A stretch of DNA of 62,566 nucleotides from Lysobacteraceae bacterium (GTDB lineage Bacteria; Pseudomonadota; Gammaproteobacteria; Xanthomonadales; Ahniellaceae). The stretch spans positions 1-62,566 of the forward strand of contig JAJTHZ010000010.1 of the NCBI GenBank assembly GCA_021299185.1, in the 5' to 3' direction. The notes beneath the pieces are model-generated. The model saw only the letters and a program-made list of their open reading frames with translations. It was not told where the DNA came from and did no database searches. Shown here piece after piece: positions 1 to 62,566 of the stretch (positions are counted from its first letter, which is position 1; each line of letters opens with the position of its first letter). The translations under genes and the position numbers were made by a program.

Positions 1-70
1 GGAAGCGCTCCTTGCGGGTCGTCTTCCCCTTGCCGGCGAACTCGGCATCGCCAAAGGTGAGCTGGGCCAT
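1..70 (-). mobile_element. IS5-family transposase, N-terminal fragment (runs off the left edge)
   Basis: Reading leftwards from an ATG at 70, the frame gives MAQLTFGDAEFAGKGKTTRK, then runs off the window. Starts of the form M-x-Q-L-(S/T)-F-x-D-A-E-(Y/F)-A-G-K-x-K-x-T-R are typical of IS5-group DDE transposases, which act in cis on the element's inverted ends. Only about 23 residues are visible, so the catalytic triad and the element's other end cannot be seen. The fragment lies 28 bp from the 3' end of the nucleotidyltransferase-like gene, in the same direction, so the element may have cut that gene. Family recognition rests on this short N-terminal signature only. Confidence 0.7.
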
Positions 71-97
71 ATCTGGGACGTCGCGACTGGGTGTGGT

Positions 98-538
98 TCA
101 ATCAGACCACAATTCGAGGGACTTGTTCAGAGGTTCCCTTGCCATGTATCGAGGCAACATCCCGCTCATCGGGAAGTGTGGCTGGATTGCGGCATGCGCG
201 GCGATCTCTTGCCAAATTCGACCGTAAACGACCGGACTTACGATTGCGACATCAATGTCAGAAACGCCCGGCACATATGCTCGATAAGGTGGCTTGTACG
301 GATGTTTGCCGCGAGCGGGCTTGCCTACTATGGAAAAGCCCAGCTTTGCTGAGCCAACAACGACTGCTGACAGTGAGTCACTTGTCGCGACGCCGAGCCA
401 TTCGCGTGCAGATTCTTCAAGGTAAAGCAGCGCTTCTGAGTCGATGACGGCGCCGGGTGAACTTGAAAGTATGACGCTATTGACGATGTAGTCGTCGGAC
501 TCGCGTTTCAACAAATCACGAAAGTCTTCTGGTGTCAT
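98..538 (-). CDS. Nucleotidyltransferase-fold protein, probably truncated
   Basis: 146 residues. A G-S-A-K-L-G-F-S stretch followed about 30 residues later by S-D-I-D-V-A-I-V-S fits the glycine-serine and D-x-D metal-binding motifs of the polymerase-beta nucleotidyltransferase fold, as used by minimal nucleotidyltransferases and some defence enzymes. Target and product are unknown. The protein stops about 45 residues after the D-x-D motif, where full-length members I know of continue well beyond, and the IS5 fragment begins just past the stop. I infer loss of the C-terminal part by insertion. GC content is lower than that of the genes to the right, which suits recent acquisition. The ATG at 538 has no good ribosome site. 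It could still be an intact minimal enzyme. Confidence 0.6.
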   Translation of the reverse strand: MTPEDFRDLLKRESDDYIVNSVILSSSPGAVIDSEALLYLEESAREWLGVATSDSLSAVVVGSAKLGFSIVGKPARGKHPYKPPYRAYVPGVSDIDVAIVSPVVYGRIWQEIAAHAAIQPHFPMSGMLPRYMAREPLNKSLELWSD

Positions 539-570
539 TGTGATGGAAGCGCGTGGGTTTCCAAACTGAA

Positions 571-585
571 ACAGGGGTCAGGATA
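571..585 (+). repeat. CAGGGGTCAG-type extragenic motif, copy 1
   Basis: The sequence reads CAGGGGTCAGGATAC, in the 63-bp gap between the nucleotidyltransferase-like gene and the next lipoprotein gene. A near copy on the other strand (CAGGGGTCAGAGTAC) lies at 34812-34826. Sequences of this kind recur between genes of many gammaproteobacteria, often near REP-associated transposases. No such transposase is visible here. Confidence 0.45.
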
Positions 586-601
586 CAGCTTGGAGATTTG
601 C

Positions 602-1162
602 CTAGCTGTTTCCCCGAGGCGTCCAGACCTTCTCCGTCACCGCCGCCCGTGACCACCCTTCTTCAACCCAGACGCAGGACTGCTCCGGACTGAGCGACCC
701 CGTCACGCGGTAGACGCCAGTCTCGACCGGTTCGAAGTCCACTTCACCGTCGACGCTCTGGAACGTGCCCATCAGACGGGCGGCGACCTCGTGGATGGGC
801 GCGGCGGTCATGTGGGTGCCGACGAGGCGCAGGCGCATGGGGCGGACGGGAACCTGGCGGGTCGCCACGACGCGGCCGTGCAGGGTGAAGCCTTCGCCCG
901 CGCTCGCCTTGCGGGTTTCGACCAGCGAGTTCTGCACCGACCGGCCGTCGATGTGGGTGACGACGAAGAAGGTCGCGCGGGTGCCGTGGTCGGAAATCCA
1001 GGTGTCTTCCAGCAGCACGGTGGGGCCGGCATAGCCTTCGGGCACGGTGGGCGCGTAACTGACGCAGCCGCACAGGAACAGTGCGGCCGCGATGACGGCG
1101 TGGCGAAGACGGCCGGCGAACCGCGGGGTGCGGTTGCGCGCGTCGCGTGGGTCAAGCTCCAT
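602..1162 (-). CDS. Small exported lipoprotein of unknown function
   Basis: 186 residues. The ATG at 1162 is preceded by GGAGGGGAAC, a strong ribosome site, which is why this start is preferred over the in-frame ATG at 1183. After a basic N-terminus and a hydrophobic stretch (AAALFL) comes L-C-G-C, a usable lipobox with the modified cysteine near residue 27, so the mature protein should be lipid-anchored on the periplasmic side. The rest looks like a beta-rich globular domain with no motif I recognise. It is transcribed away from the S9 peptidase gene and stands alone. Function is not assigned. Confidence 0.7.
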   Translation of the reverse strand: MELDPRDARNRTPRFAGRLRHAVIAAALFLCGCVSYAPTVPEGYAGPTVLLEDTWISDHGTRATFFVVTHIDGRSVQNSLVETRKASAGEGFTLHGRVVATRQVPVRPMRLRLVGTHMTAAPIHEVAARLMGTFQSVDGEVDFEPVETGVYRVTGSLSPEQSCVWVEEGWSRAAVTEKVWTPRGNS

Positions 1163-1287
1163 GTTCCCCTCCGTGCCGGCCATCGATGGCTGGCCGGCAA
1201 ACCTTACGCGCGGTTCGGGCTGGCTGCCAGAGGGGCGGTTGTTCCGGGGTGGTCGGGTGTGGTGGGGCTGGCCGTCTCGGCGGCGAC

Positions 1288-1319
1288 GGTGGAATTCGCT
1301 GCGCTCATTCCACCCTACG
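1288..1319. repeat. Imperfect palindromic extragenic repeat (GAATTCGCTGCGCTCATTC type)
   Basis: The element GGTGGAATTCGCTGCGCTCA followed by TTCCACCCTACG lies in the 381-bp gap between the divergent lipoprotein and S9 peptidase genes. GGTGGAAT pairs with ATTCCACC, giving a short hairpin. A related unit occurs as two inverted arms at 59425-59502. The remainder of the gap shows no other feature, but must hold the two divergent promoters. Confidence 0.6.
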
Positions 1320-1543
1320 GACCGACCTGCAAAGCACAGCGGCTTTGCGCCAGCATTCCTGTTTCCGTCGTGGTCGCCCTTGATACGCTCGCATCGTCGG
1401 TCGAAGGCGACGTCCGATCGCGTCGCGGTCGCGGTTCGACCGCACCGTGATCCCGGCGCCCGGGGGCAGGGCTTGATCGCGCCATGCGGATCGAGTATCC
1501 CTGCGGCCAACACCGTCGGGGGACGGTGCCAGGGATTGCCGTC

Positions 1544-3469
1544 ATGCACGGATCGCATCGCCTTGTTGTACCCGCATCGGGCGTCCTGTTCGCCGTGCTC
1601 GCGGGCCTCGCCACGGCCGCGCCGCCGCCGGTCGCCGACTTCGTGCGCTGGCCGGCCTACGACACGCTGGCGATGTCGCCGGATGGGAAGTACCTCGCGG
1701 CGACCGTGCCGCTGGAGGATGGGCGCGCCGGCGTGGTGCTGCGACGCGAGGACCTGTCGATCTCGACCACGATCAAGGGCGGGCCGGACGCCTACCTCGA
1801 TGCGCTGTACTGGGCGAACTCGCGGCGCCTGTTCATGCACTTCACCCGGCCGATGGAGTTCTCGGCCGGTCGCGGCTGGCTGCCGGAGATCTACGCCATC
1901 GACGCCGACGGCGGGAACAAGGGCACGATGTACGGCTACATCGCGGACCTGCTGCCGGAGGACGAGGACCACGTTCTCCTGCAGGTCTGCAATCGCTACG
2001 GCTGCAAGCAGCAGGCGGTCTACAAGGCCGATGTGAAGCGCCTGCGCAAGCAGGGAGAGGAACTCGTGCTGCCGGGTGAGTCGCCGACGGTGTTCGCCGA
2101 CCGCCATGGCGACGTGCTGGCGACTTCCAGCGTCGACAAGCAGGGCTTCCAGGTGCTGCACGTGCGCACCGACGCGACGTCGGAATGGCGCCTGCTGCAT
2201 GAGGAGGCGAAGGCCGGCATCCGCATCGATCCGCTGCGCATCGGGCCCGACGGGTCGCTTTACGCGCAGGTCGAAACGCGCAGCGGGCCGGACCGCATCG
2301 ACCGCATCGACCTCGCCACCGGCAAGCACACGCCGCTGCTGCGCCACGAGCGCGTCGATCCGCGCGAGATGATCTGGGGCCGCGACGGCCGCACCCTGGT
2401 CGGCGCCTGGTTCTTCGACGGGCGGCCCGAGCCGATGTTCGTCGATCCCGACGCGCCCGAGGCGCAGTTGACCGCGGCGCTGGCGGCCGCGATGCCGGAA
2501 GCCCACGTGCGCGTGCTGCGCTTCGCCGCCGACGGCAGCGTGGCGCTGGTGGCGGTCAGCGGCGATCGCGACCCGGGGCGCTACTTCCTCTATGACGCGA
2601 AAACCCGCCGCCTGCAGTTCCTGCTGGCGATGCGGCCATGGCTGGAGAACGTGCCGCTGGCGAAGACCCAGACGGCGCACATCGCGGCGCGCGACGGCAC
2701 GACGCTCAACGTGCTGCTCACCCTGCCCGATGGCAAGGGCCCGTTCCCGCTGGTGGTGATCCCGCACGGCGGGCCGCGTTCGCGCGACGTCCGGGGCTGG
2801 GACGGCGAGGCGCAGCTGCTGGCCAGCCGCGGCATCGGCACGCTGAAGGTCGATTTCGGCGGCTCGCTGGGCTACGGGCGCGCGTTCTACATGGCCAGTG
2901 CGCGGCAGTGGGGCCGCAGTCTGCAGGACGACGTCACCGACGCCACGCGGTGGGCGATCGCGCAGGGCCACGCGGACGAAGACCGGGTGTGCATCTACGG
3001 CGCCAGTTACGGCGCGTACGCGGCGATGATGGGCGCGATCCGCGAGCCGGGTCTGTATCGCTGCGTGGTGGCGCAGTCGGGCGTGTACGACCTCGAGGTG
3101 CAGCGCGACTGGGGCGACAGCAACGACACGCCACAGGGCCGCGCCTTCCTCGACCGCGAGTTCGGCACCGACCCGAAGGAGTGGGCGCAGTACTCGCCGT
3201 CGCGCCATGCCGCGCGCTTCGACGCACCGCTGCTGATCGCCCACGGCGGGCAGGACGAACGCACCACGCTGGAGCAGTTCAAGGTCATGACGCGGGCGCT
3301 CGACAAGGCGGGCAAGCGCTACGAAACCTTCGTGCGCTCCGGCGAGGGGCACGGGTTCTACGACGAGAAGAACGCGATCGCATTCGCCGAACGCCTGGTC
3401 GCATTCCTCGAGCGGCACCTGCGGGCCGATCGCGAAGACGCGGCCGAGGTCGCCTCTGGCGCGCCCTGA
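1544..3469 (+). CDS. Exported S9-family prolyl oligopeptidase-type serine peptidase
   Basis: 641 residues from the ATG at 1544. An in-frame ATG at 1484 would put 20 residues before the signal peptide and is less likely. A cleavable signal peptide (ending near LATAAP) is followed by a divergent beta-propeller to about residue 370 and a C-terminal alpha/beta-hydrolase domain. The triad is visible: Ser488 in G-A-S-Y-G, Asp571 in G-G-Q-D-E-R and His603 in G-E-G-H-G-F. The oxyanion H-G-G-P motif lies before Ser488. S9 enzymes of this subgroup release dipeptides or acylated residues from short peptides, here in the periplasm or outside. It is monocistronic and followed by a separate hypothetical gene. 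Substrate specificity cannot be read from sequence. Confidence 0.88.
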   Translation: MHGSHRLVVPASGVLFAVLAGLATAAPPPVADFVRWPAYDTLAMSPDGKYLAATVPLEDGRAGVVLRREDLSISTTIKGGPDAYLDALYWANSRRLFMHFTRPMEFSAGRGWLPEIYAIDADGGNKGTMYGYIADLLPEDEDHVLLQVCNRYGCKQQAVYKADVKRLRKQGEELVLPGESPTVFADRHGDVLATSSVDKQGFQVLHVRTDATSEWRLLHEEAKAGIRIDPLRIGPDGSLYAQVETRSGPDRIDRIDLATGKHTPLLRHERVDPREMIWGRDGRTLVGAWFFDGRPEPMFVDPDAPEAQLTAALAAAMPEAHVRVLRFAADGSVALVAVSGDRDPGRYFLYDAKTRRLQFLLAMRPWLENVPLAKTQTAHIAARDGTTLNVLLTLPDGKGPFPLVVIPHGGPRSRDVRGWDGEAQLLASRGIGTLKVDFGGSLGYGRAFYMASARQWGRSLQDDVTDATRWAIAQGHADEDRVCIYGASYGAYAAMMGAIREPGLYRCVVAQSGVYDLEVQRDWGDSNDTPQGRAFLDREFGTDPKEWAQYSPSRHAARFDAPLLIAHGGQDERTTLEQFKVMTRALDKAGKRYETFVRSGEGHGFYDEKNAIAFAERLVAFLERHLRADREDAAEVASGAP

Positions 3470-3587
3470 CCGCGCGCGCCGGGCGGGCGCGGGGGTCGCC
3501 GCGCGCGCGTGACCCTGCGACACTCCGTCCAGCCCGTGCGGCGGCACGGGCCATGCCATGGCCCGGTCGAACGGCGCGAGGATTCCG

Positions 3588-4193
3588 ATGCATCCGAAAA
3601 TCGTCCTGCCGGCGATCGAAGCGGCGATGTCCGACGTCGCGGATGCGATCCGCGAGCACACGGCGCTGGCCGCGCGGCTGAAGCCCGGCGAGGCGATCGT
3701 GTCCTTCAACCCGCATGTCGCGACGCCGGGATCGGCAGCGCTGCCCGCAGCGGCCGAGGCGTTCCGGTTCTGGGAGATCGCCGACGAGGAGACCTTCAGC
3801 ACCTTCATGGAGGGCCTCGCGATCCAGCTCGACATGCTGGACCTTCCGCACGCGGCGTATGGGCCGCTGCCGCGGGGATACGCGATCGCGCGCTACTTAC
3901 TGCGCTTCGAGACGCACTGCAGGTTCAGCGCATGGTTGGCCGTCGAGAGCGTCGGCGCGGAGGACATGCGGCTGGTCCGTCGCTACTACGCCGAAGCCGG
4001 CCTGCCCGAAGAGGCGCTCGCGCTGGAGCGGGCCGAGGCTGCCTGGTATGCGGCGGGCGGGCACGACGGCAGCGGCTACGACGCCGCGGCGCAGGCCTAC
4101 CGGTCGGTCGCGAACCCGTGGGCGGACGAGGATGCGCGTTGGTTCCACCTGCTGGACGTGCTGCGCGATCCGTCGCTGTGGGAGTCGGGCTAG
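3588..4193 (+). CDS. Hypothetical cytoplasmic protein
   Basis: 201 residues. Start ATG 3588 is chosen because GAGG sits about 10 bases upstream; an in-frame ATG at 3558 lacks this. The protein is rich in alanine, glutamate and aromatic residues, has no signal peptide or membrane segment, and appears mostly helical. Segments such as R-F-W-E-I-A-D-E-E-T-F and A-R-W-F-H-L-L-D-V-L look like a folded domain. I do not recognise the family. It lies 118 bp after the S9 peptidase and converges with the acetyltransferase gene. Confidence 0.7.
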   Translation: MHPKIVLPAIEAAMSDVADAIREHTALAARLKPGEAIVSFNPHVATPGSAALPAAAEAFRFWEIADEETFSTFMEGLAIQLDMLDLPHAAYGPLPRGYAIARYLLRFETHCRFSAWLAVESVGAEDMRLVRRYYAEAGLPEEALALERAEAAWYAAGGHDGSGYDAAAQAYRSVANPWADEDARWFHLLDVLRDPSLWESG

Positions 4194-4266
4194 GCGACGA
4201 GCGGATCCATGCGCTGCGCGGGGTCCGCGTCGGCCCTTGTGCTCGGCCAGGTCGGTACCGCGATGC

Positions 4267-4728
4267 TCAGTCGCGTCCGGCGTCCGGGGCAAGGTCGAAG
4301 TGCAGCACGTCCTCGCCGACGCCGAGTTTCGTGTACAGCGCGATCGCCGGCGCATCGTCGCGGTGCGCCTGTACGTAGACGACCGAGGTACCGCGCGCTG
4401 CGGCGATCTGCTGGAGGTGCGCGATCAGCGCGGTGGCGATGCCGCGCCGGCGATGGGAGGCGGCGACGGCGATGTCGTAGAGATAGATATCCGAACGGGC
4501 CTGCTCGAACTTCGGCAGTTCGTAGGCCGCGATGCCGCCGACGACCTCGCTGCCGTCGAGTGCGACGACGGCGATGAACATCCGGCTGCACAGCAGGTCG
4601 GAAAGGTAGGCGTCGGGGGCCGGCACGCCGACGTAGTGCGCCGGGTCCTCGAAGGCCTCGCCAAGCATCGCCAGCATGGCGCGCATCAGCGGCAGGTCGG
4701 CAGGAGCAAGCGTGCGGATGGCGGTCAT
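4267..4728 (-). CDS. GNAT acetyltransferase closely resembling AAC(3)-I aminoglycoside 3-N-acetyltransferases
   Basis: 153 residues, full family length. The ATG at 4728 follows GGAGTGTCCG. It matches AAC(3)-I (gentamicin 3-N-acetyltransferase) from memory along its whole length: S-M/L-M-R-A near the start, F-I-A-x-x-A-x-D-x-x-x-V-V-G, A-A-Y-x-L-P-x-F-E-Q-x-R-S-(D/E)-I-Y, then the acetyl-CoA loop H-R-R-R-G-I-A-T-A-L-I, and Y-V-Q-A followed by A-L-Y-T-K-L-G and H-F-D. Known members use acetyl-CoA to modify the 3-amino group of gentamicin-type drugs. Whether this chromosomal gene confers resistance is not shown by sequence; its normal substrate may be another amine. It stands alone, with no integron or transposon around it, and has local GC content. 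Confidence 0.85.
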   Translation of the reverse strand: MTAIRTLAPADLPLMRAMLAMLGEAFEDPAHYVGVPAPDAYLSDLLCSRMFIAVVALDGSEVVGGIAAYELPKFEQARSDIYLYDIAVAASHRRRGIATALIAHLQQIAAARGTSVVYVQAHRDDAPAIALYTKLGVGEDVLHFDLAPDAGRD

Positions 4729-4945
4729 CGGACACTCCGGATGGCGTGTGAGCGGGCCATGCGGCGCCCCATTTCGGCGGATGGCGCCGCGGCGGCCCGC
4801 CGGGCTACGGCTCGGCGGCCTGGGTGCGCCATAATCGTGCACGCGACGGCCGGCGGCGCAAGTTCACCGCCATCGCGCTGCACGCCGCGCACGTCACTTG
4901 CCGGGGCGCGCGGACGGTCATGGAAACCCTGGAAGGACGCTGGAA

Positions 4946-5488
4946 TTGGCCAAGCGGCGCGAATCGGCAAGCAGGCGGAACCGCATCGAAGGCCGACGCC
5001 TGGCGTGCGCGTTGCTGATGGCGATGGCACTCGGTGGCTGCGCCAGCCTCGCCAACCGTCCGACCGAAGCGCTGATGGCGGACCTGCGCGCGTCGCCCGG
5101 TCATGTCGCCCGCCTCGTCGTCGACGAACCCGCTGCGGAGGTGTACGCGCGCCTGCTGCGCAATGCCCACGAGTGCACCGGTCGACCAACCGTGATCCCT
5201 GGCACCACCACGTTCAGTGGCCCGACGCAGTTCGTGGTCGTGCCCGAGCAGGTCATCGTGTCGAGCGTCGCCACGGGTCCACGCCCCGCGGCCCAACCGG
5301 GCTGGTGGATCGCGCGGCGGCGCGATGGCATGACACATGTGATCGCGCTCGCTGCGGACATCGTGCCGCTCGCGGATGGCCGCACCGAGGTGCGCGCGTT
5401 TCGGGCCCGCGACGACGCGCCGATCGCATTCGAGAAGCTGGTGCGGAACGGAAACCTGTTCTGCAACACCGACGCGATCGCACGCTGA
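4946..5488 (+). CDS. Hypothetical lipoprotein
   Basis: 180 residues from a TTG start at 4946, chosen because GGAAGGA lies 8 bases upstream; no in-frame ATG precedes the lipobox. The N-terminus is basic, then a short hydrophobic run ends in A-L-G-G-C, a good lipobox, so the protein is probably an outer- or inner-membrane lipoprotein. The mature part contains two cysteines (N-A-H-E-C-T-G and N-L-F-C-N-T) that could pair. No enzyme motif is seen and I do not recognise the family. It converges with the membrane-protein gene to its right, with 22 bp between their stops. Confidence 0.65.
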   Translation: MAKRRESASRRNRIEGRRLACALLMAMALGGCASLANRPTEALMADLRASPGHVARLVVDEPAAEVYARLLRNAHECTGRPTVIPGTTTFSGPTQFVVVPEQVIVSSVATGPRPAAQPGWWIARRRDGMTHVIALAADIVPLADGRTEVRAFRARDDAPIAFEKLVRNGNLFCNTDAIAR

Positions 5489-5510
5489 TCGGACACCGCG
5501 CGCGGCGTTG

Positions 5511-6281
5511 TCACAGGCGTGCCGCCCGGCGCGCGGCCAGCAACCCGATGCCGACCACCAGCATCCATGCCGAGAGCGCGCTGACCGCCACGGCCATCGG
5601 CACCGCCGGTCCGATGCCGAACGCGGGCAGCGAGACCCCGGCGAGCAGCACGGCCACGACGATCGCCAGCGCCGCCGTCCAGCGCGGCAGGTTGCCGGGG
5701 GCCGGGCGCGCCAGCGACGCGCCGCCGAGCGTGCCGAGCGCGATCGCCATGAACAGGCTGACGCCGAGGATTTCGCCGATGCCGCCGCCATAGGCGTGCA
5801 GGGCCTCGAACAGCCGGGCGATGTCGGCCGTCGAGGCGGGGTCCGCGGCCTGCGCCTGCGCGAGCTCGGGCATCACGGTCAGCCAGCGCAGGATGCCGAT
5901 CGAGCGCGCCAGCACCGACAGGGCGGCGAAGGCGACGATCACCACGCCCGCCACGTCGTCGAGGCGACCCAGCACACGCGCGGTGAGTGCCACCATCACG
6001 GGCAGGACCAGGATCGAGTACAGCAGGTAGGCCGAATAGCCGCGCGCGACGGCTTCCGGGTGCGCGTGGATCGCCGCCAGCTGCACGGCGGCGGGCTCGC
6101 CGAGCGAGGCCGGCCAGCCGATCGCCGGTCCGAGCAGCAGCAGCGGTGCGAAGGCCAGCAGCGCTTCGACGATCAGCAGGCTGCCGAGCAGGATGCTGCG
6201 CGGACCCCGTGCTGCAACCGCGGCGACGGCGCCATCGGCGCTGGCGTGCGCGAGGCCCGTTTCGCGTTGGGACGCGGCCAT
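5511..6281 (-). CDS. Multi-pass membrane protein, DUF4386-like
   Basis: 256 residues with about six or seven hydrophobic segments (for example LLGSLLIVEALLAF, YLLYSILVLPVMVAL, ILGVSLFMAIALG, MAVAVSALSAWMLVVGIG). Size and the pattern around G-E-I-L-G recall DUF4386 integral membrane proteins, whose biochemical role is unknown. The ATG at 6281 lies one base after the stop of the epimerase gene, so the two are almost certainly one transcript. LysR-linked epimerase/DUF4386 pairs suggest a small stress- or quinone-type detoxification unit, but that is inference. Confidence 0.7.
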   Translation of the reverse strand: MAASQRETGLAHASADGAVAAVAARGPRSILLGSLLIVEALLAFAPLLLLGPAIGWPASLGEPAAVQLAAIHAHPEAVARGYSAYLLYSILVLPVMVALTARVLGRLDDVAGVVIVAFAALSVLARSIGILRWLTVMPELAQAQAADPASTADIARLFEALHAYGGGIGEILGVSLFMAIALGTLGGASLARPAPGNLPRWTAALAIVVAVLLAGVSLPAFGIGPAVPMAVAVSALSAWMLVVGIGLLAARRAARL

Positions 6282-6282
6282 G

Positions 6283-7272
6283 TCAGATCCCCTCTGCGAT
6301 CGTGGCCGTCCGCGGTCGATGCCCGAGCGCGAGCAGGCTGTCGCGCAACGCGGTGTCGATCGGCGTGGTGGGAATCCGGCCGATGGCGTCGCGAAGACCG
6401 GTGGCGCTGAGCCGATGCGGCACGCGCCACAGGTAGGACATGCGCAGGAGTTCGCGCAGCATCGGGGCGGCCCAGGCGACCAGGGCGATCGCCCACCATG
6501 GCGTGCGCCCGCGACGCAGGGCGGCGCTGTGGGGGAGTCGCAGGCCGGTCGCGGCGCGCTGCACGGCGTCGAGGAACTCGCGCCCGGTGAGCGCGTGGCC
6601 GGGGAAGTGGAGGCGGCACGCGACCGGCAGGTCGTGGCGTTCGGCCAGCATCACGAACGAGCGCGCGAGATCCGGCAGGTAGGCCCAGGCGTGCACCACA
6701 TCGTCGGGACCGGGATAGACGATCTTGCCGCGCGCCAGCGATCGGACCACCACCTGGTCGAACCAGTTGCCGGTGCCGCCGCCGAAGAAGTCACCCGCGC
6801 GCAGCACGACGCTGCGCAGGCCGGCGGCGGCCCGGGCGAGCAGCTCGTCCTCCATCGCGGCGCGGATTCGCCCCTTCGGGTTGGTGGGGGCGACGGGCGT
6901 GGACTCCGACAGCAGCGACGGCATGTCTTCGCCGTACGCGTAGACATTGCCGGGCAGCATGAACACGGCCCCCAGCGCCTGGGCGATGTCCATGCCGGCG
7001 TTGGCGAGCGGCAGCGCCTCGACGTCCCAGCGGATGTAGAGCGGATTGACCGCGTACACCACGTGGCTCGCGCCTTTCGCCGCCGCGACCAGGCCCGCGG
7101 TGTCCGTCAGCGGCAGGTCGATGCGGCGCGCGCTGGCGGGCATGCCGTCGGCGAGTGGGCGGCGCGCCTGCGCCAGCACCTGCCAGCCGGCGGCGGCGAA
7201 GGCCTGCGCGGCGGCGAGGCCGAAGCGGCCGTTGGCGCCGAGGATCAGGACGGTGCGATGCGTGTCGTTCAT
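6283..7272 (-). CDS. NAD(P)-binding epimerase/dehydratase-type SDR protein
   Basis: 329 residues from the ATG at 7272 (GGAGAGCCCCC upstream). The N-terminus has the extended-SDR dinucleotide motif L-I-L-G-A-N-G-R-F-G. V-Y-A-V-N-P and G-N-V-Y-A-Y-G-E follow, the Y in the position of the usual Y-x-x-x-K motif but without a clear lysine, so it may bind cofactor without classical dehydrogenase chemistry. A C-terminal half with D-V-V-H-A-W-A-Y-L-P-D-L-A is typical of NAD-dependent epimerase/NmrA-type proteins. It is divergent from the LysR gene at 7372 with a 99-bp shared promoter region, and is followed at once by the membrane-protein gene. LysR control of this pair is likely. Confidence 0.8.
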   Translation of the reverse strand: MNDTHRTVLILGANGRFGLAAAQAFAAAGWQVLAQARRPLADGMPASARRIDLPLTDTAGLVAAAKGASHVVYAVNPLYIRWDVEALPLANAGMDIAQALGAVFMLPGNVYAYGEDMPSLLSESTPVAPTNPKGRIRAAMEDELLARAAAGLRSVVLRAGDFFGGGTGNWFDQVVVRSLARGKIVYPGPDDVVHAWAYLPDLARSFVMLAERHDLPVACRLHFPGHALTGREFLDAVQRAATGLRLPHSAALRRGRTPWWAIALVAWAAPMLRELLRMSYLWRVPHRLSATGLRDAIGRIPTTPIDTALRDSLLALGHRPRTATIAEGI

Positions 7273-7371
7273 GGGGGCTCTCCAGCGCCGGGGATTGGCG
7301 CAGGAACAGTCTGGGCCGGATTGCGGGCCGCGAGAATTGCCGATATCGACAAGCAAGCCATACACTTCCGC
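7273..7371. promoter_or_regulatory. Shared divergent promoter region of epimerase and LysR genes
   Basis: These 99 bp separate the starts of two divergent genes. An AT-richer core around GAGAATTGCCGATATCGACAA (7334-7354) includes the short palindrome CGATATCG, a plausible LysR-type contact region. The binding site itself is inferred from the layout typical of LysR regulators. Confidence 0.35.
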
Positions 7372-8301
7372 ATGGCTGCCGATTCCCGCGAAAACCTCGA
7401 CCGCTTCGACTGGGCCCTGCTGCGCAGCTTCCTCGCCGTGCTCGACGCCGGCAGCCTGATGGGGGCCGCGCGCACCACCGGGGCGCAGCAACCCACGCTC
7501 AGCCGGCATGTCGCCGAGCTGGAAGCGCAGCTCGGCGCGCCCTTGTTCGAGCGCACCGGGCGCGGCGTGGTGCCGACCCGCCTGGCGCTCGCCATCGCCG
7601 GGTCGGCGCGCCAGATGCAATCCGCCGCCGAAGGCGTGTCGCGCGCCCTGGCCGCGGCCCGCGATGCCGCCACCGGCACCGTGCGGATCGCGGCCAGCCA
7701 CGTGGCGGCGACCTACCTGTTGCCGCCGGTGCTGGCCGCCCTGCAGGCGCAGGAGCCGGGCATCCAGCTCGAGCTGGTCGCATCCAACCAGTTGAGCAAC
7801 CTGCTGCGCCGCGAGGCCGACATCGCGGTGCGGATGGTGCGCCCCGCGCAGAGCTCGCTGGTGGCGCGCAAACTCGCCGACGTGCCGATCGTCGCCGCCG
7901 CCCATCGCGACTACCTGCAACGCCACGGCACGCCGCAGCAGGTCGGCGACCTGCGCCAGCACCGGCTGATTGGCAGCGACCGCGACGACACCATCGTGCG
8001 CGGCTTCGCCGGGTTCGGCGTGGTCTTTTCGCGCACCGACTTCGCGCTGCGCACCGACGACCAGCTCGCCTACGGGCGTCTGCTCGCCGCCGGCGCCGGG
8101 ATCGGATTCGTCGCGCGCTACAACCTGGCGTACTGGCCCGGCGTGCAGCCGGTGCTGCCACAGCTCCCGATCCCGCCGCTGCCGTGCTGGCTGGCGGTGC
8201 ATCGCGAGATCCGCGGCAGCCGACTGGTGCGGCGCGCGTACGATTTCCTCGCCGCCGCCATTCCGGCCGAACTGGAGCGCCTGCACGCCGCGGTCGCGTG
8301 A
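7372..8301 (+). CDS. LysR-family transcriptional regulator
   Basis: 309 residues. Residues about 12-70 form the LysR winged helix-turn-helix (W-A-L-L-R-S-F-L-A-V then Q-P-T-L-S-R-H-V-A-E-L-E and L-F-E-R-T-G-R-G). From about residue 95 to the end is the two-lobed periplasmic-binding-like effector domain (G-T-V-R-I-A-A-S, D-I-A-V-R-M, G-I-G-F-V-A-R-Y-N). It probably regulates the divergent epimerase/membrane-protein pair and itself. The inducer is unknown. The start at 7372 gives the usual family length. No clear Shine-Dalgarno sequence is seen. Confidence 0.92.
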   Translation: MAADSRENLDRFDWALLRSFLAVLDAGSLMGAARTTGAQQPTLSRHVAELEAQLGAPLFERTGRGVVPTRLALAIAGSARQMQSAAEGVSRALAAARDAATGTVRIAASHVAATYLLPPVLAALQAQEPGIQLELVASNQLSNLLRREADIAVRMVRPAQSSLVARKLADVPIVAAAHRDYLQRHGTPQQVGDLRQHRLIGSDRDDTIVRGFAGFGVVFSRTDFALRTDDQLAYGRLLAAGAGIGFVARYNLAYWPGVQPVLPQLPIPPLPCWLAVHREIRGSRLVRRAYDFLAAAIPAELERLHAAVA

Positions 8302-8378
8302 GGCCGCCCGCGGCGGATGGCTGCGCGTGCGAACGACGACCTGGCGCGTCGTTCGCGTGCGTGCGAAGGCGGCTGCCG

Positions 8379-10388
8379 TCAGCCGCCCGGCTCGAAGCCG
8401 CTCGACAGCAGGATGTCGCCGCCGATGCTGCCCAGCGGCTGGTCGGGAAACAGCAGCGCGGTGGGCCGCATCGGGTCGGTGTCGAGCAGGCGCGTGACCG
8501 GCTGTCCCGCGGCATTGCGTTCGACCAGGTACACCGCACCGGCGGGACGCGCGAGCAGGTTCAGCACGCCGACGCCCGGCAGCGTGGCCTGGATGGTGCG
8601 CGCGGCACCGACGTTGGCGAAGGTGGTGACGATCCAGCGCTCGGCGCCGCGGCGCTTGCGGGCCAGCGCGTACGCGGTCGGGCCGTCGGGACTGGTGTTG
8701 CCGGCGACGGTGAGCGCGTACCACGGCACCGGCGGTGAATCGCTGCCGCCGTAGCGATAGGGATGCGTGCCACTGCCCTGCACGAGGTCGCCCTCGCGCA
8801 GGAAGCCGTCGAGGTAGGAGAACAGCGCATGCGCCTGCCCGAGGTCCATGTACTGCCACAGCCACAGCGGCAGCGTGCTGCCCACCGGCGCGCCGCGCAC
8901 CACCTGCTGCACGTAGGCATCGGTGTAGTCGAAATAGCCGTTGAGGCCGCCGATGAGGCCGGCGGTGAACAGGATCTTGGTGAAGCCCATCCAGCGCTCG
9001 CGGTCGGCGACCGGGCCGCCGCCGCCCCAGCCGGCCGAGAGCCAGCCGTACGTGAGCGGCTTGCCGGCGCGGATGCTGCCGCCGACGTTGTTGAGCATCG
9101 TGGTGACGATGTCCTGCGGGTCGCGGAGCGAGTTCAGGCCGGTGAAGCCGCGGTTGCCGTAGCCGAAGTAGAACTCGGGGCTGCCGTGGGTGGACACTTC
9201 GCCGGGCGCGAGGCCGTCCTCGTAGTAGTACATCCAGGTGTTCCAGCCGTTCCAGCGATTGCGCTCCGGCCCGAAGGCGTCGGAGTAGAGGCTGTACAGC
9301 GGGCCGGACGCGGCCCAGCGCGCGCGCGCGTCGACCTCCTCGCGGATGATGCGCTCGTGGCGCTTGTGTGCGCGCGAGTTGAGCCGAAGGATGGCGTAGT
9401 CGCGCGCACCGTTCGAGAACGCGGGGTTCTGGAAGCAGCTCGGATCGCGCGGATCGCTGCCGCCGGGCACCACCGGGAAGCCGGCGGCCGCGAGCACGTT
9501 GGGATCGACCAGCAGCGAGCACCAGTTGAAGCCGGGCACGCCGACGCCGTATTCGCCGCCGCTGGTGACCACGCTGGCCGGATATGCCGCGGTGATGCGG
9601 CCGACGCATTCGCCGTGGGGACGCGCCACGCTGCGCACCCAGGCCTCGGGTGCGACGGGGCTCATCGCCGGGCTGTTCGCGTTCGGCAATCGGTTGCCGG
9701 CGAGGTCGCGCAGCCACACGGTCTCCGGCGCGATCCCGACCCACTGCGAGGACTGGCTGCCGTACCCGGGCAGGATGTTGGCCATGCCCACGATCAGCGG
9801 ATAGCGCCCGTTGCTGGCGACGGCCGCGCCGAGCACGGTGTTGAGGTTCGATCCGTCGCCGCCGGGGTTCACCGTGCAGAAATCGGGATTGACCGCCACC
9901 TGCAGCCCGAAGCCCCAGTGGTCGGCCAGTTCGCGCGCCATCGGGAAGTGGTGCTCGATCATGCCGCCCAGCGGCGCCAGCGCATGGCCCTGGCGATGCG
10001 CCGGGCGCAGCGTGTTCTGCAGGTGGTCGAGCGCGGTCGCGCTGGCGGGCGCGGCCCAGGTGGATGCCCGCAGGGTGATCCGCGTGCTGCGGGTGCCGGC
10101 GGCGCTGCCGCCGGTGGACACGCTTTCGATCACGTAGTCGCCCGGATCGAGCATCGCCAGTCCAACCTGGGCACCCTCGGTCGCCGACAGCGCCACGCCA
10201 CCCGCGGACGCGATGACGCGCCAGGTGGTGGCGGTGGTGCCGGCCGGCGCGCGCAGGATGGCGCGGTGGGCCGGCAGGGTGATGGCGGCGGTGGCGCCTG
10301 CATCGACCACGGGCACGGTCTGGGCGGACGCGGCGGACGCCGCGATGAACAGGCACAGGAGGGCGGCAAGCCGGGTCAGCGGGCGCAT
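8379..10388 (-). CDS. Large secreted protein with C-terminal SSGFEPGG tag, hydrolase-like
   Basis: 669 residues with a clear signal peptide (cleavage near SAASAQ). An N-terminal beta domain of about 90 residues is followed by a long aromatic-rich region with conserved-looking pieces: W-N-T-W-M-Y-Y-Y-E-D-G, G-S-P-E-F-Y-F-G-Y-G-N, G-W-L-S-A-G-W-G-G-G-G, and T-A-G-L-I-G-G-L-N-G-Y-F-D-Y. This style is that of glycoside-hydrolase-like (alpha/beta)8 barrels, but I cannot place it in a family. A last beta domain ends in D-I-L-L-S-S-G-F-E-P-G-G, one of four such tags in this window. It lies 180 bp downstream of the CadC-like regulator on the same strand, so regulation by that protein is possible. Confidence 0.72.
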   Translation of the reverse strand: MRPLTRLAALLCLFIAASAASAQTVPVVDAGATAAITLPAHRAILRAPAGTTATTWRVIASAGGVALSATEGAQVGLAMLDPGDYVIESVSTGGSAAGTRSTRITLRASTWAAPASATALDHLQNTLRPAHRQGHALAPLGGMIEHHFPMARELADHWGFGLQVAVNPDFCTVNPGGDGSNLNTVLGAAVASNGRYPLIVGMANILPGYGSQSSQWVGIAPETVWLRDLAGNRLPNANSPAMSPVAPEAWVRSVARPHGECVGRITAAYPASVVTSGGEYGVGVPGFNWCSLLVDPNVLAAAGFPVVPGGSDPRDPSCFQNPAFSNGARDYAILRLNSRAHKRHERIIREEVDARARWAASGPLYSLYSDAFGPERNRWNGWNTWMYYYEDGLAPGEVSTHGSPEFYFGYGNRGFTGLNSLRDPQDIVTTMLNNVGGSIRAGKPLTYGWLSAGWGGGGPVADRERWMGFTKILFTAGLIGGLNGYFDYTDAYVQQVVRGAPVGSTLPLWLWQYMDLGQAHALFSYLDGFLREGDLVQGSGTHPYRYGGSDSPPVPWYALTVAGNTSPDGPTAYALARKRRGAERWIVTTFANVGAARTIQATLPGVGVLNLLARPAGAVYLVERNAAGQPVTRLLDTDPMRPTALLFPDQPLGSIGGDILLSSGFEPGG

Positions 10389-10568
10389 GGGTTCGGGGCT
10401 CCGGTCGATTCGGTGTCCGCGGTTGCGGCGACCTTCGGGGAGGTACCTGACGTTGCCGTTCCGCGAACCGGCATCGTGGGCTGGCCGCCCGCCCGAGGCT
10501 TCACGATTCGGTTTGGTTTTGATCACGACCGGCGGCCGGAACGTGCGCACCGCCACATTTCCGCAAGA

Positions 10569-13076
10569 TCACCGCGGGTCGACAGCGGTGTCTCCCGCGC
10601 TGACGCCGGCCCCCGAGTCGGCGGGCTCCGCGAGGCCGGCGTGTTTCGCGAGCCGGCGCAGCACGGCGTCGCCGGACGCCGTGCGGGCCGCCCACCAGGC
10701 GCTCGCCGCCGGTCCGTCGGGCGCGTCACGGGCCGCGATCAGGCCCAGCAGTGCGCCGAGCCAGCCTTCGTCCGACGGGGCGACCTCGGGCGCTTCGGTG
10801 CAGGCCCCGCGCGCGGCGGACGAGGCGCCGACGAGGCAGCGCAGGGCGAGCAATTCGGCGCGCTGCCGCGAGGGCGGCCGGGCCCAGGGTTCGTCGAGCA
10901 GGCGGGCCAGGGTCGCATCGGCGGCTTCGGGGCCGGCGACCACCGCGACCGCGGGCGCGAGCAGGCGCTGCGCGTCGGCGCGATCGCTGGCCTGTACCGC
11001 GAACGCGTCGGCTTCGGCCTGCCGCAGGTGTTCGCGCGCGGCGGTCACCGCGCCCTGGCGATGCTCGAACAGCGCGAGCGCGGCGTGCAGGGCGGCCCGC
11101 CACGCGAGGTCTTCATCGCTGCTGGCGCCGGCCAGCGCGGCGAGGCAATCGCGCAGCGCGGGCGCGGCCGCGGCGCCGTCGATGCGCTGCACGTCCAGTG
11201 ACAGCGCCTCGCATTCGAGCTGCCCGTGGCCGTCGATGCCGTCCTCGCGCGCCTGCGCGGCGGCGCGGCGGGTCAGCGCGATCGCGCCGGGCAGGTCGTC
11301 GAGCGCGCGCCGCACGATGGCGCGCGCGCGGGTCAGGCGCCAGCGCTCGGAGGCGCGGTTGGCGAGCGCGAACTCGATGCCGGCCTCGACCTCGGGATTG
11401 CCCAGCTCGCGCGCCTGCCGGCGCACGGCGTCGTAGTCCTCGAACGCGGGCTCGATGCCGGCCCAGGCGGCGCTGCCCAGTTGCAGGGCGCGCGCGCGCA
11501 GTGCCTCGTGGGCGGCGCCGGCGCGGTCGTACCAGGCGATCGCCTCGGCGCGCACCGCCTGCGCCTCGGCATAGCGGGCCTGGCGGTTGAGCACGTCGGC
11601 GCGCGCCATCCGCGATTCGGCGGCGAGGTCGGCGAAGGCGTGGCGTTCGGCCGACGCCTGCATCTCCTGCGCCAGCGCCAGCGCCGCATCAGGTTGGCCG
11701 CCGACCACCGCGAGCCGCATGCGCTGGCCGAGCCAGCGCGTGCGCCAGCGCGGCGACAAACCCGCGGGATCGACCGCGGCCAGGGTCGCCGTGGCCGCCT
11801 CGAGCTGGCCGGCGGCGGTCTGGCTGGCGGCCAGCAGCAGGGTCCATTCGATGTCGCCGGGCTGGCGTTCGAGCAATCGTCGCGCCTGCGCGACCGCCTC
11901 GTCGTGGCGGTTGAGCAGGGTCAGCATCTGCTGCGCGACCAGGGCATGCCCGGGGTCGGCTGCATCGAGCCGAGCCAGCGCTTCGCGCGCGTGCGACAGG
12001 GCGAGGTCGCGATAGCCCAGCCGATGCAGGGTGCGGGCCAGCGCGTGGTGCGCGAGCGCGAACTGTGGCGCGGCCGCGACCGCGCGCTCGAACGCCGAGC
12101 GTGCGGCAACCAGGCGGCCTTCGCCGAGCGCCTGCACGCCGGCGGTGTAGTCGAACAGCGCCGCATCGTCGCGGGTGCGCGCATCGAGGTCGAACGACGG
12201 CAGGCCACCGAGGCGACGGCGCAGCTCGGCCTGCAGGCGCGGCAGGGCCTCGAACAGACGGTCGCCGGGCACGCTGTCGCGCCAGCGGGCATCGTGGCCG
12301 CCACCGCGCAAGCGCCACTCGACCGCGATCGCGGCGGGATCGGCGGGATCGCGGCGCACGGCGCCATCCAGCACCGGGAGCGCGGATGAGGTCGGCTCGG
12401 GTTCGATGTCGTCGCGCTGGCGCAGCGCGATGCCCGGCTGGCCGCGCAGGCGGGCGGCCAGCAGGTCGTGCAGCGCGTTGGCGGCCCAGGCGGGCGCCGC
12501 GTCGGTGCCCTCGGCGACGCGGACGCCGCTGATCGCGAGCCGCGGCCCCTCCGGCACCGGCGCCGGGCGCAGCAGCGCGATCGCGAGGGCGGACAGCAGG
12601 GCCAGCAGCAGTCCGATCCGCGACCCCCACTGGATTGCCCGTGCATGAGGCGACGCCGGCGGCGCGCGAGGCGGTGAGGGCTCCGCCGCGGGCGGATCGG
12701 TGGCCGCGCGGGCGGCGGTCGCATCGGTCGCCGCGGCGGGCGAAGGCGCGGTGGGCTGAGCCAGCGCCACCACGTCGGCATCCAGCGCATAGCCGACCTT
12801 GGCCACGGTGCGCACGAGGGCGGTGCCCTCCGGGCCGAGGCCGCGCCGCAGGACCAGCACCACCTGGCTCAGCGCGCCCTCGCTGACCTCGCTGCCATCG
12901 GGCCACAGCGCATCCATGATCGCGTCGCGGCGCAGCACCTCGCGCGGCGTGCCGGCGAGCAGCAGCAGCAGCGCGAAGGCGCGCGGGGGCAGCTCCACTT
13001 CCACGCCGTCGCGCAGCAGCCGGCGCGCGCGCGGGTCGAGCGTGAAGGAACCGAACTGCAGGATGTCGACGGGCAT
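10569..13076 (-). CDS. Membrane-anchored winged-helix transcriptional regulator with TPR sensor region (CadC-like)
   Basis: 835 residues. Residues about 1-105 are an OmpR/PhoB-type winged helix (F-G-S-F-T-L-D-P, L-L-R-D-G-V-E-V-E-L, T-V-A-K-V-G-Y). A proline/alanine linker leads to a single membrane segment near residues 150-170 (I-G-L-L-L-A-L-L-S-A-L-A-I-A-L-L). The remaining 650 residues are alanine-rich helical repeats of TPR type. By analogy with CadC-like regulators, the DNA-binding part is cytoplasmic and the repeat part senses signals outside the inner membrane without phosphorylation. The full-length frame and high GC argue for an intact gene. Its likely target is the secreted-protein gene downstream. 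Confidence 0.85.
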   Translation of the reverse strand: MPVDILQFGSFTLDPRARRLLRDGVEVELPPRAFALLLLLAGTPREVLRRDAIMDALWPDGSEVSEGALSQVVLVLRRGLGPEGTALVRTVAKVGYALDADVVALAQPTAPSPAAATDATAARAATDPPAAEPSPPRAPPASPHARAIQWGSRIGLLLALLSALAIALLRPAPVPEGPRLAISGVRVAEGTDAAPAWAANALHDLLAARLRGQPGIALRQRDDIEPEPTSSALPVLDGAVRRDPADPAAIAVEWRLRGGGHDARWRDSVPGDRLFEALPRLQAELRRRLGGLPSFDLDARTRDDAALFDYTAGVQALGEGRLVAARSAFERAVAAAPQFALAHHALARTLHRLGYRDLALSHAREALARLDAADPGHALVAQQMLTLLNRHDEAVAQARRLLERQPGDIEWTLLLAASQTAAGQLEAATATLAAVDPAGLSPRWRTRWLGQRMRLAVVGGQPDAALALAQEMQASAERHAFADLAAESRMARADVLNRQARYAEAQAVRAEAIAWYDRAGAAHEALRARALQLGSAAWAGIEPAFEDYDAVRRQARELGNPEVEAGIEFALANRASERWRLTRARAIVRRALDDLPGAIALTRRAAAQAREDGIDGHGQLECEALSLDVQRIDGAAAAPALRDCLAALAGASSDEDLAWRAALHAALALFEHRQGAVTAAREHLRQAEADAFAVQASDRADAQRLLAPAVAVVAGPEAADATLARLLDEPWARPPSRQRAELLALRCLVGASSAARGACTEAPEVAPSDEGWLGALLGLIAARDAPDGPAASAWWAARTASGDAVLRRLAKHAGLAEPADSGAGVSAGDTAVDPR

Positions 13077-13180
13077 GCGGGGGTGGGCGTTCCTGGCGCG
13101 GCGGTCCGCGCTGCGGGACCGAGCAGGCTAGCGCGTGCGGCTTGCAGGCTTCGTGCACGCCACCGCAGGATGCCGTCGGC

Positions 13181-14044
13181 TCAGCGCAACACCACGGTCC
13201 GCGCGCCGTCGATGAACACCCGGTGCTCGGCGTGCCAGCGCACGGCGCGGTTGAGCACCACGCTCTCGATGTCGTGGCCGATGGCGACCATGTCGGCCGG
13301 GGTAACGGCGTGGTCGACGCGCTCGACGCCCTGCTCGATGATCGGGCCCTCGTCGAGGTCGGGCGTGACGTAGTGCGCGGTCGCACCGATGATCTTGACC
13401 CCGCGCGCGTGCGCCTGGTGGTAGGGCTTGGCGCCCTTGAAGCTCGGCAGGAAGGAGTGGTGGATGTTGATCGCGCGGCCTTCGAGCGCGCGGCAGGTGT
13501 CGTCGCCGAGGATCTGCATGTAGCGCGCGAGCACCAGCAGTTCGGCGCGCAAGGTGCCGAACAGCTCCAGCATCCGCGCCTCCTGCGCGGCCTTGCCACC
13601 GGGCGCGATCGGCAGATGGTGGAAGGGCAGTTCGTGCCATTCGACCATGCCGCGGAAGGTGTCGTGGTTGGACACCACGCCGACGATGTCGACCGGCAGG
13701 GTGCCGTTGCGCCAGCGGTGCAGCAGGCTGTTGAGGCAGTGACCCTGCTTCGACACCGCGACCAGCACGCGCGGGCGGCGCGCGCCGTCGTGCAGCGCCC
13801 AGCGCATGTCGAAGCGCGCGGCGCGCGGCGCGAACGCGTCACGCAGGGCATCGAGCGAGGGCATGCCGCGGCCGTCGTCGTGGAAGGCCGTGCGCATGAA
13901 GGACCGCCGCGCGTCGGCGTCGATGTGGTGGCGTGCCTCGGCGATGTTGGCGTGGTGGTCGGCGAGGAAGGACGCCACCGCGGCGACCACGCCAGGGCGG
14001 TCGGGGCAGTCGAGGGCCAGCACGTGGTTGGTCGGGGCGCGCAT
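13181..14044 (-). CDS. purU: Formyltetrahydrofolate deformylase
   Basis: 287 residues, normal length. An N-terminal ACT domain (A-L-D-C-P-D-R-P-G-V-V) is followed by a formyltransferase-fold domain with the deformylase signature N-I-H-H-S-F-L-P-S-F-K-G-A, G-A-T-A-H-Y-V-T and D-L-D-E-G-P-I-I. The enzyme hydrolyses 10-formyl-THF to formate and THF in the cytoplasm, adjusting one-carbon balance and supplying formate. It is divergent from the Rieske oxygenase gene, with 130 bp between starts. In bacteria that degrade betaines, purU often sits with demethylation genes, because oxidised methyl groups load the folate pool. That link is inferred here from position. Confidence 0.93.
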   Translation of the reverse strand: MRAPTNHVLALDCPDRPGVVAAVASFLADHHANIAEARHHIDADARRSFMRTAFHDDGRGMPSLDALRDAFAPRAARFDMRWALHDGARRPRVLVAVSKQGHCLNSLLHRWRNGTLPVDIVGVVSNHDTFRGMVEWHELPFHHLPIAPGGKAAQEARMLELFGTLRAELLVLARYMQILGDDTCRALEGRAINIHHSFLPSFKGAKPYHQAHARGVKIIGATAHYVTPDLDEGPIIEQGVERVDHAVTPADMVAIGHDIESVVLNRAVRWHAEHRVFIDGARTVVLR

Positions 14045-14174
14045 GGGCCCACGCTACGGGGACCGCGGGTGCGGCGCAACAGCGGCGCCGCGGCGCGCCG
14101 ATCCGGCCCGTGACGGCGGCGTGGCAAAGGCGGCAAGATCGGATCTGCCCGATCCCGCCGCGTGGACGCCCCGC

Positions 14175-15287
14175 ATGAGCCCCCCGGTCATCGACCTGCT
14201 GCGCCAGTACGACCCGAGCCTGCCGCTGGCGGAGGCCTCGACCATCCCCTCGTCGTGGTACCTCGACGAGCGCATCCTGGCGCTGGAGTCGCGCACGACC
14301 TTTTCGCGCACCTGGCAACTGGTCGCGCGGGCCGACCAGGTGCGCAGTCCCGGCGAGTACGTCACCGCCGAGGTCGCCGGCGAGCCCATCGTGGTGGTGC
14401 GCGGCGACGACGGCGTGCTGCGCGGGTTCTTCAACGTCTGCCGCCACCACGCCGCGGCGGTGATGACCGAACCCGCCGGCTGCGCGAAAAACCTGCGCTG
14501 CCCTTACCACGGCTGGACCTATGCGCTGGACGGTTCGCTCAAGGGCACGCCGAGTTTCGTCAGCGAGTGCCACTTTGACCGCGCCGCGCACGGTCTGGTG
14601 CCGGTGTCGGTGGCGACCTGGGAGCAGTGGGTGTTCGTGCGCCTCGACGCGCAGGGGCCGTCGCTGGAGGAATTCCTCGGCCCGCAACTGATCGCGGAAG
14701 TGGCCGCGCTGCGCCTCGACCGCCTGCACTGGTTCGAGCGCCGTCACTACTTCTTCGACTGCAACTGGAAAGTGTTCGTCGACAACTACCTCGACGGCGG
14801 CTACCACGTGCCGCACCTGCACAAGGGCCTCGACAGCGTGCTCGACTTCAAGAACTACACGATCGAGAACGGCGAGCGGCACTGCCTGCAGTCGAGCCCG
14901 ATGATGCGCGGCGACGATCCGCAGTTCGCCGCCGTGCGCGGCGGCGAGCGCGCGTACTACTACTGGCTGCACCCCAACTTCATGCTCAACTGGTACGAGG
15001 GCGTGATGGACACCAACCTGGTGCTGCCGCGCGGCATCGACCGCACCGAGGTGATCTTCGATTTCTGGTTCGCCGACGTGTCGGAGTCGGCGCGCGAGCG
15101 CAACCGCGCCAGCGTCGAAGTGGGCCAGATCATCCAGGACGAGGACATGGCGGTGTGCCGCTCGGTGCAGCGCGGCCTGCGCTCGCGCGCCTACCACGCC
15201 GGCCGGCTGTCGATCCGGCGCGAGGCCGGCGAGCACCTGTTCCACCGCCTGCTGCACGCCGACCTGATGGCCGGCGCGGCGGGCTGA
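14175..15287 (+). CDS. Rieske non-heme iron oxygenase, alpha subunit
   Basis: 370 residues. The Rieske 2Fe-2S ligands are Cys89-x-His91 (C-R-H-H) and Cys109-x2-His112 (C-P-Y-H-G-W). The catalytic domain has the mononuclear-iron signature D-N-Y-L-D-G-G-Y-H-V-P-H-L-H, which resembles choline monooxygenase and glycine-betaine or stachydrine demethylase oxygenases more than aromatic-ring dioxygenases. Such enzymes need a reductase, and none is encoded beside it. The divergent purU points to N-demethylation as the likely chemistry. The substrate is unknown; a ring-hydroxylating role is the alternative. Confidence 0.88.
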   Translation: MSPPVIDLLRQYDPSLPLAEASTIPSSWYLDERILALESRTTFSRTWQLVARADQVRSPGEYVTAEVAGEPIVVVRGDDGVLRGFFNVCRHHAAAVMTEPAGCAKNLRCPYHGWTYALDGSLKGTPSFVSECHFDRAAHGLVPVSVATWEQWVFVRLDAQGPSLEEFLGPQLIAEVAALRLDRLHWFERRHYFFDCNWKVFVDNYLDGGYHVPHLHKGLDSVLDFKNYTIENGERHCLQSSPMMRGDDPQFAAVRGGERAYYYWLHPNFMLNWYEGVMDTNLVLPRGIDRTEVIFDFWFADVSESARERNRASVEVGQIIQDEDMAVCRSVQRGLRSRAYHAGRLSIRREAGEHLFHRLLHADLMAGAAG

Positions 15288-15302
15288 CCCGCGCCGGCCG
15301 GC

Positions 15303-15707
15303 TCAGGCGGTCTTGCGCCGCCGCGCCTCGCCGACGATGCCGTCGACCGACTCCAGCACGGTCTTGACCTTGAACGGCTTGAGCAGCACGCGGCTCACGT
15401 CGCACTGCTTCATGCGCCGCGCGAGGTCGATGTCGCAATCGGCCGACATCACCACCACCGGCACCTGCGCGGGGCAGGCGAAGCCGCCGGCGCGCAGTTT
15501 GTCCAGCAGCGCGAGGGCCTGCTCGCGTTCGTCCAGTGACAGCAGCAGCCCGTCGTAGCGGGTGCCCGCGAGGCGCTGGGTCGCCGTCTCGATCGAGGCC
15601 GCCTCGTCGATGCGCGGCAGGTCCAGGCTGCGGCCGACCGCGACCACCGTCGAGCGGATCAGCCACTGCGGTTCGACCAGCAGCAGGTTCAGCTTCCCGC
15701 GCGCCAT
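15303..15707 (-). CDS. Receiver-domain protein lacking the phospho-acceptor aspartate
   Basis: 134 residues forming a single response-regulator receiver fold. Where the phosphorylated Asp is expected (Y-D-x-x-L-L-D-L) it has Y-D-G-L-L-L-S-L, so Ser57 replaces Asp. The acidic pair near residue 12 is reduced to V-E-P. The conserved switch Ser (V-M-S-A-D) and the Lys of L-L-K-P-F are kept. I infer a stand-alone pseudo-receiver that works without Asp phosphorylation, perhaps by protein contact. Its ATG at 15707 lies two bases after the stop of the GAF gene, so the two are co-transcribed and probably act together. Confidence 0.82.
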   Translation of the reverse strand: MARGKLNLLLVEPQWLIRSTVVAVGRSLDLPRIDEAASIETATQRLAGTRYDGLLLSLDEREQALALLDKLRAGGFACPAQVPVVVMSADCDIDLARRMKQCDVSRVLLKPFKVKTVLESVDGIVGEARRRKTA

Positions 15708-15709
15708 GT

Positions 15710-16225
15710 TCAGGCTCCGGCGGCGGTTGCGGCCGGTACGGTACCGGCGACCAGTTCCTGCACCACCAGGTCGCGCAGCGAGCCGAGGATGGCGAGGTCC
15801 ATGGGGTCGAGTTCGCGTGGGCGGGTGTCGATCACGCACAGCGTGCCGACCACGTGCCCCGACGGCAGCACCATCTGCGCGCCGGCATAGAACCGGATGT
15901 GCGGCGGGCCGACGACCAAGGGGTTGTCGGCGAAGCGATCGTCGCGCAGCGCGTCGGGGATCAGCAGGATCTCGCGCTCGAGCAGCGCATGGCCGCAGAA
16001 CGAGATGTCGCGCGCGGTCTCGCAGGCCGCAAGCCCGAAGCGCGACTTGAACCACTGGCAGTTGCGGTCGACCAGGCTGACCAGCGCGATCGGCACGTCG
16101 AACTCGTGCGCGGCGAAGGTCACGATGCGGTCGAAGCGCTCCTCGGGCGGGGTGTCGAGGATCAGCAGTTCGCGCAGCGCCTGCAGGCGCTGGGCGTCGT
16201 CGTGGGGGATGGGCGCGAGCTTCAT
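15710..16225 (-). CDS. GAF-domain sensor protein
   Basis: 171 residues, essentially one GAF domain. It carries the features of a widespread stand-alone or N-terminal GAF type: L-L-I-L-D-T-P-P-E-E-R-F-D-R-I, V-S-L-V-D-R-N-x-Q-W-F-K-S, S-F-C-G-H-A, D-x-R-F-A-D-N-P-L-V, I-R-F-Y-A-G and G-T-L-C-V-I-D. No output domain is attached, unlike many relatives that carry GGDEF or kinase domains. Partnering with the pseudo-receiver encoded immediately downstream is likely. The ligand is unknown. The gene is 121 bp downstream of the LysR gene and may have its own promoter there. Confidence 0.85.
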   Translation of the reverse strand: MKLAPIPHDDAQRLQALRELLILDTPPEERFDRIVTFAAHEFDVPIALVSLVDRNCQWFKSRFGLAACETARDISFCGHALLEREILLIPDALRDDRFADNPLVVGPPHIRFYAGAQMVLPSGHVVGTLCVIDTRPRELDPMDLAILGSLRDLVVQELVAGTVPAATAAGA

Positions 16226-16346
16226 GGGCGGCCGGGGCAGGCAAGTCCGTTGCACATGCGATATCGGCGCGTCGCGGCGGAAGTTGAGGGCGCGGCGCAG
16301 CCCGCGGCGTCGCCGCGGCGTGAACGACGCGCCGGCTTGCCGCCGC

Positions 16347-17297
16347 TCAGCGCGCGCGTCGCGCGCGCGTCCGCGGCGTGGCCGCCTGGGCCGCGATGTC
16401 GCGCAGCAGGTCGAACACGGTGCGCACCGCCGGCGCGGGTTCGCCACGGCGCCAGGCGAACATCACCCGGTACGGTGTGTCGACCGCGGCCAGCGGGCGC
16501 CAGGCGATGCCGGGGTGCGCCACCTGCGCCACCGGGGCCGGCAGCACGGCGACGCCGAGGCCGCCGGCGATGCACTGCAACAGCGTCTGCGCGCGATCGA
16601 CCTCGCGCATCGGGCCGTGCGCCACGCCGGCGGCGGCGAAGCGCTCGCGCAGCCATGCAGCGTAGCGCGGCGAGTGGCGCGCACCGACCACCACCAGCGG
16701 CGGCGCCGCGAGGTCGGTCCACTGCAGGCGACGGCGCGCGAGCAGGGGATGGCGCGGCGGCAGCGCGACCACCAGCGGCACCTGCAGCAGTTCGTGCAGG
16801 TCGAGGTCGTGGGCCGCCGATTCGGGCAGCATGCCGACCACGCCGGCATCGAGCCGGCCGTCGCGGATCGCCTGCCACTGTTCGCCGGGACCGGCGTCGA
16901 CCAGCACCACGTCGAGTTGCGGATGGCGCGCGTGCAGCGTCTCCAGCAGGCGCGGCAGCAGCCCCGCGGTGAGCAGTGACAGGCAGCCCAGGCGCACCGT
17001 GCCCGCGGTGCCGCGGGCCGCTTGCGCTGCGTGGCGGGCGAGCAGGTCGGCCTCGTGCAGCAGGCGCTCGGCGCCGGGGCGCAGCGCTGCGCCCGCGGCG
17101 GTCAGCGCGCAGCGATGGTGGTCGCGCACGAACAGCGGCGTGCCGAGGTCGGTCTCCAGCGCCTTGATCTTGCGGCTGAGCGCAGGCTGGGTGATGGCGA
17201 GCCGCTCCGCGGCGCGGCCGAAGCCGAGTTCCTCGGCCAGCACGAGGAAGGCGTGCAGGCAGTCGAGGTCGAGCACGGGGCGATGCGGAATCGGCAT
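16347..17297 (-). CDS. LysR-family transcriptional regulator
   Basis: 316 residues from the ATG at 17297. An N-terminal winged helix-turn-helix (L-D-C-L-H-A-F-L-V-L-A-E-E, T-Q-P-A-L-S-R-K-I-K-A-L-E) is followed by a LysR substrate-binding domain (G-T-V-R-L-G-C-L-S-L-L, D-A-G-V-V-G-M-L, G-G-L-G-V-A-V-L-P). It is divergent from the S41-like peptidase gene, with 82 bp between starts, the usual sign that it controls that gene. The C-terminus is short and very basic (R-T-R-A-R-R-A-R). The effector is unknown. Confidence 0.92.
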   Translation of the reverse strand: MPIPHRPVLDLDCLHAFLVLAEELGFGRAAERLAITQPALSRKIKALETDLGTPLFVRDHHRCALTAAGAALRPGAERLLHEADLLARHAAQAARGTAGTVRLGCLSLLTAGLLPRLLETLHARHPQLDVVLVDAGPGEQWQAIRDGRLDAGVVGMLPESAAHDLDLHELLQVPLVVALPPRHPLLARRRLQWTDLAAPPLVVVGARHSPRYAAWLRERFAAAGVAHGPMREVDRAQTLLQCIAGGLGVAVLPAPVAQVAHPGIAWRPLAAVDTPYRVMFAWRRGEPAPAVRTVFDLLRDIAAQAATPRTRARRAR

Positions 17298-17379
17298 GGA
17301 ATCCCCGCGTTTCGGGCATTTCCATCCTATCGACGCGCTGGCTAGAGTCTCAAGCGTTCCGACCCGGCCACGACCGACC

Positions 17380-18885
17380 ATGTTGCGCACGACCTGCATC
17401 GCCCTCGCCTTCACCGCGCTGTGCGCGCCCCTCGCTTCGGCAGCCCCGGCCGCCGAAGCGCCGGCGCCGATCGACTGGCGCGCGGCCTATCTCTCCGACC
17501 TCGAGGCCGCCCACGCGGCGATCCGCGACCACCATCCGGGCGCGATCGACCCGCGCAACCCGGGCTTCCGCGAGCGCCTGGACGACGGCTTCGCGCAGGC
17601 GCGGGCGCTGGCGCCGAAGGTGGGCGACGGGCAGGCGTACTGGTTCGGCCTGCGCCGCTTCGCCCACGCGCTGGGCGATCCGCACACCGGCTTCCTGCGC
17701 GACGACGCCGATCCGGCGGCGCGCTGGCCCGGCTTCCTGCTGGTCGAGCGCGACGGCGACTGGGTGGTGGCGCGCGGCACGGGCGACGCGTTGCCGCCGG
17801 ATGGCGCCCGCGTGCTGGACTGCGACGGCCGCACGCCGGCCCAGCTCGCGCAGGCGCTGGTGTTCCCCTTCACCCTCGATGCGCGACTCGCCGCGCACCG
17901 GCGCGAGGCGGCCAGCCGCGCGCTGGTCGACCGCGGCAATCCGCTGGCCCCGCTGCCGCGCCGCTGCCGCTTCGAGCACGACGGCCGCACGCGCGGCCAC
18001 GTGCTGGCCTGGCAGCCGATCGCGACCGAAGCCCTGCAGGCGATGATCGACGACGCGCTGTGGGGCCGCCGCGACCCGGCCATCACCTGGCGCGAGCCGG
18101 CCGAGGGCGTGGCCTGGCTGCAGATCCCGACCTTCTATCCCGAATCCGAGGCCGACGTCGCGGCGCTGGAAGGCCTGATCGCGCGGCTGGCGGCCGAGCG
18201 CGAACGGCTGCACGCGGCGCGGCTGGTGGTGTTCGACCTGCGCGGCAACGGCGGCGGCACCTCGAGCTGGGGCGATCGCCTGGTCGAGGCGCTGTGGGGC
18301 GAGGCGGCGGCGGCCTACCGCCCCGCCGAGGCGCCGGCCACCGACTGGCGCGCGACGCAGGGCAACCTCGACTACTGGCTGGCCGTGCGGACGCAGCTCG
18401 CGCCGCGCTTCGACGCCGATCCCGCGCTGGCGCGCTACGTCGACGGCACCATCGCCGGCCTGCGCGCGGCGCTGGCATCCGGCGCGCCGTACTACCGCGA
18501 GACCGCGGCCGCGCCGGCCGAGGCCGCGCCGGTCACGCCGTGGCCGCTGCGCGCGCCGGTCGCCTTCCTCACCGACGGCCAGTGCGCCAGCGCCTGCCTC
18601 AACTTCGCCGACTGGATGGTGCGCCTGCCGGGCGCGACCCACGTCGGCGCGGAGACCGCGGCCGACGCGGTGTACATCGAGTCGCGCTTCATCGCCCTGC
18701 CGTCGGGACGCGCGCGCCTGCTGCTGGCGCAGAAGGTGCTGCGCGACGGCCCGCGCGCCGACATGCAGCCGTACGCGCCGGACATCGCGTACGGCGGTGC
18801 ATGGACGCGCGAGGCGGTGACGACCTGGGTGCTGGGCCTGCTGCGTGACGGCCGGCTGGCCGCGGCGCCCGGCGCGTCACACTGA
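17380..18885 (+). CDS. Exported S41-like (C-terminal-processing-type) serine peptidase
   Basis: 501 residues with a signal peptide (cleavage near LASAAP). The second half contains the S41 core: F-D-L-R-G-N-G-G-G-T-S and T-D-G-Q-C-A-S-A-C-L, where Ser404 is in the position of the catalytic serine. An H-A-L-G-D-P-H-T-G-F segment near residue 105 is also typical. I see no PDZ domain, so substrate capture differs from CtpA/Prc. It probably acts in the periplasm. Its promoter is shared with the divergent LysR gene, which probably regulates it. Confidence 0.75.
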   Translation: MLRTTCIALAFTALCAPLASAAPAAEAPAPIDWRAAYLSDLEAAHAAIRDHHPGAIDPRNPGFRERLDDGFAQARALAPKVGDGQAYWFGLRRFAHALGDPHTGFLRDDADPAARWPGFLLVERDGDWVVARGTGDALPPDGARVLDCDGRTPAQLAQALVFPFTLDARLAAHRREAASRALVDRGNPLAPLPRRCRFEHDGRTRGHVLAWQPIATEALQAMIDDALWGRRDPAITWREPAEGVAWLQIPTFYPESEADVAALEGLIARLAAERERLHAARLVVFDLRGNGGGTSSWGDRLVEALWGEAAAAYRPAEAPATDWRATQGNLDYWLAVRTQLAPRFDADPALARYVDGTIAGLRAALASGAPYYRETAAAPAEAAPVTPWPLRAPVAFLTDGQCASACLNFADWMVRLPGATHVGAETAADAVYIESRFIALPSGRARLLLAQKVLRDGPRADMQPYAPDIAYGGAWTREAVTTWVLGLLRDGRLAAAPGASH

Positions 18886-18982
18886 ACGCGTGTGTGTGTG
18901 ACCGCACAAACGTGACCTCGGCCACGCGCCGCCCGCGGCCGTCGATCTAGAATCGGCGCGTCTGGGGAAGCGGAGCGAACGC

Positions 18983-20935
18983 ATGGGGATCCACCGCAGC
19001 ATCGCGGCCGTGCTGCTGCTGCTCGCAGCCGGCGCCACGCCGGCGCCGGCGCAGGTCACGTCCACGCTCAACGAGCGCGGCCTCGCCTCGCTGCGCATCA
19101 ACGGCTTCGAGACGATCGGCAACCCCGGATTCCAGGGCGAATTCGGCCTGTACGGCGTCAGCGCGCGGCTGCGCCGCGGCGACGGCAGCACGTACGACGC
19201 CAACGGCGAGGCCACCGGCAGCACGCTGGACGCGCCGAACCGGCGCGTCACGCGCCAGTACGCCTGGGGCCGCGCCGTGCTGCGCTACCTGCTCGACGGC
19301 GCCAACCGCCTGCGGATCGAGATCGACGTGGTCAACACCACGCCCGACACCCTGGTCTCGCTCGGCGGCATCCTGTTCGTGCTCGACATGCCAGTGGTGC
19401 CGGTCGGCGAGGACTGGAGCGGCAGCGTGCCGCTGTCGCAGTTCCCGCGCTTCCTCGATCCGGAGCGCGGCGTGCCGGCGCTGGCGATCGGCTTCGGCAG
19501 TTTCGGCACCCTGACCCTGGTCAACGAAACCGATCCCACGCAGCGCGTGTGGTTCGGCAACCTGCAGGGCTTCAATGCGCCGGCGCGCTATTCGGTGCGC
19601 TTCGGCATGAACGAGGAGGTCGGCGCGGGGCAGACGCGGCGCATCGCGCTCAGCGTGCGCGCCGACGCGGGCCAGCCCGGGCTGGCGGTGACCGCGCGCG
19701 ATGCGATCCAGGCCTATGCCGCCGCACTGCCGCCGCGCCACGTGCCCGACCGCCGGCCGGTGGCGCGCATGTTCCTGTCCAATGCGCCGCCGCCCGGCGG
19801 CCACCCGCCGACCAACCCGCGCGGCTGGATCAACCTGCCGGCGGGCACCGACGTGCGCACCGAGGCCGGGCGCGCCGCGTTCCGCAACCAGATCCTGTCC
19901 ACCGCCGACGCCCTGATCGCCAACATGACCCAGGCGCGCGCGCAGGGCGTGATCGTGTGGGACATCGAGGGCCAGGAATTCCCGCACATGACCAGCTACG
20001 TGTGCGCGCCGCACCTGTACGCCGAGCGCGCGCCGGAGATGGCCTGGCGCGCCACGCCCGGCGGACCGACGGTGGCGGACGAGTTCTTCGCGCGCCTGCG
20101 CAACGCGGGCTTCAAGGTCGGCGTGTGCCTACGCCCGCAGGACTTCCGCTGCGCGGCCGGCAACTGCGAGCAGATCGAAATCGCCGACCCGTGGGCGCAG
20201 ATCACCACCCGGGTGCAGTTCGCCGCGCAGCGCTGGGGCGTGACGCTGTACTACGTCGATTCCAACGTGCACGCCGACTACGGCTGGCCGATCCCGGCGC
20301 GGCGATTGTTCGGCCCGGCGCTGGCCGCGCAGCCGTCGGCGGTGTTCCTCGGCGAGTAGCAGGACCATTCGTACTACGCGGTCGGCGGGCCCTACGACGC
20401 GACCGTGTTCGACACCATCACCGGCACCGGCACCGTGCTGCCCTACGCCGCGGCCTTCGGCGCCATCGTGCCCGGCGACACGCCCACCGGCACGCCGATG
20501 CAGACGCTGCGGCCGCAGTACCTGGCCGCCATGCGGCGCGGCGACGTGCTGCTGGTCGACGGCTGGTTCGCCTCCGAGACGCTGGCGCTGGTGCGCTCGA
20601 TCGCCGAAGAAGTCGGCGCGCGGCCGACCGTCACGCTGCAGTCGCCGTCGGCGGGCGCGGTGGTGCCGCTGGGCGTGCCGCTTCCGATGCAGGCCGACGC
20701 CGCCGACGGCGACGGGTCGATTGCGCGGATCGAGTACTACAGCGCCGGGCTGAAGATCGGCGAGGCGACCGCGGCGCCGTGGACCTTCACCTGGCCGCAG
20801 CCGTGGCCCGGCGCGCACCTGATCACCGCGATCGCGATCGACAACGCCGGCAACCGCGGCTTCGCCACGCCGGTGCGTATCGAAGTCGGCGGCGCCGATC
20901 CGAACGTGCTGTTCCGCAACGGCTTCGAGCCCTGA
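18983..20935 (+). pseudogene. Secreted protein interrupted by an in-frame TAG; C-terminal GFE tag
   Basis: One reading frame of 651 codons is split by a single TAG at 20357-20359. Upstream are 458 residues with a signal peptide (ending near APAPAQ) and a beta-rich domain, then a barrel-like part with V-I-V-W-D-I-E-G-Q-E and Y-Y-V-D-S-N-V-H, in the style of glycoside-hydrolase-like proteins. Downstream, without a frame change, the protein resumes (Q-D-H-S-Y-Y-A-V-G-G) and ends with an Ig-like domain (I-E-Y-Y-S-A-G-L-K-I-G) and the tag N-V-L-F-R-N-G-F-E-P. A nonsense mutation (CAG or TGG to TAG) or a sequencing error explains it best; readthrough is possible. If the stop is real, the secreted product loses its Ig domain and tag. 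Confidence 0.7.
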
Positions 20936-20954
20936 GCCGCGCCGCGGCGGCGGT

Positions 20955-22289
20955 TCAGTCGGCGGGCAGGCGCAAGATGGCGCGCAGGCCACCGCTCGCG
21001 CGATTGGCGAAGGCGAGCTGGCCGCCGTGCAGCGTGGCCACGGTGCGCGCGATCGAAAGGCCCAGCCCGATGCCGCCGGTGGCGCGGCTGCGCGAGGCCT
21101 CCAGCCGGCGGAACGGATCGCCCAGCAGCGGCAGTTCGGCCTCCGGCACGCCTGGGCCCTGGTCGTCGATCACGATCGACCACTGGGCGGCGTCGTTTGC
21201 GAGGTGCACCTGCGCGCAGCGTCCGTAGCGCACGGCGTTGTCGAGCAGGTTGTCGACCGCGCGCCGCAGCATCACCGGATCGGCCGCCAGCGGCGCCTGC
21301 GGCGGCAGGTCGAGCGCGACCTCGCCGCCGGCCTCGCGCGCCGCATCGGCGGCCTCGCGCAGCAGCGGCACCAGGTCGATGCGCTCGCGCGCGGGCGCGG
21401 CTTCCTCGCCGCGCGCGAAGTCGACCACCTGCGCGATCATCGCCTCCATGCGGCGGATGTCGGCCACCATGCGTTCGCGCAGCGGCGACGGCACCGATTC
21501 CGCGCGCACGCGCAGGCCGGTCAGCGGCGTGCGCAGGTCGTGCGCCACCGCGGCGACCATCCGCGTGCGTTCGTTGGCCTGCGCACGGATGCGCTCGCGC
21601 ATCGCATTGAAGGCCTGCGCCGCGGCCTGCACCTCGGCCGGGCCTTCGACCGCCGCCGGCGGGCCGCGGCCGTGCAGGTCGAGCGCGGCGGCGGCCTCGG
21701 CCAGCGCGCGCACCGGGCGGGTCAGGCGCCGCGCGGCGAACCACGCCACCGGCAGCACGGCCAGTGCGCCGAGCAGCGAGCCGGCGAGCAGGCGCAGGCG
21801 CCAGCCACTGAACAAAGGCTGGCGCGGACCGACGGTCAGCCAGCGGCCGTCGGCCGTGCGGCGCGCCAGCTCGAACGGCGGCAGCGCGACGCGGCGATCG
21901 GCGATCAGCGCCGGCACGTCGACCTGCGCGCGGGGATCGGCCACCGCCGCATCGGTTGCGAGCACTTCCACCACCGGCGCGCCCGCCACCGGGCGCAGCC
22001 AGACCGCGCGCACGGCATCGGCGGGCAGGCCGAGGCGCGTGGATGCGGCCTGCACCACGAGGTCCGCCGACGGGCCCGCCGGCGGCTGCGCGGCGATGCG
22101 CCGCCGCAGCGTGGCGTCGCCCTCGGCGGGCGCGTCGTCGGCGAGCGCGGCAAGCGCGGCGTCGATGGTCATCGGCGGCGGCACCGGCGTGGGCGTGAGC
22201 AGCACCACCACGAAGCCCAGCGCGAGCACGGCGAGCATCACCGCCAGCAGCAGGGCCACGACCTGCGGCAGAAGCGGGCGCGCGCTCAT
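20955..22289 (-). CDS. Two-component sensor histidine kinase (EnvZ-like architecture)
   Basis: 444 residues. Two membrane segments (about 8-32 and 175-195) flank a periplasmic loop of about 140 residues. A HAMP-like linker follows, then the H-box A-H-D-L-R-T-P-L with the phosphorylated His, the N-box D-N-L-L-D-N-A-V-R-Y, and ATP-lid glycines D-D-Q-G-P-G-V and G-G-I-G-L-G-L. The start overlaps the response-regulator stop by four bases (ATGA at 22286-22289), so translation is coupled. It senses an unknown envelope signal and phosphorylates the partner regulator. It converges with the preceding secreted-protein gene. Confidence 0.92.
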   Translation of the reverse strand: MSARPLLPQVVALLLAVMLAVLALGFVVVLLTPTPVPPPMTIDAALAALADDAPAEGDATLRRRIAAQPPAGPSADLVVQAASTRLGLPADAVRAVWLRPVAGAPVVEVLATDAAVADPRAQVDVPALIADRRVALPPFELARRTADGRWLTVGPRQPLFSGWRLRLLAGSLLGALAVLPVAWFAARRLTRPVRALAEAAAALDLHGRGPPAAVEGPAEVQAAAQAFNAMRERIRAQANERTRMVAAVAHDLRTPLTGLRVRAESVPSPLRERMVADIRRMEAMIAQVVDFARGEEAAPARERIDLVPLLREAADAAREAGGEVALDLPPQAPLAADPVMLRRAVDNLLDNAVRYGRCAQVHLANDAAQWSIVIDDQGPGVPEAELPLLGDPFRRLEASRSRATGGIGLGLSIARTVATLHGGQLAFANRASGGLRAILRLPAD

Positions 22290-22984
22290 CCGCGGCGCAC
22301 CGGCAGGCGGAAGCGATAGCCCGCGCCGCGCACGGTCTCGATCGCCTGACCGTCGCCGGCGCCCTCGAGCTTGCGCCGCAGGCGGCTGACGGCGAGGTCG
22401 ATCGCGCGGTCGTAGGGAGCCTCGACGTCGCCATGCACGAGATCGAGCAGCATCTGCCGGGTCAGCGTGCGCGCGGGTCGCTCGACGAAGACCTGCAGCA
22501 GCGCGGCCTCGCCGGGGGTGAGCGCGACCTCGCTGCCGTCGGCGCGCTGCAGGCGGCGCGCATCGGCGTCGAAGCGCCAGTCGGCGAATTCGAAGGCCGG
22601 CACCGTCTCGCCGGGCGGCCGGTTGCGACGCAGCACCGCGCGGATGCGGGCCAGCAGTTCGCGCGGCTCGAAGGGCTTGCCGAGGTAGTCGGCCGCACCC
22701 AGTTCGAGGCCGACGATGCGATCGGTGGCCGCGCCCAGCGCGCTGACCACCAGCACCGGCGGTCCGGCCGCGGCGAGCCGGCGGCAGATCGACAGCCCGT
22801 CCTCGCCGGGCAGCATCAGGTCCAGCACGACGAGGTCGGGACGGCGCTCGCGCAGGCGCAGGTCCATCGCCGCGCCGTCCGCCACCGCGCGCACCTGCAG
22901 GCCGTGCGCGCCGAGATAATCCACCACCGCCTCGCGCACGCTGGCGTCGTCTTCCACCAGCAGGATGTCGGGCGCGGCGTGCAT
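22286..22984 (-). CDS. OmpR/PhoB-family response regulator
   Basis: 232 residues. The receiver domain is complete: V-E-D-D acidic pocket, phospho-acceptor Asp in V-L-D-L-M-L-P, the switch Ser in V-V-S-A and Lys in G-K-P-F. A C-terminal winged helix (A-L-T-P-G-E-A-A-L-L, R-A-I-D-L-A-V-S-R-L-R-R-K-L, V-R-G-A-G-Y-R-F) binds DNA. It is the first gene of the pair with the histidine kinase. Its targets are unknown; the divergent aspartic protease gene, 117 bp away, is a candidate. Confidence 0.94.
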   Translation of the reverse strand: MHAAPDILLVEDDASVREAVVDYLGAHGLQVRAVADGAAMDLRLRERRPDLVVLDLMLPGEDGLSICRRLAAAGPPVLVVSALGAATDRIVGLELGAADYLGKPFEPRELLARIRAVLRRNRPPGETVPAFEFADWRFDADARRLQRADGSEVALTPGEAALLQVFVERPARTLTRQMLLDLVHGDVEAPYDRAIDLAVSRLRRKLEGAGDGQAIETVRGAGYRFRLPVRRG

Positions 22985-23101
22985 GGGCGCAGGATTGGCG
23001 GCGAGTGTATCGGGATTGTGTCGGGCCGCCGGCGAACGGAAAAACCGACGATACCCCCGTGTGTGGAGATGGCGCTTCCCCACCCACCGGAGTGTCGCGC
23101 C

Positions 23102-24049
23102 GTGCATCGATTCGCCGCCGTCTTCCTCATCCTCGCCCTCGCCCCGACCGGCCGCGCCAGCGCCGACAGCGACGGACCCTGGTCGCTCGAACTGTCGATG
23201 GCCGGCAACTACCCGGTGGTGTCGGCACGAACGCCGGGGCGCGAGGCGCCGCTGCGCCTGGTCGTCGATACCGCGGCCGGCGGTACCGTGCTGGACACCG
23301 CGCTGGCGCAGCAGCTCGGACTGACGGCGGGCGAATCGATCGAGGTGCGCGGCGCGAGCGGCGCGAGCACTACGCAGCGTGCCTCGCAGCCGCTGCGGCT
23401 GACCCTGGTCGAGGGCCTGACGATCGCCGTGCAGCCGATCCTCACCGACATGTCGCGCTTCGGCAGCGCGGACATCGCCTACGACGGCATCCTCGGCAAC
23501 GACGTGCTGCGCCAGTTCGAGGTGCGCTTCGACGTGCCGGCCGGCGACCTGGTGCTGGCCCTGCCGGGCGTCGGCCCGTCGCCGGTCGCGGACCTGAAGT
23601 GCATCGACAACCAGCGGCCGGGCGACGCAGGCCCGCGCCTGGCCGGCTTCGGTCTGTTCGACCTCACGCTCGGCATCGCCGGCGAGCAGCCCCGCGAGGC
23701 GAAGGTGCGCGCGGTGCTGGACACTGGCGCCGCCGCGACCGTGCTCAACCACGCGGCTGCCGCCGCGCTCGGGGTTGCCGAAGGCGACCCACGCCTGCGC
23801 CCCTACGAGGCGGGCACCAAGGGCTTCGCCGCCGATGCGATCGCCACCGAACTGATGGACCTCGCTTCCGCGCAGGTCGCCGACTGGCGGGCTGGCAGCG
23901 CCACCGTGCGGGTGAGCGAGCTGCCGGTGTTCCAGGTGCTCGACCTGCACCAGCAGCCGGCGGCGATCCTCGGCATCGACCTGCTGCGCCAGGTGCCGGT
24001 CGGCCTCACCGCCGGTGTGGGCCGCCTGTGCTTCGGCACGACCCCCTGA
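23102..24049 (+). CDS. Exported retropepsin-like aspartic protease with two active-site motifs
   Basis: 315 residues from a GTG at 23102, preferred because GGAG lies nine bases upstream and the signal peptide (H-R-F-A-A-V-F-L-I-L-A-L-A) starts at once; an in-frame ATG at 23069 would add 11 residues before it. Two homologous halves each carry an active-site segment: V-V-D-T-A-A-G-G-T (Asp56) and V-L-D-T-G-A-A-A-T (Asp207). The first has DTA in place of DTG. Each half also has the I-L-G-N-D or I-L-G-I-D-L-L turn. The family is of the aspartyl/retropepsin-like bacterial type (periplasmic). A two-lobed single chain is less common than the single-lobed dimeric form. Confidence 0.82.
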   Translation: MHRFAAVFLILALAPTGRASADSDGPWSLELSMAGNYPVVSARTPGREAPLRLVVDTAAGGTVLDTALAQQLGLTAGESIEVRGASGASTTQRASQPLRLTLVEGLTIAVQPILTDMSRFGSADIAYDGILGNDVLRQFEVRFDVPAGDLVLALPGVGPSPVADLKCIDNQRPGDAGPRLAGFGLFDLTLGIAGEQPREAKVRAVLDTGAAATVLNHAAAAALGVAEGDPRLRPYEAGTKGFAADAIATELMDLASAQVADWRAGSATVRVSELPVFQVLDLHQQPAAILGIDLLRQVPVGLTAGVGRLCFGTTP

Positions 24050-24083
24050 GCGCTCGACGCCGCGCGCCGCACTGCGCGCGGCG

Positions 24084-24725
24084 TCAGTCGACCACCCCGG
24101 CCACGCCGACCGTGCCGAAGCGATTGCCGTGCACGGCGTCGCTGTTGGCCGGCGCGATCACGCCGAAGGTGCCGATCGCATCGAAGGTGTTGTCCGCGAT
24201 CGACGAGGCGCGGCCGACCGGTGCATCGACCAGCACGCCGTACTCGGCGTCGTGCACCTGGTTGGCCACGATGCGATGGCCGCCGCCGCGCGACAGCGCG
24301 CCGGGCAAGGTCAGGGCCACGACCGCGTGGCCCGCCACGCCGTCGAAACGGTTGCCGGCGATCCCGGCGTGGCTGGCGTTGGTCAGTCGCACGCCCTCGC
24401 CGACCGCGACGAAATCGACGCCCTGCACCACGAGGCCGTGCGCGCGCGTCGCCTCCACGCCGGTCATCGCGCCTTCGATGCGGCCGGGGCCTGCGACCCC
24501 CACCCCGTGCACGTCTTCCAGCGCGATCGCGGTGGCGTCGGGCCCGGTGCGGATGGTGTGGCCGGCGAGGTCGATGCGTACGCCGGAGCGCACCACGCGC
24601 AGCGCGTCGCCGTCGCAATCGAGGTCGCGGGTCAGCACCACGTCATGGTCGACGACGGCACCGCAGTCGAGGGCGGCGGCGGGAACGGCGGTCGCGGCGA
24701 GCAGCAGGGACAAGGCGAGGCGCAT
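24084..24725 (-). CDS. Exported right-handed beta-helix (NosD/pectate-lyase-fold) protein
   Basis: 213 residues with a signal peptide (ending near PAAALD). The mature part opens with the two-cysteine segment D-C-G-A-V-V and D-L-D-C-D-G that commonly starts such proteins, followed by short repeating turns (I-D-L-A-G-H-T-I, G-V-G-V-A-G-P-G-R-I, I-A-G-N-R-F-D-G-V, I-A-D-N-T-F-D-A-I, V-H-G-N-R-F) typical of parallel beta-helices of the NosD/carbohydrate-binding type. Catalytic residues of polysaccharide lyases are not evident. It is probably a periplasmic or surface binding protein. Confidence 0.8.
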   Translation of the reverse strand: MRLALSLLLAATAVPAAALDCGAVVDHDVVLTRDLDCDGDALRVVRSGVRIDLAGHTIRTGPDATAIALEDVHGVGVAGPGRIEGAMTGVEATRAHGLVVQGVDFVAVGEGVRLTNASHAGIAGNRFDGVAGHAVVALTLPGALSRGGGHRIVANQVHDAEYGVLVDAPVGRASSIADNTFDAIGTFGVIAPANSDAVHGNRFGTVGVAGVVD

Positions 24726-25071
24726 GGCGGGCTCCGGGAGTCGCGGCGCGAGCGGCGCCGTCGACAGAGAGTAGGGGCGGGCGCGGCGGCCGGATGCCGG
24801 GCCGCAGCGGGCGTTGCCGCGCGTTCAGCGCGTGCGCACGGACGCACCATGCCGCGCCGCCGGACATGCGCGGCACGAGGCCGTGGCATCAAGGACTTGG
24901 CGCGTGCGCGCAGGCATGCCGGACCGTTCGGGCGCGACTGAACGGCCGCCAACGCGCGTCGCGACAGCCCTCGCGCGACGCCACCCGCTGCAACGACCAC
25001 CGCCCGGGGCGCGCGGGCGCATCGATCGCGCGCACCGGCGGCCGGGCCGGGTCCGACTGCAGCCAAGCCAC
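24726..25071. other. Gene-free gap
   Basis: These 346 bp lie between two genes on the minus strand. Long open frames cross it on both strands, but they are the usual by-product of very high GC. I see no hairpin, repeat or RNA-like element I would defend. It must include the promoter of the beta-helix gene. Confidence 0.5.
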
Positions 25072-28000
25072 TCAGGGCAAGGTCACGAACAGCACGGCAT
25101 CGGCGCTGGTGACCACGTAGCGGCGCGGTCCGATAGCGAGCGCACCCCACGGCGCGAACAACCCACCCGGCACGCCGAGACGGATCCCCATCGCGCCGCT
25201 GGGCGCGCCGACCACCGTGCTGACCTCGCCGTTCGCGATCCGCCGCAGCGTGTGGTTGAGGGTGTCGGCGACCAGCAGGCTGCCGTCGCTGCCGACCGCG
25301 ATCCCGCTCGGACGGTCGAAGCGCGCGCTGGCCAGCGGGCCGTCGAGGCTGCCCGGCCCGGCCATGCCGGCGTACGTGCTCACCACACCCTGCGGGGTGA
25401 CGCGGCGGATCGCCGAGCCGCCGAATTCGGTCACCCACAGGATGCCCGCGGCGTCGATCGCGATCCCACGCGGCTGGCTGAACGCAGCATCGGCCCCGTC
25501 GCCGTCGATCCGCACACAGACGCCGGGCTGCCCGGCGAAGCGCGTGACCTCGGCCTGCGGCGTGATCCGACGCAGCAGGCAACCATCGCTTTCGACCACG
25601 AACAGGTCGCCGGCAGCGTCGAACGCGAGGCCCTGCGGCGCGCTCAATCGCGCCGCGGCGCCGATCCCGTCCACGCTGCCGTCCTCGAACGCGGTGCCGA
25701 CGAAGGTCGTCACCGCGCGGGTGGCGGGATCGATGCGGCGGATGGTGTTCGGACCATCGACGACATAGACCAGCCCATCGGGACCAACCGCGACGGCCAA
25801 CGGCGAGTAGAAGCGCGCGGCATCGCCGACGCCATCGTCGGTGCCGAACGCGCCGGCGCGGCCGGCGAGGGTGGTGACCTCGCCGTCGAGCGTCACGCGG
25901 CGGATCGTGTGGTTGCCGGTGTCCGGCACGTACAGCGTGCCCGCGCCATCCCAGCCGGCCTGCATCGGCACGCGCAGGCGCGCCGCCGCGCCGCGGCCAT
26001 CGCGCGCACCGGCGTTGCCGACCTGCCCGGCGAGCGTGTCCACGCTGCCCACCGGCGGCGTGCCGGACAGCACGACCCGCCGCAGCAGGTGGCTGGACCG
26101 GTCGACCACCAGCAGGCGGCCGGCGGCGTCGATCGCCACCGCGACGGGAATCTCGAAGCGCGCCGCGGCCCCCACGCCGTCGGCCGCGGGCTCGCCGGTC
26201 GCGGCGGTGCCCGCCACGCTGCTGACCACGCCTGCCGTTGTGGCCCGACGCAGCAGGCCGGTGATCGCGTCGACGAAGTACGCATTGCCCGATGCGTCGA
26301 TCGCCGGCCCGTGCGGCAGGTAGAGCCGCGCCGCGGGACCGGTGCCGTCGGTCGCGCCGAAGTCGCCGGCGGTGCCGGCCAGCGTCGACACGCTGCCGTC
26401 GGGCGCGATCGCGCGCAGCGTGTGGTTCTGCGTGTCGGCGACCACCAGCCGCCCACCGGCGTCGACCGCGATCCCGGTCGGGGCGAAGAAGCGCGCCGCC
26501 GTGCGCGGGCCGTCGGTGCTGCCGCGGCTGCCTGGCGCGCCGGCCCAGGTCTCGACGCGATAGGTCGGGGCGCCCGGCGCGCCCTCCACGGTGATCCGTC
26601 GCACCACGTGGCTGTTCTGCTCGGTGAACCAGATCGTGCCGTCGGCGGCCACCGCGAGACCGCTCGGATAGGCCACGCGCACCGCGGCGCCGACTCCATC
26701 CACCGTTGCGGCTTCATCCTTCACGCCGGCGATCGTGGTCACCGTCGCGCTGACGAGGTCGATCCGCCGGATCAGGCTGTTGGCATCGCCAACGTAGGCC
26801 ACGTTGCGCGCGCGATCGACCGCGATCGCGGACGGGTCGGAGAAGCGCGCCGCCGCGCCGATGCCGTCGCCGGGCGTGGCACCGCTGCGCAGCCGCGGCG
26901 CGCCGGCGAAGGTGGTCACCACGCCGGCCGGCGTGACGCGCCGGATCGTGTGGTTGGCGCGATCGACCACGTAGGCATTGCCGGCGGCGTCGGTGGCCAC
27001 GGCCTGCGGCGACCAGAAGCGCGCCTGCGGACCGCTGCCGTCGTAACTGCCGGCGCCGGCGGGCGAGCCGGCGAGCAAGGCCACGCCGGTGGCCGGCGCG
27101 ACGACCGTCAGGCGCGCCGGCGTCGCCAGCGCGTCCGGTGGCACGCCGTTGCGCGCGGTCGCCTCCACCGGCAGGCCGTTGCAGCCGGCGGCGACGACGC
27201 GCAGGCGCAGTTCGCTGCGCCGGGGATCGCCGTAGGCGACGTCCAGCGTGCAGGCGCCAGTGGTGAAGCCGCCGCCCGTCGGCGGCAGCGGCTGGCCGGC
27301 GAGCCGCCAGTCGAAGACCGGCGCGGGCAGGCCGCTGGCGAACGCGCTGAACTCCGCGTTGCCGCCGACCAGCGCCGCCGCGTCGCGCGGCGCACGCACG
27401 ATCTGCGGCGCCTGCGGTGGTCCCGCCACGGCAAGCGCGGCGCTCGCGCTGGTCGCCTCGCCTTCGTCGTTGCGCGCCACCGCGCGGATCCGCGCGCCGT
27501 CGTCGGCCACGCCCAGCGGGCCCAGCGTGCATGTCGCGCGGGTCACCGAGCCGCTGGCGGCGGGCGGCGTCTCCGCGCAGCCGGCCTCGCCGACGATCGG
27601 CGCGAACTGGTTCGGGTCGCCGGCTTCGGCGCGTTCCCACGCGATCGCCGGCAGCGGGTTGCCGCGCGCTTCGGCGGTGAAGGAAACGGGTTGGCCCTGC
27701 GCACCGGCTGCATTCGCCGGCGCGCGCACGAACACCGGCGGCGACGGCGGCGGACGCACCGACAGGGTCGCCACCGACGACAGCGTGCAGCGCGGCGTAC
27801 CCCGGACGCAGGCCTCGACGCGGTACTGCGCGCCATCGTCGGCCGCGGCGCTGGCCGCGGCCAGCGTGTAGGTCGGCGCGGTCGCGCCGGCCAGCAGGGT
27901 GAATCCCGGCACGCGCGGCGCCTGGCGCAGCCAGCGCCACGCCAGCGGCTCGTTGCTGGCGACGCTGGCATTGGCGGCGAAGGTCGCCGACGCACCCTCG

Positions 28001-29001
28001 TCCACCGTCAGGTCGGCCGGCGGCATCCCGATCACCGGCAGCGGACCGAAGTGCTGCACGCGGATCGGGATGTAGGCCTGCACCGCGAACTTGCCGCCGA
28101 ACGGGCCGGGCTCGAAGATGTCGGCGCTGGCCCAGATCCGCTTCACCGTGCCGGCGGGCCCGCTCGCGCCGGCGACCAGCTGCGGCGTGACCACCACCGT
28201 GAACACGCGCTCGAAGAAGCGCGCGCTGGTTTCCTCGCCGTTCGGCGCTGCGCCGGAAAACGCGAATCCCGACGTGCGCTGCACGGTGCCGCCGGCGTTG
28301 TTGCTGCCGGCCGTGAGGCGGTCGATGCGCTCGAACAGCAGCACCGGGCGCGTCCAGCGCAGGCGGAAGACCAGGATCTCGGGCGCGGCGACGATGCGCA
28401 CCGGGATCGGCACGCCGTTGGCGTCGAACGACACCGGGCGCGTGATGCCGTCGCCGTCGAGCAGTTCCAGCCACAGGTCGTGGCCGGCCGGGCAGGCGAG
28501 GATGGCGCCCGGCGCGCACTCGCCGATCGCGAAGTAGGACAGCGACTCCACGCCGGCGCGCAGTTCGGTGGCCTCGGCCTCCGCCTGCGCGACCACGGTC
28601 CACGCGCCACCCGGCGCGGCCTTGAGCAGGAGCACCGGGCCCTGCGCCGTGGGCGGCACCGGCAGGCGCACCGACGGCGTGGCGTCGAAAACCTGGCCAT
28701 GCGGCGTGATCGCGTACACGCGGCCGATCACGCGCAGCGCGCCAGGCAGGGGCGGTGCATCGGGCGGATCGGCGACGATCTCGAAGGTCGCGGGCGTGGC
28801 GAGCGCGCCCGGCGGCAGCGAGAGCCTCACCCCATCCGGGCCCTCCACGACGCCGCCGGCCGGGCCGACCGCGGTCCCGCCGGGTTCGAAGCCGGCGGCG
28901 AAGATCAGGTCCGCGCCGCGGACCTGGGCGCCGACGGCGGCGGGCGCGAGCAGCATCGGCAGGGCCAGCAGCAGGCGGGCGAGGGCGGGGCGCAGGGGCA
29001 T
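25072..29001 (-). CDS. 1309-residue secreted protein: N-terminal GFE tag, Ig-like domains, 11 NHL-type repeats
   Basis: A signal peptide (ending near AAVGAQ) is followed directly by A-D-L-I-F-A-A-G-F-E-P-G-G at residues 30-42, the tag that closes other secreted proteins here. Then come a ZU5-like segment (L-S-L-P-P-G-A-L-A-T), a beta-rich region, three or four Ig-like domains (about 340-640), and from about 660 to the end eleven repeats of the form (V/I)-A-(V/I)-D-A-A-G-x-x-x-V-V-D followed by H-T-I-R-R-(V/I)-T, ending in a T-x-A-G turn. These are NHL blades, enough for about two six-bladed propellers. It is probably an extracellular binding or structural protein. No enzymatic motif is seen. 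Confidence 0.85.
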   Translation of the reverse strand: MPLRPALARLLLALPMLLAPAAVGAQVRGADLIFAAGFEPGGTAVGPAGGVVEGPDGVRLSLPPGALATPATFEIVADPPDAPPLPGALRVIGRVYAITPHGQVFDATPSVRLPVPPTAQGPVLLLKAAPGGAWTVVAQAEAEATELRAGVESLSYFAIGECAPGAILACPAGHDLWLELLDGDGITRPVSFDANGVPIPVRIVAAPEILVFRLRWTRPVLLFERIDRLTAGSNNAGGTVQRTSGFAFSGAAPNGEETSARFFERVFTVVVTPQLVAGASGPAGTVKRIWASADIFEPGPFGGKFAVQAYIPIRVQHFGPLPVIGMPPADLTVDEGASATFAANASVASNEPLAWRWLRQAPRVPGFTLLAGATAPTYTLAAASAAADDGAQYRVEACVRGTPRCTLSSVATLSVRPPPSPPVFVRAPANAAGAQGQPVSFTAEARGNPLPAIAWERAEAGDPNQFAPIVGEAGCAETPPAASGSVTRATCTLGPLGVADDGARIRAVARNDEGEATSASAALAVAGPPQAPQIVRAPRDAAALVGGNAEFSAFASGLPAPVFDWRLAGQPLPPTGGGFTTGACTLDVAYGDPRRSELRLRVVAAGCNGLPVEATARNGVPPDALATPARLTVVAPATGVALLAGSPAGAGSYDGSGPQARFWSPQAVATDAAGNAYVVDRANHTIRRVTPAGVVTTFAGAPRLRSGATPGDGIGAAARFSDPSAIAVDRARNVAYVGDANSLIRRIDLVSATVTTIAGVKDEAATVDGVGAAVRVAYPSGLAVAADGTIWFTEQNSHVVRRITVEGAPGAPTYRVETWAGAPGSRGSTDGPRTAARFFAPTGIAVDAGGRLVVADTQNHTLRAIAPDGSVSTLAGTAGDFGATDGTGPAARLYLPHGPAIDASGNAYFVDAITGLLRRATTAGVVSSVAGTAATGEPAADGVGAAARFEIPVAVAIDAAGRLLVVDRSSHLLRRVVLSGTPPVGSVDTLAGQVGNAGARDGRGAAARLRVPMQAGWDGAGTLYVPDTGNHTIRRVTLDGEVTTLAGRAGAFGTDDGVGDAARFYSPLAVAVGPDGLVYVVDGPNTIRRIDPATRAVTTFVGTAFEDGSVDGIGAAARLSAPQGLAFDAAGDLFVVESDGCLLRRITPQAEVTRFAGQPGVCVRIDGDGADAAFSQPRGIAIDAAGILWVTEFGGSAIRRVTPQGVVSTYAGMAGPGSLDGPLASARFDRPSGIAVGSDGSLLVADTLNHTLRRIANGEVSTVVGAPSGAMGIRLGVPGGLFAPWGALAIGPRRYVVTSADAVLFVTLP

Positions 29002-29123
29002 GGCGGCGGACCTTGGGTCGTGTTCTGTCCTCCCTCACGCCATCCGGTGCCACGACCTGTCGCCGGCGTTCGCGGCGGCGCGGCGGCGCTACCATCGAGA
29101 GCCCGATCCGCAGGAGCCGGACC

Positions 29124-29615
29124 ATGGCAAGCCTCGCCCGCCGCGCCGCCCTGATCGTTGCGCTGGTGTGTTCCGGTGCGGTGTCCGCTGGCGGGGATGC
29201 GCCCGCCGCCACACCGCAGGCAGCGGCCTACGACGCCGCGCTCGCCCAGCGCACCGGCGCCGACGAACGCGGCATGCGTCCCTACGTGCTGGTGATCCTG
29301 AAGTCGAGCACGACCTCGGTGCCGAAGGGCGAGGCGCGCGATGCGATGTTCCGCGGCCACTTCGCCAACATGGAGCGCTTGGCGAAGGACGGCAAACTGG
29401 TGCTCGCCGGCCCGCTGGACGGCGTCGACGGCTGGCGCGGGCTGTTCGTGCTGGCGACCGACGACCTGGAGCAGGCGCGCGCGTGGGTCGCCACCGACCC
29501 GGTGGTGGCGCAGGGCGAGATGGTGCCCGAACTGCACAAGCTCTACGGCAGCGCGGCGCTGATGCTGGTCAACGAATTCCACGCGAAACTGCAGCCGGCG
29601 AAGCCGGCGGACTGA
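29124..29615 (+). CDS. Exported YCII-related protein
   Basis: 163 residues. Start ATG 29124 follows GGAG at about 29112. A signal peptide (M-A-S-L-A-R-R-A-A-L-I-V-A-L-V-C) precedes a YCII domain: Y-V-L-V-I-L-K, the conserved His in R-G-H-F-A-N-M, G-K-L-V-L-A-G-P-L, and D-D-L-E-Q-A-R-A-W-V with the conserved Asp. YCII proteins are small ferredoxin-like dimers, some acting in dehalogenase-type or other lyase reactions. Export is unusual for the family but recurs in soil bacteria. Function is unassigned. It is divergent from the NHL protein gene, 122 bp apart. Confidence 0.8.
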   Translation: MASLARRAALIVALVCSGAVSAGGDAPAATPQAAAYDAALAQRTGADERGMRPYVLVILKSSTTSVPKGEARDAMFRGHFANMERLAKDGKLVLAGPLDGVDGWRGLFVLATDDLEQARAWVATDPVVAQGEMVPELHKLYGSAALMLVNEFHAKLQPAKPAD

Positions 29616-29648
29616 ACGCATCCGCCGGCGACCGCCGCGGGCGCGGCG

Positions 29649-30968
29649 TCAGGTGCCGCCGGCCGCCGCGGGCGGTGGCGCGAGGTCGACCACGTACACA
29701 CCGCCCGGTCCGGGCGGCTGCAGCGGGCCGCCGGCCAGCAGTTCGTTGCCGGGGCTGAGCACCGCGGTGTGGGCATCGAGGTCGAGCGCGTAGGCGGTCA
29801 TGCGCCGGCGCCAGGCCTCGGGCGGATTGAGCACCGCATCGAGCGCCCAGCCGGCATCGGTGCGGCGATAGGCGTAGGCGAGGCCGGCGTTCATCAGGCG
29901 CATTTGGGCGCCGACCAGGATCGTGTCCGGATCGGCCGCGACCCAGTGGCCGAACATGTCGAGCGTCTGGCCGTTCGGCAGCGACAGGGTCTGCGCCAGC
30001 GACCAGCGACCCTCGGCCTCGCGGTAGACGTGGGCCACGCCGGTGTCCGCGACGCGCCCCTTGCCGCGCAGCGCAGCGACCACCAGCGTATCGCCGGCGA
30101 AGGCCACGGTGCGCGCGAATCCGGCGTCCTCGCCGGGATCGTCGATGCGCTGCACCAGCCGCCACGCGCCCTCCGTGCGCCGGTAGAGCAGCAGCGCATC
30201 GGCGCCCATCGCCGACACCGCGAGCCGATCGCCATCGAGGTCGAAGTGGGCGCCGAAGCCCGCGTGGCGTGCCGTGCCTTGTTCGGCCTGCGCCTTCTCG
30301 CGCTTCTCCGCCGCCACCTGCAGCGACTCCGGTCGCTCGATGGTGGCGCTTGGCCGCCAGCGACCGTCCTTGCGCTCGAACACGTGCAGCGCGCGGTTGT
30401 CGCCCCAGCCACCGATCGCGAGAGCCTCCGCCTCGCCGACCACCAGGGTGTCGCCATCGAGGTCGAGCGCGGCGCCGAAGCCCGCGCGCTCGCGCGGCGC
30501 GCTCATGTGCAGGGTCTGGGTCGGCTGCCAGGTCCCGTCCACCAGGGCATACAGGTGCACCGCGCCGACCACCTGGCCGTCGTGTTCGGCGACGAAGTCG
30601 CCGACCGCGAGCGTGTCGGGGCCAAGCGCGATCTGCGCGCCGAAAGCATCGCCCCCGCGGCCGGGCGCCGGCGACACCAGGCGCTGCGCATGGCGCCACG
30701 CACCGTCGCGGCGCGCGAAGAGATGCAGGGAGCCGCGCTGGACGCCGTCCGCCTCTCGCGATCCGCCGACGCCGATCCAGTCGCCGTGCACGCGCGGGTG
30801 GAAGCCGACCACCTCGCCGGGCTGGACCTCGCGCGGTTCGAGCAGGCGGGCCTCGGGCATGCGTGGCGCCGGTGGCGGCGGCGCCTGGGCGATGGCCGCG
30901 GCGACAGGCATCAACAGGGCAGGAAGGGTCCACAGTGTGGCGAACAGGGCGCGTTCCAGGCGGTTCAT
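29649..30968 (-). CDS. Secreted FG-GAP-type beta-propeller protein
   Basis: 439 residues from the ATG at 30968, with a signal peptide (ending near AAAIAQ). About seven blades of the form F-G-x-x-(I/L)-x-L-(D/G)-x-D-x-L-x-V-G followed by G-x-V-(H/Y)-L-Y are visible (A-F-G-A-Q-I-A-L-G-P-D-T-L-A-V-G, G-F-G-A-A-L-D-L-D-G-D-T-L-V-V-G, G-F-G-A-H-F-D-L-D-G-D). This is the integrin-alpha/FG-GAP repeat, whose D-x-D loops bind calcium. It is probably an extracellular or periplasmic binding protein. It precedes the next minus-strand gene's start by 116 bp and converges with the YCII gene. Confidence 0.82.
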   Translation of the reverse strand: MNRLERALFATLWTLPALLMPVAAAIAQAPPPPAPRMPEARLLEPREVQPGEVVGFHPRVHGDWIGVGGSREADGVQRGSLHLFARRDGAWRHAQRLVSPAPGRGGDAFGAQIALGPDTLAVGDFVAEHDGQVVGAVHLYALVDGTWQPTQTLHMSAPRERAGFGAALDLDGDTLVVGEAEALAIGGWGDNRALHVFERKDGRWRPSATIERPESLQVAAEKREKAQAEQGTARHAGFGAHFDLDGDRLAVSAMGADALLLYRRTEGAWRLVQRIDDPGEDAGFARTVAFAGDTLVVAALRGKGRVADTGVAHVYREAEGRWSLAQTLSLPNGQTLDMFGHWVAADPDTILVGAQMRLMNAGLAYAYRRTDAGWALDAVLNPPEAWRRRMTAYALDLDAHTAVLSPGNELLAGGPLQPPGPGGVYVVDLAPPPAAAGGT

Positions 30969-31084
30969 CGATCGATCCTCGGCAGCATGGAGTGTGGGAT
31001 GGCCCGCGCGGGCCGGAGCCCGTGATGCGACGAGGCGACGCCCCGCCGCGCCGTAGCGAGGAAGTCGGTGTGCCCGCCCGTCCG

Positions 31085-31612
31085 TCAGGGCAGGCGCTGC
31101 ACGCGCAGCGAGGCGCCCACCGCCAGGTACACCGGCGCCATCGCATCGGCGTCTTGCGGGAGTGACCAGCCGGTGAGTTCCCAGCCAACCTCGCCGTCGA
31201 CCCGGTGGGTCACCACGTGCACGGCATCGATCGGGCCCAGGGTGTAGCGGCCGGAGCGCCATGCGCTGCCATCGGCATGCGTGCCTTCGGCCAGCGTGCG
31301 CCATGCAGGCTCCATCGCCTGCGCGCGCCGCCGCGACAGCGCGACCGCATCGGCATCCGCGATGGGCTGCATGCGCTGCAGCACGAGGAAGGTCGGGCAT
31401 TCGAAGGGCGTGGCGTCCGGCGCGCAGTGCGCGGGCTGGAAGCGCTGCACCCAGTCGACGTCGCTGGCGGCCTCGACCCAACCCGCGGGCAGGTCGAAGG
31501 ACACGCCCAGTGGCGACTCGACGCGCTGTACCGCTGCGTCCGGCGGCGCACCCAGGGTACCGGCGCTCCACAGCAGGGCCAGCGCGAGCGCGCGACGCGG
31601 CAGTCGGGTCAT
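31085..31612 (-). CDS. Small exported hypothetical protein
   Basis: 175 residues. The ATG at 31612 follows GGAGGATCGCC, a strong ribosome site. It has a signal peptide (cleavage near GTLGAP). Two cysteines (H-C-A-P-D and F-E-C-P-T-F) 11 residues apart may form a disulfide. The start of the mature part, S-P-L-G-V-S-F-D-L-P-A-G-W, resembles the opening of PsbP/DUF1795-like exported domains, but that resemblance is weak. It is divergent from the coiled-coil protein gene at 31729. Confidence 0.68.
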   Translation of the reverse strand: MTRLPRRALALALLWSAGTLGAPPDAAVQRVESPLGVSFDLPAGWVEAASDVDWVQRFQPAHCAPDATPFECPTFLVLQRMQPIADADAVALSRRRAQAMEPAWRTLAEGTHADGSAWRSGRYTLGPIDAVHVVTHRVDGEVGWELTGWSLPQDADAMAPVYLAVGASLRVQRLP

Positions 31613-31728
31613 GGCGATCCTCCATCCGGCCGCGCAAGGGACGGCCCTCGACGGGTCCTGCGTGGGATGATGGGCGAACCGTGCAGCCGCGCGCCGTCGC
31701 TCTTGCCGCTCTTCGATCCCGCGAGCCG

Positions 31729-32346
31729 ATGAAGACCGTCCGCATCCTGTTCTGGCTGGTCCTGCTGCCCACCGTGCTGCTGGTCGTCGGCTATCGCCTG
31801 AACGCCTCGCTCGGCGGCGGCCGCGCGCAAGACCTCGCGCAGCGCGCCGACGTCGAACGCGCGCGCGAGGCACGCGAAGCCACCGCGCGCGCCGAGGCCG
31901 AATCCGTGCAGCGCCGGCTCGACGCGCAGGCCACGCTGGCGCGCGAATGCCTCGCGCTGGCCGACCGCGCCACCGGCGGCGCCCTGCGCGATGCCGACCC
32001 CCTGCTGGTGCTGGTCGCCGGCGGCGGCTGCGGCCCGACGTGCGACCTCGACGCCACCGCGTCCGCACTGGCCGACGAGTGGCGCTTCTACAGCCTGAAT
32101 GTCCTGCTGCTGCGCACGCGCGAAGGCGGCCCGGCGGCATCGCCGCTCGGCGTCACCACCCTGGTGCTGCCGCAGTGCGCCGGGCTCGCCAGCGGCCATG
32201 GCGACGACTACTTCCTGCGCCTGCGCGACGGCTCGCTGTCCAGCGGTGGCGAGCGCTACGCGCAGGCGCTGCGCGCGGCGCCCGACAGCGGCCCGCCGCC
32301 GTTCGCGCCCGACGCGCTGCTGAAGGCGCATTACGACGCGCGCTGA
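31729..32346 (+). CDS. Inner-membrane-anchored hypothetical protein with coiled coil
   Basis: 205 residues. An N-terminal membrane anchor (F-W-L-V-L-L-P-T-V-L-L-V-V-G-Y) is followed by an alanine/arginine/glutamate heptad-like stretch (about 30-75) that should form a coiled coil. A small C-terminal domain contains four cysteines (E-C-L-A, G-G-C-G-P-T-C, P-Q-C-A-G). I do not recognise the family. The gene is followed by the cluster of REP-type repeats. Confidence 0.65.
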   Translation: MKTVRILFWLVLLPTVLLVVGYRLNASLGGGRAQDLAQRADVERAREAREATARAEAESVQRRLDAQATLARECLALADRATGGALRDADPLLVLVAGGGCGPTCDLDATASALADEWRFYSLNVLLLRTREGGPAASPLGVTTLVLPQCAGLASGHGDDYFLRLRDGSLSSGGERYAQALRAAPDSGPPPFAPDALLKAHYDAR

Positions 32347-32364
32347 TCCGGCGGGGCCGCTCTC

Positions 32365-32654
32365 TGTGGGAGCGAGCAACGCTCGCGACCGGCACATCTG
32401 ATCCCCCGTCGCGTTGATGTTGCGGTCGCGAGCGTTGCTCGCTCCCACAAGGCCTGATACATCCGACGACGCGCCCACATCCAACCTTGCCCCGCCAGGT
32501 GACCGATGCCTGTGGGAGCGGCGCGCGCGCCGCGATGACCCTGCCATCCTGCCGCAACCCCGATCGCCCATCGCGCTGCACGCAGCGCTCCCACAACAGC
32601 CCTCACCTCCGCCGGTCACCGAAACCCTGTGGGAGCGGCGCGTGCGCCGCGATC
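32365..32654. repeat. Cluster of five REP-type palindromes (TGTGGGAGCG units)
   Basis: Five units lie in the 438-bp gap: 32365-32390 (TGTGGGAGCGAGCAACGCTC), its inverted partner 32423-32450, 32510-32534 (TGTGGGAGCGGCGCGCGCGC), an inverted unit 32571-32596, and 32627-32652 (TGTGGGAGCGGCGCGTGCGC). Each contains its own hairpin after TGTGGGAGCG, and the first two face each other, forming a REPIN-like pair. Two further units occur at 61530-61606. No REP-associated tyrosine transposase is present in the window. They may end transcription of the upstream gene and mark the left side of the accessory region. Confidence 0.85.
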
Positions 32655-32784
32655 GCCGTCCCGGCGCGCTCCAACCCTGATGGCCCATCGCGCCGGACGA
32701 ACCGACGCACTGTCATTCCCCGGACCCGTCCTGAGCGTATGATCCCCGCCAGGCCGCCCGGGAACGGCGATCAAGGAGGCGGCG

Positions 32785-34746
32785 ATGGGCGTGCTCGACG
32801 ACCTGCTGCGCGCACGCGAGCGCTTCGACGGCTGGCGCGAGATCCAGCACGCCGCGCAACGGCGGCGCGACGATCCGCGCATCGAGGCCGAACAGGCCAA
32901 CGCGCGCACCCGCTTCCTGCGCCCCGACGACCCGGCCTTCGCCGAGCGCGTGTTCGAGGCCAGCGACCTGATGCCGGTGCGCTACCTCGCGCTGGGCCAG
33001 TGGGCCGCGCGACCGGTGGGGCGCATCCACCTGCGCTCCACCGGCGAGGGCGATGCCTTCGCCACCGGCTTCCTGGTGGCACCCGGCCTGCTGCTGACCA
33101 ACTGGCACGTGCTGAAGTCGCGCGACCACGCCGCCGCCGCGCAGGTGGTCTTCGACGCCGAGGACGACGTCGACGGCCGGCCGCGCCCGGCGCAGGAATT
33201 CGCGCTGGACCCCGATGCCGCCTTCGTCGCCGACCCGCGGCTGGACTTCTGCTTCGTCGCCGTGCGCGATCGCAGCAGCGGCGGCGTGGCGCTGTCGCGC
33301 TTCGGCTACCTGCGCCTTTACGAGGTCACCGGCAAGGTGATGCGCGGCGAGTACGCCACCATCATCCAGCACCCGCACGGCCGGCAGAAGCACATTGCGC
33401 TTCGCGAGAACCGCATCGAGGTCTACGTCTACGACGCCGAGGCCGGCAAGGACGCGGCGGACAACGACTATCTCTACTACCGCACCGACACCGCGCAGGG
33501 GTCATCCGGCGCGCCGGTGCTCAACGACCAGTGGTACGTGATCGCCCTGCACCGCCGCGGCGTGCCGCAAACGCGCCGGCAGCTGCGCGAAGGCTACAAG
33601 CGGAAGCCCGGCCGCAAGCCGCGCCCATCCGACTACGAGGACGTCGTCCTGCGGCGCGACGGCACGCCCGCGCGCGAGGGCGACCCGGATTCGATCATCG
33701 CCTACGTGGCCAACGAAGGCGTGCGCGTGAGCCGCATCCTGCGCCGGCTCGACACGCTGGGCCGACTGCGCGACGCCGACGCCCAGCACGCCCGCGCCAT
33801 TGCCACCCGCGTGCGCAGCGTGGCCAAGGACCTGTCGCTGGGCCCCTTCGAGCGCCCCACCGCCACCCGCGCTGCGGGCCCGCGCCGCCTGCCGCGCGAC
33901 GCGAATGGCGAAGCGCTGGAACTCGTGCGTCGCGACCTCGACAAGTTCCCCGCCATCGGCGAACTCGGCTACGACCCGGACTTCCTCGGCATCCCCGCCC
34001 CACTGCCCGTGCCGCGCCCTGAACTGCGGCGCGAACTGGCGATGCGGCGCGATGACCCGACCCGGTACCTGCTCGAGTTCCGCCACTTCACCACCTGCAT
34101 GCACGCGCGCCGCCGCCTGCCGGTGTTCGCCGCCGCCAACCTCGGCACGGTCGGCAAACCCGACACGCTGCCGAAGAACCGCCCGCAATGGAGCATCGAC
34201 CCGCGCATCGCCGAAGACCACCAGCCCGACGATTCGATCTTCTCGTCGATGCTCCAGCGCGGCCACCTCGCCGCGCGCGACATCGTGCTCTGGGGCAAGA
34301 CCGCCAGCGAGCGCAGCGAAGCCGACCGCCACAGCTTCACCCTGACCAACGCCTGCCCGCAGCTGGCGAGGTTCAACAGCAGCGGCGGCGAATGGTGGAA
34401 GGTCGAACGCGCGATCGAGGAATCGCTCGCCGCCGCCGGCAAGGCCAGCCTGTTCGCCGGCCCCGTGTTCCGCGCCGACGACCAGGACTACGACGACCTG
34501 CGCAGCGGCGATTCCGATGCCAACGAAGGCACCGGCATCCGGATTCCCACCCGCTTCTGGATGATCATCGCCTGGGTCGACAACGGCGAACTGCGGCGGC
34601 GCGCCTTCGTGCTCGACCAGCGCGCGGAGTTGCGCGCGGTGGTGGAAGATGGTGGTCTCGAGATGGACTTCGATGTGCCGACGGGGGTGACGGAGAGCAC
34701 GGTGGGCAAGGTGGGGCGGATGGTGGATTTGGGGTTTGGGGTGTGA
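32785..34746 (+). CDS. Trypsin-like serine protease fused to DNA/RNA non-specific endonuclease
   Basis: 653 residues, no signal peptide. An N-terminal helical segment (1-60) precedes a trypsin-like domain with a full triad: His108 in L-L-T-N-W-H-V, Asp154 in R-L-D-F-C-F and Ser241 in Q-G-S-S-G-A-P. A linker of about 170 residues follows, then a NUC-type beta-beta-alpha-metal nuclease (about 420-645): L-P-V-F-A-A-A-N, Q-R-G-H-L-A-A-R-D with the general-base His494, and N-A-C-P-Q-L-A-R-F-N ahead of W-W-K-V-E-R-A. The first position of the D-R-G-H signature is Gln here. I infer a cytoplasmic conflict or cell-suicide effector in which proteolysis and nucleic-acid cleavage are coupled. Whether the protease releases the nuclease is unknown. 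SD sequence AAGGAGG ends six bases before the ATG. Confidence 0.88.
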   Translation: MGVLDDLLRARERFDGWREIQHAAQRRRDDPRIEAEQANARTRFLRPDDPAFAERVFEASDLMPVRYLALGQWAARPVGRIHLRSTGEGDAFATGFLVAPGLLLTNWHVLKSRDHAAAAQVVFDAEDDVDGRPRPAQEFALDPDAAFVADPRLDFCFVAVRDRSSGGVALSRFGYLRLYEVTGKVMRGEYATIIQHPHGRQKHIALRENRIEVYVYDAEAGKDAADNDYLYYRTDTAQGSSGAPVLNDQWYVIALHRRGVPQTRRQLREGYKRKPGRKPRPSDYEDVVLRRDGTPAREGDPDSIIAYVANEGVRVSRILRRLDTLGRLRDADAQHARAIATRVRSVAKDLSLGPFERPTATRAAGPRRLPRDANGEALELVRRDLDKFPAIGELGYDPDFLGIPAPLPVPRPELRRELAMRRDDPTRYLLEFRHFTTCMHARRRLPVFAAANLGTVGKPDTLPKNRPQWSIDPRIAEDHQPDDSIFSSMLQRGHLAARDIVLWGKTASERSEADRHSFTLTNACPQLARFNSSGGEWWKVERAIEESLAAAGKASLFAGPVFRADDQDYDDLRSGDSDANEGTGIRIPTRFWMIIAWVDNGELRRRAFVLDQRAELRAVVEDGGLEMDFDVPTGVTESTVGKVGRMVDLGFGV

Positions 34747-34811
34747 GGTCGACATACGCAGCGATATCGCGGCTGAGCGCCCTCGACGGCTTCCGCTAGT
34801 TGGCAAGAGCC

Positions 34812-34826
34812 GTACTCTGACCCCTG
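34812..34826 (-). repeat. CAGGGGTCAG-type extragenic motif, copy 2
   Basis: On the minus strand this reads CAGGGGTCAGAGTAC, differing from the copy at 571-585 only in the two bases after CAGGGGTCAG. It lies between the convergent protease-nuclease and MBL-hydrolase genes, exactly where base composition falls, so it may mark the joint of an acquired segment. That reading is inference. Confidence 0.45.
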
Positions 34827-34910
34827 AATTCTAAGCTTGGGCGCACGCGATGGCGAGGCGCAATTTGGTGGACATCCTAGGCCGCGATCGCGTGACTTGC
34901 ATCGGACCAG

Positions 34911-35771
34911 TCACCACACGAGGCAGACGCCGCTACTGAACGAGAACCGCACCTCGCCATCGCGACGGGTGGTCAGCACATACCGCGCACCGCCATCGCG
35001 GAACCACGCGATGCCTTTCACCTTCTTCGAGTAGTAGCCCGTCGTCTCCTGCGTGTTGTATTGCTTGTAGTCGTCAGAGGTGACCACGATGTTCGGGTTG
35101 CAGCGGTGCTCATCAAACATCTCGGGGCATATGCCGTTTTCTCTGCCATGGTGCGGAGCAACCAAGACGTTCACCCCAGCAACGGCATTCCGAAACGGAG
35201 AACACGTCCTCAGCATGTTCTCAAAGCCCTTGCGCTCCATGTCGCCGGGGAACATGAAGGTGATGCCACGGATGTTGAGCAGGGCGACAAGGCTCAGGTT
35301 GTTCTCGTCGTCAAAGAATGGGTAGGGATTCCAGAACCAGCTTAGGTCGAGCCCCGGGATGATTGGCGGTACCTGCTCCCACTGCATTCCGCGGCGAACG
35401 GCGAGCACAGCCGCCAACTCTTCAATGCCCGGCCCCATGTCATCTTCGGACTTCAGGTGGGCGATCGCTTCGGGAGAAACGGTTGGGTTTCCCAGGATGC
35501 AGCCGATGCCGATACCCCGCGCGCGCAGGTCCGGGAAGCCGGACATGTGGTCTTCGTCGTAGTTGGTGGCTATCAGCAGATCAATCCACTTGACGCCCAG
35601 CCCCTGCAGGTGTTGACCCGGGTACCACGGTCTTCCATTCAGGCTCACCGCATGGCCGCAGTCGATGAGCACTCGCTTGACTCCCGCAGGAGTGGGGATG
35701 GTCAGCAGCGCGCACTGGCCGTGGTCGACATCGAAAATCTGGAGCACGCCATCCTTGAGCGCAACCGTCAT
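34911..35771 (-). CDS. ComEC-like metallo-beta-lactamase-fold hydrolase
   Basis: 286 residues, soluble, no signal peptide. The fold markers are present: D-V-D-H-G-Q-C near residue 14, D-C-G-H (37-40), a metal motif N70-Y-D72-E-D74-H75, F-P-G-D (Asp177) and P-H-H-G (His207/208). The canonical HxHxDH is changed to N-x-D-x-D-H, as in some ComEC-type stand-alone hydrolases, so one metal site may differ. ComEC relatives cut DNA strands or phosphodiesters. The ATG overlaps the membrane-protein stop by four bases (ATGA at 35768-35771), so the two proteins are probably made in step. GC is clearly lower than in flanking genes. The substrate is unknown. Confidence 0.82.
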   Translation of the reverse strand: MTVALKDGVLQIFDVDHGQCALLTIPTPAGVKRVLIDCGHAVSLNGRPWYPGQHLQGLGVKWIDLLIATNYDEDHMSGFPDLRARGIGIGCILGNPTVSPEAIAHLKSEDDMGPGIEELAAVLAVRRGMQWEQVPPIIPGLDLSWFWNPYPFFDDENNLSLVALLNIRGITFMFPGDMERKGFENMLRTCSPFRNAVAGVNVLVAPHHGRENGICPEMFDEHRCNPNIVVTSDDYKQYNTQETTGYYSKKVKGIAWFRDGGARYVLTTRRDGEVRFSFSSGVCLVW

Positions 35772-36450
35772 GCCTTCGGTTCCTCGTTGTCGCTGGCGAA
35801 AGCCCACGCTGTGAACACTTCTATCGCGAAGTGCCGATAGAACTTCAAGTAACGGAGCGTCATACCGAGGCTCACGAGGAGCGAGACCCGCGCCCATAGT
35901 AGATGTTCGGCCGGCCCATCCGACTGCAAGTATGACCAGTAGAGGATAGCTGCATTCACAAGGCCTACCAGCGCAACGTTGCGACAGAAGCCATACAGGT
36001 TCATGAAACTGTCGAGCCTTGCAGCAACCGCCGGAGTACCGCGACCGTAAACATGCGCCGGCCAGAAAAGTGTTTCGCCAGGCTGGTCGACTCCGACTTT
36101 CCTGCCTTTCGCTAACACAGCCCTTTGAGTCTCGCCCGGTAGCGATGCAAAGTAGCTCGGCATGAGCCTCCGCACCCAAAACCATGCTTTGGGCTGACCA
36201 AAGAGTATGTTGCGGGGATAGCCGAGCAGTCTGCCCACCAGCAGTTTCTCGTAGAGCCAAGACGACGCTGAGGCCACCAGTTGGCCCACCGTGTAGGCTA
36301 TCAACACGACGACGATGCCTTGCACTACGGTCCAACTCTCGCGCATAAGGAGCTTGGTGCCTGCCGCTTGGTCGACCGCGAACAGCAGCATGAAGCCGCA
36401 CTTAGGTATGCCCAAAAGTCGTACGACGTGAACGGAATCCTTTGGTCCAT
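35768..36450 (-). pseudogene. Multi-pass membrane protein, partner of the MBL hydrolase; apparent one-base frameshift near its N-terminus
   Basis: The ATG at 36450 has the best ribosome site in the region (AGAGGAGCGACTC) and reads M-D-Q-R-I-P-F-T-S-Y-D-F-W-A-Y-L, but then runs into a wrong frame. The rest (G-F-M-L-L-F-A-V-D to the stop at 35768) is one base out of register. Adding one C within GCGGC at 36395-36399 would give continuous Y-L-S-A-G-F-M-L-L-F. The joined protein is about 227 residues with some four membrane segments (for example V-V-Q-G-I-V-V-V-L-I-A-Y, L-V-G-L-V-N-A-A-I-L-Y-W) and ends in R-Y-L-K-F-Y-R-H-F-A. A sequencing error, a real inactivation, or a shorter product from an internal ATG are all possible. 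Its role is unknown; coupling to the hydrolase suggests a joint function at the membrane. Confidence 0.7.
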
Positions 36451-36545
36451 GAGTCGCTCCTCTTTGCCTGCGTGTTTTGTCGATACCTTGTGTACACCTG
36501 AAACGCAAGAGCGCCCCCTGTTGTCAAAACCAAAGCCGGGACACC

Positions 36546-36611
36546 CATGATTCCGCAATCTGCTGACGCCCCCGATCGGCGTTTTCGTGCAGGCACCGCG
36601 CCGGGTCGGGC
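36546..36611 (+). repeat. Direct repeat, copy A
   Basis: About 65 bp starting CATGATTCCG, containing CCCCCGATCGGCGTTTTCGT and ending CCGCGCCGGGTCGGGC. Copy B at 36725-36787 repeats it with a few substitutions and a short deletion. A shorter related piece (GGGACATCCATCATTCG) lies between them. The copies sit in the 508-bp gap before the BrnT/BrnA operon. No coding potential is seen. They could be remnants of a duplicated element or element ends. Confidence 0.7.
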
Positions 36612-36724
36612 CGATACTCCTAAATAGGCGAAACCGGGGTCCGAACCGGAACTGGGACATCCATCATTCGATGATTGGCTGAAACTGCGAGACCCGGATA
36701 CCCAAACCACGGGAGCCGGACGCG

Positions 36725-36787
36725 CATGATTCCGTCCGCTGACACCCCCGATCAGCGTTTTCGTACATGTACCGCGCCGGGTCGGGC
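36725..36787 (+). repeat. Direct repeat, copy B
   Basis: Second copy of the repeat at 36546-36611, starting CATGATTCCG, with CCCCCGATCAGCGTTTTCGT in the middle and CCGCGCCGGGTCGGGC at the end. The start-to-start distance is 179 bp. Both copies face the same way, towards the toxin-antitoxin genes. Confidence 0.7.
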
Positions 36788-36919
36788 GCACACTTGGCCC
36801 ATGACCTCGCGCCGCCGCCAGATCGTCGATTCCTCGGTCTCCGGCTTCTACCGCGAGGCTGGGCATCGATGGTTTGGCGGAAGCTGGCGGCAAGACGGCG
36901 TCGGTGGGTCGGCGGTCGC

Positions 36920-36938
36920 GTATTGACATATGCAATAC
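36920..36938. promoter_or_regulatory. Candidate BrnA operator and promoter of the brnTA operon
   Basis: A 19-bp near-perfect inverted repeat, GTATTG-N7-CAATAC, with CATATG at its centre, lies 20 bp before the BrnT start. It includes TTGACA, a consensus -35 box. Ribbon-helix-helix antitoxins such as BrnA bind short AT-rich palindromes over their own promoter, so this is the expected site of autorepression. An SD sequence GGAGAG (36945-36950) follows. Confidence 0.65.
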
Positions 36939-36958
36939 ACTAACGGAGAGTGCTTGGC

Positions 36959-37237
36959 ATGGGTGCCGGCTTCGAACGGAACGGCGTCCTGTTCGTGTGG
37001 GACGTGGCAAAGGCATCGTGCAACCGGCGAAAGCACGGGGTCGCGTTCGAGCAGGCAGCGGAGGCGTTCTTCGATCCGTCCCTCCGCGTCGTCCAAGCCG
37101 ATCGAAACCAGCAGCCACGCGACGCGCTGATCGGTTACGGCACTCAGGGACGCCTGCTGTTCGTCGTCCACTTGATCATCGAGGGCGAAACGATCCGCAT
37201 CGTTTCCGCCTTGAAGGCCACCGCAGCTGAGCGATAG
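36959..37237 (+). CDS. brnT: BrnT-family ribonuclease toxin
   Basis: 92 residues from the ATG at 36959 (GGAGAG eight bases upstream). The BrnT pattern is plain: V-L-F-V-W-D-V-A-K-A, N-R-R-K-H-G-V-A-F-E-Q-A, F-F-D-P, then R-L-L-F-V-V-H and I-R-I-V-S-A-L-K-A-T near the end. BrnT has a RelE-like fold and inhibits translation by cutting RNA; it is neutralised by BrnA. The usual S-A-R-K-A-T motif has Leu in place of Arg, and that Arg contributes to activity in characterised BrnT, so potency may be reduced. It is first in a two-gene operon with the antitoxin, four bases apart. Confidence 0.88.
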   Translation: MGAGFERNGVLFVWDVAKASCNRRKHGVAFEQAAEAFFDPSLRVVQADRNQQPRDALIGYGTQGRLLFVVHLIIEGETIRIVSALKATAAER

Positions 37238-37241
37238 ACCC

Positions 37242-37520
37242 ATGATTCCTGACAAGCTGAAGCGCCGGCTGGCAAAGGACCGGAAGATGGTGTCGGTGAC
37301 GCTGCGCATGCCGCAGGACGTGGTCGATTCCCTGAAGACCCTGGCCCCGCTGAAGGGCCTGGGTGGCTACCAGGCGCTGCTGAAGGCTTATGTCAGCGAA
37401 GGCCTGCGCCGCGACGAGGCCGCCCATCTGTTCGGCCCCGCCGCACGCCTCGCCGAAGCGCTGCGCAAGCGCGGGGTGCCCGCCGAACTGATCGAGCAGG
37501 CCTCGCGCGACGTGGCCTGA
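37242..37520 (+). CDS. brnA: BrnA-family antitoxin
   Basis: 92 residues. A basic N-terminus (K-L-K-R-R-L-A-K-D-R-K) precedes the ribbon-helix-helix core V-S-V-T-L-R-M-P-Q-D-V-V-D-S-L-K and G-L-G-G-Y-Q-A-L-L-K-A-Y-V-S-E-G-L-R, matching BrnA antitoxins, which bind BrnT and repress the operon as a complex. The C-terminal 30 residues (A-R-L-A-E-A-L-R-K-R-G-V-P-A-E-L) extend beyond the core as a helix, presumably for toxin or partner contact. Start and spacing relative to the toxin are typical. Confidence 0.85.
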   Translation: MIPDKLKRRLAKDRKMVSVTLRMPQDVVDSLKTLAPLKGLGGYQALLKAYVSEGLRRDEAAHLFGPAARLAEALRKRGVPAELIEQASRDVA

Positions 37521-37581
37521 GCCACAGGCCCCGCAGGACCTGTCACCCCACCACGCCGTGGATGCCCGGCGCTGAAAGGTA

Positions 37582-38064
37582 ATGGCCATCGGTCAACGGA
37601 TGAGCGAGCAGCAATATCCCGCCGTGCTGGACCCTGAGCGGGTCGGCACCTATCCGGCGCTGGCGAAGTCCGGCGGCGGCTTCGTGTGGGATGCCGTCCT
37701 TGAGTATCGGGTCTGGTGCCACCCCGAGCACGGCGCATCCGATGTCTGCGATGGCAGCGACTACTACTACGCCTTCGCCAGCCACGAAGAGGCGGCCGCG
37801 TTTGCCGACGCGACCGAAGGCGCGGAGGAGCCGCTGGCGCTCGTGCTGCAGGAAGAGCACATCAACGAGCCCGAGCCCGGCGTCTACGTCCACGTCAAGG
37901 AGCCCCGGATCACGGAGTGGCCGGTGGCGTTCCTTTCGCGCCCGCGCCGCAACGCGGCGACGATTCCCGCGTTCCTGGCGCCGGACGCGCCCGCCAACCG
38001 GCTCGACATCCTCCGCGGCGTCGCGGCGGCGACCGGCGCCGGAGCGAAACAAGACCCTTCATGA
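37582..38064 (+). CDS. Conserved hypothetical protein (often mislabelled as acetyltransferase-associated)
   Basis: 160 residues, soluble. The segments E-Y-R-V-W-C-H-P-E-H-G-A, D-Y-Y-Y-A-F-A-S-H-E-E-A, E-E-P-L-A-L-V-L-Q-E, I-T-E-W-P-V-A-F-L-S-R-P-R-R and F-L-A-P-D-A-P-A-N-R-L-D-I-L-R-G resemble a small family in Xanthomonads and Pseudomonads that I remember beside GNAT genes and sometimes annotated with them. No acetyl-CoA loop is seen, so I do not call it an acetyltransferase. It lies 61 bp after brnA, and GC is back at the local level. ATG 37582 is chosen over ATG 37600 because AAAGG precedes it closely. Confidence 0.7.
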   Translation: MAIGQRMSEQQYPAVLDPERVGTYPALAKSGGGFVWDAVLEYRVWCHPEHGASDVCDGSDYYYAFASHEEAAAFADATEGAEEPLALVLQEEHINEPEPGVYVHVKEPRITEWPVAFLSRPRRNAATIPAFLAPDAPANRLDILRGVAAATGAGAKQDPS

Positions 38065-38179
38065 CTCCGCCAGCGACATCGATTGGGGACAACTATTGCC
38101 CAGTGATCGTCGAATCGTGCCACGCTTGGCCCAGCTGGCGGATCAACGAGTTGGAACAGACCGCTGATGGAGTTTCGGC

Positions 38180-39268
38180 ATGGAGCCCAGGACGCTCATC
38201 GAAGACATGTCACCGAACGGGAACCTGCAGGCGTTCGTCGAGCAGGATGACCGGGTGGCGCACTTCTACCTTTGGGGTGGACCGGAGAGCCCTTTCGGTA
38301 CGCGCGTGTGCTGGGTCCGCAACCTGAAGCCCGGCTACGACGATCCGGCGCAGATCGGCGAGGCCATGCAGGCCGGCACGCCACCCATGCTGCACAAGGG
38401 CGCCTGTCGGCACCCGTCCGGCGCCGTGCCGCTGGTGGGCGAGCGCCTGCGAATCGTCTGGTTCGAGGAAGGCGATGCGGCCGCACTGCTGGAAGACGGC
38501 GAACTGCTGGCCGTCATCCCCGGCTGGAGCGGCGACGGTGGCATGCGCGGGTATGCGAGGGACTGCACGGAGCCGACATCCCTCTGCTGGCCGCTCGCAC
38601 CGGCGCTCGAGACCCTGGCAAGCCGCGTCAGGCGTGCACAGGCGTTCTGGGACTCGTGGAGCAGCGAGACGAATCCGTGGACCGGGATGCAGGATGCGCT
38701 GATCGCCGCCTACGGCGCGCTGGGCGCGTACTCGAACTACTACGCCATCGATGGCGGCAAGTGGCCTCCGAAGGCCATGCTCCGCATCCCGGTCGGCGAC
38801 TCGGTCGTCCTCGTGACGCTGGGCATTTCGCTTCGACCCCAACCCAAGGTCGAGGGCGCGTTCGAAGACCCATCGCCGCACCGCCGCATCGAACTCGGGA
38901 TGTGCCTGGGGCCACCGTTTGCGACCGACGAGCACGTCATGCGGATGGCGCGCTACATCAGCGCCCAGTCCGACCTGCCCTGGACCCAATTCACCTGGTT
39001 GGGCAACGGCCACACGATCGCGTGCGATGTGCTGCCCGGTGGCGAATCGGGTGGCTTCACGTCGGTCGTGCTGCTCTCGTCGCCAGCGGGCGTGCCGAAC
39101 ATCACGCTGCCGCGCTTCCGGGATGATGACGTGTCCGTGCTTTGGCTCGTTCCGATCACCGAAGCCGAGCGGCTGCTTGCGGTCGAGCAAGGCAGCGCGG
39201 CCCTCGCAGCACGCCTGTGGTCGCGCGGCTTCAACTGGGCCCATCGCCCGCGACCGTCCGTGGCTTGA
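38180..39268 (+). CDS. SUFU-domain (suppressor-of-fused-like) protein
   Basis: 362 residues, soluble. The first 110 residues form one domain (F-Y-L-W-G-G-P-E-S-P-F-G, R-L-R-I-V-W-F-E-E-G). The remainder looks like a SUFU domain: A-L-G-A-Y-S-N-Y-Y-A-I-D, L-V-T-L-G-I-S-L-R-P, R-R-I-E-L-G-M-C, Q-F-T-W-L-G-N-G-H-T and V-L-W-L-V-P-I-T-E-A-E-R. In bacteria such proteins are frequent immunity partners of polymorphic and contact-dependent toxins. No toxin gene adjoins it, so it may be an orphan immunity gene that protects against neighbours' toxins. That role is inference from family habit. Confidence 0.72.
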   Translation: MEPRTLIEDMSPNGNLQAFVEQDDRVAHFYLWGGPESPFGTRVCWVRNLKPGYDDPAQIGEAMQAGTPPMLHKGACRHPSGAVPLVGERLRIVWFEEGDAAALLEDGELLAVIPGWSGDGGMRGYARDCTEPTSLCWPLAPALETLASRVRRAQAFWDSWSSETNPWTGMQDALIAAYGALGAYSNYYAIDGGKWPPKAMLRIPVGDSVVLVTLGISLRPQPKVEGAFEDPSPHRRIELGMCLGPPFATDEHVMRMARYISAQSDLPWTQFTWLGNGHTIACDVLPGGESGGFTSVVLLSSPAGVPNITLPRFRDDDVSVLWLVPITEAERLLAVEQGSAALAARLWSRGFNWAHRPRPSVA

Positions 39269-39568
39269 GCGGGCAGACAGGCACAGCCCTGATCCCTCGG
39301 CCTGCGTGCTGCGAACGTCCCTATCCAAGGGACTTCGACGTGCAGACCCGCGTCACCGAGACCACGCTGGCGAAGGTGTCGCGGATGACCGATCTGCGTT
39401 TTGGCGATTGGGGGCGCGGCGCCGCGGGGTGGTGACAGCGACGGCCCAGGCCCCAGCGGGCGCATCGCTTCGAACATCGTTCGGCCGCAGTCCGCGGTCG
39501 TGGCGCACGAGCAGTCGTCCGAAGCGACGGAACGAATCTCGCGGCAAGCACCGCGATGGCCGGCCCTT

Positions 39569-39597
39569 ACTGGGCCCTGAGCCCTGGGCCCTGGGCC
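39569..39597 (+). repeat. GGGCCC-rich repeat (ACTGGGCCCTGAGCCCTGGG type), copy 1
   Basis: The unit ACTGGGCCCTGAGCCCTGGG continues as CCCTGGGCC. Its first 23 bases recur exactly, on the other strand, at 54351-54373, and its last part recurs at 54484-54501. It lies in a 369-bp gap just beyond the stop of the ABC permease gene. The rest of the gap shows nothing I can name. Confidence 0.75.
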
Positions 39598-39637
39598 AAA
39601 GCTCCCGCAAACCTCGACCCGACCCCACGCTATACCG

Positions 39638-42094
39638 CTACGCCCCGCGCAAGGCCTCCACCGGATCCACCGCCGCCGCGCGGCGCGCGGGCAGCCAGCA
39701 AGCGAGCAGGGCCGCGCACAGCAGCACCACCAGCACCGCGGCGAACGACCACGGGTCGAACACGCCGACGCCGAACAGCATCCGGCGCAGGCCGAAGCCG
39801 GCGGCGGCGGCGCCGAACACGCCGAAGGCGATGCCGATCGCCACCGTGCGCATGCCCTGCCCGACCACCTGGCGCAGCACCACCTCGCGCCGCGCGCCGA
39901 GCGCGAGCCGCACGCCGATCTCGCGCACCCGCTGCGCGACGTGCCAGGCCACCACGCCGTAGATGCCGATCGCCGACAGCAGCAGGGCCAGGCCCGCGAA
40001 CACGCCGACCAGCACGCTGTTGAAGCGCGCCGGGCGCAGCACGTCGACCAGCACCTGCTTCATGGCGAAGGTGTCGGCCACCGGCTGGTCGCGGTCGATC
40101 GCCCACACGGCCTCGCGCACCGCCGGCGCGAGCGCGAGCGGATCGCCCTCGGTGCGCAGCAGCACCGTCATTGCATTGCGCGCGACCGGGTGGTTCCACA
40201 CCTGGTCGATCGGCAGGAAGGCCATCGGTGGCGGCTCCGAGGCGGGCCCGAAGTGGCGCAGGTCGGAGACCACGCCGACCACCGTGGTCCACTGGAAGGT
40301 GTCGAGGCCCGGCGGCAGCATGCCGGGCGTGACCAGGTTCGGCGGAATGCCGACCATCACGCGGCGGCCGATCGGATCGCCCTCCGGCAGGAACTGGCGC
40401 ACCGCGGCCTCGTTGAGCACCACCACCGGCTCTCCGCCGGCGCGGTCGTGGTCGCCGACCAGCCGCCCGCGGCGCAGTTGCAGCCCCTGGGCGGCGAAGA
40501 AATCGCCCATCACCATGCCGAACTGGGTGCCGCGCAAGGCGTTGAGGTCGGTGTAGGTCTCGCCTTCGACCAGCAGCGGCAGTCCGCTGCCGCCGCTCAT
40601 CGCGGCGTTGGTGCCGGCGCCCACCGCGACCACGCCGGGCAACGGGCGCAGGCGCTCGAGCACGCCGCGGAACACCTCGGTGGCCTGGGTGCCGACCGGG
40701 TAGGTGCGTTCGGGCAGGCGCAGCGGCGCGATCAGCAGGTGCGCGGTCTCGAAGCCGAGGTCGACGCGACGCAGGGCATCGAGGCTGCGCAGCAGCAGGC
40801 CGGCGCCCACCAGCAAGGTCACCGCGAGCGCGACCTGGGTCACGACCAGCGCGCCGCGCACGCGCTGCGCGCGGCGCGAGGCAGTACCGCCGCCACCTTC
40901 GCGAAGGGCTTCCGACGAGACCTCGGTGGCGCGCGCCAGCGCGGCGGCGAGGCCGAAGGCCAGCGTGCAGGCCACGCACAGCAGCAGCGCGAACAGCAGC
41001 ACGCTGGCATTGAGTTCGATCCGCGCCTCGGCGGGCACCATGCCTTCGGGCAGCAGCAGCAGCAGCGCGCGCAGGCCGAGCCAGGCCAGCGCCACGCCCG
41101 CCGCGCCGCCGAGCAGCGCGACCGGCAGGCCCTCGGCGGTGACCTGCCGCAGCAGGCGGCCGCGGCTGGCGCCGATCGCCGCGCGCACGCTGAACTCGCG
41201 CTCGCGGGTGGCGGCGCGCGCCAGCACCAGGTTGGCCACGTTGACGCAGGCGATCAGCAGCAGGCAGCCGACCGCCGCCGACAGCGCCAGCAGCGCGGGC
41301 CGGATCTGCCCCGCCACGCTGTCGGCGAGCAGGGTGGTTTCCGCCGCCACGTCCTTGTTGGAGTCGGGGAACTGCTGCGCGATGCGGGCCGAGATCACGT
41401 CGAGTTCGCGGTCGGCGTCGGCCAGCGTGGCGCCGGGCGCGAGGCGGCCGAGCGCCCAGCCGCTGTTGCGGAACAGCCGGTTCTGCATGAAGTCGTCGTC
41501 GGCCTTGGAGGCGGCCGGCACCCACACATCGGCGGCCCAGAACCTGAACTCGGGCGGCATCACGCCGCGCACCGTGTAGGCGCGGTCGTCGAGTTCGATC
41601 GTGCGCCCGACGACATCCGGCGCGCCGCCGAACTGCCGCTGCCAGGCGCCGTGGCTGATCACCACCACGGGTGCGGCACCCGGCGTGTCGTCGGCGGCGC
41701 CGAACACGGTGCCGAGCGCGGCCGGCATGCCGAGCAAGGTCCAGGTCGAGGCCGTCATCGCCGCGCCGCGCACGAAGGCGGGCTCGGCCGCGCCGGTGAG
41801 CACGTAGCGCTCGTCGCTGACCCAGGACAGGTGCTGCAGCCGCGTCGCCTGGCGCTGCCACTCCTGGTAGTCGAGCCAGGTCACCGGCATCGTGCCCTCC
41901 TGGCCCTCGCGCATCTGCCCCACGAAGGCGATGCGGTCACCCTGTTCGTACGGGAAGGGCTGCACCAGCACGGCGTGGATCACGCTGTAGATCGCGGTGT
42001 TGGCGCCGATCCCGAGCGCGAGCGTGAGGATCGCGACCAGCGCGAAGCCGGGCTGGCGCGCCAGTTGGCGCAGGGCGAGGCGCAGGTCGTTCAT
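39638..42094 (-). CDS. ABC transporter permease of the ADOP/MacB-FtsX type
   Basis: 818 residues. The start, [18 protein letters not shown] and [13 protein letters not shown], is the standard opening of ADOP (acidobacterial duplicated orphan permease) proteins. A MacB-like periplasmic core, then two FtsX-type membrane modules ([11 protein letters not shown]-x-x-R-E-R-E, and [14 protein letters not shown] in the second), end in the [15 protein letters not shown] family tail. It should have eight or so membrane segments. No ATPase gene adjoins it, as is usual for this group. The likely task is tripartite-type export or envelope signalling. Confidence 0.9.
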
Positions 42095-42238
42095 CGGGGT
42101 TCCGGTGATGGCTGTCCCGGAACGCAATGCACGTCGGATGCCGAGGGGATCGGGGCCCTGATGGGCTGAATGGGTCCGCGTCCGGACGCCGCGCCGCCCG
42201 CCAGCGGACAACATGTCCGCTGGTGGGCGCGCGTCGGC

Positions 42239-43459
42239 TCACGGCGGCTCGAAGCCGTCGCCGAACACGCCGGCGAACACCGTCACCCAGGCGGTGTTGC
42301 TGTCCGGGTAGGCATCGCCGTCGATCGGCAGGGCATTGAGCGGGATGTCCCGGCCCTCGCCCGGCGGGATGCCGCGCGCCAGCGTCAGGCGCAGCGGGCA
42401 GCGCACCTCGCCGCCGGCCGGCAGCACCTGCGGGGCGGTGCGCCACTCGGTCCCGGTCTGGGTCACGCCGCACGCGCTGCCACCGATCGTGTAGCCCGCC
42501 GGCAGGGTGCCGCCTAGGCTGGCGTCGGCGGTGGCGAAGGTGGACGGATTGCGCAGCGTCAGCAGCAGCGGCACCGAGCCACCCGGCACCACCTCGCGGC
42601 GCCCGACCACCGGCGCGGCAGGCCCGGCATCGGACAGCGAGGCCAGCGCGACGAGGTCCGCCGCGGTGTCCGGCGGCAGCACGGGCAGCGAGGCACCGAG
42701 GTTGTCGAGCGTGAGCACGTTGCTCGCGCCGGCGTCGTCGCGCGGCACGCCGTTGCCGCTGCCGGCGAGGAAGGCGCCGAGCGGGCGCGGCGATCCCTCG
42801 TACACCTGCGCCTCGCTGCGTCCTTCGAACAGCAGGCGTCCGTCGCGATACAGCAGCACGCAGCCGTCGGCGCGCACATCCCACGCCAGCCGCGCGCGCT
42901 GCCCGGGCGCGAAGGCGGTGTTCAACCGCACGTACTCGCCGCGCTGCGCGTCGAAGCGCTGGAACACGTAGCCGATGCGCTGGGGCCCGACGGCCAGCGT
43001 GAGGTGCGGCGTGAGCAGCCCGCTCACCGGTCCGGTGTCGGAAAACGGCGAGAACAGGAAAAAGGTCTGCACGGGTGGCAGCACCACATCGACCGCCAGC
43101 ACGCCGGGCGCGGCATCGAACACGCGCCCGGCCGACCAGGTGAACGCCGCCTGCGGCGTGCCGTACACGCGCAGCGAACGGCCGTCGATGCCGGCGGCGA
43201 CGATGGCGGCATCGCCGCCCGGCGAGGGCACGTACCAGCCGCCCGCGTTGGGCAGCGGGCCGGGGGCGTAGGACTCGAAGTCGTCGACCGGGACCGCGAG
43301 CGCATGACGCGACGGCTGCGCCGAGACCACGGTGATTGCAGCGCTCCCCGGTGCCGGCAGCGCCGGGATTGGCACGGGCCGCGCGGCGGCGCTGGCGGAG
43401 ACGACCACCGCGGCGGCCAGACACCGCCATTGACGCAGGAGCAGGACTGTATTGGACAT
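42239..43459 (-). CDS. Secreted protein with concanavalin-like and adhesion-type beta domains, C-terminal GDGFEPP tag
   Basis: 406 residues with a signal peptide (ending near SASAAA). D-D-F-E-S-Y-A-P-G-P-L-P-N-A-G-G-W near residue 60 is the typical opening of a concanavalin/laminin-G-like domain in secreted proteins. A second beta-domain of DUF11/CARDB style (V-P-G-G-S-V-P-L-L-L-T-L-R-N-P and G-E-G-R-D-I-P-L) follows, and the protein ends V-F-G-D-G-F-E-P-P. It is probably a surface or secreted binding protein. The tag links it to three other secreted products in this window. Confidence 0.75.
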   Translation of the reverse strand: MSNTVLLLRQWRCLAAAVVVSASAAARPVPIPALPAPGSAAITVVSAQPSRHALAVPVDDFESYAPGPLPNAGGWYVPSPGGDAAIVAAGIDGRSLRVYGTPQAAFTWSAGRVFDAAPGVLAVDVVLPPVQTFFLFSPFSDTGPVSGLLTPHLTLAVGPQRIGYVFQRFDAQRGEYVRLNTAFAPGQRARLAWDVRADGCVLLYRDGRLLFEGRSEAQVYEGSPRPLGAFLAGSGNGVPRDDAGASNVLTLDNLGASLPVLPPDTAADLVALASLSDAGPAAPVVGRREVVPGGSVPLLLTLRNPSTFATADASLGGTLPAGYTIGGSACGVTQTGTEWRTAPQVLPAGGEVRCPLRLTLARGIPPGEGRDIPLNALPIDGDAYPDSNTAWVTVFAGVFGDGFEPP

Positions 43460-43872
43460 CGGTACTCCCGCCGGCGAATGAAGCGCCTGACGACCGGATC
43501 GTTCGGTCCGCGGACTCCCCACAGGATTGCAGCGGTGTCATCGACCTGATTCCGTGACCTTGATCGCAGGCGAGGCGTGACAGCGCGCATTTCGGGGCAA
43601 GTCTGCCCCGGGCGAGTGCCAGCTCCAGCCCGGAGCCGATCGCATCCTGCCGTCGACGGCAGGCCGCGGGCCGCCACCTGCGTGCCTGGACGGCCGGCAT
43701 CGGGCGCCACCCTCGGCCTCCGATCGTCCACGCGGCGCGCAGGATGCGGACCGCTGGTGCAGCAGCGCCGCCGCTGGTGCCGGCCTTCACTTCGCCTGAG
43801 CCCCGGCGGCGCGGAACGCGCCCACGCTGTGTCCAGCGGCCAGCCGGCCGTGGACCGACGGAGGCGATGACG
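43460..43872. other. Gene-free gap with divergent promoters
   Basis: These 413 bp separate divergent genes. I see no reading frame with convincing codon use and no repeat. GGAGG at 43860-43864 is the ribosome site of the next gene. The promoters for both sides must lie here, but no clear -35/-10 pair stands out. Confidence 0.5.
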
Positions 43873-44409
43873 ATGCGCTGGATGGTGTTCAATGTCCTGG
43901 GATTCCAGGCAGTGTGGTGGGCCTGCGTGCTCGGCGCGGGCGAGGGTTCGACGTGGCCCGGACCGCTGGCAGCGGCCGTCTTCGTGGCCTTGCACCTTCG
44001 CTTCACGCCGACGCCGGGGCGCGACCTGCGCCTGCTGACCGCGGCCGTGCTGCTGGGCCTGCTGTTCGACGGCCTGCTGGGCGCCAGCGGTGCAGTGGCC
44101 TATGCCACGGCGAACGAGGTGCGCGCACTGGCGCCGGCCTGGATCCTCGCGCTGTGGGCGGGGTTCGGATTGACCTTGACCCATTCGATGGCGTTCTTCG
44201 CGACGCGACCGGTGGCGGCCGCGCTGTTCGGCCTGGTCGGCGGACCGCTGGCCTATGCCAGTGCCGGAGCGGTCGCGGGCGCAGCTTCGTTTCCGCAGGG
44301 CGTCACGATCGGGCTGGGCGCGGTGGCCCTGGCCTGGGCGCTAGCCATGCCCTTGCTCTACGCGATCGACCGCCGCTTTGGCGCCGTTCGCCAGCAGGCC
44401 GCGGCATGA
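43873..44409 (+). CDS. DUF2878-family integral membrane protein
   Basis: 178 residues. The ATG at 43873 has GGAGG eight bases upstream; the ATG at 43867 is too close to it. About five membrane segments, with N-V-L-G-F-Q-A-V-W-W-A-C-V at the start, R-x-x-x-D-x-R-L-L-T-A-A-V-L-L-G-L-L-F-D in the middle and A-P-A-W-I-L-A-L-W-A-G-F-G-L-T-L-T-H-S-M, match DUF2878 (YmjA-like). Its function is unknown. In many proteobacteria it belongs to a fatty-acid-modifying cluster with Cfa-type methyltransferases, DUF1365 and DUF1295 genes. Only the second half of that set is present here. It overlaps the next gene by ATGA. Confidence 0.85.
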   Translation: MRWMVFNVLGFQAVWWACVLGAGEGSTWPGPLAAAVFVALHLRFTPTPGRDLRLLTAAVLLGLLFDGLLGASGAVAYATANEVRALAPAWILALWAGFGLTLTHSMAFFATRPVAAALFGLVGGPLAYASAGAVAGAASFPQGVTIGLGAVALAWALAMPLLYAIDRRFGAVRQQAAA

Positions 44410-45206
44410 GCGCCGTCGAGATCCTGCTCGTGGTCTGGGTCGCCGCAGCGCTGGGCATGGGAGCGGCCTATGTCTACGCGCGCGCGCGCCGCAACATGGG
44501 CTACGTCGACGTGTTCTGGGCGCTCGGCATGGCGCTGGCGGCGATCACGGTCGGATTGCTCGCCGGAGGCGATCCGCTGGTGCGACTCCTGGTGGCCGCC
44601 CTCGGCGGCCTCTGGGGGCTGCGCCTGTTCCGGTTCCTGTGGCAGCGCGTTCGCGGCGAGGCCGAGGACGGGCGCTATCGGGCGATGCGCGAGGCGATCG
44701 GCGACGGCGGGCCGCGCTGGTTCGCCTTCTTCCAGTTGCAGGCGCTGGTGATCGCGCTGTTCGCGCTGCCGTTCATCGCCGCAGCCTCCGCGCCCGGCGG
44801 CTTCGACAGTCCTTGGCTGTGGCTGGCAATCACGGTGTGGCTGGTGGCCATGGCGGGCGAAACGCTCGCGGATCGCCAACTTCACGCGCACCGTCGCGAC
44901 GTCGCGCAGCGCGGCCGCACCTGTCGCCGCGGACTGTGGGCGTGGTCGCGGCATCCGAACTACTTCTTCGAATGGCTGCACTGGTTCGCCTATGTGGCGC
45001 TCGCCGCCGCCGGCCCGCTGTGGTGGCTGGCATGGCTCGGTCCGTTGCTGATGTTCGCCTTCCTGTGGCGGGTCAGCGGTATCCCGTGGACCGAGGCACA
45101 GGCGCTGCGCAGCCGCGGCGACGACTACCGCCGCTACCAGGCCGAGGTCAGTGCGTTCTTTCCCTGGCCACCCGCGCGCGGTGCGGCACGCGCCACCACC
45201 GGTTGA
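44406..45206 (+). CDS. DUF1295-family membrane enzyme (steroid 5-alpha-reductase-like)
   Basis: 266 residues, seven or so membrane segments. The motifs M-G-Y-V-D-V-F-W-A, L-W-G-L-R-L-F-R-F-L, G-E-T-L-A-D-R-Q-L, G-L-W-A-W-S-R-H-P-N-Y-F-F-E-W and Y-R-R-Y-Q-A-E-V-S-A-F-F-P-W are those of DUF1295, related to steroid 5-alpha-reductases and isoprenylcysteine methyltransferases. R-H-P-N-Y-F is the probable cofactor-binding signature. A reductase acting on a lipid is likely. Translation is coupled to DUF2878 through ATGA at 44406-44409, and the next gene starts 16 bp after its stop. Confidence 0.88.
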   Translation: MSAVEILLVVWVAAALGMGAAYVYARARRNMGYVDVFWALGMALAAITVGLLAGGDPLVRLLVAALGGLWGLRLFRFLWQRVRGEAEDGRYRAMREAIGDGGPRWFAFFQLQALVIALFALPFIAAASAPGGFDSPWLWLAITVWLVAMAGETLADRQLHAHRRDVAQRGRTCRRGLWAWSRHPNYFFEWLHWFAYVALAAAGPLWWLAWLGPLLMFAFLWRVSGIPWTEAQALRSRGDDYRRYQAEVSAFFPWPPARGAARATTG

Positions 45207-45222
45207 ACCCGAGGAACCCTAC

Positions 45223-45990
45223 ATGAAGACGATGCTCACACTGGCGCTGATCGCAGCGCTGCATGCCGCACCGGCGCACGCGCTCGTGCAGCGCGAAGTG
45301 GCGCTGGCCAGCGACCTCGACGACGGCGCGGCCCTTTATCGCGAGGAACACCTCGTGCGACGGGTCGATGGCGACCCCGCCGAGCGGCTGGTGCTGTACC
45401 GCTGCCTCGATGGCGTGGCCTTCGCGCGCAAGCGCGTGCGCTACGCGGACGCACCGACGGCGCCTTCGTTCCTGCTCGAGGATGCGCGCAGCGGCTACCG
45501 TGAAGGCGCCGAGCGCACCACCGCGGGCACGCGCGTGGCGTGGACTGCGCCGGGCGAGGCGGAGGCAGCCGCGCTGCTGCCGCCCGGCCCACTGGTCGCC
45601 GACGCGGGTTTCGACGAATGGGTGCGCGCGTCGTGGGTCCCGCTCACCGAAGGCCGCACGCGTTCGATGCAGTTCCTGGTGCCCTCGCGCCTGCGCACCT
45701 ATCGCTTCGACGTCGCGCCGGTCGGCGCGGACGATCCCTCGTTGCGCGCCTTCCGCCTGCGGCTGGGTGGCTGGTTCGGCTGGCTGTTGCCCTCGATCGA
45801 GGTCGCCTACGACGCCGAAACCCGACGGCTGGTCCGTTTCGAGGGCCTTTCGAACCTGCGCGACGACGCGGGTGAACGCCCGTTGAAGGTGCGCATCGAG
45901 TTCCCCGTGCCACCGGTGCCGGTCGATCCAGTCCTGTTCGATCGCGCGCTGGACGAGCCACTGGTGGCCTGTACCGTGCGGCGCGCGTGA
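45223..45990 (+). CDS. Exported hypothetical protein of the DUF2878-DUF1295 operon
   Basis: 255 residues with a signal peptide (M-K-T-M-L-T-L-A-L-I-A-A-L-H-A-A-P-A-H-A). GAGGAA lies eight bases before the ATG. The mature part is beta-rich, with S-R-L-R-T-Y-R-F-D-V and W-F-G-W-L-L-P-S-I-E-V-A-Y-D near the end and no cysteine pairs. I do not recognise a family. Position suggests a periplasmic partner in lipid modification or transfer. Confidence 0.72.
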   Translation: MKTMLTLALIAALHAAPAHALVQREVALASDLDDGAALYREEHLVRRVDGDPAERLVLYRCLDGVAFARKRVRYADAPTAPSFLLEDARSGYREGAERTTAGTRVAWTAPGEAEAAALLPPGPLVADAGFDEWVRASWVPLTEGRTRSMQFLVPSRLRTYRFDVAPVGADDPSLRAFRLRLGGWFGWLLPSIEVAYDAETRRLVRFEGLSNLRDDAGERPLKVRIEFPVPPVPVDPVLFDRALDEPLVACTVRRA

Positions 45991-46053
45991 CGGAAGGCGT
46001 CCATCGCGCTGCGATGTGGGCGCGTCCACATTCGACCCAGACAGAGGAGTTCC

Positions 46054-46596
46054 ATGACCATGTTCCGCATCCTGACCCTTCTCACCGCCATCGTGCTCTC
46101 TGCGTGTGCGGGTCCCGCCGCGAGCGAGCGCGCGCCGATGGTGGCCGCGCCGTCCGTCGACCTGCCGCGCTTCGCGGGCACCTGGTACGTGATCGGCCAC
46201 ATTCCTTATTTCTTCGAGGAAGGCAAGGTGGCCCTGCGCGATGAGTATCGCCTGCGTCCCGACGGACGGATCGACAATGACTTCGTGTTCAAGAAGCGCT
46301 TCGACGGGGAGGATCGCCGCTGGCGCGGCGTGTCCACCGTCGTGCCCGGCAGCGAGGGCGCGCGCTGGAAGGTGCAGTTCGTGTGGCCGCTGTCGACCGA
46401 GCTGGTGGTCGTGCACGTCGACGACGACTACCAGGGCGCCGCGCTGGCGACGCCGGATCGCAAGTTGGCCTGGGTGTTCGGTCGCGAAGCGACGATGGAT
46501 TCCGCGCGCTACGACGCGCTGGTGGCGAGGCTCGTGGCGCAAGGCGTGGACCCCTCAACGCTGAGGATGGTTCCGCAGGTGGCGCCGGGAACCTGA
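46054..46596 (+). CDS. Lipocalin-family lipoprotein, copy 1 (Blc-like)
   Basis: 180 residues. The signal peptide ends in L-S-A-C, a lipobox, so it is lipid-anchored, probably in the outer membrane. The lipocalin signature G-T-W-Y-V-I-G follows the N-terminal strand, then Y-F-F-E-E-G-K-V, D-E-Y-R-L-R-P-D-G-R-I, W-K-V-Q-F-V-W-P, Y-Q-G-A-A-L-A-T-P and R-K-L-A-W-V-F-G-R of the Blc type, which bind lysophospholipids or fatty acids. It ends the DUF2878-DUF1295 run, 63 bp after the previous stop. A near-identical paralogue lies at 50507-51061. AGGAG precedes the ATG at 46054. Confidence 0.9.
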   Translation: MTMFRILTLLTAIVLSACAGPAASERAPMVAAPSVDLPRFAGTWYVIGHIPYFFEEGKVALRDEYRLRPDGRIDNDFVFKKRFDGEDRRWRGVSTVVPGSEGARWKVQFVWPLSTELVVVHVDDDYQGAALATPDRKLAWVFGREATMDSARYDALVARLVAQGVDPSTLRMVPQVAPGT

Positions 46597-46762
46597 AAGC
46601 GCGCGGCGACTGTGTTGCCCGACGCGCGAGATCGCGAAGCCGATTTCGGGGCGCCGCTGTCGTCGCCTTCGAAATCGCCGCGCCCGGGGATGGCGCTCTG
46701 GACCTTGGGCGACGACGCGCGCGCCCGGAAGCTGGCGGGGCGGCCTGCGCCGGACCGCGGCT

Positions 46763-46966
46763 TCAGGGCGCTGGCGCGCCGCCAGCGCACTCGTCGCAGC
46801 CCGCCATCGCAGTGGGTTGCTCGGTGTAGCGATACGGACCGGCAATTCGGTCCTCATCGCCGGGGCCGATCGCGTGCCACCGCTTGCGCCAGGGATTCAC
46901 GTTGGTGGGACTGCGGCTGTCGTAGCATTCCAGCCAGTTCGGAGCAAACGGGTTTGCGGGTCGCAA
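46763..46966 (-). CDS. Possible small protein (67 codons), doubtful
   Basis: In the 369-bp gap after the lipocalin gene a minus-strand frame from TTG 46966 encodes W-L-E-C-Y-D-S-R-S-P-T-N-V-N-P and G-P-Y-R-Y-T-E-Q-P-T-A-M-A, with a balanced composition unlike the Arg/Ala-rich noise frames of this genome. It has no ATG near its start, no clear ribosome site, and its start touches the start of the opposing LytTR gene. It could be a gene remnant or chance. It is reported because its composition stands out. Confidence 0.3.
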   Translation of the reverse strand: MRPANPFAPNWLECYDSRSPTNVNPWRKRWHAIGPGDEDRIAGPYRYTEQPTAMAGCDECAGGAPAP

Positions 46967-48007
46967 TGGCGTGGCGCATGTCGTGGCGAAGGGTCTGGGT
47001 GTGGTGGCTGACCGTGTCGTTCGCGCTGGCCCTGCTGCTGTCCTTCACCGATTCCGAAGTGACCCAGGGCCTGGGGCTGCTGCCGGCCTTCGCGCTCTGG
47101 TTCGCGCACGTGAGCGTCGGGCTTTTGCTCGCCGTGTTGTGCGTGCGCGGCCTGGCCAAAGTTCGCGCGCTCGCGCGTCTGCCTGCACTGGTGCAGCGGC
47201 TGTTGGGCGGGCTGATCGGCAGCGTGCTGTTCGCGCCGCTGGCATTCGGTATCGAGTCCCTGTGGCCGCCCGAGGGCGAGGAGATCGTCGACGGCTTCCT
47301 CGACGAGTGGGAGCGCGCCGGGGGCGCGCTCGCGGTGGTTGCGGAGTGGCTGCGTCTCGCGCTGCAGTACCTCAGCAGTTGGGCGCTGCTCAACCTGCCG
47401 CCGCTGCTCGCCTCCCAGCGCCCGGAACTGAACCACCCGCAGGATCCCCCCCCGCAGCGACGAGCCGCGTTCGATCCCGGTGGCGCCGGACGCGCAAGCC
47501 GCGACATCCCCGGTCGTTCCGGCGCCGGATCTCGTGTCGCGAGCGATCGAGACAGCGCCGGATCCGAGCCATACGCCGGCCTCGCCAAGGGCGCAGGGCG
47601 ACCCACGGCCACACCCGCCGACCCCGCAGCCGGCGGCCGCGGAAGCAGCGACCGATGCGTCGTCGACGCCGCTGCTCGATCGCATACCGCCGGCGATCGG
47701 GCGCCAGCTCGTCGTGGTGCAGTCCGATCTGCACTACCTTCTCGTGCGTTCGACCCGCGGCACCGCGACCGTTCTCGGCTCGATCGCGGAACTCGAGTCG
47801 GAGCTCGGTGATCGGGGCCTGCGGGTCCACCGGTCGTTCTGGGTGGCTGTCGACCAGGTTCGCAAGGTACGGCGTACCGCGCGCGGTTGGTTCTGCATCA
47901 TGTCCGACCAGAGCAAGGTCCCGATCAGTCGGCGACGGATCGCGACGGTGAAGGAACGGATCGGCGTCGACTTCGTCGTCAACGACGACCTGTCCCAGGG
48001 CGGATAG
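46966..48007 (+). pseudogene. Membrane-bound LytTR-family regulator split by a frameshift at a C8 tract
   Basis: The ATG at 46966 opens a frame with four membrane segments (V-W-W-L-T-V-S-F-A-L-A-L-L-L, F-A-L-W-F-A-H-V-S-V-G-L-L-L, L-I-G-S-V-L-F-A-P-L-A-F-G, Y-L-S-S-W-A-L-L-N-L). At eight Cs (47446-47453) the frame must shift to reach a C-terminal LytTR DNA-binding domain (Q-L-V-V-V-Q-S-D-L-H-Y-L-L-V, L-R-V-H-R-S-F-W-V, V-P-I-S-R-R-R). Removing one C joins the two halves through a Pro/Ala-rich linker into about 346 residues. This is the usual membrane-sensor/LytTR design. The tract may be an assembly error, slippage during transcription, or a phase-variable switch. Without correction, the product lacks DNA binding. 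Confidence 0.75.
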
Positions 48008-48178
48008 GCGGCCTACCGGGCCCACGTTGGCGCGATCGATTCGCGCACCGAACGATCGGCGGGATGCGACGCGACCCCCACGGCGAGATCCAGACGGGGG
48101 GATCGCGTCGCCGCGGCGCGGCACCCGTCGGGTGGGCCGATCACCGGCCGCTCGGCGAAGCCGCGTCGCATGCGCACT

Positions 48179-49957
48179 TCAGGGCGCCCGGCAGACCGCG
48201 TCCGGTGCCGCGCTCGGACTCAGGCGACAGGGCGATCCGCCGCGCGGGGGCTGATTGCCGCAACGGCACGAGGATGCGTCGGGCAACGTCAGTCGCGCGC
48301 TCGCGATGTCGATCCAGCGGGATGGAGCGGCACCTTCGACCACCCAGGCAGGGAAGCTGCTGCCCTGCACGATGAGTCCGGGCCGGCTGCCCGCCGCGAA
48401 GCGATACCCGATCGAGGCGAACTGGACCCTGGCCCAGCGGCCGGCGACAGCCGGAATCAACTGCTCGCGCACGAGCCGCACCTCACCGTCGGCCCGGATG
48501 TCGACGAGCTTGACCACCAGCGGGCCCTCGGCAGGCCGCTTCAGGCGCAGCACGGCACCCACTTCCCCGGCGATCGGCAGGCCCGTGCGCAGCACGGGGC
48601 CGCGCAGCATGCCGACATCGGCCCGCTGCAGCAGCGGTCGCTGGTCGAGCATGCCGGACGGTGCGATCAGGTGGTTGCCGCCGAGCGTCGGGACCGGACG
48701 CGTCGCATCGATCGCGATCGGCGCGGCCGGCGGGACGAGGTCGAGCACCGTCGTGCGCGTTTCGAGCGGCCAACGGTCGCTGCCGATGGTCGATGCCACG
48801 CCCTCGCCGGCCCAGGCGAACTGGACGCGCGGCCATCGCGGCACTTCCGTCGCGGCGCCCTTCAGCCAATGGTCGAACCACGCGAACATCGGGCGGATCG
48901 GCCAGATCGCGCCGTCGTCGACGTCGTAATGGGTGCCGTCGAGCATGATCAGCCGGTCGTCGTCGGCGCCGAAGCGGCGCTGGGTCCAGGTGTCGATCGC
49001 GCTGTCGTGGAAGAAGTCGTGCCACAGCCCGACTTGAAGCAGCGGCGCGCGCAGCCGGAATCGCAGGTCGTTGGCGGCCAGAACCCGCGGCTGCGTGCGT
49101 GCGGCGAGCAGTTCGGACCGGCGCGGCTGCAAGTCGCTGACGACGGGCAGGTCCGCGGTGGGGGCGGAGGTCCACCATCCGGAGGTCGACGCATCGCCGG
49201 ACTCCAGTGCGCCGAACATTTCGCCCAGCGCGTCGGTCGCATCGTTCTTGAGCAGCTCGATCGCCGGCTCGTCGAGTCCGAGGCGCGCTTCGTGGTCGGC
49301 ACTGTTCTCGAGCGACTGGTTCAGCACGAAGGGCAGCAGGGCTTCCCACTTGATCGCGCGCTCCGGGAAGATCACGCCGCCGAGGAAATCCGGACTGGTC
49401 GCCTGCGCATAGATCGCGCGGATCGAGGGTCGGTCCACGGCCGCGGCCTGCAGCGCCGCGACGCCGCTGGCCGAGTCGCCGAACACACCGATGCGGCCGT
49501 TGGACCAGGGCCGGCGTTCGACCCAGCGCACCAGCGCCTCGCCGTCGGTGCGCTCGTCGACGAACAGGCTGAACGTGCCGTCGGACTCGTTGCGGCCGCG
49601 CATGAACTGGATCACCAGCGCATAGCCCCGGTCGGTGGCCTCGGTCCAGCCGATGTCCTTCTCGTCGGCTTCGATCCCGGCGTTGGCGTGCTCCTCGGGA
49701 AAGCCGCTGACTGGAGTCATCGGCAGATCGTAGGGACTGCGCGTGATCAGCGTCGGCCAGGGCCCGCGCCCCTCGGCCGGCAGGTAGACCAGGGTCTGCA
49801 GCGCCGTGCCGTCGGCACCGGGGACACGCACTTCCGCCACCCAGTGGCCCGCCGCGGCGCGGTGGAACCCGGCCGGCCCCTCGGAGGCCAGGGCGAGCGA
49901 GCTGCCGAAGCCGACAACCACCGCCAGGGCGCATGAGGCCAAACTCGATACGTTCAT
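48179..49957 (-). CDS. Exported CocE/NonD-family hydrolase (X-Pro dipeptidyl-peptidase-like)
   Basis: 592 residues from the ATG at 49957 (GGGAGAAGCGAAC upstream). A signal peptide (ending near LALAS) precedes the S15-type alpha/beta-hydrolase: P-T-L-I-T-R-S-P-Y, R-G-R-N-E-S-D-G, the nucleophile Ser in G-D-S-A-S-G, Asp in H-D-F-F and His in G-T-H-Y-D. The C-terminal jelly-roll domain of the family follows (F-A-S-I-G-Y-R-F-A-A-G). Enzymes of this family cut acyl bonds in esters or X-Pro peptides. The last 30 residues are Cys/Pro/Ser-rich and look unlike the family, so the natural stop may have been lost. It is 171 bp from the convergent LytTR gene. Confidence 0.83.
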   Translation of the reverse strand: MNVSSLASCALAVVVGFGSSLALASEGPAGFHRAAAGHWVAEVRVPGADGTALQTLVYLPAEGRGPWPTLITRSPYDLPMTPVSGFPEEHANAGIEADEKDIGWTEATDRGYALVIQFMRGRNESDGTFSLFVDERTDGEALVRWVERRPWSNGRIGVFGDSASGVAALQAAAVDRPSIRAIYAQATSPDFLGGVIFPERAIKWEALLPFVLNQSLENSADHEARLGLDEPAIELLKNDATDALGEMFGALESGDASTSGWWTSAPTADLPVVSDLQPRRSELLAARTQPRVLAANDLRFRLRAPLLQVGLWHDFFHDSAIDTWTQRRFGADDDRLIMLDGTHYDVDDGAIWPIRPMFAWFDHWLKGAATEVPRWPRVQFAWAGEGVASTIGSDRWPLETRTTVLDLVPPAAPIAIDATRPVPTLGGNHLIAPSGMLDQRPLLQRADVGMLRGPVLRTGLPIAGEVGAVLRLKRPAEGPLVVKLVDIRADGEVRLVREQLIPAVAGRWARVQFASIGYRFAAGSRPGLIVQGSSFPAWVVEGAAPSRWIDIASARLTLPDASSCRCGNQPPRGGSPCRLSPSAAPDAVCRAP

Positions 49958-50506
49958 GTTCGCTTCTCCCGTGCCCGAGCGGGGACACGATTGGCCGGAC
50001 GACGGGTCCGGCCGGGCAACGGTGGGACGTTCGGCAAGCCGTTCGTGGTGGTGCCGCCACCGTGGCGCATGAACGGTGCTTCCCATGCATCACCGTCGCC
50101 GCGCGCGAGCGGGCGGTACGGCGCCGCCGGCAGGGTCGGCACGCCGGTCCGGGCATCGAGGTCGTCGATCCGGCGGGCAGCGGCGCGACCATGCCGCAGC
50201 AGCGCGTCCGTCGAGCCGGTCGCGCGCGGTCCTCACCACGTGGACACTTGCGGGCCTGGCCGCTTGGAGCGTCTTGGCGGGCGTCGTGCGAACCGTACGC
50301 CCCGGGCGTCACGGCCATGTGAGTTGCAGGATCCGCCTGCGTCACTACCGCGCGTGGATCGCTGGGGTGCTGTCCGGGCGACCTCGGTCCCGCCGTCGAG
50401 ACCCGCAGCGCGATCTGCCCGGCGGACATCCGCGGCATCGCGACGTCCACGCGACGACTGCATCCGCTTCATCCGCCGTCCATCCGCGGCGGCGCAAAAT
50501 GCGTCC
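49958..50506. other. Gene-free gap
   Basis: These 549 bp separate the divergent CocE-like and lipocalin-2 genes. Arg/Pro/Ala-rich open frames cross it on both strands, but none looks like a protein. I see no IS end or repeat. It is unusually long for this genome and may be decayed DNA left by the duplication that produced the second lipocalin. Confidence 0.45.
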
Positions 50507-51061
50507 ATGAGCACTCTGCCCGTCCTGCCCCGCCTCCTCGTCGCCGGCTTCGTGCTGGCGATCGCCGCCTGCGCGGGCCCCGCCGCGCGCGACCGCATGC
50601 CGATCGAACCCGCGACCGCCGTCGACCTGCCGCGCTTCATGGGCACCTGGCACGTGATCGCGCACGTGCCGTACTTCCTCGAGGAGGGCAAGGTCGCCAC
50701 CCGCGACGAGTACCGCCTGCGCCCCGACGGCCGGATCGACAATGACTTCGTGTTCAAGAAGCGCTTCGGCGAGGAAGACCGGCGCTGGCGCGGCGTGTCC
50801 ACGGTGATGCCCGGCAGCGGCGGTGCGCGCTGGAAGGTGCAGTTCATCTGGCCGTTCTCGACCGAACTGGTGGTGGTGCACGTCGACGACGACTACCAGG
50901 GCGCGGCACTCGCCACGCCGGACCGCAAGCTGGCCTGGGTGTTCGGCCGCGAGCCGACGATGGCGCCGGCACGCTACGAGGCGCTGGTGGCGAAGCTCGC
51001 CGCGCAGGGCGTGGATGCGGCAGCGATGCGGATGGTGCCGCAAGTGCCGCCCGGCGCCTGA
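50507..51061 (+). CDS. Lipocalin-family lipoprotein, copy 2 (Blc-like)
   Basis: 184 residues. The lipobox I-A-A-C follows a hydrophobic N-terminus. The lipocalin signature G-T-W-H-V-I-A and the same series of motifs as copy 1 follow (E-E-G-K-V-A, D-E-Y-R-L-R-P-D-G-R, D-N-D-F-V-F-K-K-R-F, Q-F-I-W-P-F-S-T-E-L, R-K-L-A-W-V-F-G-R). The two proteins differ mainly at their ends and in scattered positions, and long stretches match at DNA level. G-T-W-Y has become G-T-W-H here. The ATG at 50507 has no strong ribosome site. It is followed by the glycosyltransferase gene and may share a transcript with it. Confidence 0.9.
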   Translation: MSTLPVLPRLLVAGFVLAIAACAGPAARDRMPIEPATAVDLPRFMGTWHVIAHVPYFLEEGKVATRDEYRLRPDGRIDNDFVFKKRFGEEDRRWRGVSTVMPGSGGARWKVQFIWPFSTELVVVHVDDDYQGAALATPDRKLAWVFGREPTMAPARYEALVAKLAAQGVDAAAMRMVPQVPPGA

Positions 51062-51113
51062 CCAAGCGCCGCTGCGGCGCTAAGCTTCGCGCCGTCATGC
51101 CGCGGCGCGTCCC

Positions 51114-52382
51114 TTGAGAGTCCTGCTCGCCACCATCGGCACGCGCGGCGACGTGCAACCTTTCCTCGCGCTGGCGCTGGGGCTGCGCGCGCGGGGTCAC
51201 GAGGTCGCGATCGCGACCTGCCCGCGCTTCGCGTCGATGCTCGACGCACACGGCATCCCACTGCTGCCGCTGGACGAGGGGCTGCTGGAACTGCTCGACA
51301 GTACTGCGGGTCGCGCGATCTTCGCCGGCCTCGACGGCGCGCTCGGCATGCTGCGCACGATCCCCAAGGTGCTGCGGCAGGTCGGTCCGATCCACCATCG
51401 GCTGGTGGCCGCCGCCTGGGCGGCGACGGAAGCGTTCGCGCCCGACGTCGTCGTGCACCATCCGAAGCTGTTCTGCATGCCGGTGTTCGCCGCCCGTCGG
51501 GGCATCCCGGCGCTGCTGGCGCTGTTCGTGCCGATGCTGGCGCCGACCGGCACGGCGCCGGTGCCGGGCCTGCCGCGGCTGCCGCTGGGGCACGGCTACA
51601 ACCGCCTGACCTGGCACGCGCTGCGGCTGGCGATGCGCGCGGGCAGCGCACCCTGGCTGCGTCCCTGGCGGCGGCGCCACGATCCCGAACATCGTGCGCG
51701 CGCGGCGCATCCGCTGCGCACCGCGCGCGACCGGCCTCTACCGATGCTGCACGCGTTCAGTGCGGCTGTCTGCCCCCCGCCCGGCGACTGGCCGGCGGAA
51801 GCGACGCTGACCGGCTACTGGTTCCTGCCCGAAGCCGACTGGACGCCACCACCCGCACTCGCGGCCTTCATCGACGCCGGCCCGGCGCCGGTCTACGTCG
51901 GCTTCGGCAGCATGGCGGGCGTCGATCCGGCGTCGACCACGCGCGTCGTGCTCGATGCGGTCGCGCGCGCCGGCGTGCGGGCCGTGCTCGCCACTGGCTG
52001 GGGCGGGATTGCGGTGTCCGACGTGCCGGCCGGCGTGTTCCTGCTCGATGCGGCACCGCACGCGGCGCTGTTCCCGCGCATGTCGGCGGTCATCCACCAC
52101 GGCGGCGCGGGCACCACGGCCGCCGGGCTGCGCGCGGGCTGTCCGACCGTGGTGTGTCCCTTCGCCGTCGACCAACCGTTCTGGGGCGCGCGCGTGCAGG
52201 CGCTCGGCGCGGGGCCGGCGCCGATCCCGCAGCGGCAGCTCGATCCGCGGCGCCTGGGCGATGCGATCCACGCCGCGGTGCACGACCCGGCGATCCGCAA
52301 CGCGGCGCGGCGACTGTCGCAGGCGATCCGAGCCGAGGATGGCGTGGCGGCGGCGATCGCGCGGATCGAGGCGGCAGCTTGA
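51114..52382 (+). CDS. GT1-family glycosyltransferase (sterol/macrolide glucosyltransferase-like)
   Basis: 422 residues, starting at TTG 51114, the only start that gives the family's opening M-R-V-L-L-A-T-I-G-T-R-G-D-V-Q-P-F-L-A-L-A. The GT-B fold is complete: an N-terminal acceptor half, a linker, then G-F-G-S-M and the nucleotide-sugar motif H-H-G-G-A-G-T-T with C-P-F-A-V-D-Q-P-F-W-G. Relatives transfer glucose or similar from UDP- or TDP-sugars to lipids, sterols or macrolides. The acceptor is not known. It follows the lipocalin by 52 bp, which suggests a lipid acceptor. Confidence 0.88.
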   Translation: MRVLLATIGTRGDVQPFLALALGLRARGHEVAIATCPRFASMLDAHGIPLLPLDEGLLELLDSTAGRAIFAGLDGALGMLRTIPKVLRQVGPIHHRLVAAAWAATEAFAPDVVVHHPKLFCMPVFAARRGIPALLALFVPMLAPTGTAPVPGLPRLPLGHGYNRLTWHALRLAMRAGSAPWLRPWRRRHDPEHRARAAHPLRTARDRPLPMLHAFSAAVCPPPGDWPAEATLTGYWFLPEADWTPPPALAAFIDAGPAPVYVGFGSMAGVDPASTTRVVLDAVARAGVRAVLATGWGGIAVSDVPAGVFLLDAAPHAALFPRMSAVIHHGGAGTTAAGLRAGCPTVVCPFAVDQPFWGARVQALGAGPAPIPQRQLDPRRLGDAIHAAVHDPAIRNAARRLSQAIRAEDGVAAAIARIEAAA

Positions 52383-52401
52383 GCGCTGCCGCTCGCCGCG
52401 C

Positions 52402-52773
52402 TCAGTCGAACACGCGCGGACACGCTCCATGGTCGTTGAAGCGGTCGTTCCAGCGCCGCACGTCGTTGGCCAGGCGCCAGCGCTGGTGGAAGAACTGCAT
52501 CAGGCAGGCCTGGCCGTCGGTCTCGACCAGGAAGGTGTCGAACTCCGCCACCTCGGCATAGGGCGGATACTCGGCGCCGCGGCCCCAGTGGTGCGCGCCG
52601 GTTCGCTGCGCGTAGGCAGTCCAGAACGCCTCTGGCGCCACCCAGCGTCCCGCCGCGGCATCGAACACCTCGAAGCCCGCGCCGGCGGCGCGCGCGGTGC
52701 CGTCGGGCGCGGGCGGCGCCGCGGCCTGCGCCACGCCGGCGAGCCACAGCAGGCAAGCCACGATCGATCGCAC
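52402..52773 (-). CDS. Small exported hypothetical protein
   Basis: 123 residues from a GTG at 52773, chosen because GGAG lies seven bases upstream and a signal peptide begins at once (R-S-I-V-A-C-L-L-W-L-A-G-V-A-Q-A). The mature part has aromatic and acidic motifs (W-V-A-P-E-A-F-W-T-A-Y, Y-P-P-Y-A-E-V-A-E-F-D-T-F, M-Q-F-F-H-Q-R-W-R-L-A-N-D-V) and two cysteines that might pair. I do not recognise the family. It converges with the glycosyltransferase gene, with 19 bp between. Confidence 0.68.
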   Translation of the reverse strand: MRSIVACLLWLAGVAQAAAPPAPDGTARAAGAGFEVFDAAAGRWVAPEAFWTAYAQRTGAHHWGRGAEYPPYAEVAEFDTFLVETDGQACLMQFFHQRWRLANDVRRWNDRFNDHGACPRVFD

Positions 52774-52954
52774 GGCGTCACTCCGTCGGCGGGCATGGCC
52801 CGGGATACGACCCGGGCCGGGCGCTCGCGCCCACAGGGGGAGGGAGCACGGCGCCGCGGCAACGGGTCGTGCTCGAAGGGACCCGCGCCGCGTGCACTTC
52901 CTTTCGCGACCTTCGGCCCTTCCGCCGCCACCCGCTGCACCGCCATCATCGGCC

Positions 52955-54511
52955 ATGGCCAGGCTCCGACTGCGGTCCGCGCTCGCGCTGCTCATCGGCG
53001 CACTGCCCGCGCTGGCGGGCGCGGACGATGCGACGCGCTGGACCTTCGAGGTGCGCCTGCCGGCCGAGGACGCCCCGCTCGCGCTGACGGCCTGCAGCGT
53101 CCATGCGCACGCAACGGTGCGATTCGCCGCCGGCGAAGGTGCCGCGCGCGACCTCGAGGCGGCGACGCGCAGCGGCGCAGGTGCGCTGGAGCGCGACGGC
53201 GATGCACTGGTCGCGCGAGACTGGCGCGCCGGCGAGTGCCTGCACGTCGAGGTCGACCTGGTCGCCGCGGCGCAACGCGACCGCTACGGACTCGGTCGCC
53301 GCGCGGGCCACTTCCTGCGCGCAGCGCCGCAGCGCTGGCTGTGGCGGCCGCGCATGATCGACCCGGACAGCACGATCCGCTTCGCCGAATTGCCGCCCGG
53401 GTGGACGGTGTCGGCGCCGTGGCGCCCCGTCGGTGATCGGCTGCGGCTCGGCGACACCCCGCGCGATTGGCCGGCGAGCGTGGTTTTCGGGCGCCTGCAC
53501 CCGATCACGCTGGTCGGCGCGCACGCGCCGCACGCGCGCGTGCAGGTCGCCGTGCTGCCGACGATCGACGCCGCGCAGGAGCGCGAGATCGCGGCCTGGC
53601 TGGCCGGCGTGCAGCGCGACGTCGAGCGCCTGCTCGGTGGCTTTCCCAGCGCGCACACGCAGGTGCTGGTGATCCCCCTGGCCGGCCACGCCGAGCCCGT
53701 GCCCTGGGGCCAGACCACGCGCGGCGGCGGCACCGCGGTGCATCTGTTCATCGGCGCCGCGGCCAGCGCGGACGCGCGCCGCGACGACTGGACCGCGCAC
53801 CACGAGTTCGCGCACCTGCTGCATCCCTACCTCGGCGAGCGCGGGCGCTGGCTGTCCGAGGGCCTGGCGAGCTACTACCAGAACGTGTTGCGTGCACGCG
53901 GCGGCTCGCTGGCGCCGCACGAGGCCTGGTCGCGGCTGGCCGCCGGCTTCGCGCGCGGCCGCGCCGCCACGCCGCCCGATGCGGCGAGCCTGGAGCGCGT
54001 GGCAGCGACGCGACTGCGCGGCTCGACGATGCGGGTCTACTGGGCCGGCGCGGCGTTCTGGCTGGAGGCCGACCTCGCGCTGCGCGCCCACGCCAGTTCG
54101 CTGGACGAGGTGCTCGCGCGCTTCCATGCGGCGCACGGCGACCACGACTGCTGCTGGACACCGGAGTCGTGGATCGACGCGCTGCACGCGCTGGCGCCGG
54201 CGGCCGCCCTGCCCGCGAGGTTCCGCCGGCACGCCGAAGCGCGGGCGTTCCCGCTGACGGCGGCGCAGGTCGCCGCGCTCGGGGCACAGGTGGAGCAGCC
54301 CGGCGCGCCGATCGCCGCGGTGCTGGCGCGGGCGGACGTGGGGCCGGTGGGGGCCCAGGGCTCAGGGCCCAGTGAAAAGCGCGGTGGTGGTGGAATCGGA
54401 GGCCACCGGTTCCGGCGTCACGGTACACGCTGCAGCAAGGCCCGCCGAAACACCCCGCGCCCCAAAACACAAGGGCACCCTGCGCCCTGGGCCCTGGGCC
54501 CTAAACCTTAA
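52955..54511 (+). CDS. Exported gluzincin-type zinc metallopeptidase; C-terminal tail encoded by a repeat
   Basis: 518 residues with a signal peptide (ending near ALAGAD). The zinc motif H283-E284-F-A-H287 is followed by W-L-S-E-G-L-A-S-Y-Y, whose Glu302 should be the third ligand; this is the gluzincin (peptidase MA, M1/M61-like) arrangement. The N-terminal half is beta-rich, as in M61 enzymes. The last 50 residues (from about 465) are Gly/Arg/Pro-rich and unlike a folded domain. They are encoded by a GGGCCC-rich repeat element (54351-54501) inserted over the 3' end, so the original stop has probably been lost. The stop codon overlaps that of the convergent YceI gene. Confidence 0.78.
   Translation: MARLRLRSALALLIGALPALAGADDATRWTFEVRLPAEDAPLALTACSVHAHATVRFAAGEGAARDLEAATRSGAGALERDGDALVARDWRAGECLHVEVDLVAAAQRDRYGLGRRAGHFLRAAPQRWLWRPRMIDPDSTIRFAELPPGWTVSAPWRPVGDRLRLGDTPRDWPASVVFGRLHPITLVGAHAPHARVQVAVLPTIDAAQEREIAAWLAGVQRDVERLLGGFPSAHTQVLVIPLAGHAEPVPWGQTTRGGGTAVHLFIGAAASADARRDDWTAHHEFAHLLHPYLGERGRWLSEGLASYYQNVLRARGGSLAPHEAWSRLAAGFARGRAATPPDAASLERVAATRLRGSTMRVYWAGAAFWLEADLALRAHASSLDEVLARFHAAHGDHDCCWTPESWIDALHALAPAAALPARFRRHAEARAFPLTAAQVAALGAQVEQPGAPIAAVLARADVGPVGAQGSGPSEKRGGGGIGGHRFRRHGTRCSKARRNTPRPKTQGHPAPWALGPKP
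54351..54501. repeat. Element bounded by inverted GGGCCC-rich repeats, read through by the metallopeptidase gene
   Basis: The left end (54351-54373, GGGCCCAGGGCTCAGGGCCC plus AGT) is the exact reverse complement of the first part of the copy at 39569-39597. The right end (54484-54501, GCCCTGGGCCCTGGGCCC) matches the latter part of the same copy in the forward sense. About 110 bp of mixed sequence lies between. It covers the end of one gene and reaches the stop of the next. The structure recalls a small non-autonomous repeat element; no target-site duplication was identified. Confidence 0.7.
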
Positions 54512-55170
54512 TCCCCCTCCACCCCCGCCACGATCCGCAACCGCAGACTCACCCAGTCGCCGACGGTGGCGCGGCGCGCGGCCATGCCGAAGTCGGTGCG
54601 GCGCACCTGGCCGTAGACCTCGATCGTGCACTCGCGCTCGCGCGCGAAGTCGCAGGTCCCGCGCTCGACCTTGAGCCCGACCGCGCGCGTCACGCCACGC
54701 AGCGTGAGGTCGCCGTCGATCGCGCCGCCGTCGCGCAGCACGGACACCGGCAGCGGACGCGACTGGAAAAGGATCGTGGGGTGGTTCGCGGCGTCGAAGA
54801 ATTCCGGCGAGCGCGCCCACGCGGCGTGCGACTCGTTGTCCATCCGCAGCTCGCCGCTCGGCAGCCTGGCATCGACGTGCACCTCGCCGCGCGCGGCGTC
54901 GAAGGCGATCTCGCCGCGCAACTGCGTGAACTCGCCGGACATCGGCACGATGCCGAGCAGGCGGATGCGGAACTGCGCGTTGGAGCGCTCGCCGTCGATG
55001 GTCCAGCGGCGGGTGACGGGCGGCGCGACGGGCTCGCCGTGCGCCGCCGGCGCCGCGGCGGCGGCTTGCGGCGGGGCTGGCAGGTCATCGCGCGCGCCGA
55101 GCGCGCAGGCGGCCCAGGCCAGGGCCAGTGCCCCGATCCCCACGCAGCCAGGACATCCGCCGCGCGGCAC
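54508..55170 (-). CDS. Exported YceI-family protein
   Basis: 220 residues from a GTG at 55170; an N-terminal hydrophobic segment (I-G-A-L-A-L-A-W-A-A-C-A-L-G-A) should direct export. The YceI pattern is clear: T-I-D-G-E-R-S-N-A-Q-F-R-I, S-G-E-F-T-Q-L-R-G-E-I-A-F-D, F-F-D-A-A-N-H-P-T-I-L-F-Q-S, G-D-L-T-L-R-G-V-T-R-A-V and V-R-R-T-D-F-G-M. YceI proteins are lipocalin-like barrels that bind isoprenoid quinones or similar lipids in the periplasm. Its stop overlaps that of the metallopeptidase gene. It lies 39 bp downstream of sixA and may be in its operon. Confidence 0.88.
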   Translation of the reverse strand: MPRGGCPGCVGIGALALAWAACALGARDDLPAPPQAAAAAPAAHGEPVAPPVTRRWTIDGERSNAQFRIRLLGIVPMSGEFTQLRGEIAFDAARGEVHVDARLPSGELRMDNESHAAWARSPEFFDAANHPTILFQSRPLPVSVLRDGGAIDGDLTLRGVTRAVGLKVERGTCDFARERECTIEVYGQVRRTDFGMAARRATVGDWVSLRLRIVAGVEGD

Positions 55171-55209
55171 GCGCTCAGCGCCCGGCGGCCATGGGTCGGT
55201 CCCCCGGTC

Positions 55210-55686
55210 TCAGGGCGACCAGTAGGCGTGCAGCGTGGCCACGCCCGGCTCCAGCGGCGCGCCGCTGGGCACCGACAGGCGCGCCACACCGGCCGTCGGC
55301 AGACCGTGCGCGACCTCGCTGCGGCCCTCGGTGAGCAGGGCGACCAGCTGCTCCAGTCCGGGGTTGTGGCCGACCAGCAGCACGCGTCCGGCGCCGCGCG
55401 CGGCGTCGAGCACGTCGATCAGGGTGCCGGGCGTGGCCTCGTAGATGCGCGGCTCGATGCGGGCCTGGCCGGCCGCACCGTCGAGCGCGAGCTCCAGCGT
55501 CTGCCGCGCGCGGGCCGCCGGCGAGCACAGCACGGCGTCGAAGGTCAGCGCATGTTCGGCGAACCAGCGCCGCACGGACGCCGCCTCGGCACGGCCGTGC
55601 GCGGTCAGTTCGCGGGTCGCATCGGCCTGGCCGGGTGCGGCGACCTGGGCCTGGGCGTGGCGGAGGATGACGATTTCACGACTCAT
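55210..55686 (-). CDS. sixA: Phosphohistidine phosphatase SixA-type
   Basis: 158 residues, normal length for SixA. The histidine-phosphatase motif L-R-H-A-Q-A starts it, R-H-A replacing the usual R-H-G as in known SixA. S-P-A-A-R-A-R-Q-T-L and V-G-H-N-P-G-L-E-Q-L, with the second active-site His, follow. SixA removes phosphate from histidine of phospho-relay or PTS-type proteins in the cytoplasm. The gene starts 13 bp after the stop of the 1200-residue secreted protein, so it may be read from that promoter. Confidence 0.88.
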   Translation of the reverse strand: MSREIVILRHAQAQVAAPGQADATRELTAHGRAEAASVRRWFAEHALTFDAVLCSPAARARQTLELALDGAAGQARIEPRIYEATPGTLIDVLDAARGAGRVLLVGHNPGLEQLVALLTEGRSEVAHGLPTAGVARLSVPSGAPLEPGVATLHAYWSP

Positions 55687-55699
55687 GGAGTGCGGTTCC

Positions 55700-58600
55700 T
55701 CAGGGCTGCTGGGCCGGCTGCGGCGGCGTGAGCATCTGCAGGGGCAGGCTGCTGCGCACCCAGGTGCCCGACAGCGGCGCGGGCAGGGTGATGTTGCTCG
55801 AATACGTGCCGGTGGTCAGGCTGCCGAAGCCGGTCGTGCTGCTGCCCGCGGGCGCGGTCGGCGGATCGACGATGGCCGTGCATTCGGGACAGTGCGCGAA
55901 GAACACCTGTTGCGGCGCGGTGCCGCCGGCCACACCGGGTGCGACGCCCAGGGTCCAGGTCGGACGGCCGGCGCCGTCGTAGAGGTAGTTCAGCACCAGC
56001 TGGTCGATCGGCCGGCCCGCGATCGGGGCGACGTCCTCCAGCAATACGCCCCAGCCGTCCTCGGCCGGGTTGAACCACAGCCCGGTGCGCTCGGGCCTGG
56101 CGTAGCCGCCGGTGTAGGCCTGCACCAGTCGCTCGCCGGCCGACACGCCGTCGAGGGTCCAGGTGAACACGAAGTCGGTCGGCGTGATGTAGGTGACCTC
56201 ACCCGTGCCGACCACCGTGCTTTCGACCCGGAACGGCGCGGTCGAGGTCTGGCGGAAACGGGTGATCTGCACCGGCGCCTGGCTGTTGAGGCGCCGGTCG
56301 CCGAATTCACCCTGCACGATGTACCAGATGGGCGTCCGGTCGCGGGTGTTGGTGAACCACGCGCCGGCGAAGCTCCACTGGTTGCCGTTGGGCACGGTGA
56401 ACGCCGCCACGCCGTTGCCGAGCCGGGTGAAGTTGGTGAACGAGCCGTCGCGGCGCGCCGGCAGCGGCAAGGCGTTGGCGTCGGGGAAGCACTGCGGCTG
56501 CGCGTTGCACACGCCGTCGGTGCCGCCGACGCGGCGATCGAGCAGGGTCGCCGGCCGCAATGAATGCGAGACGCGGTCGACGGTGCCGACGTAGCGCAGC
56601 GCGAGCGGTGCGCCGCAGGCGGCGGCCGGATCAACGGCGAACTCGACGTCCCGCGTCACGCTCGCGCCGGCGGCGAGATTGCCCAGATCGCGCGATGCGC
56701 TGAGCGCCAGCCGCGGCGTTTGCAGGCCCGTCGGCTGCGCGCTCGGCGGGAAGAAGCACACCGCGCGATTGGCGGCGATCCGGTTGCCGGTGTTGCACGC
56801 GTACTCGAGCGCGCTGCTGCCATTCTGGATGCCGATGCTGGCGCTGCCGCCGCCCTGCGGATCGGGCGTGCGGTACTGGTAGACGATCTGGCCGCTGTCG
56901 TAGACCACCGCCTGCATGTCGATGCTGCCGTCGGGGTCGGCGCCCTGCACGAAACGCCCCAGGTTCGTCCACTGGAACACGGTGCAACCCTGCGCGCCGC
57001 CGGCATCGGCGGCCCGCGGGCAGGCGGCGAAGTAGCGGCGCCGCAGCCCGCCGCCGGTCTTCACCACGAGGTCGTCGTGCAGCACGTTGAGACGGCCGCC
57101 GTCAGCGCCGACCGCGCCACACGCGTTCTCGAAGTCCTGCCCATCGTCACTCGCGCCGATCGCGAGGTAGCCGTTGGTGGACATCACCAACTGGCGCACG
57201 GTGCTGCCGTAGAACGACACGCCGTTGGGCCCGAGGTCGAGGGCGTTGGTGGCCCGGCCGTCGTCGTTGCCGCCGGTCAGCGCCAGCGGCGCCTCGCCCG
57301 CGATGTCCACGTAGTTGAAGGGGCAACTCGGGCCGGTGCTGTCGAGCAGCCGGTTGCCGAAGGTGTCGGTCGCCCCGCCGGAAGCGCTGCCCTGCGCACG
57401 GGCGAAGATCGCCGCGCCCTCCTGCATCGCGACCTCGCCGCCGTTGGCGAGGCTGACCGGGATGCGCCAGCGCTCGCCGGGATCGATGTCGCCGTCGCCA
57501 TTGCCGCACACCTGCTGCGGGGCCTGCGCGGTGATCGTCACGTCCGGCGCCTGCACCACCACCGCGCGACGCACGAAGGCGCTGCAGTTGTTGCGGTCGG
57601 TCACGCGCACGCCGACGCTGACCCCGCCGCGCTTCGGGAAAGTGGCTTGGCGTTGCGCGGACGCCGCCACGTCGGTGGCGGTGGCGTCGTACACCCCGTC
57701 GTCGTCGAAGTCGAACTCGACGCGGAACGGGCCGGCGCCGGTGGCATTCACGGCAACGCTGGCCACCGCGCCGGCGGCGATGTTGGCCGGCGCGGTGACA
57801 TTGATCGCCGGTGCGCTGCAGGTATCAATACCGTCGAGCGCTTCCGCGCTGCCGCCACCGACGGGATCCAGCGCGTCGCGCACCCGGGTCGCCGCGGTGC
57901 CGAGACCGTCCCAGGCTTTTGCAAGCTGGCCGTACTCGTCGTTCAACTGCGCTTCCGCCGCACCGCAGAACGACGCACCGCCGCTGAGCACGCCGACCAG
58001 TCGCTGCTGCGCGTTGTACATCGGCGAACCGGAGGAACCGCGTTCGGTGACGCTGGCCGGGAGCGTCGGCGGCAGCGGCGCCGGCAGGTTGGACAGTCGC
58101 GCCAGCGGCAGCGACCGGTTCCAGAACACCGTCCAGTGCACGCCGCCGGCCTGCGCGATGCCGCCCTGCACCATCGGCGTATCGGAAAAGGTGACGCGCT
58201 TTTCGTCGCCATCCGGATGGTGGATTGACGCGCACAGCGCGCCGGGACCGCAGAACGGTGCGTTCGCGCGACGGTCCCAGCCGGCCCAATACAGATTGAA
58301 CGCCGGATTCGCCGGCTGGGTCAGTTCGACCAGGGTGAAGTCGCTGCGCGAATCCGCGCTGCCGGGGCCGGCGAAGGGATTGTTGGTGGCGGCCAGCAGC
58401 GTGGCGCCGGTTTGCGTCTGGTTGGTGGCCCCGATCACGGCCTCGGAATCGCTGGCCGCCGATCCCGGCAGCCGGCAGGTCGGCGACTCGAAGTTCCAGA
58501 ACACCACCAGCGAGGCCGCGTTGGCCGCAGTCAGTTCGCAGTGGGTGGCGGTGAGGAACAGCATGCGGCGGTCGCCGCGCGTGTTGTTGACCAGCGAGCC

Positions 58601-59302
58601 GGTGCAGAGCCGGCCGCCCCCGAAGCTGTAGGACGCCACCGCGCGCCGCGGCAGGTTGAACGGATCGTTGGGACCGAGGCAGGCGACGTCGGTGTTGCAG
58701 GCGCCGGACTTGCAGTGCTCCGACTTCAGGCCGAAGCCGCGGTAGCCGATGCCCACCTGGGCGAGGTTCAGTTCGAGGCCGGACTTCAGGCCCTCGGGCA
58801 CGGCGACCTCGATGATCGCCTCGTTGGCGAACAGCGGCGCGGTCCACAGCTGGCGATGGCGGCTGTTGTGCGCGCTGGTGAAGGGCCCGAGCGCTGCCTT
58901 GCCCTCGGTGGCGAGGATGCGCAGGGTGGCGCCCTCGGGCAGGAAAAAGCGGTCGAAGCCGAAATTGAGGTGCAGCGCGTCGGGCGAGCGCACGCGCCAG
59001 TGCCAGACCGCGCGGCCGTCCTGCGCCTTCTGCCAGCGACCGTCGCGCGAGGCCTCGACCGCGAGCTTCGCCGGCACCGCGTAGCGCAGGCCACCGGAGA
59101 CGTTCTTGCGATCGTCCTCGGCATCCTCGGCGGCGACCTTGGCCATGTCGAGCGCGGCCAGCTTGCTGGCGGGGATGGACGCCAGCGCCACCGGCTCGCC
59201 ACCGGCGAGCGGCAGCAGGTCGGGACCCTCGGCGGCCGACGCCGTGCCGCAGGCTGCGGCGAGCGCCAGGGTGGTGCGAAGCAGCATTGCGCTGAAGCGC
59301 AT
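55700..59302 (-). CDS. 1200-residue secreted trypsin-like (lysyl-endopeptidase-type) serine protease with extra beta domains
   Basis: The ATG at 59302 has GAGG nine bases upstream. A signal peptide (ending near TASAAE) and a propeptide-like region (about 25-200) precede a trypsin-fold protease: V-A-S-Y-S-F-G-G-G-R-L-C-T-G-S-L, His in F-L-T-A-T-H-C, Asp in S-D-F-T-L-V-E-L and Ser in E-R-G-S-S-G-S-P-M-Y. Several Cys pairs recall Achromobacter lysyl endopeptidase. A PKD-like domain, long beta domains and a C-terminal segment with G-L-W-F-N-P-A-E-D-G-W-G-V and Y-D-G-A-G-R-P-T-W follow; that W-P-G-W-G/Y-D-x-x-G-x-P-x-W pattern is common at the ends of secreted proteins in this order. It is likely a degradative exoprotease. 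Confidence 0.85.
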   Translation of the reverse strand: MRFSAMLLRTTLALAAACGTASAAEGPDLLPLAGGEPVALASIPASKLAALDMAKVAAEDAEDDRKNVSGGLRYAVPAKLAVEASRDGRWQKAQDGRAVWHWRVRSPDALHLNFGFDRFFLPEGATLRILATEGKAALGPFTSAHNSRHRQLWTAPLFANEAIIEVAVPEGLKSGLELNLAQVGIGYRGFGLKSEHCKSGACNTDVACLGPNDPFNLPRRAVASYSFGGGRLCTGSLVNNTRGDRRMLFLTATHCELTAANAASLVVFWNFESPTCRLPGSAASDSEAVIGATNQTQTGATLLAATNNPFAGPGSADSRSDFTLVELTQPANPAFNLYWAGWDRRANAPFCGPGALCASIHHPDGDEKRVTFSDTPMVQGGIAQAGGVHWTVFWNRSLPLARLSNLPAPLPPTLPASVTERGSSGSPMYNAQQRLVGVLSGGASFCGAAEAQLNDEYGQLAKAWDGLGTAATRVRDALDPVGGGSAEALDGIDTCSAPAINVTAPANIAAGAVASVAVNATGAGPFRVEFDFDDDGVYDATATDVAASAQRQATFPKRGGVSVGVRVTDRNNCSAFVRRAVVVQAPDVTITAQAPQQVCGNGDGDIDPGERWRIPVSLANGGEVAMQEGAAIFARAQGSASGGATDTFGNRLLDSTGPSCPFNYVDIAGEAPLALTGGNDDGRATNALDLGPNGVSFYGSTVRQLVMSTNGYLAIGASDDGQDFENACGAVGADGGRLNVLHDDLVVKTGGGLRRRYFAACPRAADAGGAQGCTVFQWTNLGRFVQGADPDGSIDMQAVVYDSGQIVYQYRTPDPQGGGSASIGIQNGSSALEYACNTGNRIAANRAVCFFPPSAQPTGLQTPRLALSASRDLGNLAAGASVTRDVEFAVDPAAACGAPLALRYVGTVDRVSHSLRPATLLDRRVGGTDGVCNAQPQCFPDANALPLPARRDGSFTNFTRLGNGVAAFTVPNGNQWSFAGAWFTNTRDRTPIWYIVQGEFGDRRLNSQAPVQITRFRQTSTAPFRVESTVVGTGEVTYITPTDFVFTWTLDGVSAGERLVQAYTGGYARPERTGLWFNPAEDGWGVLLEDVAPIAGRPIDQLVLNYLYDGAGRPTWTLGVAPGVAGGTAPQQVFFAHCPECTAIVDPPTAPAGSSTTGFGSLTTGTYSSNITLPAPLSGTWVRSSLPLQMLTPPQPAQQP

Positions 59303-59424
59303 GGCGGACATCCTCGACAGCCTCGCACGAGGATACACCGGCCGTACGGCGGTTCGCCGCTGCCGCGGAACGGCGGATGGCGGCGTGACAGCGCGCGATC
59401 GGGGCCGTCGCGCTGCGTGAAGCG

Positions 59425-59502
59425 CGTAGGGTGCAATGAGCGCAGCGAATTGCGCCGCCGCGGTGCGCTCGGTGCAATTCGCTGCGCTCATTGCACCCTA
59501 CG
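59425..59502. repeat. Long hairpin: 29-bp arms of the CGTAGGGTGCAATGAGCGCA repeat
   Basis: The left arm (59425-59453) and right arm (59474-59502) are perfect reverse complements of 29 bases, with a 20-base loop. Each arm is a version of the repeat seen singly at 1288-1319. The hairpin lies between two minus-strand genes and would work as a strong stem in RNA, possibly ending transcription of the beta-lactamase-fold gene. It lacks the T-run of a classical terminator. Confidence 0.8.
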
Positions 59503-59554
59503 AAGATCCGCCGGTCCGCGCGGCACGGGATTGCTGGGTGCGGCGCGGCCGGGG

Positions 59555-61333
59555 TCAGTCGCCGCTGCGCTCCAGCACGTAGCCGCTGTACGTGATGCGC
59601 GGCGGCTCGCTCATCGCGTCGATGCGCACTTCCTCGCCGGTGTTGGCGCCGCGTCCGGCGACCACGAAGGTGTTCTCGCCGACCTCGACCAGCGGCAGGC
59701 GTGGCCGCACGCTGACCACGAAGTCGGCCTCGTAGCCGAGCGCGAGCACGCCGTCGGCGTATTCGAGGAAGGCGCCGTCGAGTTCGGCCAGTTCCGACAG
59801 CAAGTCGGGATTGGTGAGGCGGTAGGTGCCGGCGAAGCGCGCATAGCGCGCGAGCGACGGGTCGCGCGCCAGCGCGGTGCCGGCCAGCACGTAGCGGTCG
59901 CCACCGAAGCCGAGCATCACCGGCTCGCCGGCCAGGGTCGCCGGCGCGATCGCCACGCGGTTGAGGCGCGAGACGCCGATCGGCAGCACGCCGAGCAGGT
60001 CGTAGCGCACGCGGAACCAGCCGTCGCCGCGCGGGTCGGCGCGGAACGCGAGGTCGGCGAAATCCATCCCGAAGCCGTCGTCGCGCGGGTTGGCCTGCAC
60101 CAGCCCGGCGGGCGTGGCGTACAGCGCCGCGGGCGCGGTCGGCGTGGTGCCGCGCGGCAGCGCGATGCGCGGCGGCAGCGGGCGTTCGCGGTCGCGCGGT
60201 GCGGCGCCGGCGCGCTGTTCGAGCAGGGCGTCGAAGGCATCGGCGGAGAGATCGAAGATCGACTCGTCCACTTCGTCCCAGTTGGCCACCGCCAGCACGC
60301 CGACGCCGTGGTCGAGTGACAGGCGCAGGGTGGCGCGGTGGTCGGGGAAGGCGCCGACCAGGTTCGCGACCCGGCCGACGCCGGCGCGCACGCTGGTGGC
60401 GAGGTTCCAGCCCAGCCCGGCGCCATTGCCGACGTCGAACGTCACCTCGGCGTTCTGCACGCGCGTCATCTCGGTGCGCGCGGCGGCATCCAGCGGGCTC
60501 GGCGCGCGCAGGGTGCCCGGCATCAGCGCGGCGGCGAAGCGCGCGTAGTCGGCGAGGCTTGCCACCAGGCCCAGCGCGGCCTGCTCGCGCGCCACCATCG
60601 GCGCCTGGGTGCGGCCTTCGCGGTGCGCGCGCGCGGTGCCCGGCGGCGCGGTCCAGGAGAACTTCGACAGCGCCAGCGGGCCGCGGATGCGCGCGGCGAG
60701 CTGCGCCTCCAGCGGCGCGCCGCCGGCGGCCTCGATCACCCGTGCGAGCCGTTCATAGCCGAGGTTGGACACCAGTTGCACCGAGCCGGTGGGCTGCGCG
60801 AGGTACCAGGCGTCGTCCGGCAGCGGCTCGGCGGCATCGCCGGGCTTGCGATAGGCGCCGCGCAGCCGCGTGTAGGGCAGGCCCGCGTGGTGGGTCAGCA
60901 GGTCGCGCACCGTGATCGCGCGCGCGCCGGCGAAGCGCGAGCGGATGGCCGGCGTCGGCGCGTGGCGATCGATCGGATCGTCCAGCGACAGCCGGCCCTG
61001 CGCGACGAGATCGAGCGCGAGCGCGGCCAGCACCAGCCGCGACAGTTCGCCCACGTGCAGCGGCGTGTCTGCCGCCAGCGGCACCTTGCCCGCGCGATCG
61101 GCCCAGCCGGCGACGCGCAGCCAGCGCACCTCGCCGTCGACCAGCAGGGCGAGCCCCATGCCGCCGGCCTCGCGGTCGTCGACCGCTTCGTCGATGCGCT
61201 CGCCGAGGCTCGCCGCGATCGGCGCCAGCGCATCGGCATCCAGCGCGGGGCGGCCGACTTCGGGCTGCTGTGCGGCGGCGGGCGCCGACAGGGCGAGCGA
61301 GAGCAGCAGGGCGACGCAAGCGGTGCGGGGCAT
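59555..61333 (-). CDS. Exported beta-lactamase-fold (class C/PBP-like) protein lacking catalytic residues
   Basis: 592 residues with a signal peptide (ending near PAAAQQ). The serine-beta-lactamase domain (about 40-380) is recognisable: G-L-A-L-L-V-D-G-E-V-R, D-T-P-L-H-V-G-E-L-S-R, L-S-L-D-D-P-I-D-R-H, I-T-V-R-D-L-L-T-H-H-A-G-L-P-Y and L-G-Y-E-R-L-A-R-V-I. The S-x-x-K motif reads E96-L-S-R99, and the Y-x-N motif reads V-S-N, so nucleophile, general-base lysine and tyrosine are all replaced. It cannot act as a normal hydrolase of this class. A C-terminal beta domain of about 200 residues follows. A binding or regulatory role in the periplasm is inferred. Confidence 0.8.
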   Translation of the reverse strand: MPRTACVALLLSLALSAPAAAQQPEVGRPALDADALAPIAASLGERIDEAVDDREAGGMGLALLVDGEVRWLRVAGWADRAGKVPLAADTPLHVGELSRLVLAALALDLVAQGRLSLDDPIDRHAPTPAIRSRFAGARAITVRDLLTHHAGLPYTRLRGAYRKPGDAAEPLPDDAWYLAQPTGSVQLVSNLGYERLARVIEAAGGAPLEAQLAARIRGPLALSKFSWTAPPGTARAHREGRTQAPMVAREQAALGLVASLADYARFAAALMPGTLRAPSPLDAAARTEMTRVQNAEVTFDVGNGAGLGWNLATSVRAGVGRVANLVGAFPDHRATLRLSLDHGVGVLAVANWDEVDESIFDLSADAFDALLEQRAGAAPRDRERPLPPRIALPRGTTPTAPAALYATPAGLVQANPRDDGFGMDFADLAFRADPRGDGWFRVRYDLLGVLPIGVSRLNRVAIAPATLAGEPVMLGFGGDRYVLAGTALARDPSLARYARFAGTYRLTNPDLLSELAELDGAFLEYADGVLALGYEADFVVSVRPRLPLVEVGENTFVVAGRGANTGEEVRIDAMSEPPRITYSGYVLERSGD

Positions 61334-61529
61334 GGGCGGTCCGTCGGGCCGGCGCGCGAGGCGCGCCGAGGCGTCGCATACGATACCGGCGCGGGTCGAG
61401 GCGCCGTGATGTGTCGCAGGGCAGGGGTCGGTCCGCGGTTCAGGCGCGGTTGGGGCGCGCGGCAGCGGGCGCATGGAGTCTGCCTCAGGATCGAAAAGCT
61501 CGAGGCGCATCCGCCGGCCGGCTGCCCTC

Positions 61530-61606
61530 TTGTGGGAGCGCTGCGTGCAGCGCGATGGGGGCTGCCGCAAGCTCGAAAAGCTCGCGGCGCACGCGCCGCT
61601 CCCACT
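61530..61606. repeat. Facing pair of REP-type units
   Basis: TGTGGGAGCGCTGCGTGCAG (from 61531) and the inverted CTCGCGGCGCACGCGCCGCT (from 61581, ending in CCCAC) face each other, as in the cluster at 32365-32654. They lie in the 285-bp gap between the beta-lactamase-fold gene and the oxygenase gene. CTCGAAAAGCTCG-like segments at 61497 and 61572 also repeat. No other feature is seen in the gap. Confidence 0.8.
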
Positions 61607-61618
61607 GGGCCGGCGCGA

Positions 61619-62566
61619 TCAGCCCGGCGGGTCCGCCGGCGCGAGGTCGAAGGAGATGCTGATCCGCTCGCCCGTGCCGGCGAACGGCAAGGTGCGGTGG
61701 TAGAGGTAGGACGGGAACAGCAGCAGCATGCCGACCTCCGGACGCAGGCACACGATGTCGTCGGCCGGCGGCAGCGGCAGGCCGCGGTGCGGGCGGCCGA
61801 ACTCGATCCAGCCGGCGCTGTCGTCGTCGCGCACCGCCGGCGGCAGTTCGACGTAGTACGCGCCCGACAGCCAGGATTCCTCGTGGATGTGGGTGTCGAT
61901 CACGCCCTGCGCGGCGACCCGGGTGGCCCACAGGTTGAGCGCGTAGCCGGCGCGCGGCACGGCGCGCAGGAACGGATGGCCGGGGTCGTCGGGCAAGGCG
62001 GCGATGTAGGCATCGATCGCCGCGCGCAGGCAGCGTTCGAAACCGAGGATGGCCGGCGTGCGGTCGGCGAGCAGGTCCTCGGTGAGGTAGCCGCCCTTCG
62101 CGGCGAGCCCGACCGGCTCGAAACGCAGCCGGCTGTGGTGGCGGATGTCGTGCGCGAGCGCGGCGTTGAAGGCCGCGGCGTCGGCGAACGGCGGCGGCAG
62201 GTCGAGCCGGGTCCGCGCCACGAAGCGCTGCTGGCCGAGCCAGGCGCGCGCGGCATCGCCCTCGCCCGCCACCGCCAGCGCCAGCCCGCGCTGCGCGATC
62301 GCCGACTGGTCGTGCGGCGCCAGCGACAGGGCCTGCGCGAACGCCGCGGCCGCGCCGCGCGGATCGTCGCGCCGCAGCCGCACGGTGCCGGACAGCCGCG
62401 CCAGCCGCAGGTCGGTCGGCGCCGCCGGGTCGGCCAGCACGGCGGCGGCTTCGTCGAGCGCGCCGTCTTCCTCCAGCAGGCGTGCCAGCGTGAAGCGGGC
62501 GTCGGCATGGCCGGGGGCGAGGCGCACCGCCTCGCGCGCCATCGCGCGCGCCTCGTCGCGGCGGCC
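61619..62566 (-). CDS. TPR/2OG-Fe(II) oxygenase-like protein, 5' part outside the window
   Basis: The frame is open to the right edge, so at least 316 residues are seen and the start is missing. TPR-like helices (A-V-R-L-A-P-G-H-A-D-A-R-F-T-L-A, A-L-S-L-A-P-H-D-Q-S-A-I-A-Q) are followed by a putative 2OG-Fe(II) oxygenase domain. H-I-H-E-E-S-W-L-S-G-A-Y-Y-V and F-P-S-Y-L-Y-H-R-T-L-P-F, then R-I-S-I-S-F-D-L, are the conserved pieces of this family; the His of H-x-H-E-E/S and of L-Y-H-R are likely metal ligands, and the Arg near the end binds 2-oxoglutarate. Substrates of such TPR-fused enzymes are usually proteins or peptides, unknown here. Confidence 0.85.
   Translation of the reverse strand, partial: GRRDEARAMAREAVRLAPGHADARFTLARLLEEDGALDEAAAVLADPAAPTDLRLARLSGTVRLRRDDPRGAAAAFAQALSLAPHDQSAIAQRGLALAVAGEGDAARAWLGQQRFVARTRLDLPPPFADAAAFNAALAHDIRHHSRLRFEPVGLAAKGGYLTEDLLADRTPAILGFERCLRAAIDAYIAALPDDPGHPFLRAVPRAGYALNLWATRVAAQGVIDTHIHEESWLSGAYYVELPPAVRDDDSAGWIEFGRPHRGLPLPPADDIVCLRPEVGMLLLFPSYLYHRTLPFAGTGERISISFDLAPADPPG

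Follow-up and report, generated by a model that had tools for sequence, protein, structure and literature searches.

A candidate PDC-M48-type gene pair of an altered-site MBL-fold protein and a Csx27-like membrane protein in a Lysobacteraceae genome

A close known counterpart of the locus reported here is PDC-M48, a PADLOC defence candidate that joins a membrane protein (PDC-M48A) to an MBL-fold protein (PDC-M48B) and belongs to a set that reportedly originates in a preprint about defence genes lying inside other defence systems. NCBIfam gives the name 'anti-phage 6A-MBL system' (NF058523/NF058524) to E2-E1-JAB proteins and operons. Iyer et al. 2006 (PMC1779556) record the association of E2-E1-JAB with an MBL in their row 6a. 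In the open-access literature we found no paper naming PDC-M48 and none on 6A-MBL, each a weak negative given the open-access scope. Also relevant are Csx27, an accessory of CRISPR type VI-B whose fellow membrane accessory Csx28 forms a depolarising pore according to PMC12669027, and the beta-lactamase-like nuclease domain of ComEC/Rec2. For ComEC, PMC12455585 reports that alanine at H598, D602, H603 or D700 nearly abolishes nuclease activity, H598A being virtually inactive and D600A about 5-fold down.

We analysed a window, the whole 62,566-nucleotide stretch of contig JAJTHZ010000010.1 (assembly GCA_021299185.1) from a Lysobacteraceae bacterium, in which ORF reading places an MBL hydrolase gene and a membrane protein gene side by side on the minus strand (Table 1). 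The first-pass annotation had described them as a gene pair with an ATGA overlap, strong ribosome sites and low GC, lying between repeats. The overlap is present, and both ATGs have a purine-rich site upstream, with AGAGGAG 6 nt from the ATG at 36450 and GAGGAA 8 nt from that of the MBL gene (both by eye). GC content is 0.588 over the pair and about 0.725 over the whole window; in 1500-bp windows the mean is 0.726 (sd 0.034), and only 0.5% of them are as low. The repeats do not frame the pair, and we rejected them as its borders: both copies of a 60-nt repeat (36559-36618 and 36735-36794) lie on one side, a genome search found no further copy, and the left flank is single-copy in the genome, as is the pair itself. 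Rfam and tRNA scans of the window gave no matches, and neither did a distant blastn search in plasmids. A stretch at 36790-36935 (+) has a 52-base match of 77% identity on another contig (C249) and could be a mobile-element remnant.

Table 1. Positions of the two genes and their sequence features in the window
Feature	Coordinates	Strand	Evidence
MBL-fold hydrolase gene, 286 aa, PDC-M48B family	34911..35771	-	Translation; PADLOC PDLC04674 3.4e-61; model; alignment
Membrane gene body (four-helix protein, Csx27-like family), in the second reading frame	35768..36397	-	Profile relatives; model; dN/dS
First 17 codons of membrane gene, frame differs from body	36398..36450	-	L045 and L050 intact
ATGA overlap of membrane gene and MBL gene	35768..35771	-	Sequence reading
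Shine-Dalgarno-like AGAGGAG before membrane gene	36457..36463	-	Read by eye
Shine-Dalgarno-like GAGGAA before MBL gene, within membrane gene	35780..35785	-	Read by eye

The MBL protein matches PDC-M48B (PDLC04674) at 3.4e-61, with 204.9 bits over 10-275; its family is already listed as defence candidate PDC-M48, and the earlier description of an undescribed system falls with that listing. The protein scores below the cut-offs of the Pfam MBL models, of NF058524, the 6A enzyme MBL (E 0.045, 12.9 bits, cut-off 220), and of TIGR00361, full-length ComEC/Rec2 (20.4 bits, cut-off 190). Its AlphaFold2 model (pLDDT 92.1, pTM 0.92) has the ComEC nuclease domain 9ic4 as its closest solved fold (E 1.4e-15, TM 0.68/0.73), in agreement with the ComEC likeness first read from the sequence, and the phosphorylcholine esterase Pce as its second structural neighbour. 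The proposed N-x-D-x-D-H metal site is likewise present, as N70-x-D72-x-D74-H75 (N-Y-D-E-D-H), with D177 and H207-H208, and the GD and HHG motifs are retained. The protein thus shares with ComEC its fold and most metal ligands; it differs in having no channel or OB part, an Asn in place of the first His of H-x-D-x-D-H, and an Arg in place of Ser at the HHG motif.

We scanned 84,980 species genomes, which gave 163 MBL relatives, the best 80 being kept. Relatives found elsewhere include five from viral contigs and 14 plasmid records. Setting the threshold at E<1e-25 defined 91 loci (their genome-scan part being the best 80 of 163), with weaker loci such as L040, L041 and L043 falling outside; several of the 91 are near-identical, so that the tree holds 85 different rows of 92, the window included. 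Asn occupies position 70 in 91 of the 92 MBL rows, the exception being a His in L118. H17, D37, D72, H75, D177, H207 and H208 are found in 92/92 rows and R210 is Arg in 92/92, counts to be read knowing that relatives had to match one of two peptide patterns, so that conservation of HHGR and NNLS is search-biased, H207 and H208 lying within a pattern and N70, D72, H75, D177 and D37 outside them. D74 is present in 90/92 rows; it is Glu in L053 and L054, whose motif now reads N-Y-D-E-E-H and in both of which the membrane partner is absent too. From alignment and spacing, Asn70 appears to sit at the position of ComEC H598, and ComEC S728 would fall at R210 (numbering inferred from the alignment). 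Strong constraint thus holds all ligands but one, and a simple two-Mn DNase becomes less likely. Because the first metal ligand is fixed as Asn, the MBL is less likely to be a bulk DNase than a sensor or regulator, or an enzyme whose substrate is a small nucleotide or the end of a nucleic acid. Plain cutting of DNA, an activity considered in the first-pass annotation, accordingly goes unsupported, as the first-motif His that ComEC needs for nuclease activity is replaced here.

The pair recurs, as a search proposed at the outset could show: a window-type partner lies within 250 bp of the MBL gene in 24 of the 91 loci (genome scan: best 80 of 163). In the remainder of the same 91 the position is taken by a mem35 4TM protein (17 loci), a KDY 4TM protein (18), a short 4TM protein (4), a patatin-like protein (4) or none of these five types (24). 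Judged by these conserved copies of the same pair, its occurrence by chance is excluded. No association with competence was noticed. The patatin assignment is backed by Pfam for L087 (1.2e-21) and L102 (1.0e-15), and is weak, below the Pfam cut-off, for L076. By-eye reading of the 24 loci without a standard partner found another small multi-TM protein adjacent in six (L002, L060, L069, L101, L103, L105), a 4TM or patatin-like gene one gene off in nine (L046, L056, L059, L061, L096, L107, L112, L119, L126), mostly with a second, His-type MBL between the partner gene and the MBL, a divergent mem35 gene about 4.5 kb away in two (L047, L048) and a contig end in two (L057, L074); in the other five (L037, L051, L053, L054, L088) no membrane or lipase partner was seen. 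The order 4TM gene, His-type MBL, Asn-type MBL is found in L046, L056, L107, L112 and L119, with E2-E1-JAB seen only in L056. Within the class, the membrane family occurs in 2 of 369 genomes, and PDLC04674 is matched at E<1e-50 in 2 of 369, with 28 passing 0.001; the pair is rare in the class.

On the MBL tree, partner labels change 26 times over 85 labelled rows, compared with a mean of 48 and a minimum of 41 after shuffling; the partner is therefore inherited but exchanged. The figure of 26 is slightly high, because L112 was called window-type though it scarcely differs from the mem35 locus L107, and because class X lumps unlike proteins, and the labels take in partners up to 1300 bp away, with L047 and L048 assigned to mem35 by hand. 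Against this background the window conforms to PDC-M48 in its PDC-M48B protein and in the adjacency of its two genes (here with a frame-broken membrane gene), and differs from it in its partner, a longer Csx27-like 4TM protein beyond the reach of the PDC-M48A models. Those models were matched by 4 of 34 other partners scanned (best 8.5e-65). We take these four to be the partners of L067, L070, L073 and L081, which stand in the same MBL tree under the short 4TM label, because of a weaker A11 profile match and the size of that family.

The first-pass annotation saw the partner as a multi-pass protein of no known family. An intact orthologue in L050, 73% identical, bears out the first half, its AlphaFold2 model having four long helices (mean pLDDT 92.4). 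The second half holds for the window protein itself (P0002) in Pfam, NCBIfam and PADLOC (the last at E<=1) and gives way elsewhere, since phrog_12528 matches P0002 at 1.4e-10 and relatives match Csx27. P0003 matched no PADLOC family at E<=1 and no NCBIfam model, and the L050 orthologue no PADLOC family at 0.1. In many loci an iterative profile found relatives of the membrane protein next to the MBL. PADLOC Csx27 is matched at E<=0.1 by 13 of the 19 window-type members (best 1.2e-7), compared with 2 of 34 other partners used as a control (best 0.0043). Among the same 19 relatives, two match PDLC04670 (best 0.024) and one matches PDLC04671 (0.02). Aligned by hhalign with a Csx27 that is above the NCBIfam cut-off (from G702), the window-type family gave 1.6e-5 and a probability of 79% over 63 N-terminal columns. 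The same method related it to the short 4TM family (3.9e-5, 70%), the N-terminal 63 columns alone being alike, and to the mem35 family (3e-10, 97%, 140 columns, with a common YGFxRN motif); no relation to the KDY 4TM family was found (0.037). The protein may thus be related to Csx27, as suggested through its relatives and mainly over those 63 columns: an N-terminal F-T-x-Y-D-F...G motif and four helices are shared, whereas the window-type protein pairs with an MBL and scores below the NCBIfam cut-off. A fold search of the membrane model against the PDB found no match at E<=0.001 and none of the viral models matched; the best hit of a further fold search (Z 6.0 over 108 residues) lay within the range of unrelated helical models, and a sequence search of solved structures with the membrane profile found none. 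Relatives also occur outside such pairs: a Csx27-like protein at L044:6920-7786 (1.6e-9 to P0002) has no MBL and lies beside an integrase on a phage-like plasmid of E. coli, and Klebsiella phages also carry a distant relative.

The membrane gene of this genome does not form a single open frame, a break that the first-pass annotation missed. The gene opens at 36450 behind a good ribosome site, and its first 17 codons read MDQRIPFTSYDFWAYLS; the conserved protein then resumes in another frame, with the break near 36390-36402, and the span from 36450 to 35768 is 683 bases, no multiple of three. The nearest relatives, L045 (a Vitreoscilla MAG) and L050 (a Sulfuritalea MAG), encode the same protein in one intact frame; the window gene is therefore broken or its sequence in error. 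Compared with L045, the MBL gene has dN 0.145 and dS 1.38 and the membrane body dN 0.122 and dS 1.14, so that dN/dS is near 0.1 in both genes, indicating purifying selection, and the frame break must be young or artificial. The window copy is probably inactive or silent, or carries a sequence error. That this copy, taken alone, is an import now decaying and functionless, or else a working gene misassembled, we consider not far short of an even chance: the broken frame, the single copy and the A+T-rich foreign stretch all fit, and what counts against it is that both frames are otherwise intact and conserved. A second interrupted window-type membrane gene adjoins the MBL at L124:4303-5004, as two in-frame pieces with one stop between.

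Homologues of E2-E1-JAB occur in 34 of the 91 loci (genome scan: best 80 of 163), five of them with a window-type partner, the Asn-type MBL and its membrane or patatin gene lying in or beside such operons. The enzyme MBL of 6A-MBL itself falls into a different subfamily, whose first ligand is His. The window differs from these operons, as no match to an E2-E1-JAB protein (P0004) was found in its genome (98.9% complete, 270 contigs), nor in the genomes of L045, L050, L055, L058 and L046; the same search matched 2 of 8 genomes, those of L052 and L051, the genome of L051 being also that of the 6A locus L047. PF14457 (Prok-E2_A) had no match in this genome, and the controls gave none either. Membership of a CRISPR or 6A operon in the window was rejected, none being seen (the component tested was E2-E1-JAB), and the best reading of the pair here is as a stand-alone module.

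Defence had also been argued from the neighbours of the pair, a protease-nuclease and a toxin-antitoxin. When the ORFs at 30.0-42.5 kb were compared with the related loci by BLASTP (1e-8), none had a relative there apart from the pair and its antisense shadows; the pair thus recurs without its window neighbours, these genes say little, and we rejected them as support. They comprise a trypsin-like protease fused to a DNA/RNA non-specific endonuclease at 32785-34746 (+) (PF13365 3e-21, PF01223 6e-27), whose PADLOC match is weak, a BrnT toxin (PF04365 1.5e-20) at 36950-37520 (+) with a candidate BrnA/CopG-like antitoxin, scoring under the Pfam cut-offs, after it, and a SUFU-domain protein (PF05076, 1.3e-17) at 38180-39268 (+). 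An enrichment near defence genes is suggested by a crude comparison, 100 neighbour proteins matching 157 PADLOC families at 1e-10 versus 50 for 100 controls; its limits are that dozens of models may be matched by a single protein and that the controls come from other genomes. The neighbours were 100 of 366 genes, sampled after nine near-identical loci had been removed, and the controls 100 of 144, both from crude, script-based gene calls; three of the neighbour proteins are E1-E2 proteins, parts of related systems. Among individual loci, L036 adjoins a type I restriction system and L068 a specificity domain, and in L088 the Asn-type MBL lies between apparent HsdS and HsdR genes of type I restriction (by eye). 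A defence role for the pair is plausible, as suggested by its PADLOC and NCBIfam naming and by its association with 6A operons.

We give about an even chance to the explanation that the pair is a horizontally acquired, stand-alone PDC-M48-type module whose altered-site MBL governs an effector that attacks the membrane. The MBL, with its ComEC-like fold and its first metal ligand fixed as Asn, would be the constant part and the 4TM Csx27-like protein a replaceable output. On meeting its cue, which may be a phage nucleic acid or nucleotide or, where the locus is of the 6A kind, an event of ubiquitin-like conjugation, the MBL would act on the membrane protein, which would then damage or depolarise the inner membrane and stop the infected cell; defence, the cue, the direction of control and the membrane damage are all what we infer. 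The partner is assigned the effector role, and the MBL that of controller, because unlike membrane proteins and a lipase fill one slot beside a constant MBL; what these unlike proteins have in common is the membrane, which suits an effector. Exchange of this kind weighs against a membrane-anchored nuclease, in which the MBL would cut phage or plasmid DNA at the membrane with the 4TM protein as anchor or channel, as in ComEC: an anchor would need no replacement by patatin lipases and unrelated 4TM families. The closeness to 9ic4 and the retained HxDxDH-like, GD and HHG motifs speak for such a nuclease, the near-invariant Asn at the place of the essential ComEC His and the invariant Arg where S728 would fall speak against it, and we find it rather improbable.

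Slightly better placed, though still unlikely, is a hydrolase that produces or removes a messenger, a nucleotide or another phosphodiester, by which the membrane protein or patatin is gated. CBASS effector classes include 4TM and patatin proteins, and the partners seen here resemble those effector classes of cyclic-nucleotide systems. One locus also has a TIR-domain gene directly after the MBL (L059:5814-6818, PF13676 3.5e-27), and the second structural neighbour of the MBL is an esterase, Pce; the Asn, on the other hand, may mean a dead enzyme. The signal idea of the first-pass annotation, with the MBL handling a signal that the membrane partner reads, appears close to our preferred reading of an MBL controlling a membrane effector. 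Very unlikely, in our estimate, is a toxin-antitoxin-like pair with the membrane protein as a toxin restrained by the MBL. It would account for a compact unit of two overlapping genes found on plasmids and within low-GC islands, and for MBL sequence that persists where the membrane gene has lost its frame, as in the window, or is interrupted by an in-frame stop, as in L124; yet the L124 MBL is itself matched over residues 7-220 alone, and a constant MBL with unrelated partners and integration into E2-E1-JAB operons would be unusual for such pairs.

As far as our searches show, what is new is that the partner is Csx27-like, that partners are exchanged within a single MBL lineage, that the Asn is fixed and that there is a link to 6A operons. 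We tentatively suggest that one Asn-fixed MBL lineage controls effectors that attack the membrane and can replace one another (4TM proteins, Csx27-like ones among them, and patatin lipases), alone or as the output of 6A operons. Csx27 would then belong to this effector superfamily as well, and one exchangeable membrane-killing part would be common to CRISPR, ubiquitin-like and stand-alone immunity. This genome holds a foreign, probably broken copy, which makes it the wrong one to clone. If the suggestion is true, PDC-M48, the 6A ubiquitin-like operons and Csx27 would join one picture of a constant altered-site MBL with swappable membrane effectors; what the MBL senses would become directly testable, the same MBL type having several outputs; and membrane damage, the mode of Csx28, may also be how Csx27 acts.
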